A stretch of 64,000 bases of DNA from Clavibacter michiganensis subsp. tessellarius. Lineage in GTDB: Bacteria > Actinomycetota > Actinomycetes > Actinomycetales > Microbacteriaceae. Below, piece after piece: positions 1-64,000 of this stretch. The stretch is from assembly GCF_021922985.1 (NCBI RefSeq), contig NZ_CP040788.1:2294001-2358000 (forward strand). The letters are read 5' to 3'. The notes beneath the pieces are model-generated. The model ran no database searches, was not told the origin of the DNA, and saw only the letters and a list, made by a program, of their open reading frames with translations. How positions within the stretch are numbered: the first letter of the stretch is position 1; each line of letters opens with the position of its first letter. A program made the translations under genes and the position numbers.

Positions 1-50
1 AGCAGCCCGTCGACGAGCAGCGTGCGGATGCGGCGGGGAGCGAGGCCCAT
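1..50 (-). CDS. N-terminus of an unidentified gene leaving the window on the left
   Basis: An ATG on the minus strand at 50 opens a frame that stays open to base 1 and gives 16 residues (MGLAPRRIRTLLVDGL). A GAAGGGCG-like ribosome site lies a few bases upstream. Too little is visible to assign a family. It would be co-directional with the hydrolase at 157-1023. The only support is the start context, so this is tentative. Confidence 0.3.
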   Translation of the reverse strand, partial: MGLAPRRIRTLLVDGL

Positions 51-156
51 GGGACGCCCTTCCGAGGATCGGGGCGAGGAGGTCCCGCGCGATGGGGCCA
101 CGGTAGGTCGCCCGGGGGCGGCCCGCGCGGACCCTCCCCAGCGCGGCCCGGCCGGA

Positions 157-1023
157 TCAGAGGCCCGCGAGGAAGTCCTCGACCAGCGCCGCGAAGAGGT
201 CGGGCCGCTCGATCTGCGGCATGTGGCCGCAGTCCGGGATGAGGCGCGTGCGCGCGTCGGGCAGCTCGCGCGCGACGGCCGCGAGGTGCGCGGGCGGGAG
301 GATCCGGTCGCGGTCGCCCCACACCGCGAGCACCGGCAGGCCCGACGCCCGCACGCTCTCGACCAGCGGCCGCCGCCAGCGCGAGCTCACGCCGCGGACC
401 GTGCCGAGGTCGCGCGCGATGCCGAGCATCGTGGCCGCGTGCACCGGGCGGGCCGAGAGCTCCTGCGCGTGCCGCATCCGCGCGGGGGTGGTGAGCGCCG
501 GGTCGTGGAAGATCGTGCGGGTCGAGCGCCGGGAGTTTGCGGGCGTGGGGCGCAGCAGCAGGGTGGCGAGCGGGTCGAAGGCGAGCACCCGGAGGCCGAC
601 CGTGACCTGCCGGCCGAAGCCCGCGCTGTCGGCGAGCACGAGCGCCCGCACGCGATCCGGGTGCCGCACCGCGAGCGTCATCGCGACGGCGCCGCCGAGC
701 GAGTTGCCGACCACGGTCACGGGTCCGCGCATGCCCGTCGCGTCGAGGTAGGCGGGCAGGGCGTCGGCCAGCGCCTCGAGCGTCGTGGGGCCAGCGACCG
801 GATCCGACCAGCCGAAGCCCGGCAGGTCGAGGCTGTGCAGCGCGTGCCCGGCGGAGAGGCGCGCGTGCTGCTCGTCCCAGTCCTCGAGGCTGCGGCCGAT
901 GCCGTGCAGGAGGAGGAGCGGATCCCCGGTGCCCGTCACGCGGTGCCGCACGGCCCGGCCGTCGACGTCGATCAGCGCGGTGCCCGGGGCCCGGAGCGGG
1001 TCGACGTCCCCGGGTGCGGCCAT
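157..1023 (-). CDS. alpha/beta-fold hydrolase
   Basis: A 288-residue single-domain alpha/beta hydrolase. Visible motifs are the oxyanion-hole segment HGIG (residues 40-43), the nucleophile elbow GNSLGG with Ser108, a late acid in WGDRDRILP, and the catalytic His in CGHMPQIERP. This order is that of C-C bond hydrolases, esterases and haloperoxidase-like enzymes; the substrate cannot be told. No signal peptide, so probably cytoplasmic. The start is chosen because TAGGGT sits exactly 6 nt upstream of the ATG, the layout of a leaderless transcript, and no Shine-Dalgarno is seen. It stands alone and is divergent from the aminotransferase at 1195. Confidence 0.85.
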   Translation of the reverse strand: MAAPGDVDPLRAPGTALIDVDGRAVRHRVTGTGDPLLLLHGIGRSLEDWDEQHARLSAGHALHSLDLPGFGWSDPVAGPTTLEALADALPAYLDATGMRGPVTVVGNSLGGAVAMTLAVRHPDRVRALVLADSAGFGRQVTVGLRVLAFDPLATLLLRPTPANSRRSTRTIFHDPALTTPARMRHAQELSARPVHAATMLGIARDLGTVRGVSSRWRRPLVESVRASGLPVLAVWGDRDRILPPAHLAAVARELPDARTRLIPDCGHMPQIERPDLFAALVEDFLAGL

Positions 1024-1194
1024 GTCGCGACCCTATCGAGATCCTCACGCCGTGGATTCCTGCGATGTCGGGAGGAGGTGCGACGATGGAGGGGCTGCGC
1101 ATCGCAGCGTCTTCCCCGTCGCCCGGAGCCACGAGCCCGCCCGACGTGCGGCGATCCACCGGGGTCGCCGATGAGCATCAAGGAGCGACACGGC

Positions 1195-2505
1195 ATGACG
1201 ATCTTCGAGCAGATGGAGTCCGAGGTCCGGAGCTACAGCCGCGGCTGGCCGGTCGTGTTCGACCGCGCGGTGGGCAGCGAGATGTTCACGGCCGACGGCG
1301 ACCGCTACCTCGACTTCTTCGCGGGCGCCGGCGCGCTCAACTACGGGCACAACAACCCCGCGCTCAAGCAGAAGCTCGTCGACTACATCCTCCGTGACGG
1401 CGTCACGCACTCCCTCGACATGTTCACGGAGGCCCGCCGCGACTTCCTGCAGACCTTCCAGGACGTCATCCTGCAGCCCCGCGGGCTCGACTACCGCATC
1501 ATGTTCCCCGGCCCGGGCGGCGCCAACGCGGTCGAGGCAGCGATGAAGCTCGCGCGCAAGGTCACCGGCCGCACCACCATCGTGCACTTCACGAACTCGT
1601 TCCACGGCATGACCGAGGGCGCGCTCTCGGTCACGGGCAACGCGCTCAAGCGCGGCGGCGCCGGCCACCCCCTGCACCACGCGGTCGCGGTGCCGTTCGA
1701 CGGCTACCTCGGCGCCGAGACCGACACCCTCGCGTACTTCGAGAAGCTGCTCGACGACTCGGGGTCGGGCGTCGACACGCCCGCCGGCGTCATCGTCGAG
1801 ACCGTGCAGGGCGAGGGCGGCATCAACGTCGCCACGCCCGAGTGGCTGCGCAAGCTGCGCGAGCTGACCGCGCGCCACGGCATCGTGCTCATCGTCGACG
1901 ACGTGCAGATGGGCTGCGGCCGCACGGGCGGGTTCTTCAGCTTCGAGGAGTCCGGCATCGTCCCCGACATCGTCACGCTCTCCAAGTCCATCGGCGGCTA
2001 CGGCCTGCCCATGGCCCTCACGCTCCTCAAGCCCGAGCTCGACCAGTGGAAGCCGGGCGAGCACAACGGCACGTTCCGCGGCATCGCGCCCGCGTTCCTC
2101 ACGGGCGCCGAGGCCCTGCGCCTGTACTGGGCCGACGGCGAGCTCGAGGCGTCCACGCTCCGCAAGGGCGAGCGGATCCACGAGGTCTTCACCGAGATCG
2201 CCGCCTCCGCCGCGCCGGGGATGACGCTCAAGGTGCGCGGCCGCGGCCTCGCGCGCGGCATCGAGTTCCCCTCGGGCGAGCTCGCCGGCGCGGTCTGCCG
2301 GGCGGCGTTCGAGCGCGGCATGCTCATGGAGACGAGCGGCGCCGGCGGCACGGTCATGAAGGTGCTGCCCGCGCTCACCATCACCGACGAGCAGGTCGAG
2401 GAGGGTCTCGCGATCATCCGCGCGTCCGTCCGCGAGGTCCTCGGATCCACGAGCGAGGAGCTCGCCGCCGACGAGGTGCCGCTGCCGGTGGCCGTCGGGA
2501 GCTGA
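1195..2505 (+). CDS. ectB: diaminobutyrate--2-oxoglutarate aminotransferase (EctB-type, class III PLP)
   Basis: A 436-residue class III aminotransferase of the EctB family, which converts aspartate-semialdehyde plus glutamate into L-2,4-diaminobutyrate. Visible are the FHGMT segment (about 137), the cofactor-binding VDDVQMGCGRTG (Asp235/236) and the PLP lysine Lys264 in LSKSIGGYG. The start has AAGGAG 9 nt upstream; the frame is open far upstream but that part is not protein-like. EctA (acetyltransferase) and EctC (ectoine synthase) are not adjacent, so ectoine synthesis is not indicated. Clavibacter-type peptidoglycan contains diaminobutyrate, so supply of cell-wall precursor is the likeliest role (inference). 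A siderophore or other diamine role remains possible. Confidence 0.88.
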   Translation: MTIFEQMESEVRSYSRGWPVVFDRAVGSEMFTADGDRYLDFFAGAGALNYGHNNPALKQKLVDYILRDGVTHSLDMFTEARRDFLQTFQDVILQPRGLDYRIMFPGPGGANAVEAAMKLARKVTGRTTIVHFTNSFHGMTEGALSVTGNALKRGGAGHPLHHAVAVPFDGYLGAETDTLAYFEKLLDDSGSGVDTPAGVIVETVQGEGGINVATPEWLRKLRELTARHGIVLIVDDVQMGCGRTGGFFSFEESGIVPDIVTLSKSIGGYGLPMALTLLKPELDQWKPGEHNGTFRGIAPAFLTGAEALRLYWADGELEASTLRKGERIHEVFTEIAASAAPGMTLKVRGRGLARGIEFPSGELAGAVCRAAFERGMLMETSGAGGTVMKVLPALTITDEQVEEGLAIIRASVREVLGSTSEELAADEVPLPVAVGS

Positions 2506-2547
2506 TCCGCTCTCCGTCCCGACCCTCGCTGTCACTTCGACGGCTGC

Positions 2548-2572
2548 TAGTGTCACTTGTGCGCCACAAGTG
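2548..2572 (+). promoter_or_regulatory. putative promoter and operator of the Fic gene
   Basis: A -10-like TAGTGT (2548-2553) is followed directly by a perfect inverted repeat, CACTTGTG-CGC-CACAAGTG (2554-2572), placed where transcription would begin, about 36 nt before the Fic start. AGTGTCA is also repeated directly at 2549 and 2570. The position suggests a repressor site. Which protein binds is unknown; the winged-helix tail of the Fic protein itself is one candidate. Confidence 0.5.
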
Positions 2573-2607
2573 TCAACGTGCTGCGTCGTAGCGACAGGAG
2601 CGAGCCG

Positions 2608-3801
2608 ATGTCCGAGTGGCCTCAGCACGAGCACCGCACGGTCCCCTGGCAGAGCACGGGCCGACATGGCCCTCGAGAGGACCGGGTCTTCTCGGAGGTC
2701 GTCGTCTCGCTCCCGCCCCGACTCGGCGACGTCACCGTCCCCTCGACGCCTCCCCGCGACCTGTTGCGCGCGCGGTACGAGACGGAGGAGCTCGAGCGGA
2801 TCGCCGGTGATCTCCTGCAGCCGCTGGCGGGCTTCCTCATCCGCATGGAATCCGTCGCGTCATCGCGCATCGAGCAGGTCGAGGCGAGCACCACCGCCTT
2901 CGCCCGTGCCCTCGGCGGCGTGAAGGAGAATCCGTCGGCGATGTCGATGGTGTCCGCCGGCCGTGCCATCACCGCGCTGATCGACGCATCCACGACGTCG
3001 ATCGAGCTCGACGCGATCCTGCGGGCGCATGAGCTGCTGATGCGGGACGAGCCCGGGGAGCGCGAGCATGCCGGTCGCCTCCGTGACGTGCAGAACTGGA
3101 TCGGCGGATCGCAGTACACCCCCCGCGGGGCGCTCTACGTGCCTCCCCCATCGGAGGAGGTACCGGCCTGCCTCGCCGACCTGCTGGCGTTCGCGAACCG
3201 GGACGACGTGGATCCGATCGCCCAGGCCGCGATCGTGCACGCGCAGTTCGAGAGCATCCACCCGTTCACCGACGGGAACGGCCGGATCGGCCGCGCCCTC
3301 ATCGGCGCGGTCCTCCGTCGGCGGGGCATGACGCCGACCACGGTGCTGCCGGTCGCGTCAGCGCTGGCCGCCGACACCGACCACTACTTCGGCCTCCTCA
3401 CCGCCTATCGGTCCGGCGACGTCGAGGCGATCATCACCGATGTGGCGCTGTGCGTCGAGGTCGCCGCACGCGAGGCCCGCGGGACGGCCCGGTCGTTCAT
3501 CTTGTACGCCGACGCGTGGCGGCGCGAGGTCGGGATGCGCGCCGGCAGCGCGACGGATCAGGTGCTCGACCTGCTGGTCGGCCTGCCGGTGTTCACTGCC
3601 GAGCAGCTGTCCACGCGCGCCGGCCTCCGGGACCGGGCGGCGTACCGGGCGATCGACCAGCTCGAGGAGGCCCGGATCATCACCGAGGTCACCGAGCGCA
3701 AGCGCGATCGCGTCTACGCCGTCACGGACGTGCTGGACGAGTTCGAGGATCTCGACGACCGCATCCGGTCCCGCATCACCCGACTCCGTACGGCTGGGTG
3801 A
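2608..3801 (+). CDS. Fic-domain AMP/nucleotidyl transferase with C-terminal winged helix
   Basis: A 397-residue Fic family protein. The N-terminal region carries SSRIEQ (85-90), matching the class II inhibitory helix pattern [S/T]xxxE[G/N] except that Gln replaces the last residue. The Fic core has the full active-site motif HPFTDGNGRIGR (218-229), so AMP transfer to a hydroxyl on a target protein is expected. About residues 300-390 form a winged helix-turn-helix, suggesting DNA binding. The start is ATG 2608 with CAGGAG upstream. No antitoxin-like small gene is adjacent, so the inhibitory helix appears to be internal. Cytoplasmic; the target is unknown. Confidence 0.88.
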   Translation: MSEWPQHEHRTVPWQSTGRHGPREDRVFSEVVVSLPPRLGDVTVPSTPPRDLLRARYETEELERIAGDLLQPLAGFLIRMESVASSRIEQVEASTTAFARALGGVKENPSAMSMVSAGRAITALIDASTTSIELDAILRAHELLMRDEPGEREHAGRLRDVQNWIGGSQYTPRGALYVPPPSEEVPACLADLLAFANRDDVDPIAQAAIVHAQFESIHPFTDGNGRIGRALIGAVLRRRGMTPTTVLPVASALAADTDHYFGLLTAYRSGDVEAIITDVALCVEVAAREARGTARSFILYADAWRREVGMRAGSATDQVLDLLVGLPVFTAEQLSTRAGLRDRAAYRAIDQLEEARIITEVTERKRDRVYAVTDVLDEFEDLDDRIRSRITRLRTAG

Positions 3802-3832
3802 CCCTGGCTCGATCCCGCCGTCCATCGCGCGC

Positions 3833-4495
3833 CTACCGCGGCCGCAGGATCCGGTACCGGTGCTCCGGGCGACCGGTGGATCCGTAGTTGAGCTGCACGT
3901 TGACCACGCGGTCGCGGGCGAGGGCGCCGAGGTAGCGCTGCGCGGTGGCGCGGGAGACGCCCACGCGCTCGGCGATCTCGGGGGCGCTCAGCTCCGCATC
4001 CGACGCGGAGAGGGCATCGAGCACGGCCTGCTCGGTCGCCGGGCGCTCGCGCGCGGAGACCCGGCCGGGCCGCAGGGCGTGGATGGCGCGGTCGATGCCG
4101 GCCTGGTCGAGCGGCCGGTCGCTCGCGAGGCCGGCGCGGAAGGCGGCGTAGGCCGCGAGGCGCGCGGTGAGCAGCTCGGGCGCGAACGGCTTCACGAGGT
4201 AGGAGACGGCGCCGCCGCGGAGGGCGCGGCGGACGGTGGCGGGGTCGTCGGCGGCCGTGACGAGGATCACGTCGGGCTCGATGCGCCGCACCAGGTCGAT
4301 GCCGCTGCCGTCGGGCAGGTAGGCGTCGAGGAGCACGAGGTCGGGGCGGGACGTGTCGAGCACGGCGAGCGCCGCCCGCACGCTGCCCGCGGTGCCGACG
4401 GCGCGGAAGCCCGGCGCCTGCTCGACGATGCCCTCGTGCAGGCGGGCGATGCGGAAGTCGTCGTCGACGACGAGGACGGTGAGGTCGTCGGTCAT
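3833..4495 (-). CDS. response regulator, CitB/DcuR type
   Basis: A 220-residue response regulator. The receiver domain (about 5-120) shows the acidic pair Asp11/Asp12, phospho-acceptor Asp57 in VLLDAYLPDG and the conserved Lys in YLVKPFAP. The C-terminal part has a helix-turn-helix (SAPEIAERVGVSRATAQRYL) typical of the CitB/DcuR/DpiA group rather than the OmpR or NarL types. Its ATG overlaps the stop of the sensor kinase gene (ATGA), so the two are translationally coupled. With the divergent CitMHS transporter the likely job is to switch on citrate uptake when the kinase senses the ligand (inference from family and context). Confidence 0.88.
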   Translation of the reverse strand: MTDDLTVLVVDDDFRIARLHEGIVEQAPGFRAVGTAGSVRAALAVLDTSRPDLVLLDAYLPDGSGIDLVRRIEPDVILVTAADDPATVRRALRGGAVSYLVKPFAPELLTARLAAYAAFRAGLASDRPLDQAGIDRAIHALRPGRVSARERPATEQAVLDALSASDAELSAPEIAERVGVSRATAQRYLGALARDRVVNVQLNYGSTGRPEHRYRILRPR

Positions 4496-6393
4496 GCGCG
4501 GGCTCCGTCGGGGTCGGGGGCGGGATCGGGATCGTCGGGGTGATGTGCGCCGACGGCGGGCGGATCGTCGGCCCGCGGATCCGCGGCGGCCGGCGGATCC
4601 GCGTCGGGCGGCTCCACCACGCCCGCGAGCCGCGCGCAGAAGACGGCGCCGGCCTCAGCACGAGGCGGCGGGCCGCCGGGATCGGCGACCCACACGTCGC
4701 CGCCGTCGCGTCGGGCGATGTCGCGCACGAGCGGCAGGCCGAAGCCGAGGCCGTGCGCGGGATCCGCTCCGCCCGCCGCCGCGAGCCCCTCCGCGGCGCC
4801 GTCCACGTCGTCGGGTCGACGCCGGAAGATGCCCGCGGCGTCCGCCGACCCGAGCCCGTCGCCGGAGTCGGAGACCGCGAGGTGCAGGTCGACCCCGTCG
4901 TCGAGCGCCTCCACCTCCACCCACCTGTCGGCGCGGGATCCGCGGACGGCCGCGTGCATCGCGTTGTCGACGAGGTTGCCGAGCACGGTCGTGACCTCCT
5001 CGGGCCGCACGAGGATCCCGCGCACGAGCGTGCCGGGCCCGACCCGGAGCGCCACGCCCCGCTCCTCCGCCTCCATCGCCTTCGCGCCGAGGAACGCCTG
5101 CAGGTAGGGCTCGTCGACGAGCCCGGCGTCGACCGTCGGGAACGCCACCGGCCCCTGCTCGAGCACGCCCGCGAGGTAGCCGTCGGCCTCGTCCACCCGG
5201 CCGGTCGCGACGAGGCCGCGCACGACGTGCAGGCGGTTCGCGAACTCGTGCCGCTGCACGCGGAGCGCCGTGGACATCGCGGTGACGGCGGTGAGGCGAC
5301 GGCTCATCGCCTCGATGTCCGTCTCGTCGCGCAGCACCATCACGGTGCCGAGGTCGCGTCCGTCGCGGTCGACCCGGGCGACGTCGACGAAGAGGAGCCG
5401 GTCGTCGACCACCGCGCGCAGCGACGCGGATCCGGCGGCCGGCGCCCCGGGCGGCGCGGACGCGGCTCCCGCGCCCGCCCGCGCCGCGGCGACCGCGTCC
5501 CGCAGCACGGGCGCGACGCCGAGGTCCGCGAGCGTGCGGCCGACCGGATCCACGAGCCCGAGCAGCTCCGCGGCCCGCGGGTTGCAGACGGTGACGCGGC
5601 CGTCGGTGCCGAGGCCGAGCACGCCCTCGCCGACGCCGGACAGGACGGCCGCCTGGTCCTGCACGAGTCCCGCGAGCTCGGACGGCTGGAGGCCGAGGGT
5701 GAGGCGCGCGAGCCGTCGCGAGAGGATGCCGCTGGCCGCCGCCCCGACGCCGAGCGCGAGCAGTGCCACGACCGCGATCGCGGCCACGTCGACGCCGATG
5801 GAGTCGCGCACGGTGGCGGCCGCGAAGCCCACGCTGACCTCGCCGACCACGCGGCCGGATCCGCTGCCCGTCGAGCCCGCGCCGCCCGCGGACCCGTCCG
5901 CGTCCGCCAGCGCCCGAACCGGCACCTTCGCCCGCGCCGACTCCCCGAGCGTGCCGGTGGCCCACGTGACCTCCTCGCGCCCCGCGAGCGCGACGGCCGG
6001 ATCCGTGCTCACGAGCTGCCCGAGCTCGGCGGCGTCGGGGTGGGCGAGCCGAAGCCCGCGGTCGTCGGTCACGACGACGAAGAGCGCGCCGGTCCGCTCG
6101 CGCACGGCCTCGGCGGTCCGCTGGACGGGCCCGTCGGCGAGGTCCGCGGCGGAGGCGGGCGCGGGATCCGCGGTCTCGTCGGTCACGGCGGCCCGGAGCG
6201 CGGGATCCTCCGCGGCCGTCCGCGCGATCGCGAGCGCCGTCGCCTGCGCCTCGTCCCGGTTCTCCGACGAGCTGAGCAGGCCGTAGGCGATCGTCGCGAT
6301 CCCCACCACCACGAGCACGACGAGCAGCTGGAGGACGAGCGTGCGGCGCGCGAAGTCGAGCCCCGCCCGTCGCCGCCCCGTCGCTCGATCCAC
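4492..6393 (-). CDS. sensor histidine kinase, CitA/DcuS type
   Basis: A membrane sensor kinase of about 633 residues. Order: a transmembrane helix near the N-terminus (LQLLVVLVVVGIATIAYGLL), an extracytoplasmic sensor of about 140 residues, a second helix (VAAIAVVALLALGVGAAASG), a cytoplasmic PAS region, a dimerisation helix with phospho-acceptor His in RHEFANRLH, and an HATPase domain with N- and G-boxes (LGNLVDNAMHAA, GLGFGLPLVRDIA). GTG 6393 is preferred because TATGCT lies exactly 6 nt before it; an earlier in-frame GTG at 6450 is possible. Its C-terminal tail is rich in Pro/Asp/Ala. It pairs with the regulator at 3833-4495 and probably senses citrate or a related carboxylate. Confidence 0.87.
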   Translation of the reverse strand: MDRATGRRRAGLDFARRTLVLQLLVVLVVVGIATIAYGLLSSSENRDEAQATALAIARTAAEDPALRAAVTDETADPAPASAADLADGPVQRTAEAVRERTGALFVVVTDDRGLRLAHPDAAELGQLVSTDPAVALAGREEVTWATGTLGESARAKVPVRALADADGSAGGAGSTGSGSGRVVGEVSVGFAAATVRDSIGVDVAAIAVVALLALGVGAAASGILSRRLARLTLGLQPSELAGLVQDQAAVLSGVGEGVLGLGTDGRVTVCNPRAAELLGLVDPVGRTLADLGVAPVLRDAVAAARAGAGAASAPPGAPAAGSASLRAVVDDRLLFVDVARVDRDGRDLGTVMVLRDETDIEAMSRRLTAVTAMSTALRVQRHEFANRLHVVRGLVATGRVDEADGYLAGVLEQGPVAFPTVDAGLVDEPYLQAFLGAKAMEAEERGVALRVGPGTLVRGILVRPEEVTTVLGNLVDNAMHAAVRGSRADRWVEVEALDDGVDLHLAVSDSGDGLGSADAAGIFRRRPDDVDGAAEGLAAAGGADPAHGLGFGLPLVRDIARRDGGDVWVADPGGPPPRAEAGAVFCARLAGVVEPPDADPPAAADPRADDPPAVGAHHPDDPDPAPDPDGARA

Positions 6394-6528
6394 CTGGTGA
6401 GCATAATGCGCAGAACGTCGTCTACGTGCACTATCGCGATGAAGCGGCACAAGCGCGACGCGACGCGGACGCCGACCTAGCGTGTGGTGTTCAGCCGGGC
6501 GTCCCGCCCACCGACGAAGGAGTCACGC

Positions 6529-7977
6529 GTGCTGGTATTCCTGGGCTTCGCCATGGTCCTCACCTTCATGGCGCTCATCATGACCAAGCGGCTGACGCCC
6601 ATGGTCGCCCTCATCCTCGTGCCGACGATCTTCGGCCTCTTCGCGGGCGCCGGTCTCGGCATCGGCGACATGGTGATCGAGGCGCTCGGCGACCTGGCCC
6701 CCACGGCCGCGCTGCTGATGTTCGCCATCATCTACTTCGGCATCATGATCGACGTCGGCCTGTTCGACCCGCTGGTGCGCCTCATCCTCCGCGTCGCGGG
6801 CGGCGACCCGGCCAAGATCGTGCTCGGCACGGCCATCCTCGCGGCGGCGGTCTCCCTCGACGGCGACGGATCCACAACCTTCATCGTCACCACCGCGGCC
6901 ATGCTGCCCATCTACCGCAAGCTCGGGATGAGCCCGGTCGTCCTCACCTGCACGGCCGGCCTCGCGAACGGCACGCTCAACATCGTCCCGTGGGGCGGCC
7001 CGACCGTCCGCGCGGCGGCGGCCCTCAAGGTCTCGCCGACCGACATCTTCGTGCCGATGATCCCGTCGCTCCTCGTGGGCCTCGCGCTCGTCATGGTCTT
7101 CGCCTGGACGATGGGCGTCCGCGAGCGCAACCGCCTGGCGGCGCTCGGCGAGGCCCGGGCCGAGGGCGGCCTCGACGACGGCGGCGCGGCTTCCGGCTCC
7201 GGCGGATCCACGGGTGGCTCCGGCTGGTGGCGCGCCGGTCGCGGCGCCCCCGCGACCCCGCGCGGTGGCCTCATCACCCTCGCCCCATCGCTCGTGCGCG
7301 CCGAGACGGCCGCGGTCTCCACGGTCGGCTCGACGATGCTCGACCCCGACCGCGAGACGCTCCGCCCGCGCCTCATCTGGTTCAACCTGGGGCTCACCGT
7401 CGCGGTGCTCGTGCTGCTGATCATGGACCAGCTACCCCTCGCCTACGTCTTCATGGTCGGCGCGGCCATCGCCCTCATCGTCAACTTCCGGGTGCTCAAG
7501 GACCAGGGCGAGCGCATCGCGGCGCACGCGCCCAGCGTGGTCGGCGTGGTGTCGATGGTGCTCGCGGCCGGCGTCCTGATCGGCGTGCTCAACGGCACGG
7601 GCATGGTGTCGGCGATGTCGGCGTGGCTCGTCACGATCATCCCGGACGCGCTCGGCCCGGGCCTCGCGGTCATCACGGGCGTGCTCAGCATCCCGATGAC
7701 CTTCTTCATGAGCAACGACGCCTTCTACTACGGCATGCTCCCGGTGCTCGCGGAGAGCGCGGCGAACTACGGCATCGACCCCGTGGAGATGGCGCGCGCG
7801 TCCATCACCGGGCAGCCCGTGCACCTCCAGAGCCCGCTCGTGCCGGCGATCCTGCTGCTCGTGTCCCTGGCCGACGTGAACCTCGGCGACCACCACCGCA
7901 AGGTGCTGTGGCGCGCCGTCCTGGTGTCGCTCGTGATGCTCGCGGTGGGCGTGCTCACGGCGGCGATCCCGATCTGA
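6529..7977 (+). CDS. CitMHS-family citrate:H+ symporter
   Basis: A 482-residue inner-membrane transporter of the CitMHS family, which takes up citrate complexed with divalent metal in exchange with protons. About a dozen hydrophobic segments are visible, split by a cytoplasmic loop around residues 205-280 rich in Gly/Ser. Conserved stretches such as SLDGDGSTTFIVTTAAMLP and FFMSNDAFYYGMLPVLAE are present. GTG 6529 has GAAGGAG 6 nt upstream; the frame is open for 15 further codons without a ribosome site. It is divergent from the CitA/CitB-like pair and is their probable target. A TAGCGT hexamer at 6479-6484 may be its -10. Confidence 0.9.
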   Translation: MLVFLGFAMVLTFMALIMTKRLTPMVALILVPTIFGLFAGAGLGIGDMVIEALGDLAPTAALLMFAIIYFGIMIDVGLFDPLVRLILRVAGGDPAKIVLGTAILAAAVSLDGDGSTTFIVTTAAMLPIYRKLGMSPVVLTCTAGLANGTLNIVPWGGPTVRAAAALKVSPTDIFVPMIPSLLVGLALVMVFAWTMGVRERNRLAALGEARAEGGLDDGGAASGSGGSTGGSGWWRAGRGAPATPRGGLITLAPSLVRAETAAVSTVGSTMLDPDRETLRPRLIWFNLGLTVAVLVLLIMDQLPLAYVFMVGAAIALIVNFRVLKDQGERIAAHAPSVVGVVSMVLAAGVLIGVLNGTGMVSAMSAWLVTIIPDALGPGLAVITGVLSIPMTFFMSNDAFYYGMLPVLAESAANYGIDPVEMARASITGQPVHLQSPLVPAILLLVSLADVNLGDHHRKVLWRAVLVSLVMLAVGVLTAAIPI

Positions 7978-8017
7978 TCGGGCGCGTCCGGTCCCACCGG
8001 ATCGGGCGCGACAGCAT

Positions 8018-8056
8018 GCGGAGGCCGGGCGGCTCGGGGGAGCGCCCGGCCTCCGC
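8018..8056. terminator. hairpin between convergent genes
   Basis: A 14-bp perfect stem built on GGAGGCCGGGCG / CGCCCGGCCTCC with an 11-nt loop. It lies between the convergent ends of the CitMHS transporter and the DUF2079 gene. There is no T-run, as usual for terminators in high-GC actinobacteria, so it could serve both strands. Confidence 0.7.
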
Positions 8057-8130
8057 GCGTGCGGGGCGTGCGTGTGCGTGTGCGTGGCGCGCGTGCCCGG
8101 TGCAGGACCGTCCGGGGCGGGCGGATCCGT

Positions 8131-9594
8131 CTAGGAGACCCGCTCCGCGACCTGGTACCCGGCCTGGGAGTAGACGATCTGGTAGACCGCGCCCGGCTGC
8201 GTGGCCGCGCCGTACTGGTCCGCCGAGAGGGCGCCGGCGCCGAGGCCGCCGCCGAGCGTGTCGATGACGACGTACTGCGGCGCCGGGTTCCCGGGGTTGC
8301 CGAGCCAGTAGACCTCGTGGTCGTCGACGAGGTACGACATGAGGCCGATGTCGCTGAGGACGCTCGCCCCGGCCGGCACGTGGTCGAGCGCGGCCTGGGC
8401 CTGCGCGGCGCGCGGCGACGGCTCCCAGGCGGTCGGCTTGCCGAGCTCCATCAGCGGCGAGCGGAGGAACAGCAGCACCGCGGCCACGGCGAGCAGGGGC
8501 ACGGTCGCGCGCGACGCGTTCGCGAGCCAGCGCTGCCCGCCGCCGCGCGCCCGGACGACGCCGTCGATGGCGGCCGCGAAGACGATGGGCATGAGCACCG
8601 CGTCGTAGTGGTAGCCGGGCGCCCAGTACGCCTCGGTGGGCGAGAGGAAGCGCCAGGCGAGCGTCGGCACCACGAGGAGGAGCAGCGGCGAGCGCACGGC
8701 GATGAGCGCGCCCGCGAGCAGGAGGAAGGCCACGGTCTCGAGCTTGGGCGCCGCGAGGAGCCCCGCGAGCGTGCCGAGCGGATCCGCGAGCGCGCCGCCG
8801 GCGTCGAGCTTCGACGCGTAGTCCCACCGGGCGTCGCGGTTGAAGGCGGGGAGGATCACCGTGGTGGCGAGTACGAACCAGGCCACGCCCCAGCCCGCGA
8901 GCGCGATGCCGACGCGGCGGTCCATCGTGAGGGCGATGATCGCGCCGAGGACGGCGACCGTGAGGCCGAGGTCCTCCTTCACGAACACGAGCGGCACGGC
9001 CCACGCGGCGGCGGCGAGCGCGCGGCGGGCGATCACCGCGTCGAGCGCGAAGGCCAGCAGCGGCAGGGCGAACGCGATCTCGTGGAACTGGAACGCGACC
9101 GCGCCCTGGATCCCCCAGCTCAGCCCGTACGCGGCGGCCACCGTGATCGCGCCCCACCGCCCGGTCACGCGGCCGGCGAGGCGCCCGACGCCGACCACCG
9201 AGACGCCGATGAGCACCGCCTGCACCACGAGCAGCGCGAACGCGTGCGGGAAGACGGCGTAGACCGGGCCGAGCAGCACGAGGATCGGGTGGAAGTGGTC
9301 GCCCATGAGGTTGAAGCCGTCGCCCTTGATGGAGACGAGCGGCGCCTGGAGGCGGGAGTAGTCCTGCGCGAGCTGGGTGAAGATGCCCGTGTCCCACGAC
9401 TTGACGGTGAAGCGGCGCCACTGGAGCGCGGAGTACAGGACGTAGACGGCGGTCACGAGCGCGGCCACGACGACGACCCCGACGGTCCCGGGGACGCGGG
9501 ATCCGGTGATCGGCGCGGGGATGCCGGGCGACGCCGAGGCGGCATCCGGCTCGGCGGCGGGGCGGCGAGGGGCCGTGTCGTTCGGACGGGTCAC
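8131..9594 (-). CDS. DUF2079 polytopic membrane protein
   Basis: A 487-residue membrane protein of the DUF2079 family. After a roughly 35-residue Pro/Ala-rich cytoplasmic N-terminus there are about ten hydrophobic segments. The loop after the first helix carries the family-typical SWDTGIFTQLAQDYSRL and GDHFHPILVLLGPVYA, and the last quarter is a soluble outer domain. The family resembles GT-C glycosyltransferases in layout (acidic residue in the first outer loop); no enzymatic role has been settled and none is claimed here. GTG 9594 is the start. It is a single-gene unit. Confidence 0.8.
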   Translation of the reverse strand: MTRPNDTAPRRPAAEPDAASASPGIPAPITGSRVPGTVGVVVVAALVTAVYVLYSALQWRRFTVKSWDTGIFTQLAQDYSRLQAPLVSIKGDGFNLMGDHFHPILVLLGPVYAVFPHAFALLVVQAVLIGVSVVGVGRLAGRVTGRWGAITVAAAYGLSWGIQGAVAFQFHEIAFALPLLAFALDAVIARRALAAAAWAVPLVFVKEDLGLTVAVLGAIIALTMDRRVGIALAGWGVAWFVLATTVILPAFNRDARWDYASKLDAGGALADPLGTLAGLLAAPKLETVAFLLLAGALIAVRSPLLLLVVPTLAWRFLSPTEAYWAPGYHYDAVLMPIVFAAAIDGVVRARGGGQRWLANASRATVPLLAVAAVLLFLRSPLMELGKPTAWEPSPRAAQAQAALDHVPAGASVLSDIGLMSYLVDDHEVYWLGNPGNPAPQYVVIDTLGGGLGAGALSADQYGAATQPGAVYQIVYSQAGYQVAERVS

Positions 9595-9703
9595 GGACGC
9601 AAGGGTCTCACGCGGGCCCGGTCGCGCGGGCTGCGGGATCCCCGGCTCGTCCGCTCAGCGACGGCGGATGCCGCGGCAGAGGTGGGGGTCGGGTCGGCCC
9701 GCC

Positions 9704-9729
9704 AGCGGCTCGGCTCAGCGGCTCGGCTC
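9704..9729. repeat. 13-bp tandem repeat, two copies
   Basis: AGCGGCTCGGCTC occurs twice head to tail, running into the stop codon of the DUF5997 gene. Probably replication slippage without function. Confidence 0.6.
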
Positions 9730-10159
9730 AGCGACGCGAGCCGCCCGCACCCTCCTGGCGCTCGCGCTCGGCGGCCATGGCGGCGCGGCCGGCGTCGCGG
9801 TTCTTCACGCGGATCTGCTCCTCGCGCACCTCGGCCTGCGTCGCGCGCTCCTGCACGAGCCACTGCGGCGGAGCCTGCAGCAGCTCCTTGATCTGGGCCG
9901 TGGTGAGCGCCTCGTCGACGCCGCCGCGGGCGAGGCCGGCGATGGAGACGCCGAGCTTGCCGGCGATGACCTGGCGCGGGTGCGGGCCGTCGCGCAGCAG
10001 CGTGGCCAGCCACTCGGGCGGGTTCTCGTGCATCTCGGCGAGCTCCGCGCGGGACGGGGTCGACTCCTGGAACTCCACGGGGGTCGCCGGGAGGTGCACG
10101 CCCAGCTTCTTCGCCGCGGTCGCGGCCTTCATCGTCTGGCTGGATCCGGGGCTCGTCAT
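9728..10159 (-). CDS. DUF5997 family protein
   Basis: A 143-residue soluble, charged protein. The sequence (KKLGVHLPATPVEFQ near residue 17, NPPEWLATLLRDGPHPRQVIAGKLGVSIAGLARG in the middle, TTAQIKELL then a basic tail) matches the DUF5997 family seen in Actinobacteria; no function is established. The middle segment could fold as a small helix-turn-helix-like unit (inference). ATG 10159 is preceded by TACCCT at exactly 6 nt, so the mRNA is probably leaderless. It is divergent from the LysR regulator at 10262, and the pair may share control. Confidence 0.75.
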   Translation of the reverse strand: MTSPGSSQTMKAATAAKKLGVHLPATPVEFQESTPSRAELAEMHENPPEWLATLLRDGPHPRQVIAGKLGVSIAGLARGGVDEALTTAQIKELLQAPPQWLVQERATQAEVREEQIRVKNRDAGRAAMAAERERQEGAGGSRR

Positions 10160-10261
10160 GTGCCCAGGGTACCGTCGGGGCCCCGCGCGCCCTGCACTAG
10201 CCTGGATCGGACCCGCCGCCGCTCACGCGCCACCACCGAGCGGGCCATCGAGGGGACTCCC

Positions 10262-11290
10262 GTGGACGCCGACCCGACCGCCCTCCGGCGCTTCGCCGCC
10301 GTGGCCGACGAGCTGCACTTCGCCCGCGCCGCCAAGGCCCTCAACGTCTCGCGCATCGCCGTGAGCCGCTCGATCCTCGACCTCGAGGCGCTCTGGGGCG
10401 TCGAGCTGTTCGTGCGCGACGACGGGCCCACGCGCCTGAGCCCCGACGGCGAGGCGCGCCTCGTCGAGGCCCGCGCCGCGATCGCCGCGGACGACGCCCG
10501 CCTCGCCGCCGAGGCCGCCGCCCCGCCGCGCGGGCTGGTCGTCGCGATCGTGCCGGGCGTCACCGTCGCCAAGTGGACCCGCGCCTGGGACGAGCGCGTG
10601 CCGGACGTGCCGCTGCGGGTCGTGCCGCTCGCCGAGCCGGACGCGGCCCCCGGGCTCGTGGACGGATCCGTCGACGTCGCGTTCCTCCGCCTCCCGGTCG
10701 ACGGGCGCGGCCTCACGGTCGTCCCCCTCTACGGCGAGGTGCAGGTCGCGATCCTGCCCAAGGAGCACGCGCACGCCACCGCCGACGCCGTGTCCCTCAC
10801 CGACCTCGCGGAGGACCTGCTGCTGCAGCCGGCCGACGAGGTGCCGGGCTGGCCGGGGCGCACGGCGGGCGCGGATCCGGTGCCGATGCCGGCCGACGTG
10901 GCGGCCGCCGTCGAGCTGGTCGCCGCGGGCGTCGGCTTCGTCGTCGTGCCGCACGCGCTCGGCCGGCTGCACGCGCGCAAGGACGTCGTCGCGGTGCCCG
11001 TGCACGACCTGCCGGAGACGCGGATCGCCGTGGCCTGGCGCGAGGGCGACGCCTCCCCGCACATCGAGGAGCTCGTGGGCATCGTCCGCGGGCGCACCGC
11101 CGCCAGCTCCCGGTCGGCGCGCGAGGACGACGAGCGCGACCGCCGCAAGCCCACCGCCGCGCAGAAGACGGCGCGCAAGGCCGCCGGCAAGCCGGGCAGC
11201 GCGGGCGCGAAGGGCGGCGGGAAGCCGACGCCCAAGGGCGGATCCGGCGGCGGACGCACTCCCCCGCGCGGCGGTCGCCGCGGGCGCTAG
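10262..11290 (+). CDS. LysR-type transcriptional regulator with basic C-terminal tail
   Basis: A 342-residue LysR-type regulator. The N-terminal winged helix-turn-helix is clear (LRRFAAVADELHFARAAKALNVSRIAVSRSILDLE, about 7-41), followed by an effector-binding domain to about residue 280. The last 60 residues form a Lys/Gly/Pro-rich, strongly basic, probably disordered tail (KTARKAAGKPG, GGGKPTPKGG), unlike the usual LysR end. GTG 10262 has GAGGGG 7 nt upstream, and a TAGCCT -10-like site lies at about 10198. It is divergent from the DUF5997 gene, a plausible target. The effector is unknown. Confidence 0.85.
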   Translation: MDADPTALRRFAAVADELHFARAAKALNVSRIAVSRSILDLEALWGVELFVRDDGPTRLSPDGEARLVEARAAIAADDARLAAEAAAPPRGLVVAIVPGVTVAKWTRAWDERVPDVPLRVVPLAEPDAAPGLVDGSVDVAFLRLPVDGRGLTVVPLYGEVQVAILPKEHAHATADAVSLTDLAEDLLLQPADEVPGWPGRTAGADPVPMPADVAAAVELVAAGVGFVVVPHALGRLHARKDVVAVPVHDLPETRIAVAWREGDASPHIEELVGIVRGRTAASSRSAREDDERDRRKPTAAQKTARKAAGKPGSAGAKGGGKPTPKGGSGGGRTPPRGGRRGR

Positions 11291-11365
11291 GCCCCGCCGG
11301 CGCTCGACCCCGCCGGCGCCGGATGCCGCCAGCGCTGGCGCCGCGCGCGATGGTCGCCGCGCGCG

Positions 11366-12097
11366 CTAGATCCCGCCGCGCGCGGCCTGCAGGTCGGCGA
11401 TGACGCCGGCCACGTGCTCGCCCCAGCGCCGGTACATGGACGAGTAGCGGAACTCGCCGCCCTCGAAGTCGACCGGGCCGGCATCCGGCAGCTTCACCGA
11501 GACGGCCTGCGGGAAGCGCGCGCAGACCTCGGCCTTGCGGGCGGACAGGTACGCGGCGTGGTCGCGGAAGAGACCCCGCACGAAGGTGCCGGCCTCCACG
11601 TACTGCGACACCTGCGGCACGTCGGACACGAGCACGATCGAGTTGTCCGCGGTCTGCTCCACGAGGTGGTCGAGCAGGTCCTCGAGGCGGTGGACCCAGG
11701 GCGTGATGCGGGCGAGCTCGAGCGCGTCGGCGACCCCGGGCATCACGAGCACGACGTCGTAGCGGTGCAGCTCGGTGACCTGCCGCACGGCCTCCTGCGT
11801 GGCCGTGAGGTGCTGGTCGGCGAGCGGCACGGTGCGCCACTCGACGCCGCGGCCCGTGCGCGCCGCGAGCGCCCGCGCCGACTGCGCGGCGACGCCGTCG
11901 GCGTGCGTGCGGAGGCCCACGCCGGATCCGCCGATGCCGCCGAGCGCGAGGATCCGGTCCGGGTCCGGACCCGCCACCACGCCGACGGGCGCGTCGGTGG
12001 GCACGGTCGCCGTGAGCGGGGTGGGGATGCCGCCGCGCAGGCTCGCCGCCACGAAGGGGCGGACGGCCTGGTGGAGGATGCGGATCGGCGGGGTCAT
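11366..12097 (-). CDS. SGNH/GDSL-type hydrolase-like protein
   Basis: A protein of about 243 residues with the layout of an SGNH hydrolase: GGIGGSGVGLRTH as the first block (nucleophile Ser), Gly and Asn-type blocks less clear, and a central YDVVLVMPGVADALELARITPWVHRLEDLLDHL with a VLVSDVP strand typical of the fold. The terminal Asp-x-x-His block is not obvious, so activity is uncertain. No signal peptide. ATG 12097 has AGGAG only 3 nt upstream; ATG 12133 is an alternative start and lies downstream of a TAGGCT -10-like hexamer at 12161-12166. It is divergent from the gene at 12225. Confidence 0.6.
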   Translation of the reverse strand: MTPPIRILHQAVRPFVAASLRGGIPTPLTATVPTDAPVGVVAGPDPDRILALGGIGGSGVGLRTHADGVAAQSARALAARTGRGVEWRTVPLADQHLTATQEAVRQVTELHRYDVVLVMPGVADALELARITPWVHRLEDLLDHLVEQTADNSIVLVSDVPQVSQYVEAGTFVRGLFRDHAAYLSARKAEVCARFPQAVSVKLPDAGPVDFEGGEFRYSSMYRRWGEHVAGVIADLQAARGGI

Positions 12098-12224
12098 GGG
12101 CTCCTGGGGATGGAAGGGGCGTCCGTCCATCATGCGCCGACGCCCCCGTGTCGGAGGCCGAGCCTATCGTCGTCCACGAGCACGGCCGGGTGCTCGCGCC
12201 CCCGTCCTCACACCTGGAGCACCG

Positions 12225-12545
12225 ATGACCCGCGAGCCCGAGCCCCTCATCCACCACCCGCACGCCCGCTACCACCAGGGCGCCTGGCGCGTGCAGGTCG
12301 CGTCGCAGCCCGTGCTCGGCTACGTCGTGCCCACGGTGCGCGCCGCCGGATCCGCCCCCGTCTACGAGGTCTACGCCGACGCGGTCGACGCGTCGGGCCG
12401 CCGCGTGTGGGTCTCCACCGCGGTCTCGCTGGAGGCGGCCGTCGACTGGATGCGCGAGCACGACATGGAGCTGCTCTCGTTCGCGGGCGAGCACGCCCGG
12501 CGGCACCGCGAGCTCGCCACGGGCATGATGCCCACGCACTACTGA
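12225..12545 (+). CDS. small hypothetical protein
   Basis: A 106-residue soluble protein I do not recognise. It begins MTREPEPLIHHPHARYHQG and contains a compact beta-rich segment (YEVYADAVDASGRRVWVSTAVSLEAAVDWM), ending in a His/Arg-rich helix. ATG 12225 has CTGGAG upstream. It sits between the SGNH-like gene (divergent) and the carotenoid operon (convergent), 27 nt from the end of crtEb. Coding is supported by GC-rich third positions and the ribosome site. Confidence 0.65.
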   Translation: MTREPEPLIHHPHARYHQGAWRVQVASQPVLGYVVPTVRAAGSAPVYEVYADAVDASGRRVWVSTAVSLEAAVDWMREHDMELLSFAGEHARRHRELATGMMPTHY

Positions 12546-12572
12546 GCGGGGCCGCGGGCCGCCGCGCCCGGA

Positions 12573-13469
12573 TCAGGGCGTGGCGAGCCAGTACGCGATG
12601 AGCAGCATCGTCACCACGAAGCCGGAGAGGAAGTTGAGGCCGAGGAAGCGGCGCCAGCCGCGGTTGGCGGCCTCCGCGTCCTCGTCGCGGATCGACCAGA
12701 ACGGCGCGGTGCTGAGGACGTACGGGATCACGAGCGCGGCCGCGACGATGCCGGGGAAGCCCGTGAACAGCATCGCGACGCCGGCCGCGACGTAGGCGAG
12801 CACCGCGATCCGCACGGTGGCGGCTCCGCCGAGCACGGTCGCGATGGAGGAGAGGCCGCCCTCGCGGTCGGCCACGATGTCCTGCACGGCGCCGAACGCG
12901 TGCGACGCGACGCCCCACAGGAAGAACGCCGCGAGGATCGCCCCCAGCGCCGGCGTGAACGCGCCGCCGGCGAGCACGATGCCGTAGACCGCGGGCGACG
13001 TGAAGTGCGTGCTGGAGGTGAGCGAGTCGAGGATCGGCCGCTCCTTGAAGCGCAGGCCCTTGAGCGAGTACGCGACCACCGCGAAGACGCTCACGGCGAG
13101 CACGGCCACGCTGGCGGCGGATCCCACGGCCACGAGGTACGCGAGGAACGGCACGTTCGTCACGAGCACGGCGACGAGCACCGGCCGGTGCATCGCGCGG
13201 GCGAGCACCGCGCCCTCCACGCCGCCCTTCCGCGGGTTCCGCATGTCGGACTCGTAGTCGAAGACGTCGTTGATGCCGTACATCGCGAGGTTGTACGGGA
13301 TGAGGAAGTAGAGCGTGCCGAGCACGGCCGTGAGGTCGAGCTCGCGCGTGACCGTGAGGTACGCGGCCGCGAAGGGGAACGCCGTGTTCACCCAGGAGAG
13401 CGGGCGGGACGAGAGCGCGATGGTGCGGAGCACCTCCGCGGCGCCCGGCCGGGCCCGCACGTCACTCAT
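12573..13469 (-). CDS. crtEb: lycopene elongase (C50 carotenoid prenyltransferase)
   Basis: A 298-residue UbiA-superfamily membrane prenyltransferase. The Asp-rich motif NDVFDYESD (67-75) in the first cytoplasmic loop binds the prenyl diphosphate with Mg2+; about eight further hydrophobic segments follow. In C50 pathways this enzyme adds two dimethylallyl units to lycopene to give flavuxanthin-type products. It is the last gene of the crt operon, overlapping crtYf by 8 nt, and this position beside crtYe/crtYf separates it from menaquinone or heme UbiA enzymes. Confidence 0.93.
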   Translation of the reverse strand: MSDVRARPGAAEVLRTIALSSRPLSWVNTAFPFAAAYLTVTRELDLTAVLGTLYFLIPYNLAMYGINDVFDYESDMRNPRKGGVEGAVLARAMHRPVLVAVLVTNVPFLAYLVAVGSAASVAVLAVSVFAVVAYSLKGLRFKERPILDSLTSSTHFTSPAVYGIVLAGGAFTPALGAILAAFFLWGVASHAFGAVQDIVADREGGLSSIATVLGGAATVRIAVLAYVAAGVAMLFTGFPGIVAAALVIPYVLSTAPFWSIRDEDAEAANRGWRRFLGLNFLSGFVVTMLLIAYWLATP

Positions 13470-13830
13470 GCGCTTCGATGCCGGACACGCTGCGGCGGCG
13501 ACGCAGCAGGTACCAGACGGCGGGCAGCAGCACGAGGGCGGCGATCGCGTAGGCGAAGTCCTCGACGGGCGCGTAGCCGAGCATCAGGCCGACGAGCTTG
13601 TCGGGGTCGTAGCCGACGAGGCCCACCTTGATCATGATGTTGTCGAAGATGAGCGTCATCACGAGCAGGATCGCGACGGGCATCCGGCGGTACCAGTAGT
13701 ACTCGGGGTAGTCGAAGCGGCTCGATCCGTACGGCACGGCGTTCGCCTCGCGCAGCAGCAGGCGGCGGAACAGGAACCCGACGACCGCGACGGGCGCGAG
13801 GAACAGCAGGTCGAGCACGAGGTAGCTCAT
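13462..13830 (-). CDS. crtYf: C50 carotenoid epsilon-cyclase subunit
   Basis: A 122-residue membrane protein with three hydrophobic helices and the family segment YYWYRRMPVAILLVMTLIFDN. Heterodimeric C50 cyclases are made of two such small subunits, and the partner crtYe lies immediately upstream. Together they close the rings of the elongated carotenoid. The ATG overlaps the crtYe stop by 4 nt (ATGA). Short length is normal for this subunit. Confidence 0.92.
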   Translation of the reverse strand: MSYLVLDLLFLAPVAVVGFLFRRLLLREANAVPYGSSRFDYPEYYWYRRMPVAILLVMTLIFDNIMIKVGLVGYDPDKLVGLMLGYAPVEDFAYAIAALVLLPAVWYLLRRRRSVSGIEAHE

Positions 13831-14171
13831 CGGTTCGCGCGCTCCCTGGCCCGGGCGACGTGGTGGTCGGCGAGGCGGCTGAACCCGTTGACGAGGTTCA
13901 TCGTGAGGTAGCAGAGCAGCGTGAGGAAGAAGACCTCCTCCAGCGGGAGCTCGTGGCCGACGAGGATCCCCGTCATGAACGCCGTCTCGCCGCGGAAGAA
14001 GATGCCCTGCGAGATGCCGGCCACGTCCCAGGCGAGGAAGAACGCGACGCCGACGAGCGTGGTGACGGCCGCGGCCGTGCGGTCGCGCCAGAAGAACAGG
14101 CGCCAACGGCGGTCGACGAGCATCATGCAGCCGAGGGTGAGGAGGAGGGCCGCGAGGTAGAGGACACCCAT
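13827..14171 (-). CDS. crtYe: C50 carotenoid epsilon-cyclase subunit
   Basis: A 114-residue integral membrane subunit of the heterodimeric C50 carotenoid cyclase. Three hydrophobic segments are visible, with the conserved LPLEEVFFLTLLCYLTMNLVN near residues 75-95; its Glu pair is likely to be the proton-donating site (from the family, not shown here). The ATG shares its A with the TGA of crtI, so translation is coupled. It acts with CrtYf. Confidence 0.92.
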   Translation of the reverse strand: MGVLYLAALLLTLGCMMLVDRRWRLFFWRDRTAAAVTTLVGVAFFLAWDVAGISQGIFFRGETAFMTGILVGHELPLEEVFFLTLLCYLTMNLVNGFSRLADHHVARARERANR

Positions 14172-15769
14172 CAGACGACCGGGCGGCCGACCGTGCGCAC
14201 GAGCGGCTCGGCGCCGGGGCCGGTCGACGTGTCGCCGCGGAGGCGCTTCACGAGGATCTCTGCGCTGATGAGGCACATGGGCAGGCCGATGCCGGGGATG
14301 GTGGATCCGCCGGCGTAGTGCAGCCCGTCGACCCGCTTGCTCGTGTTGCCCGCGCGGAACATGGCCGACTGCGAGAGCGTGTGCGCGGGCCCGAGGATGG
14401 TGCCCTTCCAGGAGTGCAGGTCGGCGGCGAAGTCGCCGGGGCCCGAGGTGCGGCGGAGGACGATGCGGTCGGCGAGGTCGGGGATGCCGGCCCAGTCGCT
14501 GATCTGCTGGATCGCCCGGTCGGCGATCTCCTCGACCCGCGCGTCCCCGGCTCCGTCGATCCCGCCGCGGCCGATGGTCGGGTCGGCGGGGATCGGCACG
14601 AGGATGAAGACGTTCTCGTGGCCCTCCGGGGCGACCGAGCCGTCGGTGGCGCTGGGCTTGCAGACGTAGATGCTCGCGGGATCCGGCACGGAGGTCGTGC
14701 CGCCCTTGGGCGGGAAGATGCGGGAGAAGTTCTCGTCCCAGTCCTCCGTGAACAGCAGCGTGTGGTGGTGCAGCTCGGGCAGCTCGCCGCGCACCCCGAG
14801 GTAGACGAGCACGGCGCCGGGGCCCGCGGTGGCCTTGTCCCAGTACGCCTGCGGGTACGTGCGGAACGCCTCGGGGAGCAGCTCGGTCTCGGTGTGGTGC
14901 AGGTCGGCGGTGGAGACGACCACGTCGGCGTCGAGCGTCTCGGTGCCGGCCTCGGTGGTGATCTGCGCGCCCCGCGCCCGCGCCTTCCCGGCCTTCGTGG
15001 GCTCGGTGAGGATCCGCGCGACGGGAGCACCGGTGCGGATCTCGACGCCCTCGGCGCGCGCCACCCGCTCGATCGCGTCGATGACGGTGATGAGGCCGCC
15101 CTGCGGGTACAGCACGCCGTCCTCGAGGTCGAGGTGGCTCATCAGGTGGTACATGCTCGGCGCGAGCTTCGGCGAGGAGCCGAGGAAGACGGCCGGGTAG
15201 CCGAGGATCTGGCGGAGGCGGCGGTCCTTCACGTAGCGGGCCACGTGGGTCTCGAGCGGCGTGAGCAGGAGCTTGCCGAGCGTGCCCGTGCGGGTGACGA
15301 CGTCGCGCTTCAGCAGCGGCCGGTAGTCGGCGAAGGTCGTGTAGAGGAACCGCCTCTTGGCGACCTCGTAGACGTCCTTCGCGGAGTCGAGGTAGCGGGC
15401 CATCGCGGGGCGGGATCCGGGCTCGACGCTCTCGAAGAGGTCGAGGTTCGCCTCGCGGGAGTCGCGGATGTCGATGGGCTCGGGATCGCCCTCGAAGAGC
15501 ACGCGGTAGCCGGGCAGGCGCACGAGGTCGAGCTCGGCGGCGGCGCTCGTGCCCATCAGCTTGAAGAAGTGGTCGAACACCTCGGGCATGAGGTACCAGC
15601 TGGGGCCGAGGTCGAAGCGGAAGCCGTCCTTCTCCCAGGAGCCGGCGCGGCCGCCGACCTGGTCGCGGCCCTCGACGACGGTGACGCGGTAGCCGTCGCG
15701 GGCGAGGAGCGCGGCGGAGGCGAGGCCGGCGATCCCGCCGCCGATCACGATGGCGGTGGGTGCGGTCAT
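14171..15769 (-). CDS. crtI: phytoene desaturase (lycopene-forming)
   Basis: A 532-residue FAD-dependent desaturase that turns phytoene into lycopene. The N-terminal dinucleotide fold is complete (AIVIGGGIAGLASAALLAR, then the Glu ending the second strand in VTVVEGRDQVGGRAGS), and the C-terminal CrtI signature YAGGSTIPGIGLPMCLISAE is intact. ATG 15769 has AGGAG 6 nt upstream. No stop codon separates it from crtB: the crtB frame runs straight into this ATG. Product may therefore be free CrtI, a CrtB-CrtI fusion, or both. A membrane-associated enzyme. Confidence 0.92.
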   Translation of the reverse strand: MTAPTAIVIGGGIAGLASAALLARDGYRVTVVEGRDQVGGRAGSWEKDGFRFDLGPSWYLMPEVFDHFFKLMGTSAAAELDLVRLPGYRVLFEGDPEPIDIRDSREANLDLFESVEPGSRPAMARYLDSAKDVYEVAKRRFLYTTFADYRPLLKRDVVTRTGTLGKLLLTPLETHVARYVKDRRLRQILGYPAVFLGSSPKLAPSMYHLMSHLDLEDGVLYPQGGLITVIDAIERVARAEGVEIRTGAPVARILTEPTKAGKARARGAQITTEAGTETLDADVVVSTADLHHTETELLPEAFRTYPQAYWDKATAGPGAVLVYLGVRGELPELHHHTLLFTEDWDENFSRIFPPKGGTTSVPDPASIYVCKPSATDGSVAPEGHENVFILVPIPADPTIGRGGIDGAGDARVEEIADRAIQQISDWAGIPDLADRIVLRRTSGPGDFAADLHSWKGTILGPAHTLSQSAMFRAGNTSKRVDGLHYAGGSTIPGIGLPMCLISAEILVKRLRGDTSTGPGAEPLVRTVGRPVV

Positions 15770-16807
15770 GGCGCTCTCCTGCTGCTCGGGGTCGGACGGG
15801 ACGGGCTCGTGCGGGGTGGGACGGGCGGAGGGCGCGGGCGCGGGGCGGGCGCCGTGGACGCGGGGCGCGCGGGAGCGGCGGACGAGGCGGCCGTCGACGC
15901 CGGACGGCTCGGCGCCCGTGGCGGCGGCGAGCGCGATGCGGGCCTTGACCGGATCCGGCACCCGCACGCGCGTGCGCGCCAGCTCGGACGCCGGGGTGTC
16001 GCGGAGCCGCACGGCGAGCTCGGCGAACAGGCCCTGCGCGAGCGCCACGGCGCGGCGGCTGGAGGCGGGGAGGTCGGGGATCACGGCGCCGGACATGCGG
16101 AGGTCGGCGTCGATGTCGTCGAGGATGCGCTCCTTGTCGGCCTCCGAGAAGGTCGCGACGTCGACGCCGGGGAAGTAGCTGCGGCCGAGCGCGTCGTGGT
16201 CGGCGGCGAGGTCGCGGAGGAAGTTGACCTTCTGGAACGCGGCGCCCAGGCGCTTGGCGCCCTCCTCGAACCGGATCCGCTCGGGCCGCGTGGTGGCGTG
16301 GCCGACGAGGAACGCGCGCAGGCACATCAGGCCGACGACCTCGGCGGATCCGTACACGTACTCCGTGAACGACGCGGGCGTGTGCTCCATGCGCCGCAGG
16401 TCCATCCGCATGGAGGCGAAGAACGGCGCGGTGAGCTCGGCGCCGAAGCCGGCGCGGCGGGCCGTGATCGCGAACGCGTGCACGACGAGGTTGGTGCTGT
16501 AGCCGCGCAGCATCGCGTCCTCGGTCTCCTGCTCGAGGGCGTCGAGCAGGTCCTCGACGTGCGCGGGATCCACGCCGGCGCCGGCGGCCGCGCCGTCGAC
16601 GATCTCGTCGGCGATGCGCACGAGCGCGTACACGTTCTCGATGTGCTGGCGCACGTCCGCGCCGAGGAGGCGCGAGGCGAGGCCGAAGGAGGTGGAGTAG
16701 CGGCGGATCACGACGGAGGCGGTGTCCTGCGCGACGCGGTCGTACTTCTCGAGTCCCGTGGGCGCCTCGGGGGCGGCGGGCCGGCGGCCGGGCAGGCGAC
16801 GCGTCAT
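15770..16807 (-). CDS. crtB: phytoene synthase; frame continuous with crtI
   Basis: Phytoene synthase joins two geranylgeranyl diphosphates. The two Asp-rich motifs are present: ADEIVDG (Asp67-Asp71) and RDLAADHDALGRSYFP in the second half. The catalytic domain ends near residue 300 and is followed by about 40 Pro/Ala/Arg-rich residues (ARPAPAPSARPTPHEPVP) with no stop codon before the crtI ATG at 15769. I read every codon from 15770 to 15811 and found none; the whole frame 14171-16807 is open for 878 residues. The start overlaps the crtE stop as ATGA. A sequencing error or strain-specific loss of the stop is an alternative to a true fusion. Confidence 0.9.
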
Positions 16808-17874
16808 CGGATGCGCCCGAGCACGGACTCCGCGACGGGCGCGAGCTCGAGGCGGAGCGCCTCCGGCACGACCGGGTCGTCGAGGCGCGCGCACGCGGCG
16901 ACGGCGAGGTCGCGCGCCACGCCCTCGGCGTACGCGCGGGCGCCGGAGCTCTCCAGCACCGAGCGCACGAGGGCCGCCTCGCCGCGGGAGAGGTCGTCCT
17001 TGCCGACGAGCGCGCTGATCTCCTTCCACTCCGAGGAGCGGACGGCGTGGGCGATGAGCACGGTGCGCTTGCCCTCGCGGAGGTCGCCGAGGTTGGTCTT
17101 GCCGGTCTCCTCCTCGTCGCCGAAGACGCCGAGCACGTCGTCGACCACCTGGTAGGCGATGCCGATGTCGCGGCCGAAGTCGCCGAGCGCGGCGACGATC
17201 GCGGGGCTCGCGCCGGCGAGCACGGCCCCCGCCTGCAGCGGCGCCTCGAACGAGTAGACGGCGGTCTTGAGGCGCTCCATGCGGAGGATCTCCTCGACGC
17301 TCGGCACGTCCGCCGTGAGCGAGAACTCCACGTCGATGAGCTCGCCCGCCGCCGAGGCGAACACGGCGTCGTCGAGGATCTCGAGCAGATGCGACCGCGT
17401 GAGGTCGCGCACGCCGCTCGCGTCGATGAGGCGGTACGCGTTGACGAGCGCCAGATCCCCCGCGATGACGGCGGCCGACATGCCGCGGTGCTCGGCGAGC
17501 GGCTGGGGCAGGCCCTGCGTGGTCGCGATGTCGCGGTAGGAGCCGGAGACGTTGGGGCCGCCGCGCCTGGTGAAGTCGCGGTCGATGACGTCGTCGTGGA
17601 CGATGAGCGCCGTGTGGAGCATCTCGAAGGCGGCGCCGACGTGGGCCGCGGCCTGCACGTCCTGGCCGCCGAGGCCGTCGTACGCGGCCATGACCATGCG
17701 GGGCCGGAAGCGCTTGCCGCCCGCCGTGTTGGACTCCAGCGTGCGCCACAGCTTCACGTACTCGTCGCCCATGGCCTCGGCGCGCACGAGCGAGCGGGCG
17801 AAGAACGCATCCAGCACGCCGTTCACGTGGGCCTGCCTCGATGTGGAGACGGCAGCGAGGTTGGTGGCGTCCAC
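16804..17874 (-). CDS. crtE: geranylgeranyl diphosphate synthase
   Basis: A 356-residue trans-prenyl diphosphate synthase that supplies C20 diphosphate to CrtB. The first Asp-rich motif is HDDVIDRD (Asp94, Asp95, Asp98) and the second is DDVLGVFGD (Asp245-Asp253). The bulk before the first motif (GAAFEMLHTALI) suits a C20 product. GTG 17874 is preceded by TAGGTT at exactly 6 nt, indicating a leaderless mRNA and placing the operon promoter inside the 44-bp gap shared with idi. It is the first gene of crtE-B-I-Ye-Yf-Eb. Confidence 0.93.
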   Translation of the reverse strand: MDATNLAAVSTSRQAHVNGVLDAFFARSLVRAEAMGDEYVKLWRTLESNTAGGKRFRPRMVMAAYDGLGGQDVQAAAHVGAAFEMLHTALIVHDDVIDRDFTRRGGPNVSGSYRDIATTQGLPQPLAEHRGMSAAVIAGDLALVNAYRLIDASGVRDLTRSHLLEILDDAVFASAAGELIDVEFSLTADVPSVEEILRMERLKTAVYSFEAPLQAGAVLAGASPAIVAALGDFGRDIGIAYQVVDDVLGVFGDEEETGKTNLGDLREGKRTVLIAHAVRSSEWKEISALVGKDDLSRGEAALVRSVLESSGARAYAEGVARDLAVAACARLDDPVVPEALRLELAPVAESVLGRIR

Positions 17875-17918
17875 GGATGAAACCTAACATCGTGGGGGTA
17901 ACGGAAAGCAGGGAGCGC

Positions 17919-18491
17919 ATGCCACAGCACACCGAGCTCGTCGTCCTCCTGGACGACGACGGCGAGACCATCGGGACGGCGCCCAAGGCGACGGTCCACA
18001 CCCGCGACACCGCGCTGCACCTCGCGTTCTCGTGCCACGTGTTCGACGCGGAGGGGCGGATCCTCGTCACGCGCCGCGCCATCGGCAAGCTCACCTGGCC
18101 CGGCGTCTGGACCAACTCGTTCTGCGGTCACCCCGCGCCCGACGAGGACATGGTCGAGGCCGTGCACCGCCGCGCCGAGCAGGAGCTGGGGCTGACCCTC
18201 GCGTCGGTCGAGCTCGTGCTGCCGGACTTCCGCTACCGCGCGACCGACGCCGCGGGTGTCGTCGAGAACGAGATCTGCCCGGTGTTCCGCGCCGTGGCGG
18301 CCACGCCGGTGGATCCGCGGCCCGAGGAGGTCGGCGAGTACCAGTGGGTGGACCCCGAGGAGCTCATCCCCGCCGTCGCCCACACGCCGTGGGCCTTCAG
18401 CCCGTGGCTCACGCTGCAGCTGCCGCTGCTCTACCCGGAGCACGCGGCGCACGCGGGGCTCGCGGACGCGGCGGCCGTGCCGGCCGTCTGA
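17919..18491 (+). CDS. idi: isopentenyl-diphosphate delta-isomerase, type I
   Basis: A 190-residue Nudix-fold isomerase that interconverts IPP and DMAPP, feeding the divergent carotenoid operon. The catalytic Cys69 is in TNSFCGHP and the catalytic Glu116 in VVENEICPVF; the metal-binding Nudix-like helix HRRAEQELGL is present. ATG 17919 has CAGGGAG upstream; an earlier in-frame ATG at 17877 would overlap the crtE start region. Divergence from crtE over a very short spacer suggests joint control. Length matches the family. Confidence 0.93.
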   Translation: MPQHTELVVLLDDDGETIGTAPKATVHTRDTALHLAFSCHVFDAEGRILVTRRAIGKLTWPGVWTNSFCGHPAPDEDMVEAVHRRAEQELGLTLASVELVLPDFRYRATDAAGVVENEICPVFRAVAATPVDPRPEEVGEYQWVDPEELIPAVAHTPWAFSPWLTLQLPLLYPEHAAHAGLADAAAVPAV

Positions 18492-18552
18492 GATATGCTG
18501 CACGCTGTGCATCCCGTCGAGACGAGCGGACAGCGATGACTAGGTTGCGCGC

Positions 18553-18990
18553 ATGACAGAGATGTTCATCAAGCCGAAGCTGCTCCCCTTCCGCGTCTCC
18601 TCGTACTCCGCAGCAGCCCCCGTCCCCGATCGTCGAGTCGGCCACCTGGACGAGTGGACCGCGTTGGATGCATTCGCGCGAGAAGAGGGCATCGATCTGG
18701 ACATGGGCGACGCGAGCGTCGAGTCCCTCGATGTGCGACTCTCGTCGCTGCCTCCGGCGCAAGCGTCCGAGCTGCTCAAGGACATAGCCGTCTACCTGGG
18801 CGAGACAGTCATATCGAGAGCACCGAAATGCAGCTGGTTGCTTGACGGAAACGGATATCCCACGCTGGATATACCGAATGGTGACCGATGGGACGTCATC
18901 AAGTTCTGTCATTGGCGAGAGCAGGGAGCTCCATCGCGCCTTCTCGATGGCGTCCTGGAGATCGCGACGAGAGGCGAGGGCGGAGCCTGA
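18553..18990 (+). CDS. hypothetical protein, lower GC
   Basis: A 145-residue soluble protein I do not recognise. It begins MTEMFIKPKLLPFRVSSYS, has a central helical stretch (LDAFAREEGIDLDMGD) and a beta-rich C-terminal half (CSWLLDGNGYPTLDIPNGDRWDVIKFCHW). ATG 18553 is preceded by TAGGTT at exactly 6 nt, the same arrangement as crtE, so leaderless translation is likely. Base composition is more mixed than in the neighbours and it contains no GGATCC, which suggests later arrival. It has no partner gene nearby. Confidence 0.6.
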   Translation: MTEMFIKPKLLPFRVSSYSAAAPVPDRRVGHLDEWTALDAFAREEGIDLDMGDASVESLDVRLSSLPPAQASELLKDIAVYLGETVISRAPKCSWLLDGNGYPTLDIPNGDRWDVIKFCHWREQGAPSRLLDGVLEIATRGEGGA

Positions 18991-19032
18991 GCGTGCTGCG
19001 GCGCTCGCCCGCCCCCGCCTGGAGAAGGACAG

Positions 19033-19692
19033 CTACCCGCAGTTGTACCGGTAGAAGCCGCCGCCCTCGGTGCCGTCGTACGCACTCGCCTTGTACTCCT
19101 GACCACCTATGGTGATCTCCGAGTAAGTGCGACCCTGGAATCCGCTGATGTTGCCTGTGGGGCAGAAGTACGCAACCTCCGCGCTGAAGTCTCCGCCTCC
19201 CAAGAAGGACTTATCCGCAACGGTCCTCGTCGTTCCGAAGACGGTGTCCTCCTTCACGATGGTCAGCTCCATGTAGGTCTTCGCCCCTGGGCAGTACGTC
19301 GTCGACTCGTTGTACACGCTGCTTCGGGATTTCGTGCGATAGGTGATGTAGACCGTGACCGTCAAGCTGCACCCAGACGGTGCCCCCGAGCCCGTTGCGT
19401 CAGCACGCGGTCCTGGTGTCCCGACCTCTGCGGAGTAGGGCACCGTCGTGGAGCCGAGTACTGCGCCTCCACCCTGCTCGGCTATGTCTTTCTGAACCGC
19501 CGCGATGTTCGGGTCGTAGCTCAGCCGGCTGACACTCGAGGGCAGGCTGGTCACGTCATCGGGAACCGGCGCTGCGTTCTGTTGGGATGCCAACGCCGGA
19601 TCAGCGCTGATCACCATCACCAGGCTGAGGACGATCGCAGTCGCTGCCGTTGCGCGACGGAGCATGCGTCCACGCGCAGAGTTCGTCGTCAT
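19033..19692 (-). CDS. secreted hypothetical protein
   Basis: A 219-residue protein with a clear Sec signal peptide: basic start (MTTNSARGRMLRRA), hydrophobic core (TAIVLSLVMVISA) and cleavage near DPALASQQ. The mature part is polar with four Cys (CSLT, YCPG, FCPT, YNCG at the very end), suggesting two disulfides and an extracellular location. I do not recognise a family. ATG 19692 has AAGGAGA upstream. GC is lower than the surroundings and no GGATCC occurs, so it is probably accessory. In a plant-associated host it could be an exported factor, but nothing in the sequence proves that. Confidence 0.7.
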   Translation of the reverse strand: MTTNSARGRMLRRATAATAIVLSLVMVISADPALASQQNAAPVPDDVTSLPSSVSRLSYDPNIAAVQKDIAEQGGGAVLGSTTVPYSAEVGTPGPRADATGSGAPSGCSLTVTVYITYRTKSRSSVYNESTTYCPGAKTYMELTIVKEDTVFGTTRTVADKSFLGGGDFSAEVAYFCPTGNISGFQGRTYSEITIGGQEYKASAYDGTEGGGFYRYNCG

Positions 19693-19812
19693 GTGCTTCT
19701 CCTTGATTCGATGAGGCTCTCTGCCCCGTCGAGACCCTCCTCTCACGCCTTCGAGACTCGCGCTGTCGATGCACAGCCTGGCGCGAGTTGCGTTCAGACC
19801 GCGGGATGGAAG

Positions 19813-19843
19813 GGGGCCCGGCCGCATGACGCGGCCGGGCCCC
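19813..19843. terminator. GGGCCC-stem hairpin
   Basis: A perfect 13-bp stem GGGGCCCGGCCGC / GCGGCCGGGCCCC with a 5-nt loop containing ATG. It follows the end of the patatin-like gene on the minus strand, so it is probably its terminator. Confidence 0.7.
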
Positions 19844-19877
19844 TCGTCGTGCACCCGTCGGGCGGGTGCGGGCGGGA

Positions 19878-20759
19878 TCAGCCCCAGAACGCGCGGACCT
19901 CGTCGGCGACGCGCTCGGCCTGGCGGCGGCCCGCCTCGGCGGAGGCCTTCCGGGTGGAGAGCAGGAGCGAGTTCTCGCCGAAGGCGGCGGTGCTCTCGGC
20001 GTCGGCCTGGATCACGAGCACCTCGGCCCGGCCGCGCAGCTGCTGCACGACGGTCGAGAGCGTCGGGCCCATGCCGGAGGCGGGGGCCTCGGGGCCGCAC
20101 GCGATGACGAGGATCCGCTCGTGCTCGGCGACGACGTCGGCGTTCGTGCTGGAGCGCATGCCGCCGTCCATGTAGGGGCGGCCGTCGATGGTGACGGGCG
20201 GGAACACGCCGGGGACGGCGCAGCTCGCGGCGGACGCGCGCACGAGGTCGGCGCCGGAGTCCTTGTCGAAGACGGTGAAGCGGCCGGTGCCGGCGTCGAC
20301 CGCGGTGATGCGCAGGTCCTGCTCGGGCCAGTCGCGGATGGGGAGGAGCTGGCCGATGCGCTCGACGCTCGCCGCGTCGTCGACCTCGGGGTCGTACTCC
20401 TCGAGCGCGAACTCGCCGATCCTCTGCCGGGTCGGGATCTCGCCCGCCGTGCTCACGACGCCCTCGCCGAGCACCTCGATCGTGCGGGAGAGGTCGCGGC
20501 TGCCGGTGGGCTCGGCCATGCCGGCCACGTCGACGAAGTGCTCGTCGTAGGCGGCGTCGATGGCGCCCGCGCGCAGGTTGATCGCGACGACGGATCCGGC
20601 CGACGTGCCGACGACCGCGTCGGCCGCCGCGAGGTCGACGCCCGCGGCGATGAGGCCCGACAGGAGCCCGGTCTCCCACGCGATGCCGGCGACGCCCCCG
20701 CCGCCGAGGACCAGTCCCCGCGTGGTGCCCTGCTGCTCCGATGCCTGCGCTCTGCTCAC
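19878..20759 (-). CDS. patatin-like phospholipase
   Basis: A 293-residue patatin-fold serine hydrolase. The glycine-rich oxyanion loop GLVLGGGGVAGIAWETG (15-31), the nucleophile elbow GTSAGS (GxSxG) and the Asp of the dyad in YMDGGMRSS (DGG) are all present, so activity on an acyl ester such as a phospholipid is expected. No signal peptide, so cytoplasmic or membrane-face. GTG 20759 is preceded by AGGAGC. It is divergent from the SDR at 20935, and the gap holds a palindromic operator-like site. Confidence 0.88.
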   Translation of the reverse strand: MSRAQASEQQGTTRGLVLGGGGVAGIAWETGLLSGLIAAGVDLAAADAVVGTSAGSVVAINLRAGAIDAAYDEHFVDVAGMAEPTGSRDLSRTIEVLGEGVVSTAGEIPTRQRIGEFALEEYDPEVDDAASVERIGQLLPIRDWPEQDLRITAVDAGTGRFTVFDKDSGADLVRASAASCAVPGVFPPVTIDGRPYMDGGMRSSTNADVVAEHERILVIACGPEAPASGMGPTLSTVVQQLRGRAEVLVIQADAESTAAFGENSLLLSTRKASAEAGRRQAERVADEVRAFWG

Positions 20760-20871
20760 GGTCGCTCCTGTTCCCGGCCCGCCCGATGCGGGTCCTCGAC
20801 CATCATCCACGAGCGCGGTGACCGCGAGGCCGACGGGGGCTGGACGCGGGCGGCGCGCATCCTCCCGCACA

Positions 20872-20892
20872 TATGGCACCGCGTGCCATAAT
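20872..20892 (+). promoter_or_regulatory. palindromic operator over the SDR promoter
   Basis: TATGGCAC-CGC-GTGCCATA is a perfect inverted repeat (20872-20890). Its right arm runs into a -10-like CATAAT (20887-20892), about 43 nt before the SDR start. This is a classic repressor position. The TetR regulator at 21737-22345, just beyond the SDR, is the obvious candidate to bind it (inference). Confidence 0.6.
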
Positions 20893-20934
20893 GAGGGTGC
20901 CGGCGACGAGGCCGGCCCGACAGCGAGGAACGAC

Positions 20935-21687
20935 ATGAGCCAGGACCAGCAGTTCGGCGGACGCACCGCCATCGTCACGGGAGCGGGCAGCGGCATCGGC
21001 CGCGCGTCGGCGCTCCGCTTCGCCCGGGAGGGCGCGCGCGTGATCGCCGCCGACGTCTCCGGCGAGCGCCTCGACGCGCTCGTGGCCGAGAACCCGGGCC
21101 TCGACCTCGTGCCCGTCACGGGCGACATCACGACGGAGGACGGCGTGCAGGCGATCGTCGCCGCGGCCGACGGGCGCGTCGACGTGCTCGCGAACGTCGC
21201 CGGGATCATGGACGGCTTCCTGCCCGCCGCCGAGGTCGACGACCGCACGTGGGACCTCGTGTTCGCGGTGAACGTGACCGCCGTGATGCGCCTCACGCGC
21301 GCCGTGCTGCCGCTCATGGTCGAGGCCGGGAAGGGCGCGATCGTCAACATCGCCTCCGAGGCCGCGCTCCGCGGATCCGCCGCCGGGCTCGCGTACACCG
21401 CCTCGAAGCACGCGGTCGCCGGCATGACGAAGAACACGGCCGTGCTCTACGCCGGGCAGGGCATCCGCGCGAACGCGGTCGCGCCCGGCGCCACGAACAC
21501 GGCGATCGAGGCGCCGATGCGCTCGGAGCACGCCGGCCGCGTCATGGGGCCGATCATGCAGACGATCGTGCCGGCGCCGGTCGAGGCCGACGAGATGGCC
21601 AACTCGGTGATCTGGCTCGCGAGCGACCAGAGCAGCAACGTGAACGGCGTGATCCTCGCGTCGGACGGCGGCTGGTCCGCGATCTAG
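20935..21687 (+). CDS. SDR family NAD(P)-dependent oxidoreductase
   Basis: A 250-residue classical short-chain dehydrogenase. The cofactor motif TGAGSGIG (16-23) is followed by an acidic residue after the second strand (AADVSGERL), favouring NAD. The catalytic motif is YTASK with the upstream Ser in VNIASEAAL; the NVAG block is also present. The substrate is not predictable. ATG 20935 has GAGGAA upstream. It is controlled by a palindromic promoter and followed by a convergent TetR gene, so it may belong to an inducible detoxification or catabolic response. Confidence 0.88.
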   Translation: MSQDQQFGGRTAIVTGAGSGIGRASALRFAREGARVIAADVSGERLDALVAENPGLDLVPVTGDITTEDGVQAIVAAADGRVDVLANVAGIMDGFLPAAEVDDRTWDLVFAVNVTAVMRLTRAVLPLMVEAGKGAIVNIASEAALRGSAAGLAYTASKHAVAGMTKNTAVLYAGQGIRANAVAPGATNTAIEAPMRSEHAGRVMGPIMQTIVPAPVEADEMANSVIWLASDQSSNVNGVILASDGGWSAI

Positions 21688-21736
21688 CGGATCCCCGACC
21701 CCGGCGCGGCCCCGGTCGCGCTCCCGGACGCTCCCC

Positions 21737-22345
21737 TCAGCGGGCGTCGCCGGGGAGCGCGAGCGCGCGGACGGCCCGCCGGATGGACGCGTCGGGCCGT
21801 TCGTCGTCGGATCGCGTCGCCCACCAACGGAGCGCGGTGTGGCTGGCGGCGGCGAGCGCCTCGGCGACGGCGGCCGCCTCGAGCGTGCCGGCGAGCTCCG
21901 GCAGGCCGCGGTCCACGAACGCGGCGAGCGCGGGCGACGCGGCGGTGATGCGCGGCGACGAGCGGCCGTGCAGGTCGGGGTGCGCGTCGATGATCCGGAG
22001 CCGCACCCGGGTCATGCCGAGGTCGAGGAAGCGCGGGCCGAGCGCGCCGACGAACGCGTCGGAGTAGGCCTCGCCCAGCGGCCGGTCGCCCGGGCCCTCG
22101 CCGAGGAGGCGCTCGAGCTCGGCGCCGACGACGTCCGCGCCGCCCCACACGAGGTCGGCCTTCGACGGGAAGTAGCGGAAGAGGCTGCGGCGGCCGACGC
22201 CCGCGGCCTCCGCGATGTCGGCCATGCTGACCGCCTCGTAGCCGCGCTCGGCGAACAGGCCGATGGCCACGCGGGCGAGGTCCTGCGCGTCGATCGCGGC
22301 GGGCCGGCCAAGGGCGGGCCGGTCGCTCGGCGGGGTCGACGGCAT
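21737..22345 (-). CDS. TetR family transcriptional regulator
   Basis: A 202-residue TetR-type repressor. The DNA-binding domain occupies about residues 18-65 (ARVAIGLFAERGYEAVSMA, then the recognition helix GVGRRSLFRYFPSK). The C-terminal ligand domain is Ala/Leu-rich and unassigned. ATG 22345 is preceded by TACGAT at 7 nt, so leaderless translation is likely. It is convergent with the SDR at 20935 and divergent from the DIP1984 gene. It probably represses the SDR through the palindrome at 20872 (inference). Confidence 0.87.
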   Translation of the reverse strand: MPSTPPSDRPALGRPAAIDAQDLARVAIGLFAERGYEAVSMADIAEAAGVGRRSLFRYFPSKADLVWGGADVVGAELERLLGEGPGDRPLGEAYSDAFVGALGPRFLDLGMTRVRLRIIDAHPDLHGRSSPRITAASPALAAFVDRGLPELAGTLEAAAVAEALAAASHTALRWWATRSDDERPDASIRRAVRALALPGDAR

Positions 22346-22405
22346 GTCGGGAATCGTATCCCGCGGCCCGTCGACCGGTCCCGGGCGGTGTGGCACGGTG
22401 GGTGC

Positions 22406-22921
22406 ATGAGACTCGCCGAGGCGCTGATGGAACGGTCCGACCTGCAGAGGCGCGTCGAGTCGCTGCGGAGCAGGATCCAGGCGACCGCCCGCTACCAGGA
22501 GGGCGAGGATCCCGCGGAGGACGCGGCCGCGCTGCTCGCGGAGGCGGTCGAGGCGGTCGAGGCGGTCGACCTGCTGGCGGCGCTCGTGACCCGGATCAAC
22601 GTCACCAACACGGCCGCCCCCCTCGACGACGGCACGCCCCTCACGGCGGCGCTCGCCCGGCGCGATGCCCTGCGGACGCGGCACGGGATCCTCACCTCGG
22701 CCGCCGACGCCGCCTCCGGCCGTGCGGGCGGGGGCATGGCCGCCGGCTACGCGCCGCGGCAGATGCGGAGCGAGCTGCGGCAGATCGCGGCGCTGCCCAT
22801 CCGCGAGGTGCGCGAGCGGGCCGACGACGCGGCGCGCGAGCTGCGGGAGCTGGACGCGCGGATCCAGCGCGCGAACTGGGAGGTCGAGCTGGTCGAGGAG
22901 GCAGGCGGGCAGGAGGCGTAG
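22406..22921 (+). CDS. DIP1984 family protein
   Basis: A 171-residue highly helical protein of the DIP1984 family (septicolysin-like name in older records). Segments typical of the family are MRLAEALMERSDLQRRVESL at the start and RINVTNTA in the middle, with a final coiled-coil-like region rich in Glu/Arg. Function is unknown. CACGGT lies exactly 6 nt before ATG 22406, a variant of the leaderless layout. It is divergent from the TetR gene over about 60 bp. Confidence 0.78.
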   Translation: MRLAEALMERSDLQRRVESLRSRIQATARYQEGEDPAEDAAALLAEAVEAVEAVDLLAALVTRINVTNTAAPLDDGTPLTAALARRDALRTRHGILTSAADAASGRAGGGMAAGYAPRQMRSELRQIAALPIREVRERADDAARELRELDARIQRANWEVELVEEAGGQEA

Positions 22922-23129
22922 GGGCGAGTCGGTAGTCGTCCGGAGCGGGCACACCCCGATGGATCAGCGGGCAACCTGATCCCCTGTGGCGCGGAGGGCA
23001 GCGCACCCGGCGAGAGCCGAGCACACGTCAGCCCCGCACCTCGCACCGGGAACGGTGCACGGGTACACCTCACCACCATGTGCCGGTCGGACGACGAGGG
23101 AGGGTTCGGGGACCTCGCCCCCTTCGATG

Positions 23130-23158
23130 CGGGCCCGGCGCGATGCGCGCCGGGCCCG
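23130..23158. terminator. GGGCCC-stem hairpin
   Basis: A perfect 13-bp stem CGGGCCCGGCGCG / CGCGCCGGGCCCG with an ATG loop, between the convergent DIP1984 gene and the MmpS-like gene. The remainder of 22922-23205 shows no credible reading frame or other signal. Confidence 0.7.
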
Positions 23159-23205
23159 TAGTCGTAGTCGTGGGCGGCGGGCGGCTGCCCGCGTGCGCTG
23201 CACGC

Positions 23206-23916
23206 TCAGCCCGCGGCGGCCGCGCGGATCTCGTCCACGTCGGCGAGGCAGACGACCGACGCCTGGGGACCCGTGGCCGTCCGCTCCTCGACGACCACGC
23301 CGCGCACGCTGATGCGGCACGTCAGGTCGCCGTCGGCCGCGTCGGCCATCCCGCTCAGGGTGAGGCCGCCGTCGCGCGGCGTCACGTCGTCGGGCAGCAC
23401 CGTGCCGCGCGTGAACGGCAGGCCCTGGGCGGTGGCGGACTCGTAGCCGATGTCGTCCGTGGACACGCTGCTCCAGGTGGCCAGCGCGCTCGGCACGGTC
23501 CCCGTCAGCTCGTAGTCGACGGTGATGCCGCCCGTCGCGCCGGGGGCCGGCGTCGCGGGATCGGCGGGCTCGGCCGTGCGCGCCTGCTCCCGCGAGTCCT
23601 CGACGGCGTCGCCGATGACCGTGGCGATGCCGACCGTGTAGACGATCGCGAGCACGATCGAGAGGATCAGCGCGATCGCGCTCAGGACGAGCCCGCCGAG
23701 CGCCATGCCCCGGGGCCGGTCCCGGAGGATCAGTCCGATGATCCCGAGCACGATGCCCACGACCGCGAGGAAGCCCGACACGTAGTTGAGGATCGGGATG
23801 ACCGAGCCGACGAGCGACACGACGCCCACGATGAGCGCCGCGAGCCCGACGCCGTTGGACGTCTTCCGCTCGCGGGGTGCGGTCGGCTCGGGCTCGGGCG
23901 CGTAGCGGAAGGTCAT
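23206..23916 (-). CDS. membrane protein with DUF4190-like helices and MmpS-like outer domain
   Basis: A 236-residue protein. The N-terminal cytoplasmic part (about 1-20) is followed by a DUF4190-like block of hydrophobic segments (GLAALIVGVVSLVGSVIPIL, FLAVVGIVLGIIGLILR, LGGLVLSAIALILSIVLAIV). From about residue 130 an outer beta-rich domain resembles MmpS-type proteins (ITVDYELTGTVPSALATWSS, then LTCRISVRGVVVEERTATG). It is probably anchored in the cytoplasmic membrane facing out; function unknown. A short perfect palindrome lies just upstream of the start, at 23921-23937. Confidence 0.7.
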   Translation of the reverse strand: MTFRYAPEPEPTAPRERKTSNGVGLAALIVGVVSLVGSVIPILNYVSGFLAVVGIVLGIIGLILRDRPRGMALGGLVLSAIALILSIVLAIVYTVGIATVIGDAVEDSREQARTAEPADPATPAPGATGGITVDYELTGTVPSALATWSSVSTDDIGYESATAQGLPFTRGTVLPDDVTPRDGGLTLSGMADAADGDLTCRISVRGVVVEERTATGPQASVVCLADVDEIRAAAAG

Positions 23917-23920
23917 GCAT

Positions 23921-23937
23921 CGACCCTGCCAGGGTCG
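23921..23937 (-). promoter_or_regulatory. short palindrome at the promoter of the MmpS-like gene
   Basis: CGACCCTG-C-CAGGGTCG is a perfect inverted repeat lying 4 nt upstream of ATG 23916. On the minus strand it contains CAGGGT exactly 6 nt before the ATG, a near match to the TANNNT-N6 leaderless pattern. It may be an operator; chance self-complementarity in GC-rich DNA is possible. Confidence 0.35.
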
Positions 23938-23990
23938 GCGGCGGATCCGGCGGCCGCGGGATCACATCCCGCGACGGCCGGATGCGCCCC

Positions 23991-25109
<1,119 letters not shown>

Positions 25110-25273
25110 GCGTGCTCCGTCTCGTCTCCCCGCGAGGTGCGGCCGGCGGCAGCGATGCGGGAGGGCGAGTCCCAATATGGCCATCGTGCGTTTCGGGCTG
25201 GTGAAGTCCGTAGGATCTCCGGCGGATGCGCTCCTTCCGGCGTGATCCTGCGCCACGAGAGGACGGACGCCCC

Positions 25274-25768
25274 ATGCCGACGAAGGAACTGCGGACCCCT
25301 GAGCCCCTCGACGCCGTCGACCGGAAGCTCGTCGCGCTGCTCCGCGCCGACGCGCGCACCCCCAACAGCCGCCTCGCCGAGCAGGCGGGCATCGCGCCGT
25401 CGACGTGCGTGACCCGGGTGCGCGGCCTCGTGGAGCGCGGCGTGATCACGGGCTTCACCGCCACCATCGACGCGGATGCGGTGGGCGTGGGCCTGCAGGC
25501 GCTCATCAGCATCGCGATCCGCGCGGGCGCCCGCCACGAGATGGCCGCCTTCGCGTCCGAGATGCGCGAGCTCGCCGACGTGGTGCAGCTCTTCTTCCTC
25601 GGCGGATCCGAGGACTTCATCGTCCACATCGCCGTCCGCGACAGCGACCACCTCCGCGACTTCGTGCTGCAGCACCTCTCGGCGCACCCGGCCGTGGCGT
25701 CGACCCGCACGAGCGTGGTGTTCGACCACCACCACTCGGGGCCGGCTGTCGCGGATCCGGACGCTTAG
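25274..25768 (+). CDS. Lrp/AsnC family regulator (AldR-like by position)
   Basis: A 164-residue Lrp-type regulator. The helix-turn-helix spans about residues 14-60 (LDAVDRKLVALLRADARTPN, then AEQAGIAPSTCVTRVRGL), followed by an RAM effector domain (QALISIAIRAGARHEM to SVVFDHH). Such proteins form octamers and sense amino acids. ATG 25274 has GAGAGGA upstream and TAGGAT at about 25210 as a possible -10. Divergent placement from ald suggests it activates ald in response to alanine (inference from the AldR precedent). Confidence 0.88.
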   Translation: MPTKELRTPEPLDAVDRKLVALLRADARTPNSRLAEQAGIAPSTCVTRVRGLVERGVITGFTATIDADAVGVGLQALISIAIRAGARHEMAAFASEMRELADVVQLFFLGGSEDFIVHIAVRDSDHLRDFVLQHLSAHPAVASTRTSVVFDHHHSGPAVADPDA

Positions 25769-25781
25769 TCGCCCTCGTCGC

Positions 25782-26195
25782 TCAGCGGATCGCGTGCCCC
25801 GGGTGCTCCGCGTCGTAGCGCTCGCGCGACTCCGCGATGCCCGCGCGCTCCGCGAGCGCCCAGTCGGCGAGGGCCTTCACGAGGTGCGTGAGCCGGCTGC
25901 CCGACGGCGTGAGCGCGTACGAGACCTGCGCCGGCACCGTCGGGAAGACCGTGCGCGTGACCAGGCCGTCGCGCTCCAGCCGCCGCAGCGTGAGCGTCAG
26001 CATGCGCTGCGAGATCCCCTCGACGGCACGCTGGAGCTCGCGGAACCGTCGCTCCCCCGACGCCAGCTCGACGACGACGAGCACCGACCAGGTGTCGCCG
26101 ACGCGGTCGAGCACGTCGCGGATCCCGCAGTCGGGGTGGTCCGCGCGGCCGCAGGGCTCGAGGTCGGCGGTCACCGCGGTGTGCGTGGGTGACAC
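25782..26195 (-). CDS. HxlR family transcriptional regulator
   Basis: A 137-residue winged-helix regulator of the HxlR group. The family opening [30 protein letters not shown] block with Cys at about residues 15 and 23 is present, followed by [19 protein letters not shown] and [21 protein letters not shown]. Many members sense thiol-reactive compounds through a conserved Cys. GTG 26195 has GGAGG 7 nt upstream. It is divergent from an NAD(P)H-binding oxidoreductase, a common HxlR pairing, so it probably represses that gene. Confidence 0.88.
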
Positions 26196-26275
26196 GGAAG
26201 TGCCTCCTTGTGAGGGGTCGGGTGTCGCAGCACGCTCGGTGACGTCACCGAATCCGAACCACGAGAGGTGGATCC

Positions 26276-27100
26276 ATGATCCTCGTCACCGGCGCCACGG
26301 GCCAGCTCTGCTCCGCCATCGTCCAGCTCCTCCGCGCGATGGGGGCCGACGCGATCGGCAGCAGCCGCTCCGGCGCCGACGGGATGCGGCGCATCGACCT
26401 CGACGATCCGGCGACGATCTCCTTCGCCGGCGTCGACACCCTGGTCCTCGTCTCGGCGGGCGAGGCCGAGGACGACGTGGTGACCGCGCGGCACGATGCC
26501 GCGATCACGGCGGCCGAGCGCGACGGCGTCGGGCACGTGATCTACACGAGCGTCGCGACGGACGGGGATCACCTCGCCTTCGCACTGGCGCACCGTTGGA
26601 CCGAGCGGCGCCTGGCCCGCAGCAGCGTGCCGTCGACCGTGCTGCGGAACGGCCTGTACGCGGAGCTGTTCGGTGCGCTGCTGACCTGGCGGGGATTGCG
26701 CCTGGAGTCGGCGTTCGGCGACGGCGCCCTCGCAGCGGTCGCGCGCGCCGATCTCGCAGAGGCGGCGGCCGTGGTCGCCCATTCGCCGCAGGCGCACGCG
26801 GGTCGCAGCTACGACCTCGTGGGAGAGCCCATCACCGCGGCCTCGGTGGCGGAGCGCGTGGGTGCGCCGCTCGACCGTCTCGACCTCGCCACCCGCCGCG
26901 CGTCCTACGACGGCGCCGGACTCAAGCCGTTCCAGCCGGCGATGCTCATGTCGATCCACACGGCCGTACGGCACGGGTTCCTCGCGGAGACGACCGGGGA
27001 TCTGGCGATGCTGCTCGGACGCGAGCCGGTGGATGCGGTGCAGGTGGCGGCGGATGCTGCGTCGGCCGCGCGACCGCCGTCCGATCGACCAGCCAGCTAG
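26276..27100 (+). CDS. NmrA-like NAD(P)H-binding oxidoreductase (QorB type)
   Basis: A 274-residue atypical short-chain dehydrogenase. The N-terminal [19 protein letters not shown] carries the TGATGxxG cofactor motif; no catalytic YxxxK is evident, as in NmrA and QorB quinone oxidoreductases. The substrate domain begins near residue 130 ([13 protein letters not shown]). ATG 26276 has GAGGTGG upstream. Divergent from HxlR, it may act in response to quinone or electrophile stress (inference). Regulatory rather than enzymatic function is possible in this family. Confidence 0.85.
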
Positions 27101-27109
27101 TCGGTGGGG

Positions 27110-27715
27110 CTACTCCCCCGACTGCCCCGCGTCCGTCACCGTCACGTCGGTGTGCACGAAGTTGAGGTGCGAGCGGGAGGCTGTGGGCCCGCGCTGGCCC
27201 TGGTAGCGGGAGGCGTACTCGCCGGATCCGTAGGGCTTCTCGGCGGGCGACGACAGGCGGAAGAAGCAGAGCTGGCCGATCTTCATCCCGGGCCAGAGCT
27301 TGATGGGCAGCGTCGCGACGTTCGACAGCTCCAACGTGACGTGGCCGGAGAACCCGGGGTCGATGAAGCCGGCGGTGGAGTGCGTGAGCAGGCCGAGGCG
27401 GCCGAGCGAGCTCTTGCCCTCGAGGCGCGCGGCGACGTCGTCCGGCAGCGTGACCAGCTCGAACGTCGACCCCAGGACGAACTCGCCCGGGTGCAGGATG
27501 AACGGCTCCCCCGGCTTCGACTCGATGAGGCGCGTCAGCTCGGGCTGATCCTCGGCGGGGTCGATGTAGGGGTACTTGTGGTTGTCGAACAGCCGGAAGA
27601 AGCGGTCGATGCGCACGTCGATGCTCGCGGGCTGCAGCATCCCGGGGTCGTAGGGGTCGAGGGCCACTCGTCCGGCGTCGAGCTCGGCGGTGATGTCACG
27701 GTCGGAGAGGAGCAC
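27110..27715 (-). CDS. dcd: dCTP deaminase
   Basis: A 201-residue dCTP deaminase. Family blocks are MLLSDRDI at the start, [11 protein letters not shown], the active site [23 protein letters not shown] and the C-terminal [19 protein letters not shown]. In Actinobacteria close relatives also hydrolyse dUTP, giving dUMP directly from dCTP; the sequence fits but does not prove this. GTG 27715 is preceded by TAGGCT at exactly 6 nt and no ribosome site, so leaderless translation is likely. It is followed on the other side by tRNA-Gly and a low-GC island. Confidence 0.95.
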
Positions 27716-27796
27716 GGCAGGAGCCTACCGGCGCGGGGTGGCGCCCGGCCGGACTCTTGCTAGGCTGTGGTCTCGAACCGGCCCCAGGCCGGTCGC

Positions 27797-27867
27797 GCGA
27801 GTGTAGTTCAATGGTAGAACTTCAGCTTCCCAAGCTGATAGCGCGGGTTCGATTCCCGTCACTCGCT
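27797..27867 (+). tRNA. tRNA-Gly (anticodon CCC)
   Basis: The 7-bp acceptor stem GCGAGTG / CACTCGC, D-loop TAGTTCAATGGTA, anticodon stem TCAGC / GCTGA with loop TTCCCAA (anticodon CCC), and T-arm CGGGTTCGATTCCCG fold completely. The discriminator is T, as in glycine tRNAs, and CCA is encoded at 27868-27870. Low-GC foreign DNA starts right behind its 3' end, a common integration site. Confidence 0.96.
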
Positions 27868-27923
27868 CCACATCTAATACTGGGCCACCAAGAGGCGGTC
27901 GCCGATCTACACCATCAAAGTCC

Positions 27924-30206
27924 TCATGCGCCGTGTACCAAATCTAGTACGCGCTGTCCATAAGTCGCGATCTCCTGCGCATTTGCAGGAGCCGTAGATG
28001 CATCAGGGTTGGTGTCGTGATGAAATTGGCTAGCAAAATCATTTAACTCACGTAGCTCGACTACATCACTTTTTGCATGCACGAGCACGCTTGGGGTCTG
28101 AGCTATGTCTATTTGATGAATGACACCACCGAGTGTGCCCCCATGTACCAAGGCACCGGGATATCGACGATGCAGAAACCCCTCGACAACGGGCCTTAAA
28201 GCCGTCGCGGCCGAACGAGGGTCAGTGCTGCGCCCAGCAACAAAATCGTTGACCGATCGGTAATTTGTATAATATTCCGACTCGCACTCGCGTTCCAGAT
28301 CTACGGGCGCAAATTCCGAATAGTCATCCGCTACTCGCTGAATTTGGACAGACTTCATTGCCCGATTCCGTATATCACTCTCGAGAGCCCGCTGTAAGTC
28401 GCGAAGGAACTCAGCATCATGCGCCAAAACAATTAGCTGATTACAAGCCGCGGCAATTTTAACAAGAATATTGATTGTATATTGGCGACGACTACGATCG
28501 AGGCTACTCATAGGATCGTCGACTACAACAATATTGTCCGCAATGCCCGGATCGGCCAGCATGGAGCTAACGAAGAAGGCGAAGGCCATTGTGCGCTTGT
28601 CTCCCTCACTCAGCGCAGTCGCAAATGAAGGCAATCCACCGGCCGCCTTGATAGCTTCACCCCGCAAGGTGATTCCGTAGTCCGTGCGAGCTTTGCCGCC
28701 GAGGTAGTTTGTCTTAAACTCATCAATTGCAAACGCTGCACCCAGCCGCCCAAGGTGGCCGTTTATTGCGACACGATAGCTTGCGAGGGTCGTCGCCATC
28801 AGCTGACTGAGAGTCGCTCGTGCATCTTTTCGCTCACGCTCAGCTTCTGTCAGATTAACTTCCGCTTGAGCCAAGCTCGTAAAAAGCGTCTTGATGTCCT
28901 GAGAGTGGCGCAGCTTTGCCCTCTCCATCTGCGACAGCTCCTCCCGGACTCTAGTGACATCCTCTTTGCCGAGCGTCTCCAAGTAAGTGGTGATGGATGC
29001 CACATGGGCAATAGTCATTTCGTTCATGTCTGAAACAACCTTGAGTACCTGGCTCCAAAGACGATTCGCTTCCTCTTTATCTCCTTGCGTACCAACGCGA
29101 TCGGAAGGAGCGAGGGCCTTCCTGCTTAGCAAGCTGAGAATCAGTTCGCGCAAATTTTCCAGGGAAGTCGATGCAAGCTCATCTAGGTCAGCGCCCACCC
29201 TTGAAAGCTGAACCAGGGGCGACCAGAGATCTATCCGTTCATTTACTAAAATTCTGTGTCGCTGAATATTCTCGAGCGTTGTTGGTGCAGTTATGTCAAC
29301 AAAGCTGGTGGTCTTACGATCAATTTCTGCACGGAGCGCTTTAAAGGCTTGATTGAAGTGGCTTTTGTACATCGCTATGAGCGACACATGCTCCGTCGAC
29401 TGGCCGCAAAAAGGGCAAAATTCATCTGCTGGATATGCCTGACCACGCGCAATCCAGTCGATGGCGCTGGTATCGTCAAGCCTCTCCACGTGCGCAGCCA
29501 CAGCGGTCTCCGCCTCCGCGTGGACTTCATCCAGAGTGGTAAATAGTGTCTCAAAAACGCCATCAATATCAACCTTGGGCTCAGTCAGGGCGGCCGGTAA
29601 GGGCTGACTTCTAATGACCTCCAGACGACTAGCTTCGTCCAAGCGCTTCTGCAACATCTTGGCTTTTACATCAAAGTCCTGAACTTCCGGAAGTGCCCGA
29701 AATACAGCTAAAGGCATTGGCGTGGAGCGCGCCTGAAGTTCTGTGCTCAGTTCTCGAATAGCTGCCGTTGCTTCCTGCTGCTTTTTTGCTGCATCAGCTT
29801 CGACTTCGCGTGCCGCCACCGCGGAGTCACCAAGAGCGAAGTCTAGGAGGTTTTTTCTGTGCTCCGCGGTGATCTCAGTGCCCGAATGTATATTTCGCGT
29901 TACGAAGGTCGAGTCGTAAACTTTAACTTCCGGGCGCCTTTGCGACCAAACTCCTTGCACATACTCGACTCGCAAGTTCGAACCAAATTGAAGCGACACG
30001 GCCGGCTGCACAGAGGCGTCAATAGTCACCCGCTCCTCTATATCCACTGCAATACCAGAAGATACCGAGCGAAGTATGCTGGCGAGCGTGGACTTACCCC
30101 GCCCGTTCTCTGCATAGACAAGCGAACATTGCGCAAACTTGTGCGCCCCAGCTCTTGACCGGTGGAATAATCCTACGCCGTCGATGCTATGGATTCGCTC
30201 TAGCAT
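27924..30206 (-). CDS. zinc-hook AAA ATPase of the PrrC/RloC (AAA_13) type
   Basis: A 760-residue SMC-like ATPase. Walker A is NGRGKST (34-40), the ABC signature LSEGDKRTMAF starts at 532, Walker B is VVVDDPMSSLD (560-570) and the H-loop LAHD is at 594-597. The intervening 380 residues are coiled coil broken by CPFCGQ (Cys264, Cys267), a zinc-hook-like motif. Behind the ATPase a roughly 130-residue C-terminal domain holds Arg671-x3-Glu675 and His729/His730, reminiscent of the Arg/Glu/His set of the PrrC anticodon nuclease, though spacing differs. ATG 30206 has GGAGGT upstream. Low GC suggests recent transfer. Likely phage-defence related; nuclease activity is inference. No restriction genes are adjacent. 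Confidence 0.8.
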   Translation of the reverse strand: MLERIHSIDGVGLFHRSRAGAHKFAQCSLVYAENGRGKSTLASILRSVSSGIAVDIEERVTIDASVQPAVSLQFGSNLRVEYVQGVWSQRRPEVKVYDSTFVTRNIHSGTEITAEHRKNLLDFALGDSAVAAREVEADAAKKQQEATAAIRELSTELQARSTPMPLAVFRALPEVQDFDVKAKMLQKRLDEASRLEVIRSQPLPAALTEPKVDIDGVFETLFTTLDEVHAEAETAVAAHVERLDDTSAIDWIARGQAYPADEFCPFCGQSTEHVSLIAMYKSHFNQAFKALRAEIDRKTTSFVDITAPTTLENIQRHRILVNERIDLWSPLVQLSRVGADLDELASTSLENLRELILSLLSRKALAPSDRVGTQGDKEEANRLWSQVLKVVSDMNEMTIAHVASITTYLETLGKEDVTRVREELSQMERAKLRHSQDIKTLFTSLAQAEVNLTEAERERKDARATLSQLMATTLASYRVAINGHLGRLGAAFAIDEFKTNYLGGKARTDYGITLRGEAIKAAGGLPSFATALSEGDKRTMAFAFFVSSMLADPGIADNIVVVDDPMSSLDRSRRQYTINILVKIAAACNQLIVLAHDAEFLRDLQRALESDIRNRAMKSVQIQRVADDYSEFAPVDLERECESEYYTNYRSVNDFVAGRSTDPRSAATALRPVVEGFLHRRYPGALVHGGTLGGVIHQIDIAQTPSVLVHAKSDVVELRELNDFASQFHHDTNPDASTAPANAQEIATYGQRVLDLVHGA

Positions 30207-30247
30207 GTGACCTCCCCGCCTACCTACTCAGAAGTGCCTTAAATAGT

Positions 30248-30358
30248 GTAAATCGATTTTACGATACCGTGGTACGAAGTCGCTTAGTACCCCGCATTTT
30301 GGGTACTTGACAAAAATGGCGCACTCTGTGGCATAAGTATGGGTCGTTTTGAGTGCGC
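30248..30358. promoter_or_regulatory. palindrome-rich divergent promoter region
   Basis: Four inverted repeats lie between the ATPase and the small plus-strand frame: GTAAATCGATTTTAC (30248-30262, imperfect), TACC-GT-GGTA (30265-30274), AGTACCC-N8-GGGTACT (30286-30307) and GCGCACTC-N23-GAGTGCGC (30320-30358). A -35-like TTGACA (30307-30312) overlaps the third repeat, with AT-rich CATAAGTA about 20 nt on as a possible -10. The dense operators suggest tight control of the island genes. Confidence 0.5.
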
Positions 30359-30402
30359 ACTAGCTGCGCCCATGATCGCCGAGCCGCTAGAGGAGGATTG
30401 AC

Positions 30403-30543
30403 GTGGCCGCGTCACCGAAGATTCAAAGCCGCGCGCAACGCGTTTGCTCACAGCTCAATAGATGGCGATCAGCGTGGAGACCATGCGAAGTGAGGGAGCT
30501 CGTTCTTGTCGCTTACGTGCGAGAATTCGGCGTCGACGTATAA
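30403..30543 (+). CDS. 46-residue hypothetical protein or remnant
   Basis: GTG 30403 follows a strong AGGAGG ribosome site (6 nt spacing) and opens a 46-codon frame ending TAA at 30543. The product is basic at first (AASPKIQSRAQRVCSQLNRW) and hydrophobic at its end (VRELVLVAYVREFGVDV). I do not recognise it. It lies downstream of a TTGACA promoter-like site and the palindromes at 30248-30358. It could be a small regulator, an antitoxin-like partner of the ATPase, or the start of a truncated gene. Confidence 0.4.
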   Translation: MAASPKIQSRAQRVCSQLNRWRSAWRPCEVRELVLVAYVREFGVDV

Positions 30544-30598
30544 AAGGACTGGCGCCTGCCACAAGCGACTCGGCGACGCAAGTCGCCTCCTACTGCGA

Positions 30599-31171
30599 TC
30601 AGAGGATCGCACTGCTGACCTCCGCCAAAAGCGACGCCATCCCCGCCTCCGCCGTCGCCGCATCGCCATCGCGGATCGCATGCGCCACCTGCTCGTGGGT
30701 GTCGAGCGCATGCGGCCGGGGCGTGCGCGGCATCAGCCCCTGGTGCGTGCGACCGCTGAGGACCTCTGTGATCACCTCGCGGAGGGCGCTGAACATGTCG
30801 TTGCCGCTGGCCTCGAGGATCAGGTGGTGGAACTCGATGTCGGCGGCGAGGAAGTCGACGAGGGCGCCGGCCTCGCCGAGGCGGCGGAGATCCACCGCGA
30901 GCTCGGCGATGCGCGTGCGCTGAGCAGCAGTCGCATTGCGCGCAGCGAGTGACGCCGCGACCGGCTCGACCGCGCGGCGCAGCTGAGTGAGGGAGCGGAA
31001 CTGGTCCGAGCGGCCGGGGCCGGTGAGGCGCCAGCGGATGATGCGCGGGTCGTAGACGTTCCAGCGGCCTGGGCCCTGCACCACGAGGCCCACGCGGCGC
31101 TTCGGCACGAGGAGGGCCATGGCGCCGAGTACGCGCAGCCGGGCCGGGGTGTTGTGTAGAAGGACCGCGAG
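30599..31171 (-). pseudogene. GntR/FadR-family regulator lacking its N-terminal DNA-binding half
   Basis: The reading frame gives an intact FCD effector domain (QLRRAVEPVAASLAARNAT through FHHLILEASGNDMFSALREV to HALDTHEQVAHAIRDGD) and the wing end of the GntR helix-turn-helix (RVLGAMALLVPKRRVGLVVQ). The first 40-50 residues of the winged helix, including the recognition helix, are missing; upstream sequence is not homologous to it and runs into the gntP promoter. Internal ATG at 31120. It is divergent from gntP and was presumably its regulator before a 5' deletion. Gene end at 30599 touches the island border. Confidence 0.65.
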
Positions 31172-31277
31172 CGGCCCCACCGCCGCCCGCCTAACGCAGG
31201 CACCGACGCCCCCCTCCCCGGCCGGGCGCCGCCGCACGCGACGCGATCCACGGATCCGCCCAGCCGAACGGAGCCCC

Positions 31278-32678
31278 ATGACCATCGAAGACTGGACGCA
31301 GACCCTCACCGCGGGTCCGCTCCTCCTGATCGCCGCGGGCGCCATCGTCGTGCTGCTGATCCTGATCATCGCGTTGCGCATCCACGCGTTCGTCGCCCTG
31401 ATCCTCGTGAGCCTCGTCACCGCGTTCGCCACCGGGATCCCGACCTCGCAGATCGTGACCGTGCTCGTCGGCAGCTTCGGATCCACGCTCGGCGCCGTCG
31501 CGCTGCTCGTGGGGCTCGGGGCGATGCTCGGGCGCCTGGTCGAGACCAGCGGCGGAGCGAAGGCGCTGGCCGACACCCTGATCCGCGTCTTCGGCGAGAA
31601 GCGCGCCCCGTTCGCGCTCGGGGTCGCGTCGCTGCTCTTCGGCTTCCCGATCTTCTTCGACGCCGGCCTCGTCGTGATGCTGCCCATCGTGTTCTCGGTG
31701 GCCCGGCGCCTCGGCGGCGGCGTGCTCCGCTACGGCCTCCCCGCGGCCGGAGCCTTCTCGGTGATGCACGTCTTCGTGCCGCCGCACCCCGGCCCCGTCG
31801 CGGCCAGCGAGTTCTTCGGCGCGAACGTCGGCATCGTGATCCTCGTGGGCCTCCTCGCCGCGATCCCCACCTGGTACGTCACCGCCTACCTCTTCGGCCT
31901 GTGGGTGGGGAAGAGGTTCGTGCTGCCGATCCCGACGCTGCTCGGCGAGGCCGACGAGCACGCCGAGTCGAACCCGCCGCGGTTCGGCACCGTGATCGCC
32001 GTGCTGCTGCTGCCGCTCGTCCTGATCTTCCTCAACACCGGCCTCAACGCCGCCTCCACCGGCGGGATCCTCCCCGAGGGCACGAGCGACCAGACCTGGT
32101 ACCAGGTGCTCCGCACGCTCGGCGAGACGCCCGTCGCGCTCCTCATCTCGCTGCTCGTCGCCGCGTTCGTGCTCGGCCGGCGCCGCGGGATCGACAAGGG
32201 CGCGCTCGAGAAGACGCTCGAGTCGGCGCTCGACCCGGTCTGCTCGGTGATCCTCATCACCGGCGCGGGCGGCATGTTCGGCGGCGTCCTCCGCACCAGC
32301 GGCATCGGCGACGCCCTCGCCGACGTGCTCGGCGACCTCGGCATCCCGATCATCGTGGCCGGGTTCCTCATCGCGGCGATCCTCCGTATCGCGCAGGGCT
32401 CCGCGACCGTCGCGCTCACCACGGCCGCGGGCCTCGTCTCCCCGGCGATCCTCGCGGGCGACTACAACGCGTTCCAGGTGGCGGCGCTCGTCGTGGCGGT
32501 CGCGGGCGGATCCGTGGTCGCGAGCCACGTGAACGACTCCGGCTTCTGGCTCGTCGGCCGCTTCTTCGAGATGGACGTGAAGACGACCCTCAAGACCTGG
32601 ACCGTGATGGAGACCGCGATCGGCGTGATGGGGTTCGCGATCGCGACGGCGGTGTTCGGGGTGGCGTCGGTGGTCTAG
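31278..32678 (+). CDS. gntP: GntP-family gluconate:H+ symporter
   Basis: A 466-residue inner-membrane transporter of the GntP family with 12-14 hydrophobic segments. Conserved stretches GLGAMLGRLVETSGGAKALA, FGFPIFFDAGLVVMLPI, HPGPVAASEFFGANVG and SHVNDSGFWLVGRFFEM mark the family; gluconate or a related sugar acid is the expected substrate. ATG 31278 has GGAG 5 nt upstream; the reading frame is open further upstream but without a ribosome site. No gluconate kinase is adjacent, and the divergent regulator is truncated, so expression may be deregulated. Confidence 0.92.
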   Translation: MTIEDWTQTLTAGPLLLIAAGAIVVLLILIIALRIHAFVALILVSLVTAFATGIPTSQIVTVLVGSFGSTLGAVALLVGLGAMLGRLVETSGGAKALADTLIRVFGEKRAPFALGVASLLFGFPIFFDAGLVVMLPIVFSVARRLGGGVLRYGLPAAGAFSVMHVFVPPHPGPVAASEFFGANVGIVILVGLLAAIPTWYVTAYLFGLWVGKRFVLPIPTLLGEADEHAESNPPRFGTVIAVLLLPLVLIFLNTGLNAASTGGILPEGTSDQTWYQVLRTLGETPVALLISLLVAAFVLGRRRGIDKGALEKTLESALDPVCSVILITGAGGMFGGVLRTSGIGDALADVLGDLGIPIIVAGFLIAAILRIAQGSATVALTTAAGLVSPAILAGDYNAFQVAALVVAVAGGSVVASHVNDSGFWLVGRFFEMDVKTTLKTWTVMETAIGVMGFAIATAVFGVASVV

Positions 32679-33250
32679 ACGCGGCCCTCGCCGCCGGCCC
32701 CGCGGCGCGTCCACGCGTCGCCCACACGGTCGAACAGGATCCGCGTGTGCCGCCGGTCGGGCGACCCCTGCCAGAACTCCACGTGCACTGGGCGGATGCG
32801 CCACAGCACCCAGTCGCCCGGATCCACGTCGGCGCGGGCCGCGGCCGAGCGCGCAGCCAGGTCGGCGGCGCTCTCCTCCGCGCTGGCCTCCTCGACGGAT
32901 CCGCGCACCCGCGCCGCGCGCACGATCGGCTGCCACCAGAACGCAAGCGCCGCCATCGGGGACGCCGCGAGCTGCGCGCCCTTGGCCGAGGAGCGCGTGC
33001 CCGCGAACGCCCAGCCGCGCGGGCCCACGTCCTTGAGGATCAGCGTGCGCGCGTCCGGCAGGCCGTCCGCGTCGACCGTCGCGAGCGTCGCGGCGTGCGG
33101 CTCGGGGACGCCCGCGTCGGCGGCGGCGGCGATCCAGGCGCGGAAGAGGTCGTCCGGGTCGTCGGGGATGGCGTCGAGGTCGAGCGGAGGGGCGGATCCG
33201 GTCAGCGAGGGCTGGGCGCGGAGCCAGCGGGCGAAGTCGTCGGAGGTCAT
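32675..33250 (-). CDS. pyridoxamine 5'-phosphate oxidase family flavoprotein
   Basis: A 191-residue split-barrel flavoprotein. The pattern AATLATVDADGLPDARTLILKDVG, the FMN loop GTRSSAKGAQLAASPMAALAFWWQPI and the C-terminal WRIRPVHVEFWQG are those of PNPOx enzymes, which oxidise pyridoxamine phosphate to PLP with FMN. Length is slightly short of PdxH, so a related phenazine- or F420-type role is possible. It is convergent with gntP and the two genes overlap by 4 nt within the palindrome TCTAGA, each using a TAG stop from opposite strands. Confidence 0.85.
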   Translation of the reverse strand: MTSDDFARWLRAQPSLTGSAPPLDLDAIPDDPDDLFRAWIAAAADAGVPEPHAATLATVDADGLPDARTLILKDVGPRGWAFAGTRSSAKGAQLAASPMAALAFWWQPIVRAARVRGSVEEASAEESAADLAARSAAARADVDPGDWVLWRIRPVHVEFWQGSPDRRHTRILFDRVGDAWTRRGAGGEGRV

Positions 33251-33308
33251 GGATCCAGTCTCGCGGGAGGTCGCGCGATGCTCCGGCTCGCGTCCTCGCG
33301 CTCCGGCG

Positions 33309-33554
33309 TCAGAGGCGGCGGCGGTCGTCCGCCGAGGCCGTCTCCGCGGCCGCCCGCTCCCGCGCCGCACGCGCGGCACGCACGCCCGTGAGCGTCGTCG
33401 CGACGGCGAAGGCGAGCCCGAGGACGAGCGCCAGCACGACCGCGACCGAGTCCGTGAGCATCTCCTGCCGACGCAGGCCCAGGACCACGAGGAGGAGCAC
33501 GATGCTCGCCACCGCCGTCACGGACGAGCGCTTGGTCGTGGTCATCCCGATCAT
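33309..33554 (-). CDS. small membrane protein
   Basis: An 81-residue protein with two predicted membrane helices (SVTAVASIVLLLVVLGL and TDSVAVVLALVLGLAFAVATTL) and a charged Ala/Arg/Glu-rich C-terminus. ATG 33554 or the ATG at 33545 (MTTTKRSS) could be used. No family recognised. It stands alone behind the PNPOx-like gene. Confidence 0.55.
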   Translation of the reverse strand: MIGMTTTKRSSVTAVASIVLLLVVLGLRRQEMLTDSVAVVLALVLGLAFAVATTLTGVRAARAARERAAAETASADDRRRL

Positions 33555-33711
33555 CGGATCATCCCCTGTTCATCGACGTTCCGGGCCATCATAGCGGCCA
33601 TTTCCACGCCTTGACTCCACGCCGACGATCATGGAATGCTGACGCCGATCCGAATGGACGGGAATGCGCAGGGGCGTATTCGGCACCGACATTCATGACG
33701 ACGGGGGAAGC

Positions 33712-34089
33712 ATGGAAGAGAATTCGAAGAGCCGTGGCATGCGTTTCTTCACGGGTGCCGCGGCAGCCGCGCTCGCGCTCACGGGACTGGCCGTCCTGCA
33801 CACCGCGACCGCCGCTCCGGCGAGCGCGTACGTGTGCGGATACAGCGTCGAGAACGAGGACTACAAGTCGCTCTGGTCGGTCGACCTGCCGATCGTCGGC
33901 ACGGTGGATCCGTTCGGCGGCACACGCCAGGTGGGGCACTACGGCAACTGCAGCAAGGGCAAGCAGCGCATCTCCGTGAGCACCGCATCCGGCAAGAAGT
34001 CGTACTGCGTGAAGCCCGGGGACACGCGGCTCGGCTTCACCCAGAACGGCAGCAAGGTGTCCGGCGCGGTCAAGACCGGGACCTGCTGA
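33712..34089 (+). CDS. small secreted Cys protein, first of a tandem pair (DUF6355-like)
   Basis: A 125-residue exported protein. Signal peptide: basic start (MEENSKSRGMRFF), hydrophobic core (TGAAAAALALTGLAVLHTATA), cleavage around APASA-YVCGY. The mature part of about 90 residues has four Cys, one in VCGYSV, one in YGNCSKG, one in SYCVKPGDTRLG and one at the penultimate position region (GTC end). The pattern CGY...C...CVxPGxTxLG recalls the DUF6355 family of small secreted actinobacterial proteins. ATG 33712 has a GGGGGA ribosome site. A paralogue follows 5 nt downstream. Function unknown. Confidence 0.75.
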   Translation: MEENSKSRGMRFFTGAAAAALALTGLAVLHTATAAPASAYVCGYSVENEDYKSLWSVDLPIVGTVDPFGGTRQVGHYGNCSKGKQRISVSTASGKKSYCVKPGDTRLGFTQNGSKVSGAVKTGTC

Positions 34090-34094
34090 GACCC

Positions 34095-34415
34095 ATGGGC
34101 ACCATGAGGAAGCTCGCGGCTTCGACCCTGCTGGCCTGCATGCTGGTCGGCGGATCGCTGGTCGCCGCGGCTCCCGCGCAGGCGGCGACGCCGTGCGGGT
34201 TCTACCCGATCACCACCGGCAGCCTCGGTGGCGGCGAGGACGGCCGCTACGAGAAGGCGACGTACAACAACTGCAAGTCCAAGCCGGCGAAGATCACCGT
34301 CCGGTACTACTACGCGAATCGCACCATGTGCGTCTCACCCGGCGAGACGACCCTCTACGCGAATCCTGCCCTCGGGGCTCTCGTGGGCGCGTCATGGACG
34401 AAGAAGTACTGCTGA
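34095..34415 (+). CDS. small secreted Cys protein, second of a tandem pair (DUF6355-like)
   Basis: A 106-residue exported paralogue of the preceding protein. Signal peptide MGTMRKLAASTLLACMLVGG with cleavage near APAQAA-TPCGF. The mature part repeats the same plan: CGFYP, YNNCKSKPAKITVRYYY, MCVSPGETTLYAN and a final KKYC. The four Cys fall at matching places, so both proteins probably share one disulfide-stabilised fold. The start is 5 nt behind the upstream stop, so the two are co-translated. Either ATG 34095 or 34104 can start it. Confidence 0.75.
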   Translation: MGTMRKLAASTLLACMLVGGSLVAAAPAQAATPCGFYPITTGSLGGGEDGRYEKATYNNCKSKPAKITVRYYYANRTMCVSPGETTLYANPALGALVGASWTKKYC

Positions 34416-34452
34416 TCGGAAGATGAGGGGCGATATCTCCCGACAGTGAGGA

Positions 34453-34494
34453 AATAGGGCCGTGGTGGGATTCCGATCCCGCTGCGGCCCTATT
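34453..34494. terminator. bidirectional hairpin overlapping the glycosylase stop
   Basis: The stem AATAGGGCCG / CGGCCCTATT encloses an inner GGGAT-TCCG-ATCCC hairpin. It terminates the secreted-protein pair from the left; on the minus strand it is followed by TATTTCC. The TAG stop of the DNA glycosylase (34490-34492) is part of the stem. Confidence 0.75.
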
Positions 34495-35320
34495 CTCGTG
34501 GGCTCGCGGATATCGCATCGGCGCCCGCCGGCTGGCACCGCGGGCACCACCACGCCCGCCGCCCGCGCTCGCTCGTGCTCCCCGGATCGTCGACGCCGAT
34601 CACGGTCCTGCCGCAGCGCAGGCACGGCCGACCCGCGCGGCCGACCACCCAGTGCGTGCGACCGCGGCGGGGATCGCCCGTCGTGATCTGGTACGCCGCC
34701 GGCACCGTCGCCGAGTGCCGCAGCGAGCGGGCGGCGAGGGCGACGAGGGGCGGGAGGTCGACATCGCGGACGCGGGTCGCCGGGTGCACGCCGCGCAGGA
34801 AGCCGACCTCGTTGACCCACAGGTTGCCGAGGCCCGCCATCGGGCGCTGGTCGAGGAGGGCGGCGCGGATCGCGTCGTCGGGACGCGCAGCGAGGCGGGA
34901 GACGGCGAGCGCCGGATCCCAGTCGTCGCGCAGCGGGTCCGGCCCGAGGTGGCCGACGGCCGCGCGCTCGTCGCGGGTGGGGATCAGCTCGACGACGGGC
35001 AGGTCGATGCCCCAGAGGGTGCGGCCGTCGTCGAGGCGGAGGCGCACGCGCACCTGGTGCTGGATCCGCATGGGCACCCGCTTGCCCGGCCTGGTGACCG
35101 TCCACGATCCCTGCATCCGCAGGTGCGTGTGGAGGGTGGACGCGTCGTCGAGCCGCATGAGCAGGTGCTTGCCGTGCGTGTCGAAGCCGGTGATCCGCCG
35201 TCCGACGAGCCGCGCTCCCGCCCGCGCACCGGACCGCAGCTCGCCATCCGCGATGAGCGCCCCGCCGACCTGCGCGCGGAGGCGTGCCGCGAGGACGAAG
35301 ACGGAATCACCCTCGGGCAT
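34490..35320 (-). CDS. Fpg/Nei-family DNA glycosylase (Nei2 type)
   Basis: A 276-residue base-excision repair glycosylase and AP lyase. The mature N-terminus Pro2-Glu3-Gly4 holds the catalytic imino group and acid. The helix-two-turn-helix is at about 150-175 (LLDQRPMAGLGNLWVNEVGFLRG) and the C-terminal zinc finger uses CLRCGR and CPRC. Actinobacteria often carry several Nei/Fpg proteins acting on oxidised pyrimidines or purines. ATG 35320 is preceded by TACCGT at exactly 6 nt, the leaderless pattern. Confidence 0.92.
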   Translation of the reverse strand: MPEGDSVFVLAARLRAQVGGALIADGELRSGARAGARLVGRRITGFDTHGKHLLMRLDDASTLHTHLRMQGSWTVTRPGKRVPMRIQHQVRVRLRLDDGRTLWGIDLPVVELIPTRDERAAVGHLGPDPLRDDWDPALAVSRLAARPDDAIRAALLDQRPMAGLGNLWVNEVGFLRGVHPATRVRDVDLPPLVALAARSLRHSATVPAAYQITTGDPRRGRTHWVVGRAGRPCLRCGRTVIGVDDPGSTSERGRRAWWCPRCQPAGADAISASPRE

Positions 35321-35423
35321 GGGTCGACGGTAGCGGGGGCCGCCGACAGGGGGTCAGGCGGGCCGGGCCGTGCGGGTCGGCTGGAGCCGGTCGGGCCAGG
35401 CGGGTCAGCGCAGGCGAGTCGGC

Positions 35424-36512
35424 TCAGGCGGCCGCAGGCGCGTGCATGCGCGGCAGATCGCCGACCGATGCGGCGTACCGCGACATGCGGCGGTGCTGAA
35501 CGACCGCGAACGGCAGCGTGCCGACGAGGAGGACGAAGCCGGCGAGGAGGAGGACGAGGAGCCAGCCGTCGCCGTCGCCGCGGAGGAGGGTGGGCACGAG
35601 GATCGAGACCACCAGCAGCAGCGACTGCCCCAGCTGGAAGGGCTGCAGCGTGCGGCTGTAGACGGCGAGGCGGGCGGCGCGCCACTCGAGCTCCGGCTCG
35701 AGCTCCTCGCCCTTGCCCTGGGCGCGCTGCGCCACCGCCTTGCGATGCTCCTTCGCCAGGGCCCCGGTGATCGCGGATCCCGACAGCTGCGCGCCGATCG
35801 AGACGAACAGGCACGTGAGCGCCGGCGCGAGCAGCGAGAACTGGAGCACGAGGGAGGCCGCCTGGGCGGTGTCCTGCGGCTCGAACCGGTCGAGGATCAG
35901 CGTCCCGCCGAGGCTGACCACGAGCGCGACCACGAACACCAGGCCGATGAGGCGCCACTTGCGCCGGGCCGTGTCCTCGGTCCAGTCGAGGTCGATCGAG
36001 AGGGTCGGGGTGTCGTCGGCGAGGCGCGCGCCGAGCCGGCGGACGGCGGCGGCCTGGGCGCGGACCACGAGGATCCAGCTGGTGGCGGCCGTCGCGACCG
36101 CGGCCACCGCGAACCCCAGCACCACGAGCGGGGAGACGCCGCCGACCAGCGAGGCGACCGCGTGCACGACCACGGCGAGCGCGGTGATGCCGACCCACAC
36201 GATCACCCGCACCGGGCGCCGTCCCGTCCCGGCCGTGCGCTCGGGATCGCGCCACGACTGCAGCTCCAGCAGGCCGAGGCACGGGGGGAACGTGAACGCG
36301 AGCAGACCCGCGATCAGCTGCGGGAGCACCGCGGCCGCGTCCACGTCGTCGGGCACGACGGCCGCCTGGTAGAGGCCGACGCCGTAGAGGGTGCCGAGGC
36401 CGAGGATCAGCGCGACCAGGACGATCAGCAGGGCGATCCGGCCGCCGGGGCCGCCGGGCTGCGCGGCGTCGGTCGTCGGTGTGGATCTCCGGTCCGTGCC
36501 GCGTCCGCTCAT
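35424..36512 (-). CDS. polytopic membrane protein of unknown function
   Basis: A 362-residue protein with about nine hydrophobic segments, the first at residues 27-48 (ALLIVLVALILGLGTLYGVG). Soluble loops include one with ERTAGTGRRPVR and one with KEHRKAVAQRAQGKGEELE. No family recognised; there are no transporter or enzyme motifs I can name. ATG 36512 has TACGGT exactly 6 nt upstream, so it is probably leaderless; a longer frame upstream is not protein-like. The 3' flank (35321-35423) has imperfect GGTCAGGCGGG-type repeats. Confidence 0.65.
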   Translation of the reverse strand: MSGRGTDRRSTPTTDAAQPGGPGGRIALLIVLVALILGLGTLYGVGLYQAAVVPDDVDAAAVLPQLIAGLLAFTFPPCLGLLELQSWRDPERTAGTGRRPVRVIVWVGITALAVVVHAVASLVGGVSPLVVLGFAVAAVATAATSWILVVRAQAAAVRRLGARLADDTPTLSIDLDWTEDTARRKWRLIGLVFVVALVVSLGGTLILDRFEPQDTAQAASLVLQFSLLAPALTCLFVSIGAQLSGSAITGALAKEHRKAVAQRAQGKGEELEPELEWRAARLAVYSRTLQPFQLGQSLLLVVSILVPTLLRGDGDGWLLVLLLAGFVLLVGTLPFAVVQHRRMSRYAASVGDLPRMHAPAAA

Positions 36513-36737
36513 GCCTCGACCGTATCGGCCCGACTCCCGCCCGACCGACCCGCAGCTGGCCCCCGTTCGCGCCCCGCCGCCCCTCCCCACGTGAACGCCC
36601 GCTGGATCCTCCCCCTGTCCCCCGCGCGCCCGCCCCGTCCGCCCGCGCGACGGGCCACACTCGACCCACGCAGCTGCACCGCGCAGCGCACGCACCGATC
36701 CCGAACCCGCCAGCCGCGCATCGCGCGAAGGAGCACC

Positions 36738-37484
36738 ATGAAGATCACCGGCCGCACCGTCCTCATCACCGGAAGCACCTCGGGCATCGGCCTCGGGCTC
36801 GCCGAGCGCTTCCACGCCGCGGGCAACCGCGTGGTCGTCGCGGGGCGTCGCGCGGAGCTGCTAGACGAGATCACCGCCCGGCACGAGGGCATGGCGTCGG
36901 TCGTGCTCGACGTGGCCGACCCCGCCTCCATCACCGCGGCCCGCGACGAGCTCGCGCGCAGCCACCCCGACCTCGACGTCGTCATCACCATGGCGGGCAT
37001 CATGCAGCCGGAGGACCTCCGCGATCCCGCGCACCAGGCCACCGCCGAGGCCATCGTCACCACGAACCTCCTCGGCACCATCCGCACGGTCGACGCCTTC
37101 CTGCCGGGCCTCCTCGCGAACGACGAGGCCACGCTCATGACCGTCTCCTCCGGCCTCGCGTTCGTGCCCCTGGCCGTCACGCCCACGTACAGCGCCACGA
37201 AGGCGGCGGTGCACTCGTACACGCAGAGCCTGCGGGCGCAGCTGGCCGGATCCTCGGTCGAGGTCGTCGAGCTCGTGCCGCCCAAGGTGCAGACCGCGCT
37301 CATGCCCGGGCAGGCGGAGGCGGCCGACGCGATGCCGCTCGAGGACTTCCTCGACGAGGTCATGGGCATCCTGCAGGCGCGCCCGGAGGACGAGGAGGTC
37401 CTCGTGCAGGACGTGCACGGCCTCCGCTTCGCCGAGCGCGACGGCCGCCACGACGAGATGCTCGCGCTGCTCAGCGGGCACTAG
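36738..37484 (+). CDS. SDR family oxidoreductase (DltE-like)
   Basis: A 248-residue short-chain dehydrogenase. Cofactor motif TGSTSGIGLGLAERF with an Arg pair after the second strand (VVAGRRAELL) favours NADP. The catalytic motif is YSATKAA with Ser in VSSGLAF. The opening MKITGRTVLITGSTSGIG and the C-terminal PKVQTALMPGQ are typical of DltE-like SDRs. ATG 36738 has AAGGAG 5 nt upstream. It is the last GC-rich gene before the second low-GC island. Confidence 0.87.
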   Translation: MKITGRTVLITGSTSGIGLGLAERFHAAGNRVVVAGRRAELLDEITARHEGMASVVLDVADPASITAARDELARSHPDLDVVITMAGIMQPEDLRDPAHQATAEAIVTTNLLGTIRTVDAFLPGLLANDEATLMTVSSGLAFVPLAVTPTYSATKAAVHSYTQSLRAQLAGSSVEVVELVPPKVQTALMPGQAEAADAMPLEDFLDEVMGILQARPEDEEVLVQDVHGLRFAERDGRHDEMLALLSGH

Positions 37485-37527
37485 GCGACGCCATAAAGCA
37501 CGGCAAGCAATTGCGCCATTAGGGGTC

Positions 37528-37549
37528 CACATGGGAGCATGCCCATGTG
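37528..37549. promoter_or_regulatory. inverted repeat upstream of the island gene
   Basis: CACATGGG-AGCATG-CCCATGTG is a perfect 8-bp inverted repeat, 44 nt ahead of the island gene. TTGACA at 37557-37562 could be a -35, but I find no convincing -10. It may be an operator, or a terminator for the SDR gene. Confidence 0.4.
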
Positions 37550-37593
37550 TCGCCACTTGACAGAACGGCAAATAGCGAAAAGCCGGTGCAATA

Positions 37594-38973
37594 ATGGAGA
37601 TTTATGTTTGGAATGGGAACGAGCTCATCCCAGCTGCGCGCGACCGCGACAGCCCATATGTGACAGAAATCGTCAACAAAGATTGGCGACCGAAAATAGG
37701 GGCATTGTTGGTCGGCCTAGTAGACGATGACACCGATGATGAAGGATCGGTAATTCAAGCGCTCGGTATAGTGCGGACTGTTAGCCGTGTCGCCTCCGAG
37801 CGTCGTCGACTGAAGATCGAACCGCTACTTTTTGTCGACTCGCTCATGTGGAGCGAATTTCTTGACTCGCTTACTCGCGGGGAAATGTCGCGTGCGCCGA
37901 CGTCAATGCCAGATGAGCTGCGCCCGCTAAAGCTGGCTCCCACCGTGGCCGCGGCTCTGCTCACGTATCTGAGGCAACAAAGCGAGATAGCGACATGGCT
38001 AGATGAGCTCCAGCCCCAAGCCGACCTCAGCGACGAGGAGAGGCTGATTTTTAGTGAAACCCGTGATGCAGTAAGCTTGGCCATAGACATAGCTGCAGTA
38101 GCAGGAGTCGAGACCTCACCGCTTAATAATAGCCCGCGCGGCGTCGATGCCCAAGACTTACTCGCCTCTATTTTAAAGACGGCTCACCTGGCAGACTCGG
38201 AAGAGGATCTCATTCCGCTCGATTTAACTCGCCTAGACAAAGATACAGAGGCAGTCCGGGTTTCGGGACATGTGGGGCAACTAAAGGGAATCGATTATAA
38301 TCTCGTAGTATTTAATGTTAATAAGAAGCCTCTTGAGGTCGCCCTCGGTGTAGATTTAGTGTATTGGGATGTAGAAAATAACGTTTTCACTCTCGTGCAG
38401 TATAAAAGGCTTGATCCGGAAATAGGTGAGGCGGGCATAAAAGATTGGCTCTACAAGGGTAAATCTGAAATCGAGCGCCAGCTAGAACTCATGGTTGAAC
38501 CCATCGAAGATATGACCAAGTCCGTCAATTGGCGCATTGGCTCGCCGTATTGGTTCAAGTTTGTGCGAAAAGATGCCGCAATCTTCAATGAGATGAAGTT
38601 ACTTAAGGGCATGTATGTTCCCGCCGACTACTTGCGGCTTGCATTGAAGGACGGCACCTTCGAAACCGGACCGAATGGCGGATTTCGTATCGGGTACCAA
38701 AACTGCCGAAGAGTCACAAGGGCCACTTTTGTTGATTTGGTACAAAGAGGCTTAATAGGCACACGAGAAACTCAATCAGCTGACATGCGCAAAATCATTG
38801 GTGACCTTACGGCAGGTGGCAGGAGCGCCATAGTAGCGATGAAAACAAGGTGGATTGCAAGCGCTGACGACGAAACCCTTGACATTGACGATCTCTTCGC
38901 GACCGACCCTTCAGCGAGTGAGAATTCATTCGTCTATGGCGTCGACGACCTACTGGATGGTATACAAGACTGA
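37594..38973 (+). CDS. unrecognised protein with PD-(D/E)XK-like nuclease signature
   Basis: A 459-residue soluble protein. Residues 1-240 are mixed alpha/beta with no motif I can name. Residues 246-272 read as a restriction-endonuclease-like core: Glu248, then Asp254 in a hydrophobic strand (LGVDLVYW), then Gln269-Tyr-Lys271 closing the next strand (FTLVQYKR), matching the E...D...(E/Q)xK order of PD-(D/E)XK nucleases such as Mrr. A helical C-terminal part with DMRKIIGDLTAGGRSA follows. Codon use is AT-rich and unlike all neighbours. Sole gene of its island, it is a candidate defence nuclease. The assignment rests on pattern only. Confidence 0.6.
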   Translation: MEIYVWNGNELIPAARDRDSPYVTEIVNKDWRPKIGALLVGLVDDDTDDEGSVIQALGIVRTVSRVASERRRLKIEPLLFVDSLMWSEFLDSLTRGEMSRAPTSMPDELRPLKLAPTVAAALLTYLRQQSEIATWLDELQPQADLSDEERLIFSETRDAVSLAIDIAAVAGVETSPLNNSPRGVDAQDLLASILKTAHLADSEEDLIPLDLTRLDKDTEAVRVSGHVGQLKGIDYNLVVFNVNKKPLEVALGVDLVYWDVENNVFTLVQYKRLDPEIGEAGIKDWLYKGKSEIERQLELMVEPIEDMTKSVNWRIGSPYWFKFVRKDAAIFNEMKLLKGMYVPADYLRLALKDGTFETGPNGGFRIGYQNCRRVTRATFVDLVQRGLIGTRETQSADMRKIIGDLTAGGRSAIVAMKTRWIASADDETLDIDDLFATDPSASENSFVYGVDDLLDGIQD

Positions 38974-39043
38974 CGCTGGGGGTCCTAAGCGAGGCCCCTG
39001 ACCATAGGATGCTCTGCGTAAGTCATTTCTTACCCATATTTAC

Positions 39044-39061
39044 CTAGGCTTTACCGCCTAG
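39044..39061. terminator. hairpin at the island's right edge
   Basis: CTAGGC-TTTACC-GCCTAG is a perfect 6-bp stem between the convergent island gene and the LacI gene. It may terminate either or mark the junction of foreign and resident DNA. Confidence 0.45.
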
Positions 39062-39066
39062 TACAT

Positions 39067-40080
39067 TCAGCTGCTCTGCCGCACCACGAGGGTCGTCGGC
39101 ACGAGCGTCAGCGGATCCACGGCCTCGCCCGCCACCAGCCGCAGCAGCACCTCGGCCATCGCCCGCCCGAACTCCTGGTTGGGCTGGCGCACGGTGGTCA
39201 GCGGCGGCACGGCGGACTCCGCGAGGTAGTCGTCGTCGAAGCCCACGACGCCCACGTCCTCGGGCACGCGCAGGCCGCGCTCGCGCAGCGCCGTGTAGAC
39301 GCCGGCCGCCATCCGGTCGCTCGCGGCGAACACCCCGTCGATCGGCTCGCCGCGCACGAGCAGGGCGCGCATCGCGTCGGCGCCGGATGCGGGCGAGAAG
39401 TCGCCGACCTCGACGAGCGTCGGATCCAGGCCCGCCGCCGTCATCGCCTCCCGGAAGCCGCGCAGCCGGTCGATGCCCGCGGGCATGTCCTGCCGCCCGG
39501 CGACCGTGGCGATCCGCGTGCGGCCGCGCGCGATCAGGTGCTCGGTCGCGACGCGCGCGGCCCCCACGTTGTCGACGTCGACGGTGGGCGCGTCTCGGTC
39601 GTCCTCGCGCAACGGCCGCCCGGCGAACACCACGGGCAGCCGGTCGCGCAGGCCGCTGAAGGTCGCGTCCCCGGAATGGTGCGAGACGACGAGCACCCCG
39701 TCGACGTTGCCGCCGAGCAGGAAGCGCCGCGTCTTCTCCGCCTGCGCCGGCGACGAGATGAGGAGCGTGAGCGTGTGCTCGGTGGCGGCGAGGTGGGCCA
39801 TGGCGCCCTGGATGAGCGACGCGAAGAACGGATCCGCGAACACGCGCGCCGTCTGCTCCGGCATCAGGAGCGCGAGGGCGTTGGTGCGGCGCCCGGCGAG
39901 GGAGCGCGCCGCGCGGTTGGGCACGTAGTCGAGCTGCGCGATGGCCGCCTCGACTGCTGCGACGGCCCCGGGCGCGACCTTGCCGGATCCGTTCACCACC
40001 CGCGACACGGTGGCCCGGCTGACCCCGGCGAGCGCGCCGACCATCTCGAGCGTGGGCTGCTGCTCGGCGTCGGCGACCAC
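39067..40080 (-). CDS. LacI family transcriptional regulator
   Basis: A 337-residue LacI-type repressor. The helix-turn-helix and hinge are complete (TLEMVGALAGVSRATVSRVV, then LDYVPNRAARSLAGRRT at about 50-66), followed by a periplasmic-binding-protein-like sensor domain (ALLMPEQTARVFADPFFASLI to VGVVGFDDDYLAESAVPPLTT). GTG 40080 has GAGGGGGA upstream. It is divergent from a Gfo/Idh/MocA dehydrogenase, a plausible target, and no sugar transporter is adjacent. The inducer is presumably a sugar or polyol. Confidence 0.9.
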   Translation of the reverse strand: MVADAEQQPTLEMVGALAGVSRATVSRVVNGSGKVAPGAVAAVEAAIAQLDYVPNRAARSLAGRRTNALALLMPEQTARVFADPFFASLIQGAMAHLAATEHTLTLLISSPAQAEKTRRFLLGGNVDGVLVVSHHSGDATFSGLRDRLPVVFAGRPLREDDRDAPTVDVDNVGAARVATEHLIARGRTRIATVAGRQDMPAGIDRLRGFREAMTAAGLDPTLVEVGDFSPASGADAMRALLVRGEPIDGVFAASDRMAAGVYTALRERGLRVPEDVGVVGFDDDYLAESAVPPLTTVRQPNQEFGRAMAEVLLRLVAGEAVDPLTLVPTTLVVRQSS

Positions 40081-40222
40081 GGTCCCCCTCGGGTGCTGCT
40101 CGGATCAGGCGCGGCGTGGGTCAGGTCGAGTGTACGTCCGGGCCCCTCCGCGCCCGCGTCCTGGTGCGGGGATCGGACGGGCCCGCCCCTCACCCGCGCG
40201 ACCCCCGGCCTAGGCTCGACGC

Positions 40223-41272
40223 ATGTCGACGACGATGCCGCCCTCGCCCGCCCCCACCCCCGCCGGCGACGGACACGGCGACAGAGACGGCACGCCCGAC
40301 CACGCCGCCCGCCCCACCCGCTGGGGCGTCGTCGGGGCCGCCGGCATCGCGCGCTCGGTCGTGCCCGACATGCTGCTCGTACCCGGGATCGAGGTCGTGG
40401 CCGTGCACTCGCGCACCCGCGCGAGCTCCGAGGAGCTGGCGGCCGCGTGCGGCATCGCGCGGATCCACGACACCCTCGAGGCGCTCCTCGCGGACGACGA
40501 GGTGGACGCCGTCTACGTCGCCACCCCGCACACCCTCCACCGCGCGCAGGCCGAGGCCGCCCTCCGCGCCGGCAAGCACGTCGTCTGCGAGAAGCCCACG
40601 ACCACGACGGCCGCCGACACCTGCGCCCTCGTCGACCTCGCGCGGACCGAGGGCCTGCTCCTCCTCGAAGCGCTCTGGATGGCGTTCTCCCCCGGCTACC
40701 TCGCCGTGCGCGCGGGGCTGGACGCGGGTCGCATCGGCGATCCTCGCGCCATCGCCGTGTCCTTCGGCTTCGTCACCGAGGAGGGCGAGGGCCGCCTCTG
40801 GGACCCCGAGGTCGGCGGCGGGACGCTGCTCGACATGGGCGTGTACCCGCTCGCCTTCGCGCACGGCCTGTTCGGCGCGCCCTCCTCGGTCGCCGCGGTC
40901 GGCACCGTGCTCCCGAGCGGCGTCGACACCGAGGTCGCGATCCTGCTCGGCTGGCCCGACGGCCGCCAGGCGACGCTCGCCTGCTCGCTCGTCGCGGCGC
41001 TGCCCCTGGGCGCGACCGTCAGCGGCACGGCCGGCCGCATCGAGGTGGATCCGCTGTTCCTCGCCTCCTCCGGCCTCACGATCGTGCCCGCCGACGGCGA
41101 TCCCGAGCGCCAGGAGCACGAGATCGAGGGCCGCGGCTACGTGCCCATGTTCCGCGCGGCCCAGGAGGCGATCCGCGCGGGCCGCGTCGAGTGCGCCGAG
41201 ATGCCGCACGCGGAGTCGATCGCCCTCGCCGAGCTGATGGACGGGATCCTGGAGCGCATCGGCGCGCGCTGA
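40223..41272 (+). CDS. Gfo/Idh/MocA family oxidoreductase
   Basis: A 349-residue NAD(P)-dependent dehydrogenase for sugars or polyols. After a low-complexity N-terminus the Rossmann motif is GVVGAAGIARSVVPDML (about 36-52), the substrate lysine lies in VVCEKPTTTT (EKP motif) and the C-terminal domain has GGGTLLDMGVYPLAFAHGLF. TAGGCT stands exactly 6 nt before ATG 40223, so the mRNA is probably leaderless and the first 30 residues belong to the protein. Divergent from a LacI regulator that may control it. Confidence 0.88.
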   Translation: MSTTMPPSPAPTPAGDGHGDRDGTPDHAARPTRWGVVGAAGIARSVVPDMLLVPGIEVVAVHSRTRASSEELAAACGIARIHDTLEALLADDEVDAVYVATPHTLHRAQAEAALRAGKHVVCEKPTTTTAADTCALVDLARTEGLLLLEALWMAFSPGYLAVRAGLDAGRIGDPRAIAVSFGFVTEEGEGRLWDPEVGGGTLLDMGVYPLAFAHGLFGAPSSVAAVGTVLPSGVDTEVAILLGWPDGRQATLACSLVAALPLGATVSGTAGRIEVDPLFLASSGLTIVPADGDPERQEHEIEGRGYVPMFRAAQEAIRAGRVECAEMPHAESIALAELMDGILERIGAR

Positions 41273-41476
41273 CGGGCAGCGCCGACGACCGGACATCCGC
41301 GCAGCCGCACGACCAGGCGCCGGGCACGCGGGCATCCGGGCACCGGGCACCGCGCACCGCCCATCCGGAGGAACCGTCCGAGGACGCCGCATAGGGTCGA
41401 GGAGAGGCACGCGCCTCACACCCTGCGGCACGTCGACGGAGACGATCCGACCGGAACGACCCCGAAGGAGAACACC

Positions 41477-42028
41477 ATGACGCACGTCCTCGTGCTCGTC
41501 GGGAGCCTGCGCACCGGCTCCACCAACCAGCAGATCGCCGAGGCGGCCCAGCGCCACGCCCCCGACGGCGTCGCGCTCGACATCCACGACGGCCTCGACC
41601 GGCTGCCCTTCTACAACGAGGACGTCGACGTCGAGGGGTCCGTCCCCGACGAGGCCGTCCGCTTCCGCGACGCGATCGCCGCCGCGGACGCGCTCCTCGT
41701 GGTCACGCCCGAGTACAACGGCACGATGCCCGCGGTGCTGAAGAACGCGATCGACTGGGCCTCGCGCCCGTTCGGCGCCTCCGCCCTGGCGGGCAAGCCC
41801 ACCGCGGTGATCGGCAGCGCCTTCGGCCAGTACGGCGGCGTCTGGGCGCAGGACGAGGCCCGCAAGGCGCTCGGCATCGCCGGCGCGCACGTGCTCGAGG
41901 ACGTCAAGATGGCCGTCCCCGAGTCGGTGGTCCGGTTCGCCGAGCGCCACCCGGCCGACGACGCCGAGGTCGTGGAGCAGCTCCGCGAGGTGCTCGACGC
42001 GGTGCGCGCCTCGGCAGCAGCCGCCTGA
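41477..42028 (+). CDS. NADPH-dependent FMN reductase
   Basis: A 183-residue flavodoxin-fold reductase. The FMN phosphate loop is GSLRTGSTNQQIA (9-21) and the family motif TPEYNGTMPAVLKNAIDW is intact, as is GSAFGQYGG. Such enzymes reduce quinones, azo dyes or chromate with NAD(P)H and protect from oxidative stress. ATG 41477 has AAGGAGA upstream. It is a single gene ending in a strong shared terminator. Confidence 0.9.
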   Translation: MTHVLVLVGSLRTGSTNQQIAEAAQRHAPDGVALDIHDGLDRLPFYNEDVDVEGSVPDEAVRFRDAIAAADALLVVTPEYNGTMPAVLKNAIDWASRPFGASALAGKPTAVIGSAFGQYGGVWAQDEARKALGIAGAHVLEDVKMAVPESVVRFAERHPADDAEVVEQLREVLDAVRASAAAA

Positions 42029-42066
42029 TCCGCGCCGTCGACCCCGGTCGGCAGCGCCCCGCGCAC

Positions 42067-42105
42067 GACGACGGCCGCGCCCCCTCTCAGGACGCGGCCG
42101 TCGTC
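42067..42105. terminator. bidirectional hairpin
   Basis: A perfect 13-bp stem GACGACGGCCGCG / CGCGGCCGTCGTC with a 13-nt loop sits between the convergent FMN reductase and alcohol dehydrogenase genes and probably ends transcription from both. Confidence 0.8.
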
Positions 42106-42120
42106 ATGCGAGCCGGGAGG

Positions 42121-43296
42121 CTACGGCTTGAGCACCACCTTGATGCAGCCGTCCTCCTTCTTCTGGAAGATCTCGTACATGTGCGCGGCCTCGCTGAGCG
42201 GCACCGAGTGCGTGACGAGGTCCATGACGCCGAGCGGGTCGGACGGGTCCTCGACGAGGGGCAGCAGGTCCTCGATCCAGTACTGCACGTTGCACTGGCC
42301 CATGCGGATCGCGATCTGCTTGTCGAAGAGCGACTTCATGGGCAGCGGGTCGGCCTCGCCGCCGTAGACGCCGGAGATGGAGACGGTGCCGCCGCGGCGG
42401 ACCGCGTCGAACGCCGTGTGCAGGGCCGCGAGGCGGTCGACGCTCGCGACGTCCATGACCTTCTTCGCGATGCCGTCGGGCAGCAGGCCCGCGGCCTTCT
42501 GCGCGAACGAGGCGGCGGGGCTGCCGTGCGCCTCCATGCCGACGGCCTCGACCATGGCGTCGGGCCCGCGGCCGTCGACCATCTCGCGCAGCTTGTCGGC
42601 CACGTCGTCGGTGAGGTCGAGGGTCTCGACGCCGTGGCGCTCGGCCATGGCGCGGCGCTCGGGGACCGGGTCGACCGCGATCACGCGGTAGCCGAGGTGC
42701 TTGCCGATGCGGGCCGCGAACTGGCCGACGGGGCCGAGGCCCATGACGCCGAGCGTGCCGCCCTCGGGCACGTTCGCGTACTGCACGCCCTGCCAGGCGG
42801 TGGGGAGGATGTCGCTGAGGAAGAGGTAGCGCTCGTCCGGGAGCTCGCTGTTCACGACGATCGCGTTGACGTCGGCGAGCGGCATGCGGAGGCGCTCGGC
42901 CTGGCCGCCGGGGATGGATCCGTACATCTCGCTGAAGCCGTAGAGCGCGGCGCCGCTGCCCTGCGCCCTCACCTGCGTGGTCTCGCACTGCGTGAAGAGG
43001 CCGCGGTCGCACATGAAGCAGTCGTGGCACGCGATGACGAAGGGGACGACGACGCGGTCGCCGACCTTCAGCTTCGTGACGGCGCTGCCGACCTGCTCGA
43101 CGACGCCCATGTTCTCGTGGCCGAGCACGTCGTCCTTGTCGAGGAACGGGCCGAAGACCTCGTAGAGGTGGAGGTCGGATCCGCAGATCGCGGTCGACGT
43201 GATGCGGATCACCGCGTCGGTGTCCTGCTCGATCACGGGGTCGGCGACGTCCTTGACCTCGACGTCGTGGATGCCCTGCCAGGTGAGTGCCTTCAT
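42121..43296 (-). CDS. zinc-dependent alcohol dehydrogenase (formaldehyde dehydrogenase-like)
   Basis: A 391-residue medium-chain dehydrogenase. Catalytic zinc ligands are Cys in TAICGSDLH, His-Glu in GHENMG and a later Asp/Glu; the structural zinc loop has CHDCFMCDRGLFTQC. The Rossmann motif is GLGPVGQFAARIG. The extended C-terminal region and the FGPFLDKDDVLGHE block place it with glutathione-independent formaldehyde dehydrogenase-like enzymes rather than simple alcohol dehydrogenases. ATG 43296 has AAGGAG 5 nt upstream. It is monocistronic. Confidence 0.9.
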   Translation of the reverse strand: MKALTWQGIHDVEVKDVADPVIEQDTDAVIRITSTAICGSDLHLYEVFGPFLDKDDVLGHENMGVVEQVGSAVTKLKVGDRVVVPFVIACHDCFMCDRGLFTQCETTQVRAQGSGAALYGFSEMYGSIPGGQAERLRMPLADVNAIVVNSELPDERYLFLSDILPTAWQGVQYANVPEGGTLGVMGLGPVGQFAARIGKHLGYRVIAVDPVPERRAMAERHGVETLDLTDDVADKLREMVDGRGPDAMVEAVGMEAHGSPAASFAQKAAGLLPDGIAKKVMDVASVDRLAALHTAFDAVRRGGTVSISGVYGGEADPLPMKSLFDKQIAIRMGQCNVQYWIEDLLPLVEDPSDPLGVMDLVTHSVPLSEAAHMYEIFQKKEDGCIKVVLKP

Positions 43297-43706
43297 CGTG
43301 CTCCTTCGTGCTCGGGCGCCGGACCCTCGTGGGGCGGCGCTCATCCACACAACGCCCTCCGGGGCCGTCCGCCAAGGGACAGCCAGGCCGCATCCAGGCA
43401 ACGGCGACGGCCGGGCGCGGCGCGCGAGGGGTCGCCGGCAGCCGGCGACGGGGGTCGCGGGCCGGGCGCACGAGCGACAGAAGGGGGCGCGCAGCGATCC
43501 GCCCCGGCCGTCGGTCGTCCACGACACGACCGCTCCGGGGCGGATCCGGAGACCATCGATCGACGGTCCGGACTGCATAGGAGGACTCTCGACAACCCTC
43601 AAGCGCCCGAGCCCGTCAGGCCTCGTGCTGAGAGTGTGCTCCGCAGGTGGGGAAATGCCCAGGGGGTTGACTCCGTTCCCGGCGGATGCACGGGAGAGCG
43701 GTCGGG
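43297..43706. other. intergenic region without a gene
   Basis: This 410-bp stretch must hold the promoter of the alcohol dehydrogenase on the minus strand. Reading frames here lack ribosome sites and protein-like composition. A TTGACT at about 43669 is isolated. I see no repeat or convincing RNA structure. Confidence 0.5.
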
Positions 43707-44033
43707 TCAGACGTCCCAGCCATGTGCGCGCTGCACCGCGCGGAGGGCGTCGGCGGCGTCGTCCTCGCCGAAGGGCAGGCGGTCCCAGCGGATGCCGTCC
43801 GGCGCGATCCAGCCGAGCTCTCCGAGGGCGGCGGCGAGGTCCTCGATGTAGAGCGCGACCGCGTCGTCGGCGCCGCGGATCGTGTCGCCGGTGATGGACC
43901 AGCCGAAGTACCCGGCGACGAAGCGCGCCTGCTCGGTGGAGCTGCGCATCGGGCCGCGGGGGCGGGCGGGGAGGGCCTCGCTCGCGGAGGACTGGACCAG
44001 ATCGCCCATGTCGTCGGCGCTCGTGTCCTGCAT
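43707..44033 (-). CDS. small hypothetical protein
   Basis: A 108-residue acidic soluble protein, not recognised. It has a disordered start (MQDTSADDMGDLVQSSASE), then a compact domain from about residue 33 (QARFVAGYFGWSITGDTIRG to GWIAPDGIRWDRLPFGEDDA). ATG 44033 has AGGAGAGGG upstream. It is read in the same direction as the DUF7882-like gene 218 nt upstream. Confidence 0.6.
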   Translation of the reverse strand: MQDTSADDMGDLVQSSASEALPARPRGPMRSSTEQARFVAGYFGWSITGDTIRGADDAVALYIEDLAAALGELGWIAPDGIRWDRLPFGEDDAADALRAVQRAHGWDV

Positions 44034-44251
44034 GCGTCCCTCTCCTGGGCGACGCGCCCGCGTGACCCGACACCACGATGCCAGGCGGCGCGCGTGGGCC
44101 CCCAATGCCCCGTCGGGGGTTGACACGGGACAGCCGGCCCGAGTATCCGCAGGTGGGGACGGTGTTCGGGCGGGATGCGGGAGCGGCCCGTGCGCGACCG
44201 GAGACGGTACGAGCGGCCCTGGTGCGAGCGGCCCCCGCGCGAGCGGACGGT

Positions 44252-44575
44252 CTAGCGCGCGTCGTCCCGGGGCTCGTCCTCCGGGGGCTCGCGCATGATG
44301 AGGAGGCCGCCGGGGCTGTTGGCCGTGGTCATCAGCGCGTCCACCCACTTGCGGTTGATGGGCGGGACGCGGCTGCCGTGGTACTTGAAGACCAGGGGCA
44401 GCGAGTTGTGCATCCAGATGGTGGTGCGCCCGTCCCCGACCTCCACGTCGTCGCGCCAGGAGAAGTAGAAGTTCTCCCCGCGGCGCAGCTTCGCGCCGAT
44501 GACGAGCTGGAGGTGAGCGAGCAGACGGTCGTCGAACTCCGCCGTGAGCGTCGAGTCGTACTTGAAGGTGCCCAT
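44252..44575 (-). CDS. DUF7882-like small protein of Microbacteriaceae
   Basis: A 107-residue soluble protein with the segments MGTFKYDSTLTAEFDDRLLA, LQLVIGAKLRRGENFYFSW, TTIWMHNSLPLVFKYHGSR and INRKWVDALMTTANSPGGL. This plan is shared by many short Microbacteriaceae proteins grouped as DUF7882 (from memory, not searched); some are annotated as DNA-ligase-related without proof. Three imperfect GCGAGCGGCCC repeats lie directly downstream at 44208-44250. Function unknown. Confidence 0.68.
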   Translation of the reverse strand: MGTFKYDSTLTAEFDDRLLAHLQLVIGAKLRRGENFYFSWRDDVEVGDGRTTIWMHNSLPLVFKYHGSRVPPINRKWVDALMTTANSPGGLLIMREPPEDEPRDDAR

Positions 44576-44920
44576 GATCGATCCCGTTGTCCCCCTCGTG
44601 AGCTCTCGTGCCCCGCGCCGACGATAGAGGGGGCCAGAGTGCGGCGCTGAGCTTCGGCCGTGCCCACCCACTATGCCAGCCCTGCCGTCGCGTGAGGCAT
44701 CGTCCGGGAGGGCGATCCGCGTGTGGTAATGAGCCGGTCCTGGGGAGGGGGCGCGGGCGCCGCGACGCGCGAGGCGGCGCGAGCGGATCCGCCGCGCCCG
44801 GGACGACCGGCCGGCGACCTGTCAAGGGGGTAGGCGGCCCCCGCGGCGGCGGCGAACGCTCGACGGGAGAAGAGCCGCGGCCGGATCCGGCGCGGCGCCG
44901 TCCACCAGGAGAGGTCCTCC
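44576..44920. other. intergenic region, promoter side of two divergent genes
   Basis: A 345-bp GC-rich stretch between the DUF7882-like gene and Mn catalase. Nothing gene-like is visible. The catalase promoter presumably lies in its right half, where GGGGGTAGGC occurs at about 44825, but I cannot assign a sigma factor. Confidence 0.45.
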
Positions 44921-45805
44921 ATGTTCTTCCACAAGCAGGAGCTGCAGCACAGCGCCACCCCCGACAAGCCCGACCCCATCTACGCGCGCCACCTCCAGGA
45001 GGTGCTCGGCGGCCAGTACGGCGAGATCTCCGTCGCCATGCAGTACGGCTTCCAGTCCTGGAACTCGAAGCTCCCCGGCAAGTACCGCGACATGCTCTAC
45101 GGCATCGGCGCGGAGGAGTTCGGCCACGTCGAGATGCTCGCCATCATGATCGCGAAGCTGCTCGAGACCGCGCCCGTCGAGGCGACCGAGGACGCGATGA
45201 AGGACCCGACCCTCGCGGCGGTCATCGGCGGCGGCGACATCCAGCACGCCATCGTCGCGGGCGCCGGCGCGCGCCCCGTGGACAGCAACGGGAACCCGTG
45301 GCAGGGCTCCTTCATCACCGCGAGCGGCAACCTGCTCGCCGACTTCCACGCCAACGCGAACGCCGAGATGCAGGGCCGCCTGCAGGTGGCACGGCTGTAC
45401 CACATGACCGACGACCACGGCGTGAAGGACCTCCTGGCCTTCCTGCTCGCGCGCGACACGATGCACCAGAACCAGTGGGTCGCGGCGATCGCCGAGCTCC
45501 AGGCCGAGGGCACCGAGAACCTGCCCGTGCCGAGCGACTTCCCGGTCGAGCTCGAGGACCGGGACGTCTCGTACCAGTACCTCAACTTCTCGGACGGCCC
45601 CGCGGCATCCGAGGGCTCGTGGGCGTCCGGCCCGACGCCCGACGGCAAGGGCACCTTCACGTACCACGACGGGCCCACGTCGTCGGTGCCGATGCCGCCG
45701 CCGCCCGTCGGCGACCCGCTGCTCCACGGCACCATCCCGCCGAAGGACCCGGGGCTGCTGAAGAAGGCCGCGAGCGCCGTGAAGGACGCCGTCACCCCCG
45801 AGTGA
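44921..45805 (+). CDS. manganese catalase
   Basis: A 294-residue di-manganese catalase that breaks down hydrogen peroxide. All five metal ligands are at family positions: Glu35, Glu66, His69 (EEFGH), Glu149 and His182. The four-helix bundle fills residues 20-200; the C-terminal 90 residues are Pro/Gly-rich, as usual, and wrap the neighbouring subunit. ATG 44921 has GAGAGG upstream. It is cytoplasmic and transcribed alone. Confidence 0.95.
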   Translation: MFFHKQELQHSATPDKPDPIYARHLQEVLGGQYGEISVAMQYGFQSWNSKLPGKYRDMLYGIGAEEFGHVEMLAIMIAKLLETAPVEATEDAMKDPTLAAVIGGGDIQHAIVAGAGARPVDSNGNPWQGSFITASGNLLADFHANANAEMQGRLQVARLYHMTDDHGVKDLLAFLLARDTMHQNQWVAAIAELQAEGTENLPVPSDFPVELEDRDVSYQYLNFSDGPAASEGSWASGPTPDGKGTFTYHDGPTSSVPMPPPPVGDPLLHGTIPPKDPGLLKKAASAVKDAVTPE

Positions 45806-45911
45806 TCCGCGACGCGCGGCGGTGCGGTCGGTCCCTCCCGGGGTCGGCCGCATCGCCGCGTCCCGAGCCCCGCGTCCGTCCGGACACGGGCCGACCCCGC
45901 GAGAGGACCGC

Positions 45912-46691
45912 ATGATCCGCACCGGCACCCCGCCCCACCCCGCCTCCCCCGTGCTCGCGCGCGACGTGGCGCCGGGCGTCCACCTGCTCTCCCACGCGCA
46001 CGTGAACCTGGTCCTGATCGAGGACGACGACGGCGTCACCCTCGTCGACACCGCGTTCCCGGACACCTGGCCGCACCTGCTGCGCGCCCTCCGCGCGATC
46101 GGCCGGACGCCCGACGACGTGCGCGCCGTGGTGCTCACGCACGGGCACTTCGACCACGTCGGATCCGCCGCCCGGGCCGCCCGCGAGCTCGGCGTTCCGG
46201 TGCACGTGCACCCGGGCGACGCGCGCATCGCCCGGCACCCGTACTCCTACCGCCGCGAGCGCACGCCGTTCGCGTACCCGCTCCGGTACGGCCGGGCGAT
46301 CCCCGTCGTCGCGGCGATGGCCGCCGCGGGCGCGCTGCGCGTCGAGGGCGTGGACGCCGTCGCCGACCTCGCGGCCGGGCCCCTCGACGTGCCCGGCCGG
46401 CCCGTCGTGATCCCGACCCCCGGCCACACCGACGGCCACGTCGCGCTGCACCTGCCGGACCGGGACGCGCTGATCACGGGCGACGCGCTCGTGACGCTCG
46501 ACCCGTACACGGGACGCACCGGCTGCCGCATCGTCGCGGGCGCCGCCACCGCCGACAGCGGGCGGGCGCTGCGCTCGCTCGCGGCGCTCGAGGACACGGA
46601 CGCGCGCATCGTGCTGCCGGGGCACGGCGCGCCCTGGCGGAACGGGATCCGCGCCGCCGTGTCCGCCGCGCGCTCGGCGGGCCCGGCGTGA
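45912..46691 (+). CDS. MBL-fold metallo-hydrolase
   Basis: A 259-residue metallo-beta-lactamase-fold enzyme. The metal motif THGHFDHVG (HxHxDH) is at about 76-84, the further His in PTPGHTDGHVALH, the bridging Asp in ITGDALV and the last His in VLPGHGAP. Substrate unknown; glyoxalase II-like and lactonase-like enzymes share this pattern. ATG 45912 has GAGAGGA upstream. Its stop overlaps the start of the next gene (GTGA), so it heads a three-gene operon. Confidence 0.87.
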   Translation: MIRTGTPPHPASPVLARDVAPGVHLLSHAHVNLVLIEDDDGVTLVDTAFPDTWPHLLRALRAIGRTPDDVRAVVLTHGHFDHVGSAARAARELGVPVHVHPGDARIARHPYSYRRERTPFAYPLRYGRAIPVVAAMAAAGALRVEGVDAVADLAAGPLDVPGRPVVIPTPGHTDGHVALHLPDRDALITGDALVTLDPYTGRTGCRIVAGAATADSGRALRSLAALEDTDARIVLPGHGAPWRNGIRAAVSAARSAGPA

Positions 46692-47425
46692 CGGGCCTCA
46701 CGGAGCTGTGGCTCGTCCGGCACGGCGAGAGCACCGCGAACGTCGCCGCGAGCCGGGCCGACCGGGACGGCGCCGAGGTGATCCACGTCGACCACCGGGA
46801 TCCGGACGTCCCACTCTCCGACGTCGGGAAGGCGCAGGCCCGCGCGCTGGGCCGGTGGTTCGCGAGCCGGTCCGACGTGCCGACGGCCGTGTGGTCGTCG
46901 CACTACCTGCGGGCGCGGACGACCGCGGAGGTCGCGCTGGCCGAGGCGGGGATCGCCGCGGAGGTGCGGCCGGACGAGCGGCTGCGCGACCGCGAGCTAG
47001 GGATCCTCGACCTCCTCACCTCCCGCGGCGTCGCCGCCCGCCACCCCGACGAGGACACCCGGCGGCGCTGGCTCGGCAAGCTGTCCTACCGGCCGCCGGG
47101 CGGCGAGTCGTGGGCGGACGTCGCGCTCCGCGTGCGCTCGTTCCTGCAGGATCCCGAGGTCGAGGCCGCCGACGGCCGCGCCCTGATCACGACGCACGAC
47201 GCCGTGGTGATGCTCTTCCTCTACGTCGGCCTCGGGCTCTCCGAGGCCGAGCTGCTCGCCTTCCAGTCGCAGCACACCGTGGCGAACGCGTCCGTCACGG
47301 TGCTCGAGCGGTCCGCCCCGCGCGACCCGTGGACCCTCCGCACCTTCTCGGCCACGGAGCACCTCGACGGGCAGGGCGCGCCCGTCACCCAGCACGGAGG
47401 GGAACCCGATGTCCGACGACGATGA
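46688..47425 (+). CDS. histidine phosphatase family protein
   Basis: A 245-residue phosphoglycerate-mutase-like phosphatase. The catalytic RHGES motif holds His12; the second His is in LITTHDAVVML, and Arg and Glu of the pocket are in SHYLRARTTAEVAL and RDRELGILD. GTG 46688 overlaps the stop of the MBL gene by 4 nt. It also overlaps the next gene by 17 nt. The substrate is not evident; the whole sequence is longer than a minimal phosphatase, with an Arg-rich end. Confidence 0.86.
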   Translation: MTGLTELWLVRHGESTANVAASRADRDGAEVIHVDHRDPDVPLSDVGKAQARALGRWFASRSDVPTAVWSSHYLRARTTAEVALAEAGIAAEVRPDERLRDRELGILDLLTSRGVAARHPDEDTRRRWLGKLSYRPPGGESWADVALRVRSFLQDPEVEAADGRALITTHDAVVMLFLYVGLGLSEAELLAFQSQHTVANASVTVLERSAPRDPWTLRTFSATEHLDGQGAPVTQHGGEPDVRRR

Positions 47426-48308
47426 CGACCGCACCCGCGCCGACGCGCCCGCGGAGGTGGTGACGCCGGCCGCGCTGCGCGACTGGGCGCTGCCCGCGGC
47501 GACCGGATCCAAGTACGGGCGCGGCCAGGTCGTGGTCGTCGGCGGGGCCCTCCGCTCCCCCGGCGCGGCCATGATCGCGGGGCTCGCGGCCCTGCGCGTG
47601 GGCGCCGGCCGGCTCACGCTCGCGGTGGGCGCGTCGGTCGCGACCGAGGTCGCCGTCGCGGTGCCGGAGAGCGGCGTCGTGCCGCTCGAGGAGACGGACG
47701 CCGGGCACGTGCGGGGCGCCGGGATCCGCGCGGCGGAGGACGACATCGCGTCCGCCGACGCCGTGCTCGTCGGCCCCGGCCTCGACGACGCGGACGAGGC
47801 CGAGCGGATGCTGCGCCTCCTCGCGACCCTCGTGCCCGACGACGCCGTCGTGGTGCTCGACGCCTACGCGCTCGGCGTGCTCCCCGCGTGCCGCGAATCC
47901 GCCGCGCACCTCGTCGGGCGGCTCGTGCTCACGCCCAACTCCTCCGAGGCCGAGCGCCTGCTCGGGCGCGACGCGGGCGACGACGCCGTGGCGGACGCGC
48001 GCGAGATCGCGCGCCGATACGGCGCGGTCGTGTCGATGGGCGGCGTGGTCGCGGCGTCGGACGGGCGGGCCTGGACGGTCGGCGCGGGCGGCAGCGGCCT
48101 CGGCACGTCCGGATCCGGGGACGTGCTCGGCGGCGCGGTCGCGGGGCTGTGCGCCCGGGGCGCGGATCCGGCCCAGGCGGCGGTCTGGGCGACGCACGCG
48201 CACGCCGCGGCGGGCGACCGGCTGGCCGTGCAGGTCGGGCCGCTCGGCTACCTGGCGAGCGAGCTGCTCCTGGAGCTACCGCGCGTCCTGGTCGAGCTGG
48301 AGGCCTGA
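47409..48308 (+). CDS. nnrD: ADP-dependent NAD(P)H-hydrate dehydratase
   Basis: A 299-residue ribokinase-like enzyme that repairs damaged NAD(P)H hydrates. Family signatures are KYGRGQVVVVGGALRSPGAA near the start, VLTPNSSEAERLLG, and GTSGSGDVLGGAVAGL with the catalytic Asp. Only the dehydratase domain is present; the epimerase domain (NnrE), fused in many bacteria, must be encoded elsewhere or be absent. Translation is coupled to the phosphatase gene. Confidence 0.92.
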   Translation: MSDDDDDRTRADAPAEVVTPAALRDWALPAATGSKYGRGQVVVVGGALRSPGAAMIAGLAALRVGAGRLTLAVGASVATEVAVAVPESGVVPLEETDAGHVRGAGIRAAEDDIASADAVLVGPGLDDADEAERMLRLLATLVPDDAVVVLDAYALGVLPACRESAAHLVGRLVLTPNSSEAERLLGRDAGDDAVADAREIARRYGAVVSMGGVVAASDGRAWTVGAGGSGLGTSGSGDVLGGAVAGLCARGADPAQAAVWATHAHAAAGDRLAVQVGPLGYLASELLLELPRVLVELEA

Positions 48309-48400
48309 GCCGGCTCCTCCCCAGGCGGACGCGGACGGGCGTCGCCTGGGGATCCCCGCCGGGCCCGGTCGCCGCGCGCGGACGGTCGTAGGGTCGGACC

Positions 48401-48604
48401 ATGACTGATTCCACGTACACCGCACAGCTGGTCGGCCCCGAGGGCACGGAGGAGACCGAGGTCGAGTTCCTCAACGGCGAGCCCGTGAAGAGCTTCACGC
48501 GCGCCACCTCGCTCAGCGAGCAGGAGGTCGTGTGGGAGCTCGACGCGGACGAGGACGGCTACGTCTACCGTCCCGCCGGCATCCCGGGTGCCGACTACTC
48601 CTGA
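48401..48604 (+). CDS. small acidic hypothetical protein
   Basis: A 67-residue, strongly acidic, beta-rich protein (MTDSTYTAQLVGPEGTEETE to DEDGYVYRPAGIPGADYS). TAGGGT stands exactly 6 nt before ATG 48401 and no ribosome site is seen, so it is probably a leaderless mRNA. No family recognised. Confidence 0.65.
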   Translation: MTDSTYTAQLVGPEGTEETEVEFLNGEPVKSFTRATSLSEQEVVWELDADEDGYVYRPAGIPGADYS

Positions 48605-48617
48605 GTCGCCTGGCCCC

Positions 48618-48827
48618 CTAGAGGGTGAGGAACGCCACGCAGCACAGCACGCTGACGCTCAGGGCGCCGAGCGACGCGAGCGTCCACGGCCGGATGGTCG
48701 GGTGGAACAGCCCGACCTTCCCGACGCCGTGCTGGCGGATGCCCTTCCACACGCCGATGCATTGCAGCGCTCCGCCGAGCAGCATCGTGGCGAGGGCGGT
48801 GTAGACGAGCGCGTCGAAGGAGTCCAC
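48618..48827 (-). CDS. small two-helix membrane protein
   Basis: A 69-residue protein with two membrane helices (ALVYTALATMLLGGALQCIGVW and TLASLGALSVSVLCCVAFLTL) joined by a basic loop (KGIRQHGVGKVGLFHPTIRP). GTG 48827 has TAGCGT 7 nt upstream, the leaderless layout. Convergent with the gene at 48401. No family recognised. Confidence 0.6.
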   Translation of the reverse strand: MDSFDALVYTALATMLLGGALQCIGVWKGIRQHGVGKVGLFHPTIRPWTLASLGALSVSVLCCVAFLTL

Positions 48828-48969
48828 CGCTCGGACGCTACCGGCGGCGCAGGTGGCCGTCGTCCCCCCTGTTCGGGCGCGGACCTCCGCGAGCGGGCAC
48901 CATCCGGGCCGTCGGCCGCCCGGTCCCCCGCCGTAGGATCGAGGTCCCGCACGACGTGAGGAAACCCGC

Positions 48970-49692
48970 ATGAGCACCAGCCCGTCCACGCCCGCGACCG
49001 ACACCGCCGCGATCGCCCGCATCATCGACCACACGCTCCTGAAGCCCGAGGCCACGCGCGACGAGGTCGCTGCGCTCGTCGCCGAGGCCGTGGAGCTCGG
49101 CACCTACTCGGTGTGCGTCTCCCCGTCGATGCTCCCGCTCGAGCTGCCCGCCGGATCCGACCTCAAGGTCGCAGTCGTCTGCGGCTTCCCCAGCGGCAAG
49201 CACCACAGCGAGGTCAAGGCCGCCGAGGCCGCCCTCTCCGTCCGCCAGGGCGCGGACGAGGTCGACATGGTCATCGACGTCGGCGCCGCCCGCGAGGGCC
49301 GCTTCGCCGACGTCGAGGCCGACATCCGCGCCGTCCGCGAGGCCGTGCCCGCGCCCGCCGTGCTCAAGGTCATCATCGAGTCGGCCGCGCTCGACGACGA
49401 CCAGATCGTCGCCGTCTGCCGGGCCGCCGTCGCCGCGGGCGCCGACTTCGTCAAGACCTCCACGGGGTTCCACCCCACCGGCGGCGCCACTGTGCACGCG
49501 GTCGAGCTCATGAGCCGCACGGTCGACGGCAAGGCGGGCGTCAAGGCGTCCGGCGGCATCCGCACGTACGAGACCGCCGTGCAGATGATCGAGGCCGGCG
49601 CCACCCGCCTCGGCGTCTCGGGCAGCGCGGTCGTGCTCGCGGGCCCCGTGCAGACGCCCGAGAACGGCGCGCTCGGATCGAGCGGCTACTGA
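48970..49692 (+). CDS. deoC: deoxyribose-phosphate aldolase
   Basis: A 240-residue class I aldolase that splits deoxyribose 5-phosphate into acetaldehyde and glyceraldehyde 3-phosphate. The Schiff-base Lys162 is in FVKTSTGF, the catalytic Lys192 in VKASGGIR and Asp103 in [11 protein letters not shown] 48970 follows TGAGGA. Its stop shares the A of the next ATG (TGATG), coupling it to the aminopeptidase gene. Confidence 0.95.
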
Positions 49693-50987
49693 TGCCCGCG
49701 GACCGCCGCGCGCACCTCGCCGACCTCGGTCACTACATCCAGGCCTCCCCCTCCTCGTTCCACGCGGTCGCGGAGGCCGCCCGCCGCCTCGACGCCGCGG
49801 GCTTCACCGGGCTCGACGAGCGCGACGCCTGGCCGACCGGCGCCGGGAAGAGGTACGTCGTCCGCGACGGCGCGCTCCTCGCGTGGATCCAGCCCGCCGG
49901 CGCGCACGCCACCACGCCCTTCCGCGTGCTCGGCGCCCACACCGACTCCCCCGGCTTCAAGCTGAAGCCGAAGCCCACCGTGGGATCCGACGGCTGGGTG
50001 CAGGCGGGCGTCGAGGTCTACGGCGGGCCGCTCCTCAACTCCTGGCTCGACCGCGACCTCGAGCTCGCCGGCCGCCTCGTCACGCGCGACGGCGTCCGCC
50101 ACCTCGTCCGCACCGGCCCGCTGCTGCGCTTCCCGCAGCTCGCCGTGCACCTCGACCGCGGCGTCAACACGGAGGGCCTGCGGCTGGATCCGCAGCGCCA
50201 CATGTCGCCGATCCTCGGCACGGGCTCCCCCGCCGACGCCGACGTGCTCGGCCACCTGGCCGGCATCGCGGGCGTCCGCGCCGACGACGTGCTCGGCTAC
50301 GACGTGGGCGTCGCCGACACGCAGGCGCCGGGATCCCTCGGCCTCGACGGCGAGCTCTTCGCCGCCGGCCGCATGGACAACCTCAGCTCCGTGCACGCCG
50401 GCCTCGCCGCCCTGCTCGAGCTCGCGGCCGCGGCCGACGACGACGCGGACGCGCCCGTCGCGGTGCTCGCCGCCTTCGACCACGAGGAGGTCGGATCCGC
50501 CACGCCCTCGGGTGCCGCCGGCCCGATCCTCGAGGACGTGCTCGGCCGCATCTCCGCGGGCCTCGGCGCCGGATCCGAGGAGCGCCGCCGCGCGTTCGCC
50601 GCGTCCTGGTGCCTCTCGGCCGACGCCGGCCACGCCGTGCACCCGAACTATCCGGACCGCCACGACCCGGCCAACCGGCCGGTGCCGAACGGCGGCCCGC
50701 TGCTGAAGATCAACGCGAACCAGCGCTACGCGACCGACGGCGTCGGCGCCCGCGAGTGGGCGCTCGCCTGCGAGCGCGCGGGCGTGCCCACCCAGGAGTT
50801 CGTCTCCAGCAACGCGGTGCCCTGCGGCTCCACCATCGGCCCGATCACGGCGACGCGGCTCGGGATCCGCACGGTCGACGTCGGCATCCCCCTGCTCTCG
50901 ATGCACTCGGCCCGCGAGCTGTGCGGCGCCGACGACCCGGGGCACCTCGCGGCCGCGGCCGCCGCGTTCCTCCGCTCGGCGGTCTGA
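49692..50987 (+). CDS. M18 family aminopeptidase
   Basis: A 431-residue zinc aminopeptidase of family M18. The di-zinc ligands are spread over GAHTDSPGFKLKP (His), AGRMDNLSSVHAG (Asp), FDHEEVGS (catalytic Glu and ligand Glu) and the late His in PLLSMHSARE; GCGSTIGPI-type substrate loop reads PCGSTIGPITA. It removes acidic or neutral N-terminal residues in the cytoplasm. Start ATG 49692 overlaps the deoC stop by one base. Confidence 0.93.
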   Translation: MPADRRAHLADLGHYIQASPSSFHAVAEAARRLDAAGFTGLDERDAWPTGAGKRYVVRDGALLAWIQPAGAHATTPFRVLGAHTDSPGFKLKPKPTVGSDGWVQAGVEVYGGPLLNSWLDRDLELAGRLVTRDGVRHLVRTGPLLRFPQLAVHLDRGVNTEGLRLDPQRHMSPILGTGSPADADVLGHLAGIAGVRADDVLGYDVGVADTQAPGSLGLDGELFAAGRMDNLSSVHAGLAALLELAAAADDDADAPVAVLAAFDHEEVGSATPSGAAGPILEDVLGRISAGLGAGSEERRRAFAASWCLSADAGHAVHPNYPDRHDPANRPVPNGGPLLKINANQRYATDGVGAREWALACERAGVPTQEFVSSNAVPCGSTIGPITATRLGIRTVDVGIPLLSMHSARELCGADDPGHLAAAAAAFLRSAV

Positions 50988-51048
50988 CGGACGACGGTCT
51001 GAAGGACGGCTCGAACCGCGCGGCGTCCGAGCCGCCGCCACCGCACGA

Positions 51049-51083
51049 GAGAGGGCCCGACGCGCATCGCGTCGGGCCCTCTC
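51049..51083. terminator. GGGCCC-stem hairpin between convergent genes
   Basis: A perfect 16-bp stem GAGAGGGCCCGACGCG / CGCGTCGGGCCCTCTC with a CAT loop, placed between the aminopeptidase and the DUF305 gene. It probably ends both transcripts. Confidence 0.82.
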
Positions 51084-51099
51084 CTCGTCCCCGGCGGGA

Positions 51100-51831
51100 T
51101 CAGCCGCCGTACGACGCCAGCAGGGCCCGCATCTTCGTGAGCTGCTCCTCCTGCGACGAGCGCATGGCGCCCGCGATGTCGAGCGCGTCGGTGGACGTGC
51201 CGAGCTGCGCCTCCCCGTCGGCCATCGCGATCGCGGCCTCGTGCTGGGCGATCATCCCCTGCAGGAACAGGCGCCCGGCGTCCGCGCCGCTCGCGGACCG
51301 CACGGCCTGCAGCTGCGCGTCGGACGCGGCGGCGCCCGCCTCGGCGGACCCCGCGGCGCCCTCGCTCCCGGAGGCGCTCCCGGACGCGCTGCCGCTGCCG
51401 CTCGCCGCGCCCTCCTCGGATCCCGCGCCGCCCGCGACTCCGCCGGCCTCCTCGCGGTCCTCGGTGCCGTTCGACCCGGACGCGCCGTCCTCCCCGGCCC
51501 ACTCCTCCGCGAGGCGGCCGAGCTCCTGGGCCTGCGGACCCTGCTGGTCGCGGATCTGCACGGCGAGCTCCTCCGCTCCCGGCGGCAGGTCGTCGGCCTG
51601 GAGGGCGGCCTCGGCGAGCGCCACGGATCGCGCGGCGTGGTCGCCCATGTCCTGCGCGAACACCAGGTCGGCGCGGTTCCAGCCCTCGGAGCCCGTCTCG
51701 ACGGGCGCCGCGGCGTCGGCGCTCGGCGATGCCGCGTCCTCGGGCGTGCGCGGCGGCGTCGAGCATCCGGCGAGCCCGGCGGCGAGGACGAGGGCGGTCG
51801 TGGCGGCGGCGAGGCGGTGTCGGTATCCCAT
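51100..51831 (-). CDS. DUF305 lipoprotein
   Basis: A 243-residue exported lipoprotein: signal peptide with lipobox LAGC (Cys23). The DUF305 (ferritin-like) domain shows the paired blocks FAQDMGDHAARSVALAEAAL and FLQGMIAQHEAAIAMADGEA, where Met/His clusters suggest metal binding, perhaps copper (inference). Between the blocks lies a long Ser/Gly/Glu linker (GSGSASGSASGSEGAAGS). ATG 51831 has GGAGGA upstream. Confidence 0.87.
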   Translation of the reverse strand: MGYRHRLAAATTALVLAAGLAGCSTPPRTPEDAASPSADAAAPVETGSEGWNRADLVFAQDMGDHAARSVALAEAALQADDLPPGAEELAVQIRDQQGPQAQELGRLAEEWAGEDGASGSNGTEDREEAGGVAGGAGSEEGAASGSGSASGSASGSEGAAGSAEAGAAASDAQLQAVRSASGADAGRLFLQGMIAQHEAAIAMADGEAQLGTSTDALDIAGAMRSSQEEQLTKMRALLASYGG

Positions 51832-51887
51832 GCGACGATCCTCCTCCACGGCGCGGATCGGCGTGCCCGCGAAGGTAGGTTCTCCCC

Positions 51888-52541
51888 ATGCCCGAGATCG
51901 TCGACCTGCCGCATCCCGGCACGACCCTCGAGTTCGGCGAGCCGGGCAGCCCCGTCGTCGTGCTCGTCCACGACGACCACGGCCGCCTCCCCTGGCTCGA
52001 CCAGTACGCGCTCGCCCTGGCCCGCGCCGGCTTCCACGTGCTCGTGCCCGACCTCTACGACGGCCGCGCCACCCTCGACGACTCCCTCGCCGCCGGCCTC
52101 GCGGCGGAGCTCGACGTGGGCTTCGCGCTCGGCACCATCCGCGACGGCATCGACTCGGCGCGCGCCCGCGGATCCGCCCGCGTCGGCCTCGTCGGCTTCG
52201 CCCCCGGCGGCTGGCTCGCCCTCCTCGAGGCGCAGGACGGCGGCGCGGACGCCGTGGTCGCCTACTGCGCGAGCCTCGGCCCCGAGGAGCACGGCGTCAT
52301 CCCGTGCGCGGTGCTGCTGCACCTGGCCGAGCACGACGAGTGGATCGACGACCAGCGGCCCGAGGCGTTCATCGGCCGGCTCCGCGAGCACGGCACGCCC
52401 ATCACGGCGCACACCTACCCCGGCACCACCCCGGCGTTCCCGAACGCGAGCCTCCGCGACCGGCTGGATCCGGACGCCGCGGCCCTCGCGTACCGCCGCA
52501 CGGAGGCCTTCCTGGCCGACCACCTGGGAAACGGGTCCTGA
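51888..52541 (+). CDS. dienelactone hydrolase family protein
   Basis: A 217-residue alpha/beta hydrolase of the DLH group. The acid is in LAEHDEWID and the His in HTYPGTTPAF, but the nucleophile elbow reads VGFAPGG, with Ala where Cys or Ser is expected, so activity may be lost or altered. TAGGTT stands exactly 6 nt before ATG 51888, a leaderless layout. It is monocistronic. Confidence 0.82.
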   Translation: MPEIVDLPHPGTTLEFGEPGSPVVVLVHDDHGRLPWLDQYALALARAGFHVLVPDLYDGRATLDDSLAAGLAAELDVGFALGTIRDGIDSARARGSARVGLVGFAPGGWLALLEAQDGGADAVVAYCASLGPEEHGVIPCAVLLHLAEHDEWIDDQRPEAFIGRLREHGTPITAHTYPGTTPAFPNASLRDRLDPDAAALAYRRTEAFLADHLGNGS

Positions 52542-52638
52542 TCCAGTAGCGCGATCCCACCAAACCGGTCGGGTACGCGGTACGAATGTAAGGAGCCTGG
52601 GAATGCCCCGGCTCTTCCCTACCAGTGGAGGCACCATC

Positions 52639-53058
52639 ATGAGCTCGTCCCCGAACCGCCTGCTCGGCACCGTCTTCGGCGCCGTCTACGTCCTCGTCGG
52701 CCTTCTCGGCTTCCTGTTCCCGCCGAACAGCGGGGGCTTCTTCTCGTCCGACGGCGGCCTGCTGCTCGGCATCTTCATGGTGAACCCGTTCCACAACGTG
52801 GCCCACCTCCTCATCGGCGCGGCCCTCCTCATCGGCGGCCTCTCCAGCGTCGCGGCGGCCAAGGCCGTGAACTCGACCATCGGCTTCGCGTACCTCGCGC
52901 TCGGCGTCGTCGGCTTCTTCCTCGTGAACACCGACTTCAACGTGCTCGCGCTCAACACCGCGGACCACTTCCTGCACCTCGGCAGCGCCGTCGTGCTGCT
53001 GATCGTGGGCCTCGGCGCCGAGAAGGGCGTCCGCAACCGCGCCGCCCGCGCCGCCTAG
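52639..53058 (+). CDS. DUF4383 membrane protein
   Basis: A 139-residue protein with four membrane helices (LLGTVFGAVYVLVGLLGFLF, VAHLLIGAALLIGGLSS, TIGFAYLALGVVGFFLV, FLHLGSAVVLLIVGLGA). The motif NPFHNVAHLLIGA and NTADHFLHLGSA are typical of DUF4383, with His residues near the membrane face. Function unknown. ATG 52639 has a GGAGGC ribosome site. Confidence 0.85.
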   Translation: MSSSPNRLLGTVFGAVYVLVGLLGFLFPPNSGGFFSSDGGLLLGIFMVNPFHNVAHLLIGAALLIGGLSSVAAAKAVNSTIGFAYLALGVVGFFLVNTDFNVLALNTADHFLHLGSAVVLLIVGLGAEKGVRNRAARAA

Positions 53059-53171
53059 GCGACACCGCACCACCACCGCCGCGCCGCTGCACCGGGCGCG
53101 TCACGCATCACCGCACGACAGCACGCAGCACCGCACCACCGCGGCGCCCGGGACGACGAAGGGACCAGCAC

Positions 53172-53867
53172 GTGTCACTGCTCATCCGCCACTGGCTGGC
53201 CCTCGCCGCCCTGGGCGCCGCGCTCATCCACCTGGCCGTCGGCGCGGGATCCTCGCCGGCGTCCATGGTGGCCCTCCTCGTCATCGGCGTCGCCGAGCTG
53301 GCCTGGGCCGTCGCGGTCCTCCGCTCGGACCGCCTGCCCGCCGCCACCTGGGCCGTCGTCGGCGCGCTCGTACCGGTCGCCGGCTGGGCGCTCCTCGTCT
53401 CCGCCGCCGTGGTCCTCGACGCCCCGGGCATCACCAGCGGCGTCCCCGCGATGCCCATGCTCGCCGCGACCCTGCTCGACCTCGCGATCGCCGCCGTCGT
53501 CGGCCGCCATCTGCGCTCGCGCGCGGAGTCGGAGGCCGAGGCCACGTGCACCGCGGTCGAGTCGCGGCTCCCCGCCGACATCGCGCTCGTCGGATCCGGC
53601 GCGGCGCTCCCGTCCGCGTCGCCCTCCGCATCCGCCCCCGCCGCGGGCCCCACTGCCGACGTGCCCGCCGCCGCCGCTACCGCGACCGCCGAGCCCGAGC
53701 CCACCGGCCGCCGCTACCTCGTGGGCGTCCTCGCCGGAGCGTTCCTCGTGGCCGGCCTCGTCACGCCCGCGCTCTCGCTCACCAACGCGGGCGAGCACGC
53801 CGTGCCGCACGGGCAGCACGGCTCCATCGACCTCACGGGCATCCAGGACGAGCACGCGGGCCACTGA
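53172..53867 (+). CDS. membrane protein with His-rich C-terminus
   Basis: A 231-residue protein with five hydrophobic segments (four before residue 120 and one near 185-205) and an Ala/Pro-rich cytoplasmic or outer linker (about 145-180). The C-terminus ends HGQHGSIDLTGIQDEHAGH, rich in His and Gly, which could bind metal (inference). Not recognised. GTG 53172 is the start; it is co-directional with the DUF4383 gene. Confidence 0.6.
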   Translation: MSLLIRHWLALAALGAALIHLAVGAGSSPASMVALLVIGVAELAWAVAVLRSDRLPAATWAVVGALVPVAGWALLVSAAVVLDAPGITSGVPAMPMLAATLLDLAIAAVVGRHLRSRAESEAEATCTAVESRLPADIALVGSGAALPSASPSASAPAAGPTADVPAAAATATAEPEPTGRRYLVGVLAGAFLVAGLVTPALSLTNAGEHAVPHGQHGSIDLTGIQDEHAGH

Positions 53868-53927
53868 GCCCACGCCCGCAGCCTCGCAGCCCGCGTAGCC
53901 GCGAGATCGACGGATGCCGGGACGTTC

Positions 53928-55235
53928 CTAGGGCGCCGGCGCCGGGGCCACGGCGGGCGTCACGCGGATCCGCGTCGCCTCGCTCATGAACCGCCGCACG
54001 TTCTCGTCGACGATGATGTCGCCCGGCCGCAGCGGCCGCGTGAGGTACAGGCCGCCGATGTCGGTGATCCGGCTGAGCGCCACGTACGTCTGCCCCGGGC
54101 TGAACACGCGCGCCCCCAGGTCGACGATGGCGCGGTCGTAGGTCTTGCCCTGCGACTTGTGGATGGTGACCGCCCACGCGAGCCGCAGCGGGAACTGCGT
54201 GAAGTCGGCCACCACGTCGCGCCGCAGCTGCTTCGTGGTGGGCGAGTACGAGTACTTGTGCTTCTCCCACGTGACCGGCTCGACCTCGTGCACGACGCCG
54301 TCGAGCTCCACGTACACGTTCGTGTCGATGCGCGTGACGACCCCGACGGATCCGTTCACCCAGCGCTGGTCCACGTCGTTGCGGAGGAACATCACCTGCG
54401 CGCCGATCTTGAGGTCGAGCTTCTCGTCGGCCGGGTAGGTGCGGCCGCCGAAGTCGCCCGTGACGTCGGCGGTGGCGGTGAGCGAGCGGCCGGGCAGGCG
54501 CTTGAGGGCCTCCGCGTTGATCCGGTTGACGGTGTCGTTGCGCGTGGCGAGCGTGATGGCGCCGTCGGTCGGAGCCGGCCGCGCGCCCGCCGCGTTCAGC
54601 ACGCCGGCGATCTCGGCCGTGACGCGTCCGTGGCGCACGGCGTTGAGCATCTCCTTGAACGCCTCCTCGTGCTGCCGGTGGATCTCGGTGAGCTCGTAGA
54701 TCCGCAGCTGCGCCTCCTCCCACACCTTCGCGTCGAAGAACCACATGGAGCGGTAGCGGTCGGCGAAGTAGGCGCGCTCGTCGCCGTCGCCGGGCACGGG
54801 GGCCAGCTGGTACGGATCCCCGAACAGCACGACCTGCACGCCGCCGAACGGCACGTCCTTCTTGTGGCGCGCCTGGCGGAGGCTGCGGTCGATGGCGTCG
54901 ACGAGGTCGGCGTTGACCATGGAGACCTCGTCGATGACGAGCGTGTCGATGGTGTTGAGGAGCTTCCGCAGCTCGCCCGTCTGCTCGATCTCCTCGTCGG
55001 CGATGACGCCGATGGGCAGCTTGAACAGCGAGTGGATGGTCTGCCCGCCCACGTTCAGCGCCGCCACCCCGGTGGGCGCGCAGATGACGATCTGCTTCTC
55101 CGTGTTCCACGACAGGTGCGTGAGGAGGGTCGACTTGCCCGTGCCGGCGCGACCCGTGACGAAGATGTGGTCGCGCGTGCCCTCGATGGCCTGGAAGACG
55201 GCGGCCTGCTCCGGGGAGAGGGGGACCGTGCTCAC
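53928..55235 (-). CDS. PIF1/RecD-like ATP-dependent helicase
   Basis: A 435-residue SF1B helicase. Walker A is GRAGTGKST (28-36), Walker B IDEVSM (101-106), motif III FGDPYQLAPV, motif V TIHKSQGKTYDRAI and motif VI TYVALSR. The opening LSPEQAAVFQAI is the Q-motif. Such enzymes unwind 5'-3' and resolve forks or G-quadruplexes. Unlike larger helicases there is no extra nuclease or HRDC domain. GTG-free ATG start at 55235 has a CCAGGAG site upstream. Single gene. Confidence 0.9.
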   Translation of the reverse strand: MSTVPLSPEQAAVFQAIEGTRDHIFVTGRAGTGKSTLLTHLSWNTEKQIVICAPTGVAALNVGGQTIHSLFKLPIGVIADEEIEQTGELRKLLNTIDTLVIDEVSMVNADLVDAIDRSLRQARHKKDVPFGGVQVVLFGDPYQLAPVPGDGDERAYFADRYRSMWFFDAKVWEEAQLRIYELTEIHRQHEEAFKEMLNAVRHGRVTAEIAGVLNAAGARPAPTDGAITLATRNDTVNRINAEALKRLPGRSLTATADVTGDFGGRTYPADEKLDLKIGAQVMFLRNDVDQRWVNGSVGVVTRIDTNVYVELDGVVHEVEPVTWEKHKYSYSPTTKQLRRDVVADFTQFPLRLAWAVTIHKSQGKTYDRAIVDLGARVFSPGQTYVALSRITDIGGLYLTRPLRPGDIIVDENVRRFMSEATRIRVTPAVAPAPAP

Positions 55236-55366
55236 GCGGGGCTCCTGGCGGTTCGGGGGTGGATGCGGCGCGGACCGACGGCGGCGGCGCGGCGCGGATG
55301 CGCACTCGAATCTACCCCGGGCCCGCCCCGGCCGGTCGCGGATCCGCCGCCCGTAGGATGATCCGC

Positions 55367-56395
55367 ATGCCGAGCCCCGCCGTCGACGCGCGCGGGGAGC
55401 TGCGTCGGGCCGTGGTCCTCTGGTCGGTGCTCGCGGCCCTGCTCCTCGGGGCGTTCGCCGGCACCGTCGCGACGCTCGACCGCACCGTCTTCAGCGCCCA
55501 CGGGTTCGTGCGCTCCTACCTCGACGCGCTCGCCCGCGAGGACAGCCGCGACGCCCTCGCCACCCCCGGCGTGGTGCTGCCGGACGACGGGAGCCGCGCG
55601 CTCCTCGACGACCGCGCCCTGCCCGGCCTCGCCGACGTCGAGCTCGTCTCCGACGAGCGGGCGCCCGACGGCGCCGACGGCGAGCGCGTGGTCACGTACT
55701 CCTACACGCTGCCGTCCGGCCCCGGATCCACGGCCTTCCGCGTGCGGGAGACGCCGGCCGCGCTCGGCCTCTTCGACCGCTGGGAGTTCGCGACCAGCCC
55801 GGTGGCCGCCGTCGACCTCGAGCTCCGGCACGCCGCGACCTTCACCGCGAACGGGCTCGCGGTCTCCGCGACGGCGGGCGGCGACGCGGCCGCGGGCGCT
55901 GGATCCACGTACCTCGTGCTCGCGCCCGCCGACCTCGCGCTCGACCACGCGTCGTCGTTCCTCCAGGCCGAGCAGACCGACGTCGCCGTCACCGACCCCG
56001 GCAGCGTCGTGCCCGCGCGCGTCGACGCCGAACCCACCCCGGAGCTCATCGACTCCGTGCAGGCCGAGGTCGAGTCGTACCTCACGGCGTGCACCACGCA
56101 GGCCGTGCTGTTCCCGTCGGGCTGCCCGTTCGGGAAGTCGATCCGCGACCGGATCACCTCGCCGCCGGTGTGGACGATGACGGCCATGCCCGAGATCACG
56201 CTGCGCCCCGCGAGCGACGACCCGGCCGACCTCGACTGGGTCGTGCCCTCCACGGTCGGCACCGCGCACATCCAGGTGCCCGTCCGCTCCCTCTACGACG
56301 GCACCGTGAAGGACCTCGACGAGGACGTGCCGTTCAGCGTGAGCTGGCGCGTGACGCTCGACGAGGACGCGGGCGTGCGGATCCAGGGCCTCTAG
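55367..56395 (+). CDS. membrane-anchored hypothetical protein
   Basis: A 342-residue protein with one N-terminal membrane helix (VVLWSVLAALLLGAFAGTVA, about 17-37) and a large outer domain. The region after the helix (FVRSYLDALAREDSRDALAT) resembles the start of NTF2-like lumazine-binding folds; two Cys (ACTTQAVLF, SGCPFG) may pair. No family named. TAGGAT lies 7 nt before ATG 55367. It is divergent from the PIF1-type helicase. Confidence 0.65.
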   Translation: MPSPAVDARGELRRAVVLWSVLAALLLGAFAGTVATLDRTVFSAHGFVRSYLDALAREDSRDALATPGVVLPDDGSRALLDDRALPGLADVELVSDERAPDGADGERVVTYSYTLPSGPGSTAFRVRETPAALGLFDRWEFATSPVAAVDLELRHAATFTANGLAVSATAGGDAAAGAGSTYLVLAPADLALDHASSFLQAEQTDVAVTDPGSVVPARVDAEPTPELIDSVQAEVESYLTACTTQAVLFPSGCPFGKSIRDRITSPPVWTMTAMPEITLRPASDDPADLDWVVPSTVGTAHIQVPVRSLYDGTVKDLDEDVPFSVSWRVTLDEDAGVRIQGL

Positions 56396-56504
56396 CCGAT
56401 CGCGACCCTCTCGCGCGGGCATGGTGCGCACCGGCCGCGGGAGGAGCAGGATCGGGAGCCACAGGGTCCCCGCGGCCGCGGGGTCCGCCATCCGAGGAGC
56501 GTCC

Positions 56505-56927
56505 ATGTCCGCGATCATGACCCCGTACCTGTCCTTCCGCGACCAGGCGGCAGACGCGCTGCGCTTCTACCAGGGGGTCTTCGGCGGCGAGCTCACGACG
56601 ACCACGTTCGGCGAGCAGGGCATGAGCCCGGATCCCGCGGAGGCCGACAAGGTCATGCACGGCCGGCTGGACTCCGGCGCGGGCTTCGTGCTGATGGCCT
56701 CGGACACCCCGGCGTCGATGGGCGTGCCGAGCGGATCCGCCATCACGCTCTCGCTCTCGGGCGACGACGCGGAGGTGCTCGGCGGCTGGTGGGACGCGCT
56801 GACGGCGGACGGCACCATCGTCCTGCCGCTCGAGGTGGCGCCGTGGGGCGAGCGGTTCGGCATGTGCACCGACCGGTACGGGATCGACTGGATGGTGTCG
56901 ATCGCGACGGCGGCGGCCGGCGCCTGA
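56505..56927 (+). CDS. VOC family protein (PhnB/glyoxalase-like)
   Basis: A 140-residue VOC-fold protein. The segments TPYLSFRDQAADALRFYQGVFGG, MHGRLDSGAGFVLMASDTP and WGERFGMCTDRYGIDWM are those of the PhnB/DUF1428-like subgroup. Metal ligands of true glyoxalases are not clear, so the activity is open. ATG 56505 has GAGGAG upstream. It converges on the iron transporter operon. Confidence 0.87.
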   Translation: MSAIMTPYLSFRDQAADALRFYQGVFGGELTTTTFGEQGMSPDPAEADKVMHGRLDSGAGFVLMASDTPASMGVPSGSAITLSLSGDDAEVLGGWWDALTADGTIVLPLEVAPWGERFGMCTDRYGIDWMVSIATAAAGA

Positions 56928-56974
56928 CCCGCAGCCCCCGGGCCCGGGCTCGCGCCGGCCTGAGGCATCAGGCC

Positions 56975-57871
56975 TCAGGCCCAGCGGCCCCCGCGCGGCA
57001 CGATGAGCGGCGTGTGCGAGACGGGGTCGTCGATCACGAGGCAGGGCAGCCCGAAGACCTCCTCGACGAGCTCCGCGGTGACGATCTCGCGCGGGGCGCC
57101 GGACGCGACGACGCGGCCGTCGCCCATCACGATGAGGTGGTCGGCGTAGCGCGCGGCGTGGTTGAGGTCGTGCAGCACCGCGACGATGGTGCTGCCGCCG
57201 CGGTGCAGGTCGGCGAGGAGGTCGAGCAGCTCGATCTGGTGCGCGATGTCGAGGAACGTCGTCGGCTCGTCGAGCAGCAGCACGGGCGTCTGCTGCGCGA
57301 GCGCCATCGCGACCCACACGCGCTGGCGCTGGCCGCCGGAGAGCTCGTCGACGTGGCGGTCCGCGAGGTCGGCGACGCCCGTGTCATCCATCGCCCGCTG
57401 CACGGCGTCCTCGTCGCTCGCCGTCCACTGGCGGATGAGGTTCTGGTGCGGGAAGCGGCCGCGCGCCACCAGGTCGGCGACCGTGATGCCGTCGGGCGCG
57501 ATCGCGCTCTGCGGGAGGAGGCCGATGATCCGCGCCGCCTCCTTCGCCCGGTACGACGCGAGCGGCCGGTCGTCGAGGAGCACGCTGCCGGCCGTCGGCG
57601 CGAGCAGGCGCGAGAGCGCACGCAGCAGGGTCGACTTGCCGCACGCGTTCGGGCCGACGATGACCGTGAACGACCCGTCGGGCACGTCGACGTCGAGCGC
57701 CTCGGAGATCACGCGGCGGTCGTACGCGAGCGTGACGCCCTCGGCGCGGAGGCGCGGCGCGGCGGTGGCGGGTGCGGCAGGCGGCGTCGCGGCGGGTGCG
57801 GCCGGCGCGGGCCCAGGTGCGGCGGTGCGAGCGGCGGCGGCGCCCGGCAGGGCGGATGCGGTGTCGTCCAC
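56975..57871 (-). CDS. iron-siderophore ABC transporter, ATP-binding protein
   Basis: A 298-residue FecE/FepC-type ATPase. Walker A GPNACGKST, signature ELSGGQRQR, Walker B VLLLDEPTTFLD and the H-loop His in AVLHDLNHAAR are complete. GTG 57871 is chosen because GGAGGT lies exactly 6 nt upstream; a start at 57949 would add a Pro/Asp repeat tail encoded by GGGATCGGGTGCGG-like repeats. The gene ends the permease-permease-ATPase operon and powers ferric-siderophore import. Confidence 0.92.
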   Translation of the reverse strand: MDDTASALPGAAAARTAAPGPAPAAPAATPPAAPATAAPRLRAEGVTLAYDRRVISEALDVDVPDGSFTVIVGPNACGKSTLLRALSRLLAPTAGSVLLDDRPLASYRAKEAARIIGLLPQSAIAPDGITVADLVARGRFPHQNLIRQWTASDEDAVQRAMDDTGVADLADRHVDELSGGQRQRVWVAMALAQQTPVLLLDEPTTFLDIAHQIELLDLLADLHRGGSTIVAVLHDLNHAARYADHLIVMGDGRVVASGAPREIVTAELVEEVFGLPCLVIDDPVSHTPLIVPRGGRWA

Positions 57872-57941
57872 GACGGGACCTCCAACGGGATCGGGTGCGG
57901 AAGCGGGATCGGGTGCGGGATCGGGATCGGGGCGGGGCGCG

Positions 57942-59033
57942 TCAAGCACGTCGGGCCGCCTCGCGGATCAGGAGCGCGATGAGGTAGACCCCGCCGACCA
58001 CGACCGTGACGATGCCGACGGGCACCGTCCCGGGCAGCGCGTGCTGGGCCACGGAGTCGGCGGCGAGCAGGAGCAGCCCGCCGGTGAGCGCGGCCGGCAC
58101 GAGCGGCAGGCCGGCGCTGCGCGTGAGGCGCCGGGCGATCTGCGGCGCGGCGAGCGCGACGAACGCGATCGGCCCGGCCGCCGCGGTCACGACCGCCGTG
58201 AGGGCGACGCCGAGGACCAGCAGCACCAGCCGCGTGGGCTCGGCCCGCACGCCGTGGGCGCGGGCCGCGTCGTCGCCGAGCTCGAGCTGCCGCAGCGGCC
58301 CGGAGAGCAGCAGGATCGCCGGCGCGAGCACGAGGAGGGCGACGAACGCGGGGAGCGCGCGGTCCCAGCCGACGAGCGCGAGGGATCCGGCGCCCCAGAT
58401 CGACGCGGCCATCGCGACCTCGGTGCCCGCCTTCAGCAGCAGGAACGTGTTGACGCCGTGGAGCACGGCCGTGACCGCGATGCCCGTGATGATCAGCCGG
58501 AACCCCTGCACCCCGCCGCGGTACGCGAGCAGGTACACGACGAGCGCCGTGCCGAGCCCGCCCGCCAGCGCGCCGACCGCCGTGGGCAGGAACGTCGCGC
58601 CGGCGAGCGTCGTGACGATCAGCGCGCCCGTGTAGGAGCCGGTGGAGAAGCCGATGACGTCGGGCGACCCGAGCGGGTTGCGCGTGAGCGACTGGAAGAC
58701 GGCGCCGGCCACCCCGAGCGCGGCGCCGAACGCGATCCCGGCGAGCACGCGCGGGAGGCGCCACTCGGTGACGATGGTGGTCGCGAACGAGCCGTCGGGC
58801 AGCACGAGGGCGCGGATCACCTCGGGCACCGTCAGCGGGTAGTCGCCCGTGCCGAGCGCCACGAGCGCGACGCCGACGATGACGACGGCGAGCGCCGCGC
58901 CCACGAGCGCCTCGCGCAGGCGGAGCCGCGTGCCGATGAGGGGCAGGCGCACGCTGCCGGCGACCCGGACGGCGGATCGGCCGGAGGGACGGCGCGCGGC
59001 GGACCGGCGCCCCGCGCGGGCGGGCGCGCTCAC
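57942..59033 (-). CDS. iron-siderophore ABC transporter permease (FecCD family)
   Basis: A 363-residue FecCD-type permease with about ten membrane helices. The blocks RLPRVLAGIAFGAALGVAGAVFQSLTRNPLGSPDVIGFSTG and GPIAFVALAAPQIARRLTRS (ATPase contact) are diagnostic. GTG 59033 overlaps the stop of the upstream permease by 4 nt (GTGA). The N-terminus is basic and Ala/Arg-rich. Pairs with the other permease to form the membrane channel. Confidence 0.92.
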   Translation of the reverse strand: MSAPARAGRRSAARRPSGRSAVRVAGSVRLPLIGTRLRLREALVGAALAVVIVGVALVALGTGDYPLTVPEVIRALVLPDGSFATTIVTEWRLPRVLAGIAFGAALGVAGAVFQSLTRNPLGSPDVIGFSTGSYTGALIVTTLAGATFLPTAVGALAGGLGTALVVYLLAYRGGVQGFRLIITGIAVTAVLHGVNTFLLLKAGTEVAMAASIWGAGSLALVGWDRALPAFVALLVLAPAILLLSGPLRQLELGDDAARAHGVRAEPTRLVLLVLGVALTAVVTAAAGPIAFVALAAPQIARRLTRSAGLPLVPAALTGGLLLLAADSVAQHALPGTVPVGIVTVVVGGVYLIALLIREAARRA

Positions 59034-60088
59034 AGCCCCGACGCCCTCTGCCGGCGCACGAGCAGGATCAGCACGGGCGCGCCCAGCACGGCCGTCACGA
59101 TCCCGGCGGGCAGCTCCGCCGGCCGCAGCACGACGCGCCCGACGATGTCCGCGGCGAGCAGCAGCACCGGCGCCAGCACGATCGTGTACGCGAGGATCCA
59201 GCGCTGGTCGGGCCCCACGATCCAGCGCGCGATGTGCGGGATCATCAGCCCGACGAAGGCGATCGGCCCGGCCATGGCGGTCGCGCCGCCCGCGAGCAGC
59301 GTCACGGCCACGACGGCCACCGTCCGCACCACGACCACGTTCGCCCCGAGGGAGCGCGCGAGGTCGTCGCCGAGCGCGACGGCGTCGAGACTGCGGGCGA
59401 TGAGCGCGGCGAGCAGCACGCCCGCCGCGAGGAACGGCGCGACCGGCACGAGGGCGTCCCAGCCGCGGTCCTGCAGCGAGCCCGACTCCCACGCGCGCAT
59501 GGCGTTGAAGCCCTGCGGATCCGCGAGCAGGAGGCCCGAGGTGATGCCCGCGAGCACCGCACCGAGGGCGACCCCGGCGAGCGTCAGGCGCACCGGATCG
59601 CCGCCGCCGCGCCCCGCGGAGCCCACCACGTACACGACGACGGCCGCCACGAGCGCCCCGCCGAAGGCGAACCAGAGGTAACCGCTCACGGCGGTCACAC
59701 CGAGCACGCCCGTCGCGATCGCCACCGCGAACGCCGAGCCGGCGGTGACGCCGAGGATGCCGGGATCCGCCAGCGGGTTGCGCGTGACGGCCTGGATGAG
59801 CGCGCCCGCGACCCCGAGCGCGAGGCCCGCGGCGAGGCCGACGAGGGTGCGCGGCACGCGGAGGTCGGTGATCACGACGAGCTCGGCCGGGTCGCGCGGC
59901 CGTCCGGCGAGCGCGTCGACGACGGCGCCGAGCGGGATGTCGCGGGACCCGATGGCGATGCTCGCGAGGCACGCCAGCACGAGCACGCCGAGCGCCAGCA
60001 GGAGGCCCGCCGAGCGCGAGAGGCCGCTCCGCGCCCGGCCCGCGGGGGCGTCGGTGGCGGAGGCGCGCGCGAGGACCCGGAGCGACAT
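59030..60088 (-). CDS. iron-siderophore ABC transporter permease (FecCD family)
   Basis: A 352-residue FecCD-type permease, first gene of the operon. Diagnostic blocks are RVPRTLVGLAAGLALGVAGALIQAVTRNPLADPGILGVTAG and GPIAFVGLMIPHIARWIVGPDQRW. ATG 60088 has TAGGCT 9 nt upstream, with a DtxR/IdeR-like iron box further upstream at 60112-60130, so repression by iron is expected. Divergent from the substrate-binding protein gene. Confidence 0.93.
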   Translation of the reverse strand: MSLRVLARASATDAPAGRARSGLSRSAGLLLALGVLVLACLASIAIGSRDIPLGAVVDALAGRPRDPAELVVITDLRVPRTLVGLAAGLALGVAGALIQAVTRNPLADPGILGVTAGSAFAVAIATGVLGVTAVSGYLWFAFGGALVAAVVVYVVGSAGRGGGDPVRLTLAGVALGAVLAGITSGLLLADPQGFNAMRAWESGSLQDRGWDALVPVAPFLAAGVLLAALIARSLDAVALGDDLARSLGANVVVVRTVAVVAVTLLAGGATAMAGPIAFVGLMIPHIARWIVGPDQRWILAYTIVLAPVLLLAADIVGRVVLRPAELPAGIVTAVLGAPVLILLVRRQRASGL

Positions 60089-60111
60089 GGCCCGGACAGC
60101 CTACCCCGCCC

Positions 60112-60130
60112 TTAGGTTAGGCTCCCCTTG
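60112..60130. promoter_or_regulatory. DtxR/IdeR-type iron box
   Basis: The 19 bases starting TTAGGTTAGGCT match the known DtxR/IdeR consensus at 15 of 19 positions: the left 12 perfectly, the right 7 at three. It sits between divergent iron-uptake genes, where Fe-loaded DtxR/IdeR would shut off both. Confidence 0.75.
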
Positions 60131-60180
60131 CCTGATGGGATCCGCACCGGCCCGTCATCTACCCCGAGAGGCCCCGCACC

Positions 60181-61185
60181 ATGAGGTTCCCCACCACCGG
60201 CTCCGCCCTCGTCGCGCTCGCCGTCGCGTCGCTCGCCCTGACCGGATGCTCGAGCTCCTCCGACCCGGCGGCCTCCGCTCCCCCCGCGTCCGGATCCGCG
60301 ACCGGCGCCTTCCCCGCCACCGTCGACACGAAGTTCGGCGAGGTCACCGTGCCGAGCGAGCCGAAGCGCGTCGTCGCCCTCGGCTGGGGCGACGCGGAGA
60401 CCGCGCTCGCCCTCGGCGTGCAGCCCGTGGGCGCCTCCGACTGGCTCGGCTTCGGCGCGGACGCGGACGGCGTCGGCCCGTGGGCGCAGGGCCTCTACAC
60501 GGAGAAGCCGCAGATCATCGAGACGCTCGAGCCCTCCTACGAGGCCATCGCGGCGCTCAAGCCCGACCTGATCCTCGACACCAAGGGCTCGGGCGACCAG
60601 GCCCGCTACGACCGCCTCTCGCAGATCGCGCCCACCATCGGCGTGCCCGAGGGCGCCGACAGCTACCTCACCGACATGGAGGACCAGGTGGACATGGTCG
60701 CCGAGGCCCTCGGCCGGGAGGACCAGGGCGACGCCCTCCTCGAGGCGGTCGACCAGCGCTTCGACGAGGTCGCCGCCGCGCACCCCGACTGGAAGGGCAA
60801 GACGGTCACCGCGGCGACCAAGACCAGCGAGGGCTGGGGCGCCTACGTCGAGGGCAGCGAGCGCGTCGCGTTCCTCGAGAAGCTCGGCTTCGTGCAGAGC
60901 CCCACCATCGCGGGGATCCCCGCCAACGCCGGCGGCTTCTCCGTCGACGTCTCCTCCGAGCAGCTCGACCTGCTCGACGCCGACGCGATCGTGGCGTTCC
61001 CGATCTTCATCGACAAGGCCGTCATCACCGACGACCCGCTGTGGCAGGCGATCCCCGCGGTCGCCGCCGGGCACTCCATCGTCCTCGACGGCGACGTGTC
61101 GTCGGCCTACTCGATCGGCACCACGCTCTCCACGGGCTACGCGCTCGACCGGCTCGTGCCGCTGCTGGAGACCGCCACGTCCTGA
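60181..61185 (+). CDS. iron-siderophore ABC transporter substrate-binding lipoprotein
   Basis: A 334-residue cluster-A-8 (FepB/FhuD-type) binding protein. The signal peptide ends in the lipobox LTGC (Cys23). Mature segments include KRVVALGWGDAETALALGV, LKPDLILDTKG and a long backbone helix near residues 180-200. It captures a ferric-siderophore outside the membrane and delivers it to the divergent permease/ATPase operon. The gene stands right of the iron box. No siderophore biosynthesis genes are in the window, so a foreign siderophore may be used. Confidence 0.92.
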   Translation: MRFPTTGSALVALAVASLALTGCSSSSDPAASAPPASGSATGAFPATVDTKFGEVTVPSEPKRVVALGWGDAETALALGVQPVGASDWLGFGADADGVGPWAQGLYTEKPQIIETLEPSYEAIAALKPDLILDTKGSGDQARYDRLSQIAPTIGVPEGADSYLTDMEDQVDMVAEALGREDQGDALLEAVDQRFDEVAAAHPDWKGKTVTAATKTSEGWGAYVEGSERVAFLEKLGFVQSPTIAGIPANAGGFSVDVSSEQLDLLDADAIVAFPIFIDKAVITDDPLWQAIPAVAAGHSIVLDGDVSSAYSIGTTLSTGYALDRLVPLLETATS

Positions 61186-61202
61186 TCCGGATCCGCACCA
61201 CC

Positions 61203-61235
61203 GGGGCCCGCCGCGCGCATCGCGTGGCGGGCCCC
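61203..61235. terminator. GGGCCC-stem hairpin between convergent genes
   Basis: GGGGCCCGCC / GGCGGGCCCC extended by an inner CGCG-CAT-CGCG pairing forms a near-perfect stem between the binding-protein gene and the wHTH regulator gene. Confidence 0.75.
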
Positions 61236-61249
61236 GTCACGTCCGGCGG

Positions 61250-61540
61250 CTACGCGTCGAGCATCTCCGTGAGCGCCCGGCGGTAGTCCTCGAACGCGCG
61301 GCGGCCGACGGTCGTGAGCGCGAGGTAGGTCACCGGCTGCCGCCCCTCGTGCGTCTTCCGCACCTCCACGTAGCCGGGATCCTCGAGCTTCCGCAGGTGC
61401 GTCGACAGGTTGCCGGCCGTCATGTCGAGGATCTCCTGGAGCCGCGGGAAGGACAGCGCCTCCCCCGCGTCGAGCGTCGCGAGCGACGCGACGATCCGCA
61501 GACGGGCCTGGGCGTGGATCACCGGATCGAGGTCAGCCAA
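61250..61540 (-). CDS. winged-helix transcriptional regulator
   Basis: A 96-residue single-domain regulator (HTH_34/ArsR-MarR-like). The helix-turn-helix is LSFPRLQEILDMTAGNLSTHLRKLEDPGYVEV, followed by the wing KTHEGRQPVTYLALT. It overlaps the upstream membrane protein gene by 8 nt, so the two form an operon. Palindromes upstream of that gene (62267-62289) are its probable target. Confidence 0.86.
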   Translation of the reverse strand: MADLDPVIHAQARLRIVASLATLDAGEALSFPRLQEILDMTAGNLSTHLRKLEDPGYVEVRKTHEGRQPVTYLALTTVGRRAFEDYRRALTEMLDA

Positions 61541-62216
61541 GGCGGGCTCGCAGCGAACGGCGGGCGCGGGCCCCGCGCACGGCGACGGCGATCCCCGTGA
61601 CGAGGTACGCGCCGCCGCCGACGACCGCCATCACCAGGTAGTTGCCCGGGTAGCCCGCGAAGGGGGCGGCGAGCGCGGCGACCACGAGGATCGACCCGAG
61701 GAGCAGCGACGTCCGCGAGTGGAAGAGCGCGGCGGTCGACAGCAGCATCATCCCGGCCACGAAGGAGAAGCCCGATGTGTAGAAGATCGAGAGCAGGCGG
61801 CTCGGGGCGTCGTTGAGCGCGAGCCCGATGCCGAGCACGTAGACCGAGACCATGGCCACCGACCAGCTGATCCCGTAGACGCGCCCCTGCCAGCGCGCCT
61901 CGCCCGTGGTCTCCAGGCCGGCAGAACCGCGGATCCCGAGCACCACGCTGACGACCACGCCCACGCCGATGAGCCCGGCGAAGATCCCGACGGCCGCGGG
62001 GAGCGGCAGGCTCACGGCGTCCGACCCGTCGATGAGCCACAGGGCCGTGTAGCCGAGGATCCACGCGACGCCCCAGACCACCTCCATGATCCAGACGAAC
62101 GAGGTCTGCGCGTCGACCGCGACCCGCCGCTGGTCCTCCATGAGCGCGTGCATCGTCCGCGGGTCGGGCGCGGGCCCGTCATCGTCGACCTCGTCCGTGC
62201 GCATCGTGGTGTCCAT
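61533..62216 (-). CDS. membrane protein co-encoded with wHTH regulator
   Basis: A 227-residue protein. A cytoplasmic N-terminus of about 45 residues is followed by six hydrophobic segments (FVWIMEVVWGVAWILGYTALW, AAVGIFAGLIGVGVVVSVVLG, ISWSVAMVSVYVLGIGLAL, then LLSIFYTSGFSFVAGMMLL, and two more) and a basic end. Operons of a small wHTH regulator and such a transporter-like membrane protein are common in Actinobacteria. Function unknown. ATG 62216 has GAGG upstream. Confidence 0.75.
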   Translation of the reverse strand: MDTTMRTDEVDDDGPAPDPRTMHALMEDQRRVAVDAQTSFVWIMEVVWGVAWILGYTALWLIDGSDAVSLPLPAAVGIFAGLIGVGVVVSVVLGIRGSAGLETTGEARWQGRVYGISWSVAMVSVYVLGIGLALNDAPSRLLSIFYTSGFSFVAGMMLLSTAALFHSRTSLLLGSILVVAALAAPFAGYPGNYLVMAVVGGGAYLVTGIAVAVRGARARRSLRARLG

Positions 62217-62266
62217 CTCCGCCTCTCCGCGGGCGACCCTCGCCCGCCGGGCTCCCGCCCTCGCTA

Positions 62267-62289
62267 CTTTGTAACGCAAAGTGCTTTGC
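62267..62289 (-). promoter_or_regulatory. overlapping palindromes upstream of the regulator operon
   Basis: GCAAAG-TG-CTTTGC (62276-62289) and CTTTG-TAACG-CAAAG (62267-62281) overlap, giving three alternating CTTTG/CAAAG half-sites about 50 nt before the membrane protein start. Probable autoregulatory operator for the wHTH protein at 61250. Confidence 0.55.
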
Positions 62290-62384
62290 CGTGTCAATGG
62301 CATGTCGCAGGATGATGCGCCGGGCGACCCCCTCGGCCATGATCGACACCACGGCGCCGCGACCGGCGCCCGTGATGGAGGACC

Positions 62385-63104
62385 GTGATCCGCGTGCGCC
62401 CGACCCGCCCCCCGCTCGCCCCCGACCGCCGAGACGAAGACGACGTCGCCCGCCGCCCGCTGATCCCCGTGGCCGCAGGCCTGGCCTGGGTCGCCGCCGC
62501 CGTCGTCTACGTCGGCACCGAGGCCGTCGCCGCGTCCGCCTTCCCCGGTTACAGCTACTCCGCCAACTACATCAGCGACCTCGGCATCCCCGAGGTCGCC
62601 GAGTACCAGGGCCGCGCGATCGACTCGCCGCTCGCGGCGGTGATGAACGCGGGCTTCATCCTCCAGGGCGTCCTCTACCTCGCGGCCGCCGTGATCGCGA
62701 CCCGCGCCCTCCGCGCCGGCCCCCGCCGCGCCTTCCTCGTCCTCGCCGCCGTGCACGCGGTCGGGATCACGGTGGTCGGCCTCATCCACGGCAGCGCGTC
62801 GAGCGCGGCCAGCGGCATCGGCTGGATGCACGTGGTCGGCGCCGGCATGGCGATCATCGCGGGCAACGCGGCGTCGATCGTGGCGGGCCTCGGCTCGGGT
62901 CGCGCTGGAGCCGCCCGCGCGTATCGCGTCGCGAGCGTCGCGCTGGGCGTCGTCGGCCTCGTCGCGCTCGCCCTGCTCCAGACCCTCGGCGGGTCGGGCA
63001 TCGACGGGATCTGGGAGCGCGGATCCGTCTACACGGTCACCGCGTGGGAGCTGATGACCGGCGTCGCCGTCCTCGTCGCCGCGCGACGGACGCGCACGCA
63101 CTGA
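62385..63104 (+). CDS. DUF998 membrane protein
   Basis: A 239-residue protein with six membrane helices. The first outer loop contains YSYSANYISDLG, matching the DUF998 signature SxxxxxxSDLG, and a later loop GIGWMHVVGAG is typical too. Members resemble transporter-like or phosphatase-like membrane families without assigned role. GTG 62385 has GGAGGA upstream. Divergent from the regulator operon. Confidence 0.85.
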   Translation: MIRVRPTRPPLAPDRRDEDDVARRPLIPVAAGLAWVAAAVVYVGTEAVAASAFPGYSYSANYISDLGIPEVAEYQGRAIDSPLAAVMNAGFILQGVLYLAAAVIATRALRAGPRRAFLVLAAVHAVGITVVGLIHGSASSAASGIGWMHVVGAGMAIIAGNAASIVAGLGSGRAGAARAYRVASVALGVVGLVALALLQTLGGSGIDGIWERGSVYTVTAWELMTGVAVLVAARRTRTH

Positions 63105-63149
63105 GACGGGTCGGCGCACCGAGCGGACCGGCGCACCGACGGCCCCGGA

Positions 63150-64000
63150 TCAGCGCCGCTCGGTCGCCTGCAGCGCCTCGAGGTTGCGGTTGTACGCCTC
63201 GAGCTCCGCGTCCCCGTCGCGGTCGGCCTTGCGGTCGTACCGGACGGAGTCGCGGGTGTCGCTCTTGCTCCACATGATCGCCGTGACGATCGCGAGGATC
63301 ACCGTGGGGATCTCGCCGATGCTCCACGCGATCCCGCCGCCCGCCTGCTGGTCGGCCAGCGCGGTCTCGCCCCACGGCCGGCCCATCGCGCCGAACCAGT
63401 CCGCGAGCAGCAGGCCGGTGCCCGTCATGAGCGACAGGCCGAAGAACGCGTGGAACGCCATGGTGGCGAGCAGGAGCAGCAGGCGCATCGGGTACGCGAG
63501 GCGCACGGGCATCGGGTCGACGCCGATGAGGTTCTGCGTGAACAGGTACCCGACGATGAGGAAGTGCACGATCATCCACTGGTGCCCGATGTGGTCGGTC
63601 GTGGCCCAGCTGAACAGCGGCGAGTAGTAGAAGACGAGCAGCGATCCGGCGAAGAGCACGGCGGCCACGATCGGGTGGCCCACGAAGCCCGCGAACCTCG
63701 AGTGCACGGCCAGGAGGATCCACTCGCGTCCGCCGCGGCTGCCGTCCTGCCGCTTGCGGATGGCCCGCATCGCGAGCGTGACCGGGGCGCCCGGCACGAG
63801 CAGCAGCGGGATGACCATGGCGAGCACCATGTGCGCCAGCATGTGCGAGCTGAAGAGGTACTTCTGGTAGACGTTCACGCCGCCGTTGGTGATGTAGAAG
63901 AGGCCCACCATGCCGGCGACCCAGAGGATCGAGCGGTGCACGGGCCACGCGTCGCCGCGCTTCCGCAGGCGGTGCACGCCCGCCAGGTAGAAGAAGACGC
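63150..64000 (-). CDS. ctaG: cytochrome c oxidase assembly protein CtaG (partial; continues past 64000)
   Basis: The C-terminal 283 residues of a larger membrane protein; the frame is open through the last base of the window, so the start is missing. About seven helices are visible, with SSHMLAHMVLAMVIPLLLV, SRFAGFVGHPIVAAVLF and HQWMIVHFLIVGYLFTQNLIG matching the Caa3_CtaG domain, which helps insert copper into cytochrome oxidase. In Actinobacteria this domain is often fused behind a CopD-like domain; that part would lie beyond 64000. The tail is charged and cytoplasmic. Confidence 0.9.
   Translation of the reverse strand, partial: VFFYLAGVHRLRKRGDAWPVHRSILWVAGMVGLFYITNGGVNVYQKYLFSSHMLAHMVLAMVIPLLLVPGAPVTLAMRAIRKRQDGSRGGREWILLAVHSRFAGFVGHPIVAAVLFAGSLLVFYYSPLFSWATTDHIGHQWMIVHFLIVGYLFTQNLIGVDPMPVRLAYPMRLLLLLATMAFHAFFGLSLMTGTGLLLADWFGAMGRPWGETALADQQAGGGIAWSIGEIPTVILAIVTAIMWSKSDTRDSVRYDRKADRDGDAELEAYNRNLEALQATERR

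Follow-up and report, generated by a model that had tools for sequence, protein, structure and literature searches.

The window, that is, the whole stretch of 64,000 nucleotides analysed here, carries a gene for a 459-residue protein that we explain, with somewhat better than even confidence, as a defence module that acts alone, was gained by horizontal transfer and belongs to an undescribed family: a probable Mrr-like nuclease with an N-terminal part that would set its trigger or target. A defence role for the family, taken by itself, appears likely. More tentatively, and just short of even confidence, the family may be a widespread group of one-protein immune nucleases that join a new N-terminal sensor to a Mrr-like five-residue centre without a modification partner; its spread would cover Actinomycetota, Pseudomonadota, Patescibacteria MAGs, conjugative elements, plasmids and, rarely, viral contigs. 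If true, this adds a compact single-gene defence family beyond Pfam, NCBIfam and PADLOC 2023, with five clear residues for mutation and the question of what the N-terminal part recognises. The novelty lies in the N-terminal half, the catalytic signature and the job of the family being of already familiar kinds. A family model could enter defence-annotation tools at once.

The window gene is supported as a horizontally acquired single-gene cassette. By blastn of the junctions against relatives, the inserted segment spans 1,579 bp (about 1.58 kb), and its limits fall within 6 bp of the single-gene island (37494..39061) drawn in a preliminary description of this DNA. In the closest relative, 2 bp stand in place of the window's 37488-39066, the flanking short-chain dehydrogenase (SDR) gene being 97% and the lacI-type gene 94% identical to those of the window. 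The family gene was absent from all 17 other genomes of the genus. The SDR and lacI-type genes are directly adjacent in 7 of these 17, while in the remaining 10 the SDR or the lacI-type gene had no strong match. The window genome (3.37 Mb) has a single copy of the gene. The GC content is 51.1% for the insert and 50.9% for the ORF, compared with 72.3% for the window, and "GC near 33% in places" was a fair account of minima of 35% (100-bp stretch) and 26% (50-bp stretch) within the insert. A second gene was not found in 37488-39066, nor were a target duplication or terminal repeats seen at the insert ends, and promoter-like and terminator-like sites at the insert were not above chance. The hairpins announced for both sides are present and modest, with a fold z of -2.4 for the one in the upstream leader and about -1.4 for the one at the right end. 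GGATCC is absent from the insert, as also announced, against 3.4 occurrences expected at window density, which alone is weak evidence. The coordinates of all these features are collected below.

Features of the inserted segment, its neighbours and the encoded protein (positions in the window)
Feature	Position	Strand	Remark
Short-chain dehydrogenase gene (SDR), left neighbour	ATG 36738, end 37484		named by eye
Inserted segment	37488..39066	.	51% GC, between SDR and lacI-type genes
Upstream hairpin CACATGGG / CCCATGTG	37528..37549	.	insert leader, 8-bp stem
459-aa protein, unnamed family, putative stand-alone nuclease	37594..38973	+	ATG start agrees with the P0004 start
N-terminal part, residues about 1-190	37594..38163	+	less conserved; putative sensor/recognition part
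E203-E204-D205, candidate motif I	38200..38208	+	predicted helix; E203 in 149/150
Putative catalytic core E248 - G252-V-D254 - Q269-Y-K271	38335..38406	+	alignment conservation
Conserved R314 ... K322	38533..38559	+	predicted strand around WFKFV
Small hairpin CTAGGC / GCCTAG	39044..39061	.	6-bp stem near the right end of the insert
LacI-type regulator, right neighbour	39067-40080	-	named by eye

The protein had been described as unrecognised, and the profile searches agree. The window protein matched no Pfam, NCBIfam or PADLOC family (5,027 models for PADLOC) at E values up to 10. For 63 family members, only chance-level matches to Pfam (best E 0.029) and no match to PADLOC (E up to 1) were obtained, and 10 distant members matched no nuclease family in Pfam. 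A PDB sequence search with two family alignments, A1 and A2, gave nothing beyond weak matches to the region that precedes the core, with best E values of 0.89 for A1 and 0.092 for A2. The family is absent from Pfam, NCBIfam and PADLOC 2023. None of the 144 fetched family proteins is named for a function, none has a Pfam domain among its precomputed annotations, and the accession numbers of six members found no mention in the literature searched.

A first search collected 69 proteins, whose named sources are mostly Actinomycetota; searches with alignments of distant members returned 89 and 50 proteins, overlapping, and brought the set to 144, one of which (P0001) is identical to the window protein. 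The fetched set probably falls short of the whole family, since each search scored only the roughly 8,000 candidates with the most words in common. Identical sequences aside, the seven nearest homologues (P0002-P0008, 459-473 aa) give alignments that cover 98-100% of the window protein, in line with the 459-residue product proposed earlier, and the best named full-length relative, from a Kocuria rosea plasmid, is 52% identical. The family proteins come from Actinomycetota, Pseudomonadota and Patescibacteria, with one source given as a Patescibacteria MAG and another as a Deltaproteobacteria MAG. Their distribution is sparse: in the family sample 9 of 398 genomes had the gene, in the class sample 10 of 394, with the window's own genome counted in both, and it was present in 9, 9 and 10 of 72,556 plasmid records with three queries. 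No match was found among 50,697 phage records with two queries. Two loci on viral contigs were matched by divergent queries, none with the window protein as query. Two long products, the 821-aa P0089 and the 915-aa product of locus L089, were considered as fusions and set aside, as they look by eye like upstream read-through of a GC-rich open frame.

We aligned 152 sequences with MAFFT (the 144 fetched proteins, the window protein and 7 locus translations; the set was not made non-redundant), some of them 15-20% identical. G252, D254, Y257, Q269, Y270, K271 and K322 are each present in 151 of 151 sequences, R314 in 150 of 151, E248 in 150 of 151 (one D) and E203 in 149 of the 150 sequences with a letter at this position (one K). 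The core proposed in the preliminary description, Glu248/Asp254/Gln269/Lys271, is thus invariant or nearly so throughout the family, although it had missed the near-invariant E203. The usual helix-strand-strand spacing needs more room than the six residues by which E248 precedes D254, so that E203, which falls in a predicted helix, is the better candidate for motif I. A crude Chou-Fasman average over alignment A1 gives the predicted order helix(E203)-strand-strand(D254)-strand(QxK)-helix-strand. The residues of a PD-(D/E)XK site, acids followed by (D/E/Q)xK, are present in the right order (E203, E248, D254, Q269, K271), and D254 and Q269 are 15 positions apart, compared with 16 in the Mrr_cat sequence of locus L113. 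The middle part of the protein (residues about 200-325) is probably a PD-(D/E)xK-type nuclease with a Mrr-like active site. We think the nuclease reading fairly probable, resting as it does on the residues, their order and the crude strand reading, with the fold itself putative. The N-terminal part (residues about 1-190) matched no family, as had been said of the N-terminal half; it is nevertheless shared by the family, more loosely than the core.

Among known systems, Mrr is close in layout: in Mrr_cat (PF04471), G-[VI]-D is followed after about 15 residues by hhQxK(R), as in the family (GVD-x14-QYK(R), against GVD-x15-QAKRY in L113). We take E248 (six residues before D254), R314, K322 and G389 of the family to lie outside the Mrr signature. 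Unlike Mrr_cat sequences, the family has no PF04471 match, with hhalign probabilities of 0.18-0.36% against 12 Mrr_cat sequences, and unlike Mrr the window protein matches no winged-helix family. Shedu SduA (PF14082) is a single-gene defence protein with a C-terminal PD-(D/E)xK-type nuclease. Its SduA_C sequences show ExK whereas the family has QxK, and neither a sequence nor a profile match links SduA_C (PF14082) to the family. Against the Mrr_cat and SduA_C alignments together, hhalign gave no match (probabilities 0.09-0.36%), with small targets of 12 of 13 Mrr_cat and 10 of 11 SduA_C sequences, those of L115 and L142 being dropped as mislocated regions. According to PMC12707154, Mrr and MspJI have a PD-QxK site; the family resembles Mrr as presented there in this site and in a one-chain build whose N-terminal part is separate. 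In a machine-learning study, DefensePredictor, known defence domains occur in 31 newly validated E. coli systems, 13 of which are reported to have PD-(D/E)XK domains (PMC13092281). These are validated anti-phage E. coli proteins in which a known nuclease core is surrounded by new domains, which makes a nuclease-defence reading of the present family ordinary in kind. Clavibacter has been the subject of a DefenseFinder survey (PMC11856565).

Family members occur in several mobile contexts: conjugative elements (loci L002-L006, L012, L016 and L083), plasmids and two viral contigs. Relaxase-, ParB- and ArdC-like genes, noted by eye, marked the conjugative elements as such. Two genes for small membrane proteins enclose the family gene, which is alone and oppositely oriented there, in Mycetocola, Leucobacter, Gulosibacter, Actinomyces and others, and in L016 extra genes share the same interval. 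A search with one small membrane-protein gene against 100 family genomes recovered 12 pairs whose gap is empty, measuring 77-164 bp, and nine whose gap measures 294-5,347 bp. One of these nine (G072 C12, Mycetocola) holds the family gene. The other eight were inspected for cargo, together with G094, where the second gene was not found. One gap contains an AbiEii-type gene, according to annotated relatives, another a CoiA-family protein and a third a conserved hypothetical protein, which we assume to resemble AbiJ-type proteins; by eye, the other six sites have methyltransferase-like and hydrolase-like genes, a transposase accompanied by ordinary genes, or no clear content. This conjugative-element site takes varied cargo, part of it defence-type; the AbiEii-type and CoiA-family proteins occupy the same gap as the family gene in related elements but are unrelated to it. 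The variable gap corresponds to L005:9535-11571 and its relatives (L177-L185); the two small membrane-protein genes that border it are paralogous and belong to a conjugative element of actinobacteria. The Microthrixaceae MAG locus L012 was not counted as another phylum, as it carries the same element as L002 of Mycetocola and is probably misbinned. Of the two IMG/VR viral contigs, one has the member between scaffold-like and capsid-like genes (L145:7158-8537), and on the other (L146, about 2100-5189) the member is followed by a P-loop ATPase-like gene, with P2-like tail genes near, all by eye.

We then surveyed the neighbourhoods of 16 of the 27 chromosomal loci, leaving out seven more copies of one and the same conjugative element (L002, L003, L004, L006, L012, L016 and L083), the duplicate island L082, the 3.7-kb contig L014 and the fragments L091 and L092. 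From our own gene calls, we took at most five genes per side with products of 80 aa or more (140 proteins, L086:450-7487 being dropped for size); as controls, 139 proteins came from 20 regions in 13 genomes, for the most part the genomes of the loci themselves (a random 140 of 159, with one long one dropped). At E<=1e-10, 250 PADLOC models were matched with the 139 neighbour proteins and 33 with the 139 control proteins, these being counts of models, not genes, inflated by the many models per family, and the bulk matches are not traceable to loci. Scanned singly against PADLOC, 28 neighbours chosen by eye placed a defence neighbour in 8 of the 16 chromosomal loci. L010 has a CBASS operon with a cyclase, E1-E2 and a JAB-TIR-SAVED effector, followed by the family gene; L085 has NsnABC, and L086 was counted by homology to L085 and from two members per Nsn model in the bulk scan. 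The others are L007 (PDC-S28 and PDC-M68B/ABC-3C), L008 (type II MTase), L015 (PDC-S65), L084 (DruE-like, a partial match at 4e-85, and GajB-like helicases) and, weakly, L081 (a PbeA-like helicase only, 1e-15). Known-system genes are also near the family gene in 5 of 7 distinct plasmid loci: PDC-S46 in L037 (3.5 kb off), IetA/IetS in L038, GajA in L039 and L040, and PDC-M01A/B in L043 (L041 and L044 are the same plasmid region). The clustering of homologues with defence genes that the preliminary description had put forward for checking is often observed, on both chromosomes and plasmids. A defence neighbour was not identified in L005, L009, L011, L013 and L087-L090, whose genes were in the bulk scan only, with 25 of its 250 matched models listed; at these and at the plasmid loci without such a neighbour, conjugation genes, ordinary genes or nothing informative were seen.

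No partner gene recurred across many independent loci in an all-against-all blastp of 239 neighbours from 26 loci. Loci related to each other gave matches (the element copies, L081/L082, L085/L086, the helicases of L084/L086 and the Gabija genes of L039/L040); in addition, L009 and L015 share a relaxase-like gene, and there are scattered single matches, for instance of integrases and of a small gene 33% identical in L086 and L089. The family was also considered as a missing CBASS effector and rejected, as the L010 operon has its own JAB-TIR-SAVED effector. Several neighbourhoods merit mention in their own right. L081 and L082, from two genera, share a near-identical island (92-99% at the amino acid level) of an HTH-like gene, a DEAD/ResIII helicase, two small genes, the divergent member and a serine-recombinase-like gene. 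In L084:10471-19061, a gene pair for a 2,144-aa DruE-like protein and a 719-aa UvrD/GajB-like helicase lies beside the member, with a large related gene near the members of L085 and L086 too. On the Paracoccus plasmid pAMI8 (L038:7611-10603), directly after IetA/IetS, a distant member shares a 4-bp overlap with a DUF6119 gene (PF19614, E=1.6e-151), possibly a lineage-specific partner.

For the family protein we infer a fold, a nuclease activity, an anti-phage effect, a trigger and a target along the following lines. The N-terminal part (about 190 residues) would decide when or what the protein cuts, and cutting would be performed by a putative active site made of E203 and/or E248, D254 and Q269-x-K271. 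The target might be DNA foreign to the host, such as modified or structurally odd phage or plasmid DNA, in a type IV-like manner; alternatively, the nuclease may be held inactive and cut nucleic acid after infection has been sensed. By eye, no methyltransferase was seen in the window gene lists covering 25-46.7 kb, and with none noticed beside the gene, attack on non-host DNA or cutting released by infection is most likely. Of these modes, type-IV-like restriction is slightly favoured over abortive infection. The latter, in which the N-terminal part releases an inactive nuclease on infection and the cell is killed, seems rather unlikely as the specific mode; it is a sub-case of the defence module preferred here, so that the two estimates are not exclusive. 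It would fit a single gene without a methylase, and broken copies (three pieces in G362, fragments in G670 and G506) are as expected of costly genes. However, decay is common in other accessory genes too, an antitoxin-like partner is not recurrent, and the sequence gives no separation from direct restriction.

Other readings depart further from a defence nuclease. The protein might serve defence or a mobile element without being a nuclease, its conserved acids, Q and K taking part in another chemistry, e.g. the turnover of nucleotides or small molecules. We judge this unlikely: despite the absence of a profile match to the nuclease families searched, GVD-x14-QYK is spaced and ordered much as in the Mrr type, which the predicted succession of strands resembles as well, and the residues persist in very distant members. 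The gene might also be plain cargo with a metabolic or other role, found near defence genes only through shared mobile elements. The eight loci without an identified defence neighbour agree with this, but close defence neighbours recur in different phyla and a metabolic neighbour is not recurrent, making such a role quite improbable. Finally, a selfish intergenic nuclease, like a homing endonuclease, would spread by cutting empty sites and then being copied in. Such behaviour would suit a gene that stands alone between conserved genes, as this one does in the window, in conjugative elements and within a cluster of phage structural genes (L145). Yet recurrent insertion at one conserved site, a trait of homing endonucleases, was not observed, independent loci having unrelated flanks, same-element copies aside. 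The conjugative-element site also accommodates unrelated cargo, defence genes are enriched among the neighbours and the phage records gave no match, so that we regard a selfish nuclease as very improbable.

Two further observations concern the window itself. GGATCC occurs 137 times in positions 1-64000, against about 21 from base composition (about six-fold). No defence gene was seen close to the insert; the nearest one found, 7 kb away, belongs to a second low-GC stretch (27797-30206) and encodes a 760-aa AAA_13 / PDC-S06-type (PrrC-like) protein (27924-30206, minus strand, GC 52%; PADLOC PDC-S06 match at E=3e-61), adjoined by a tRNA-Gly(CCC) at 27797-27870.
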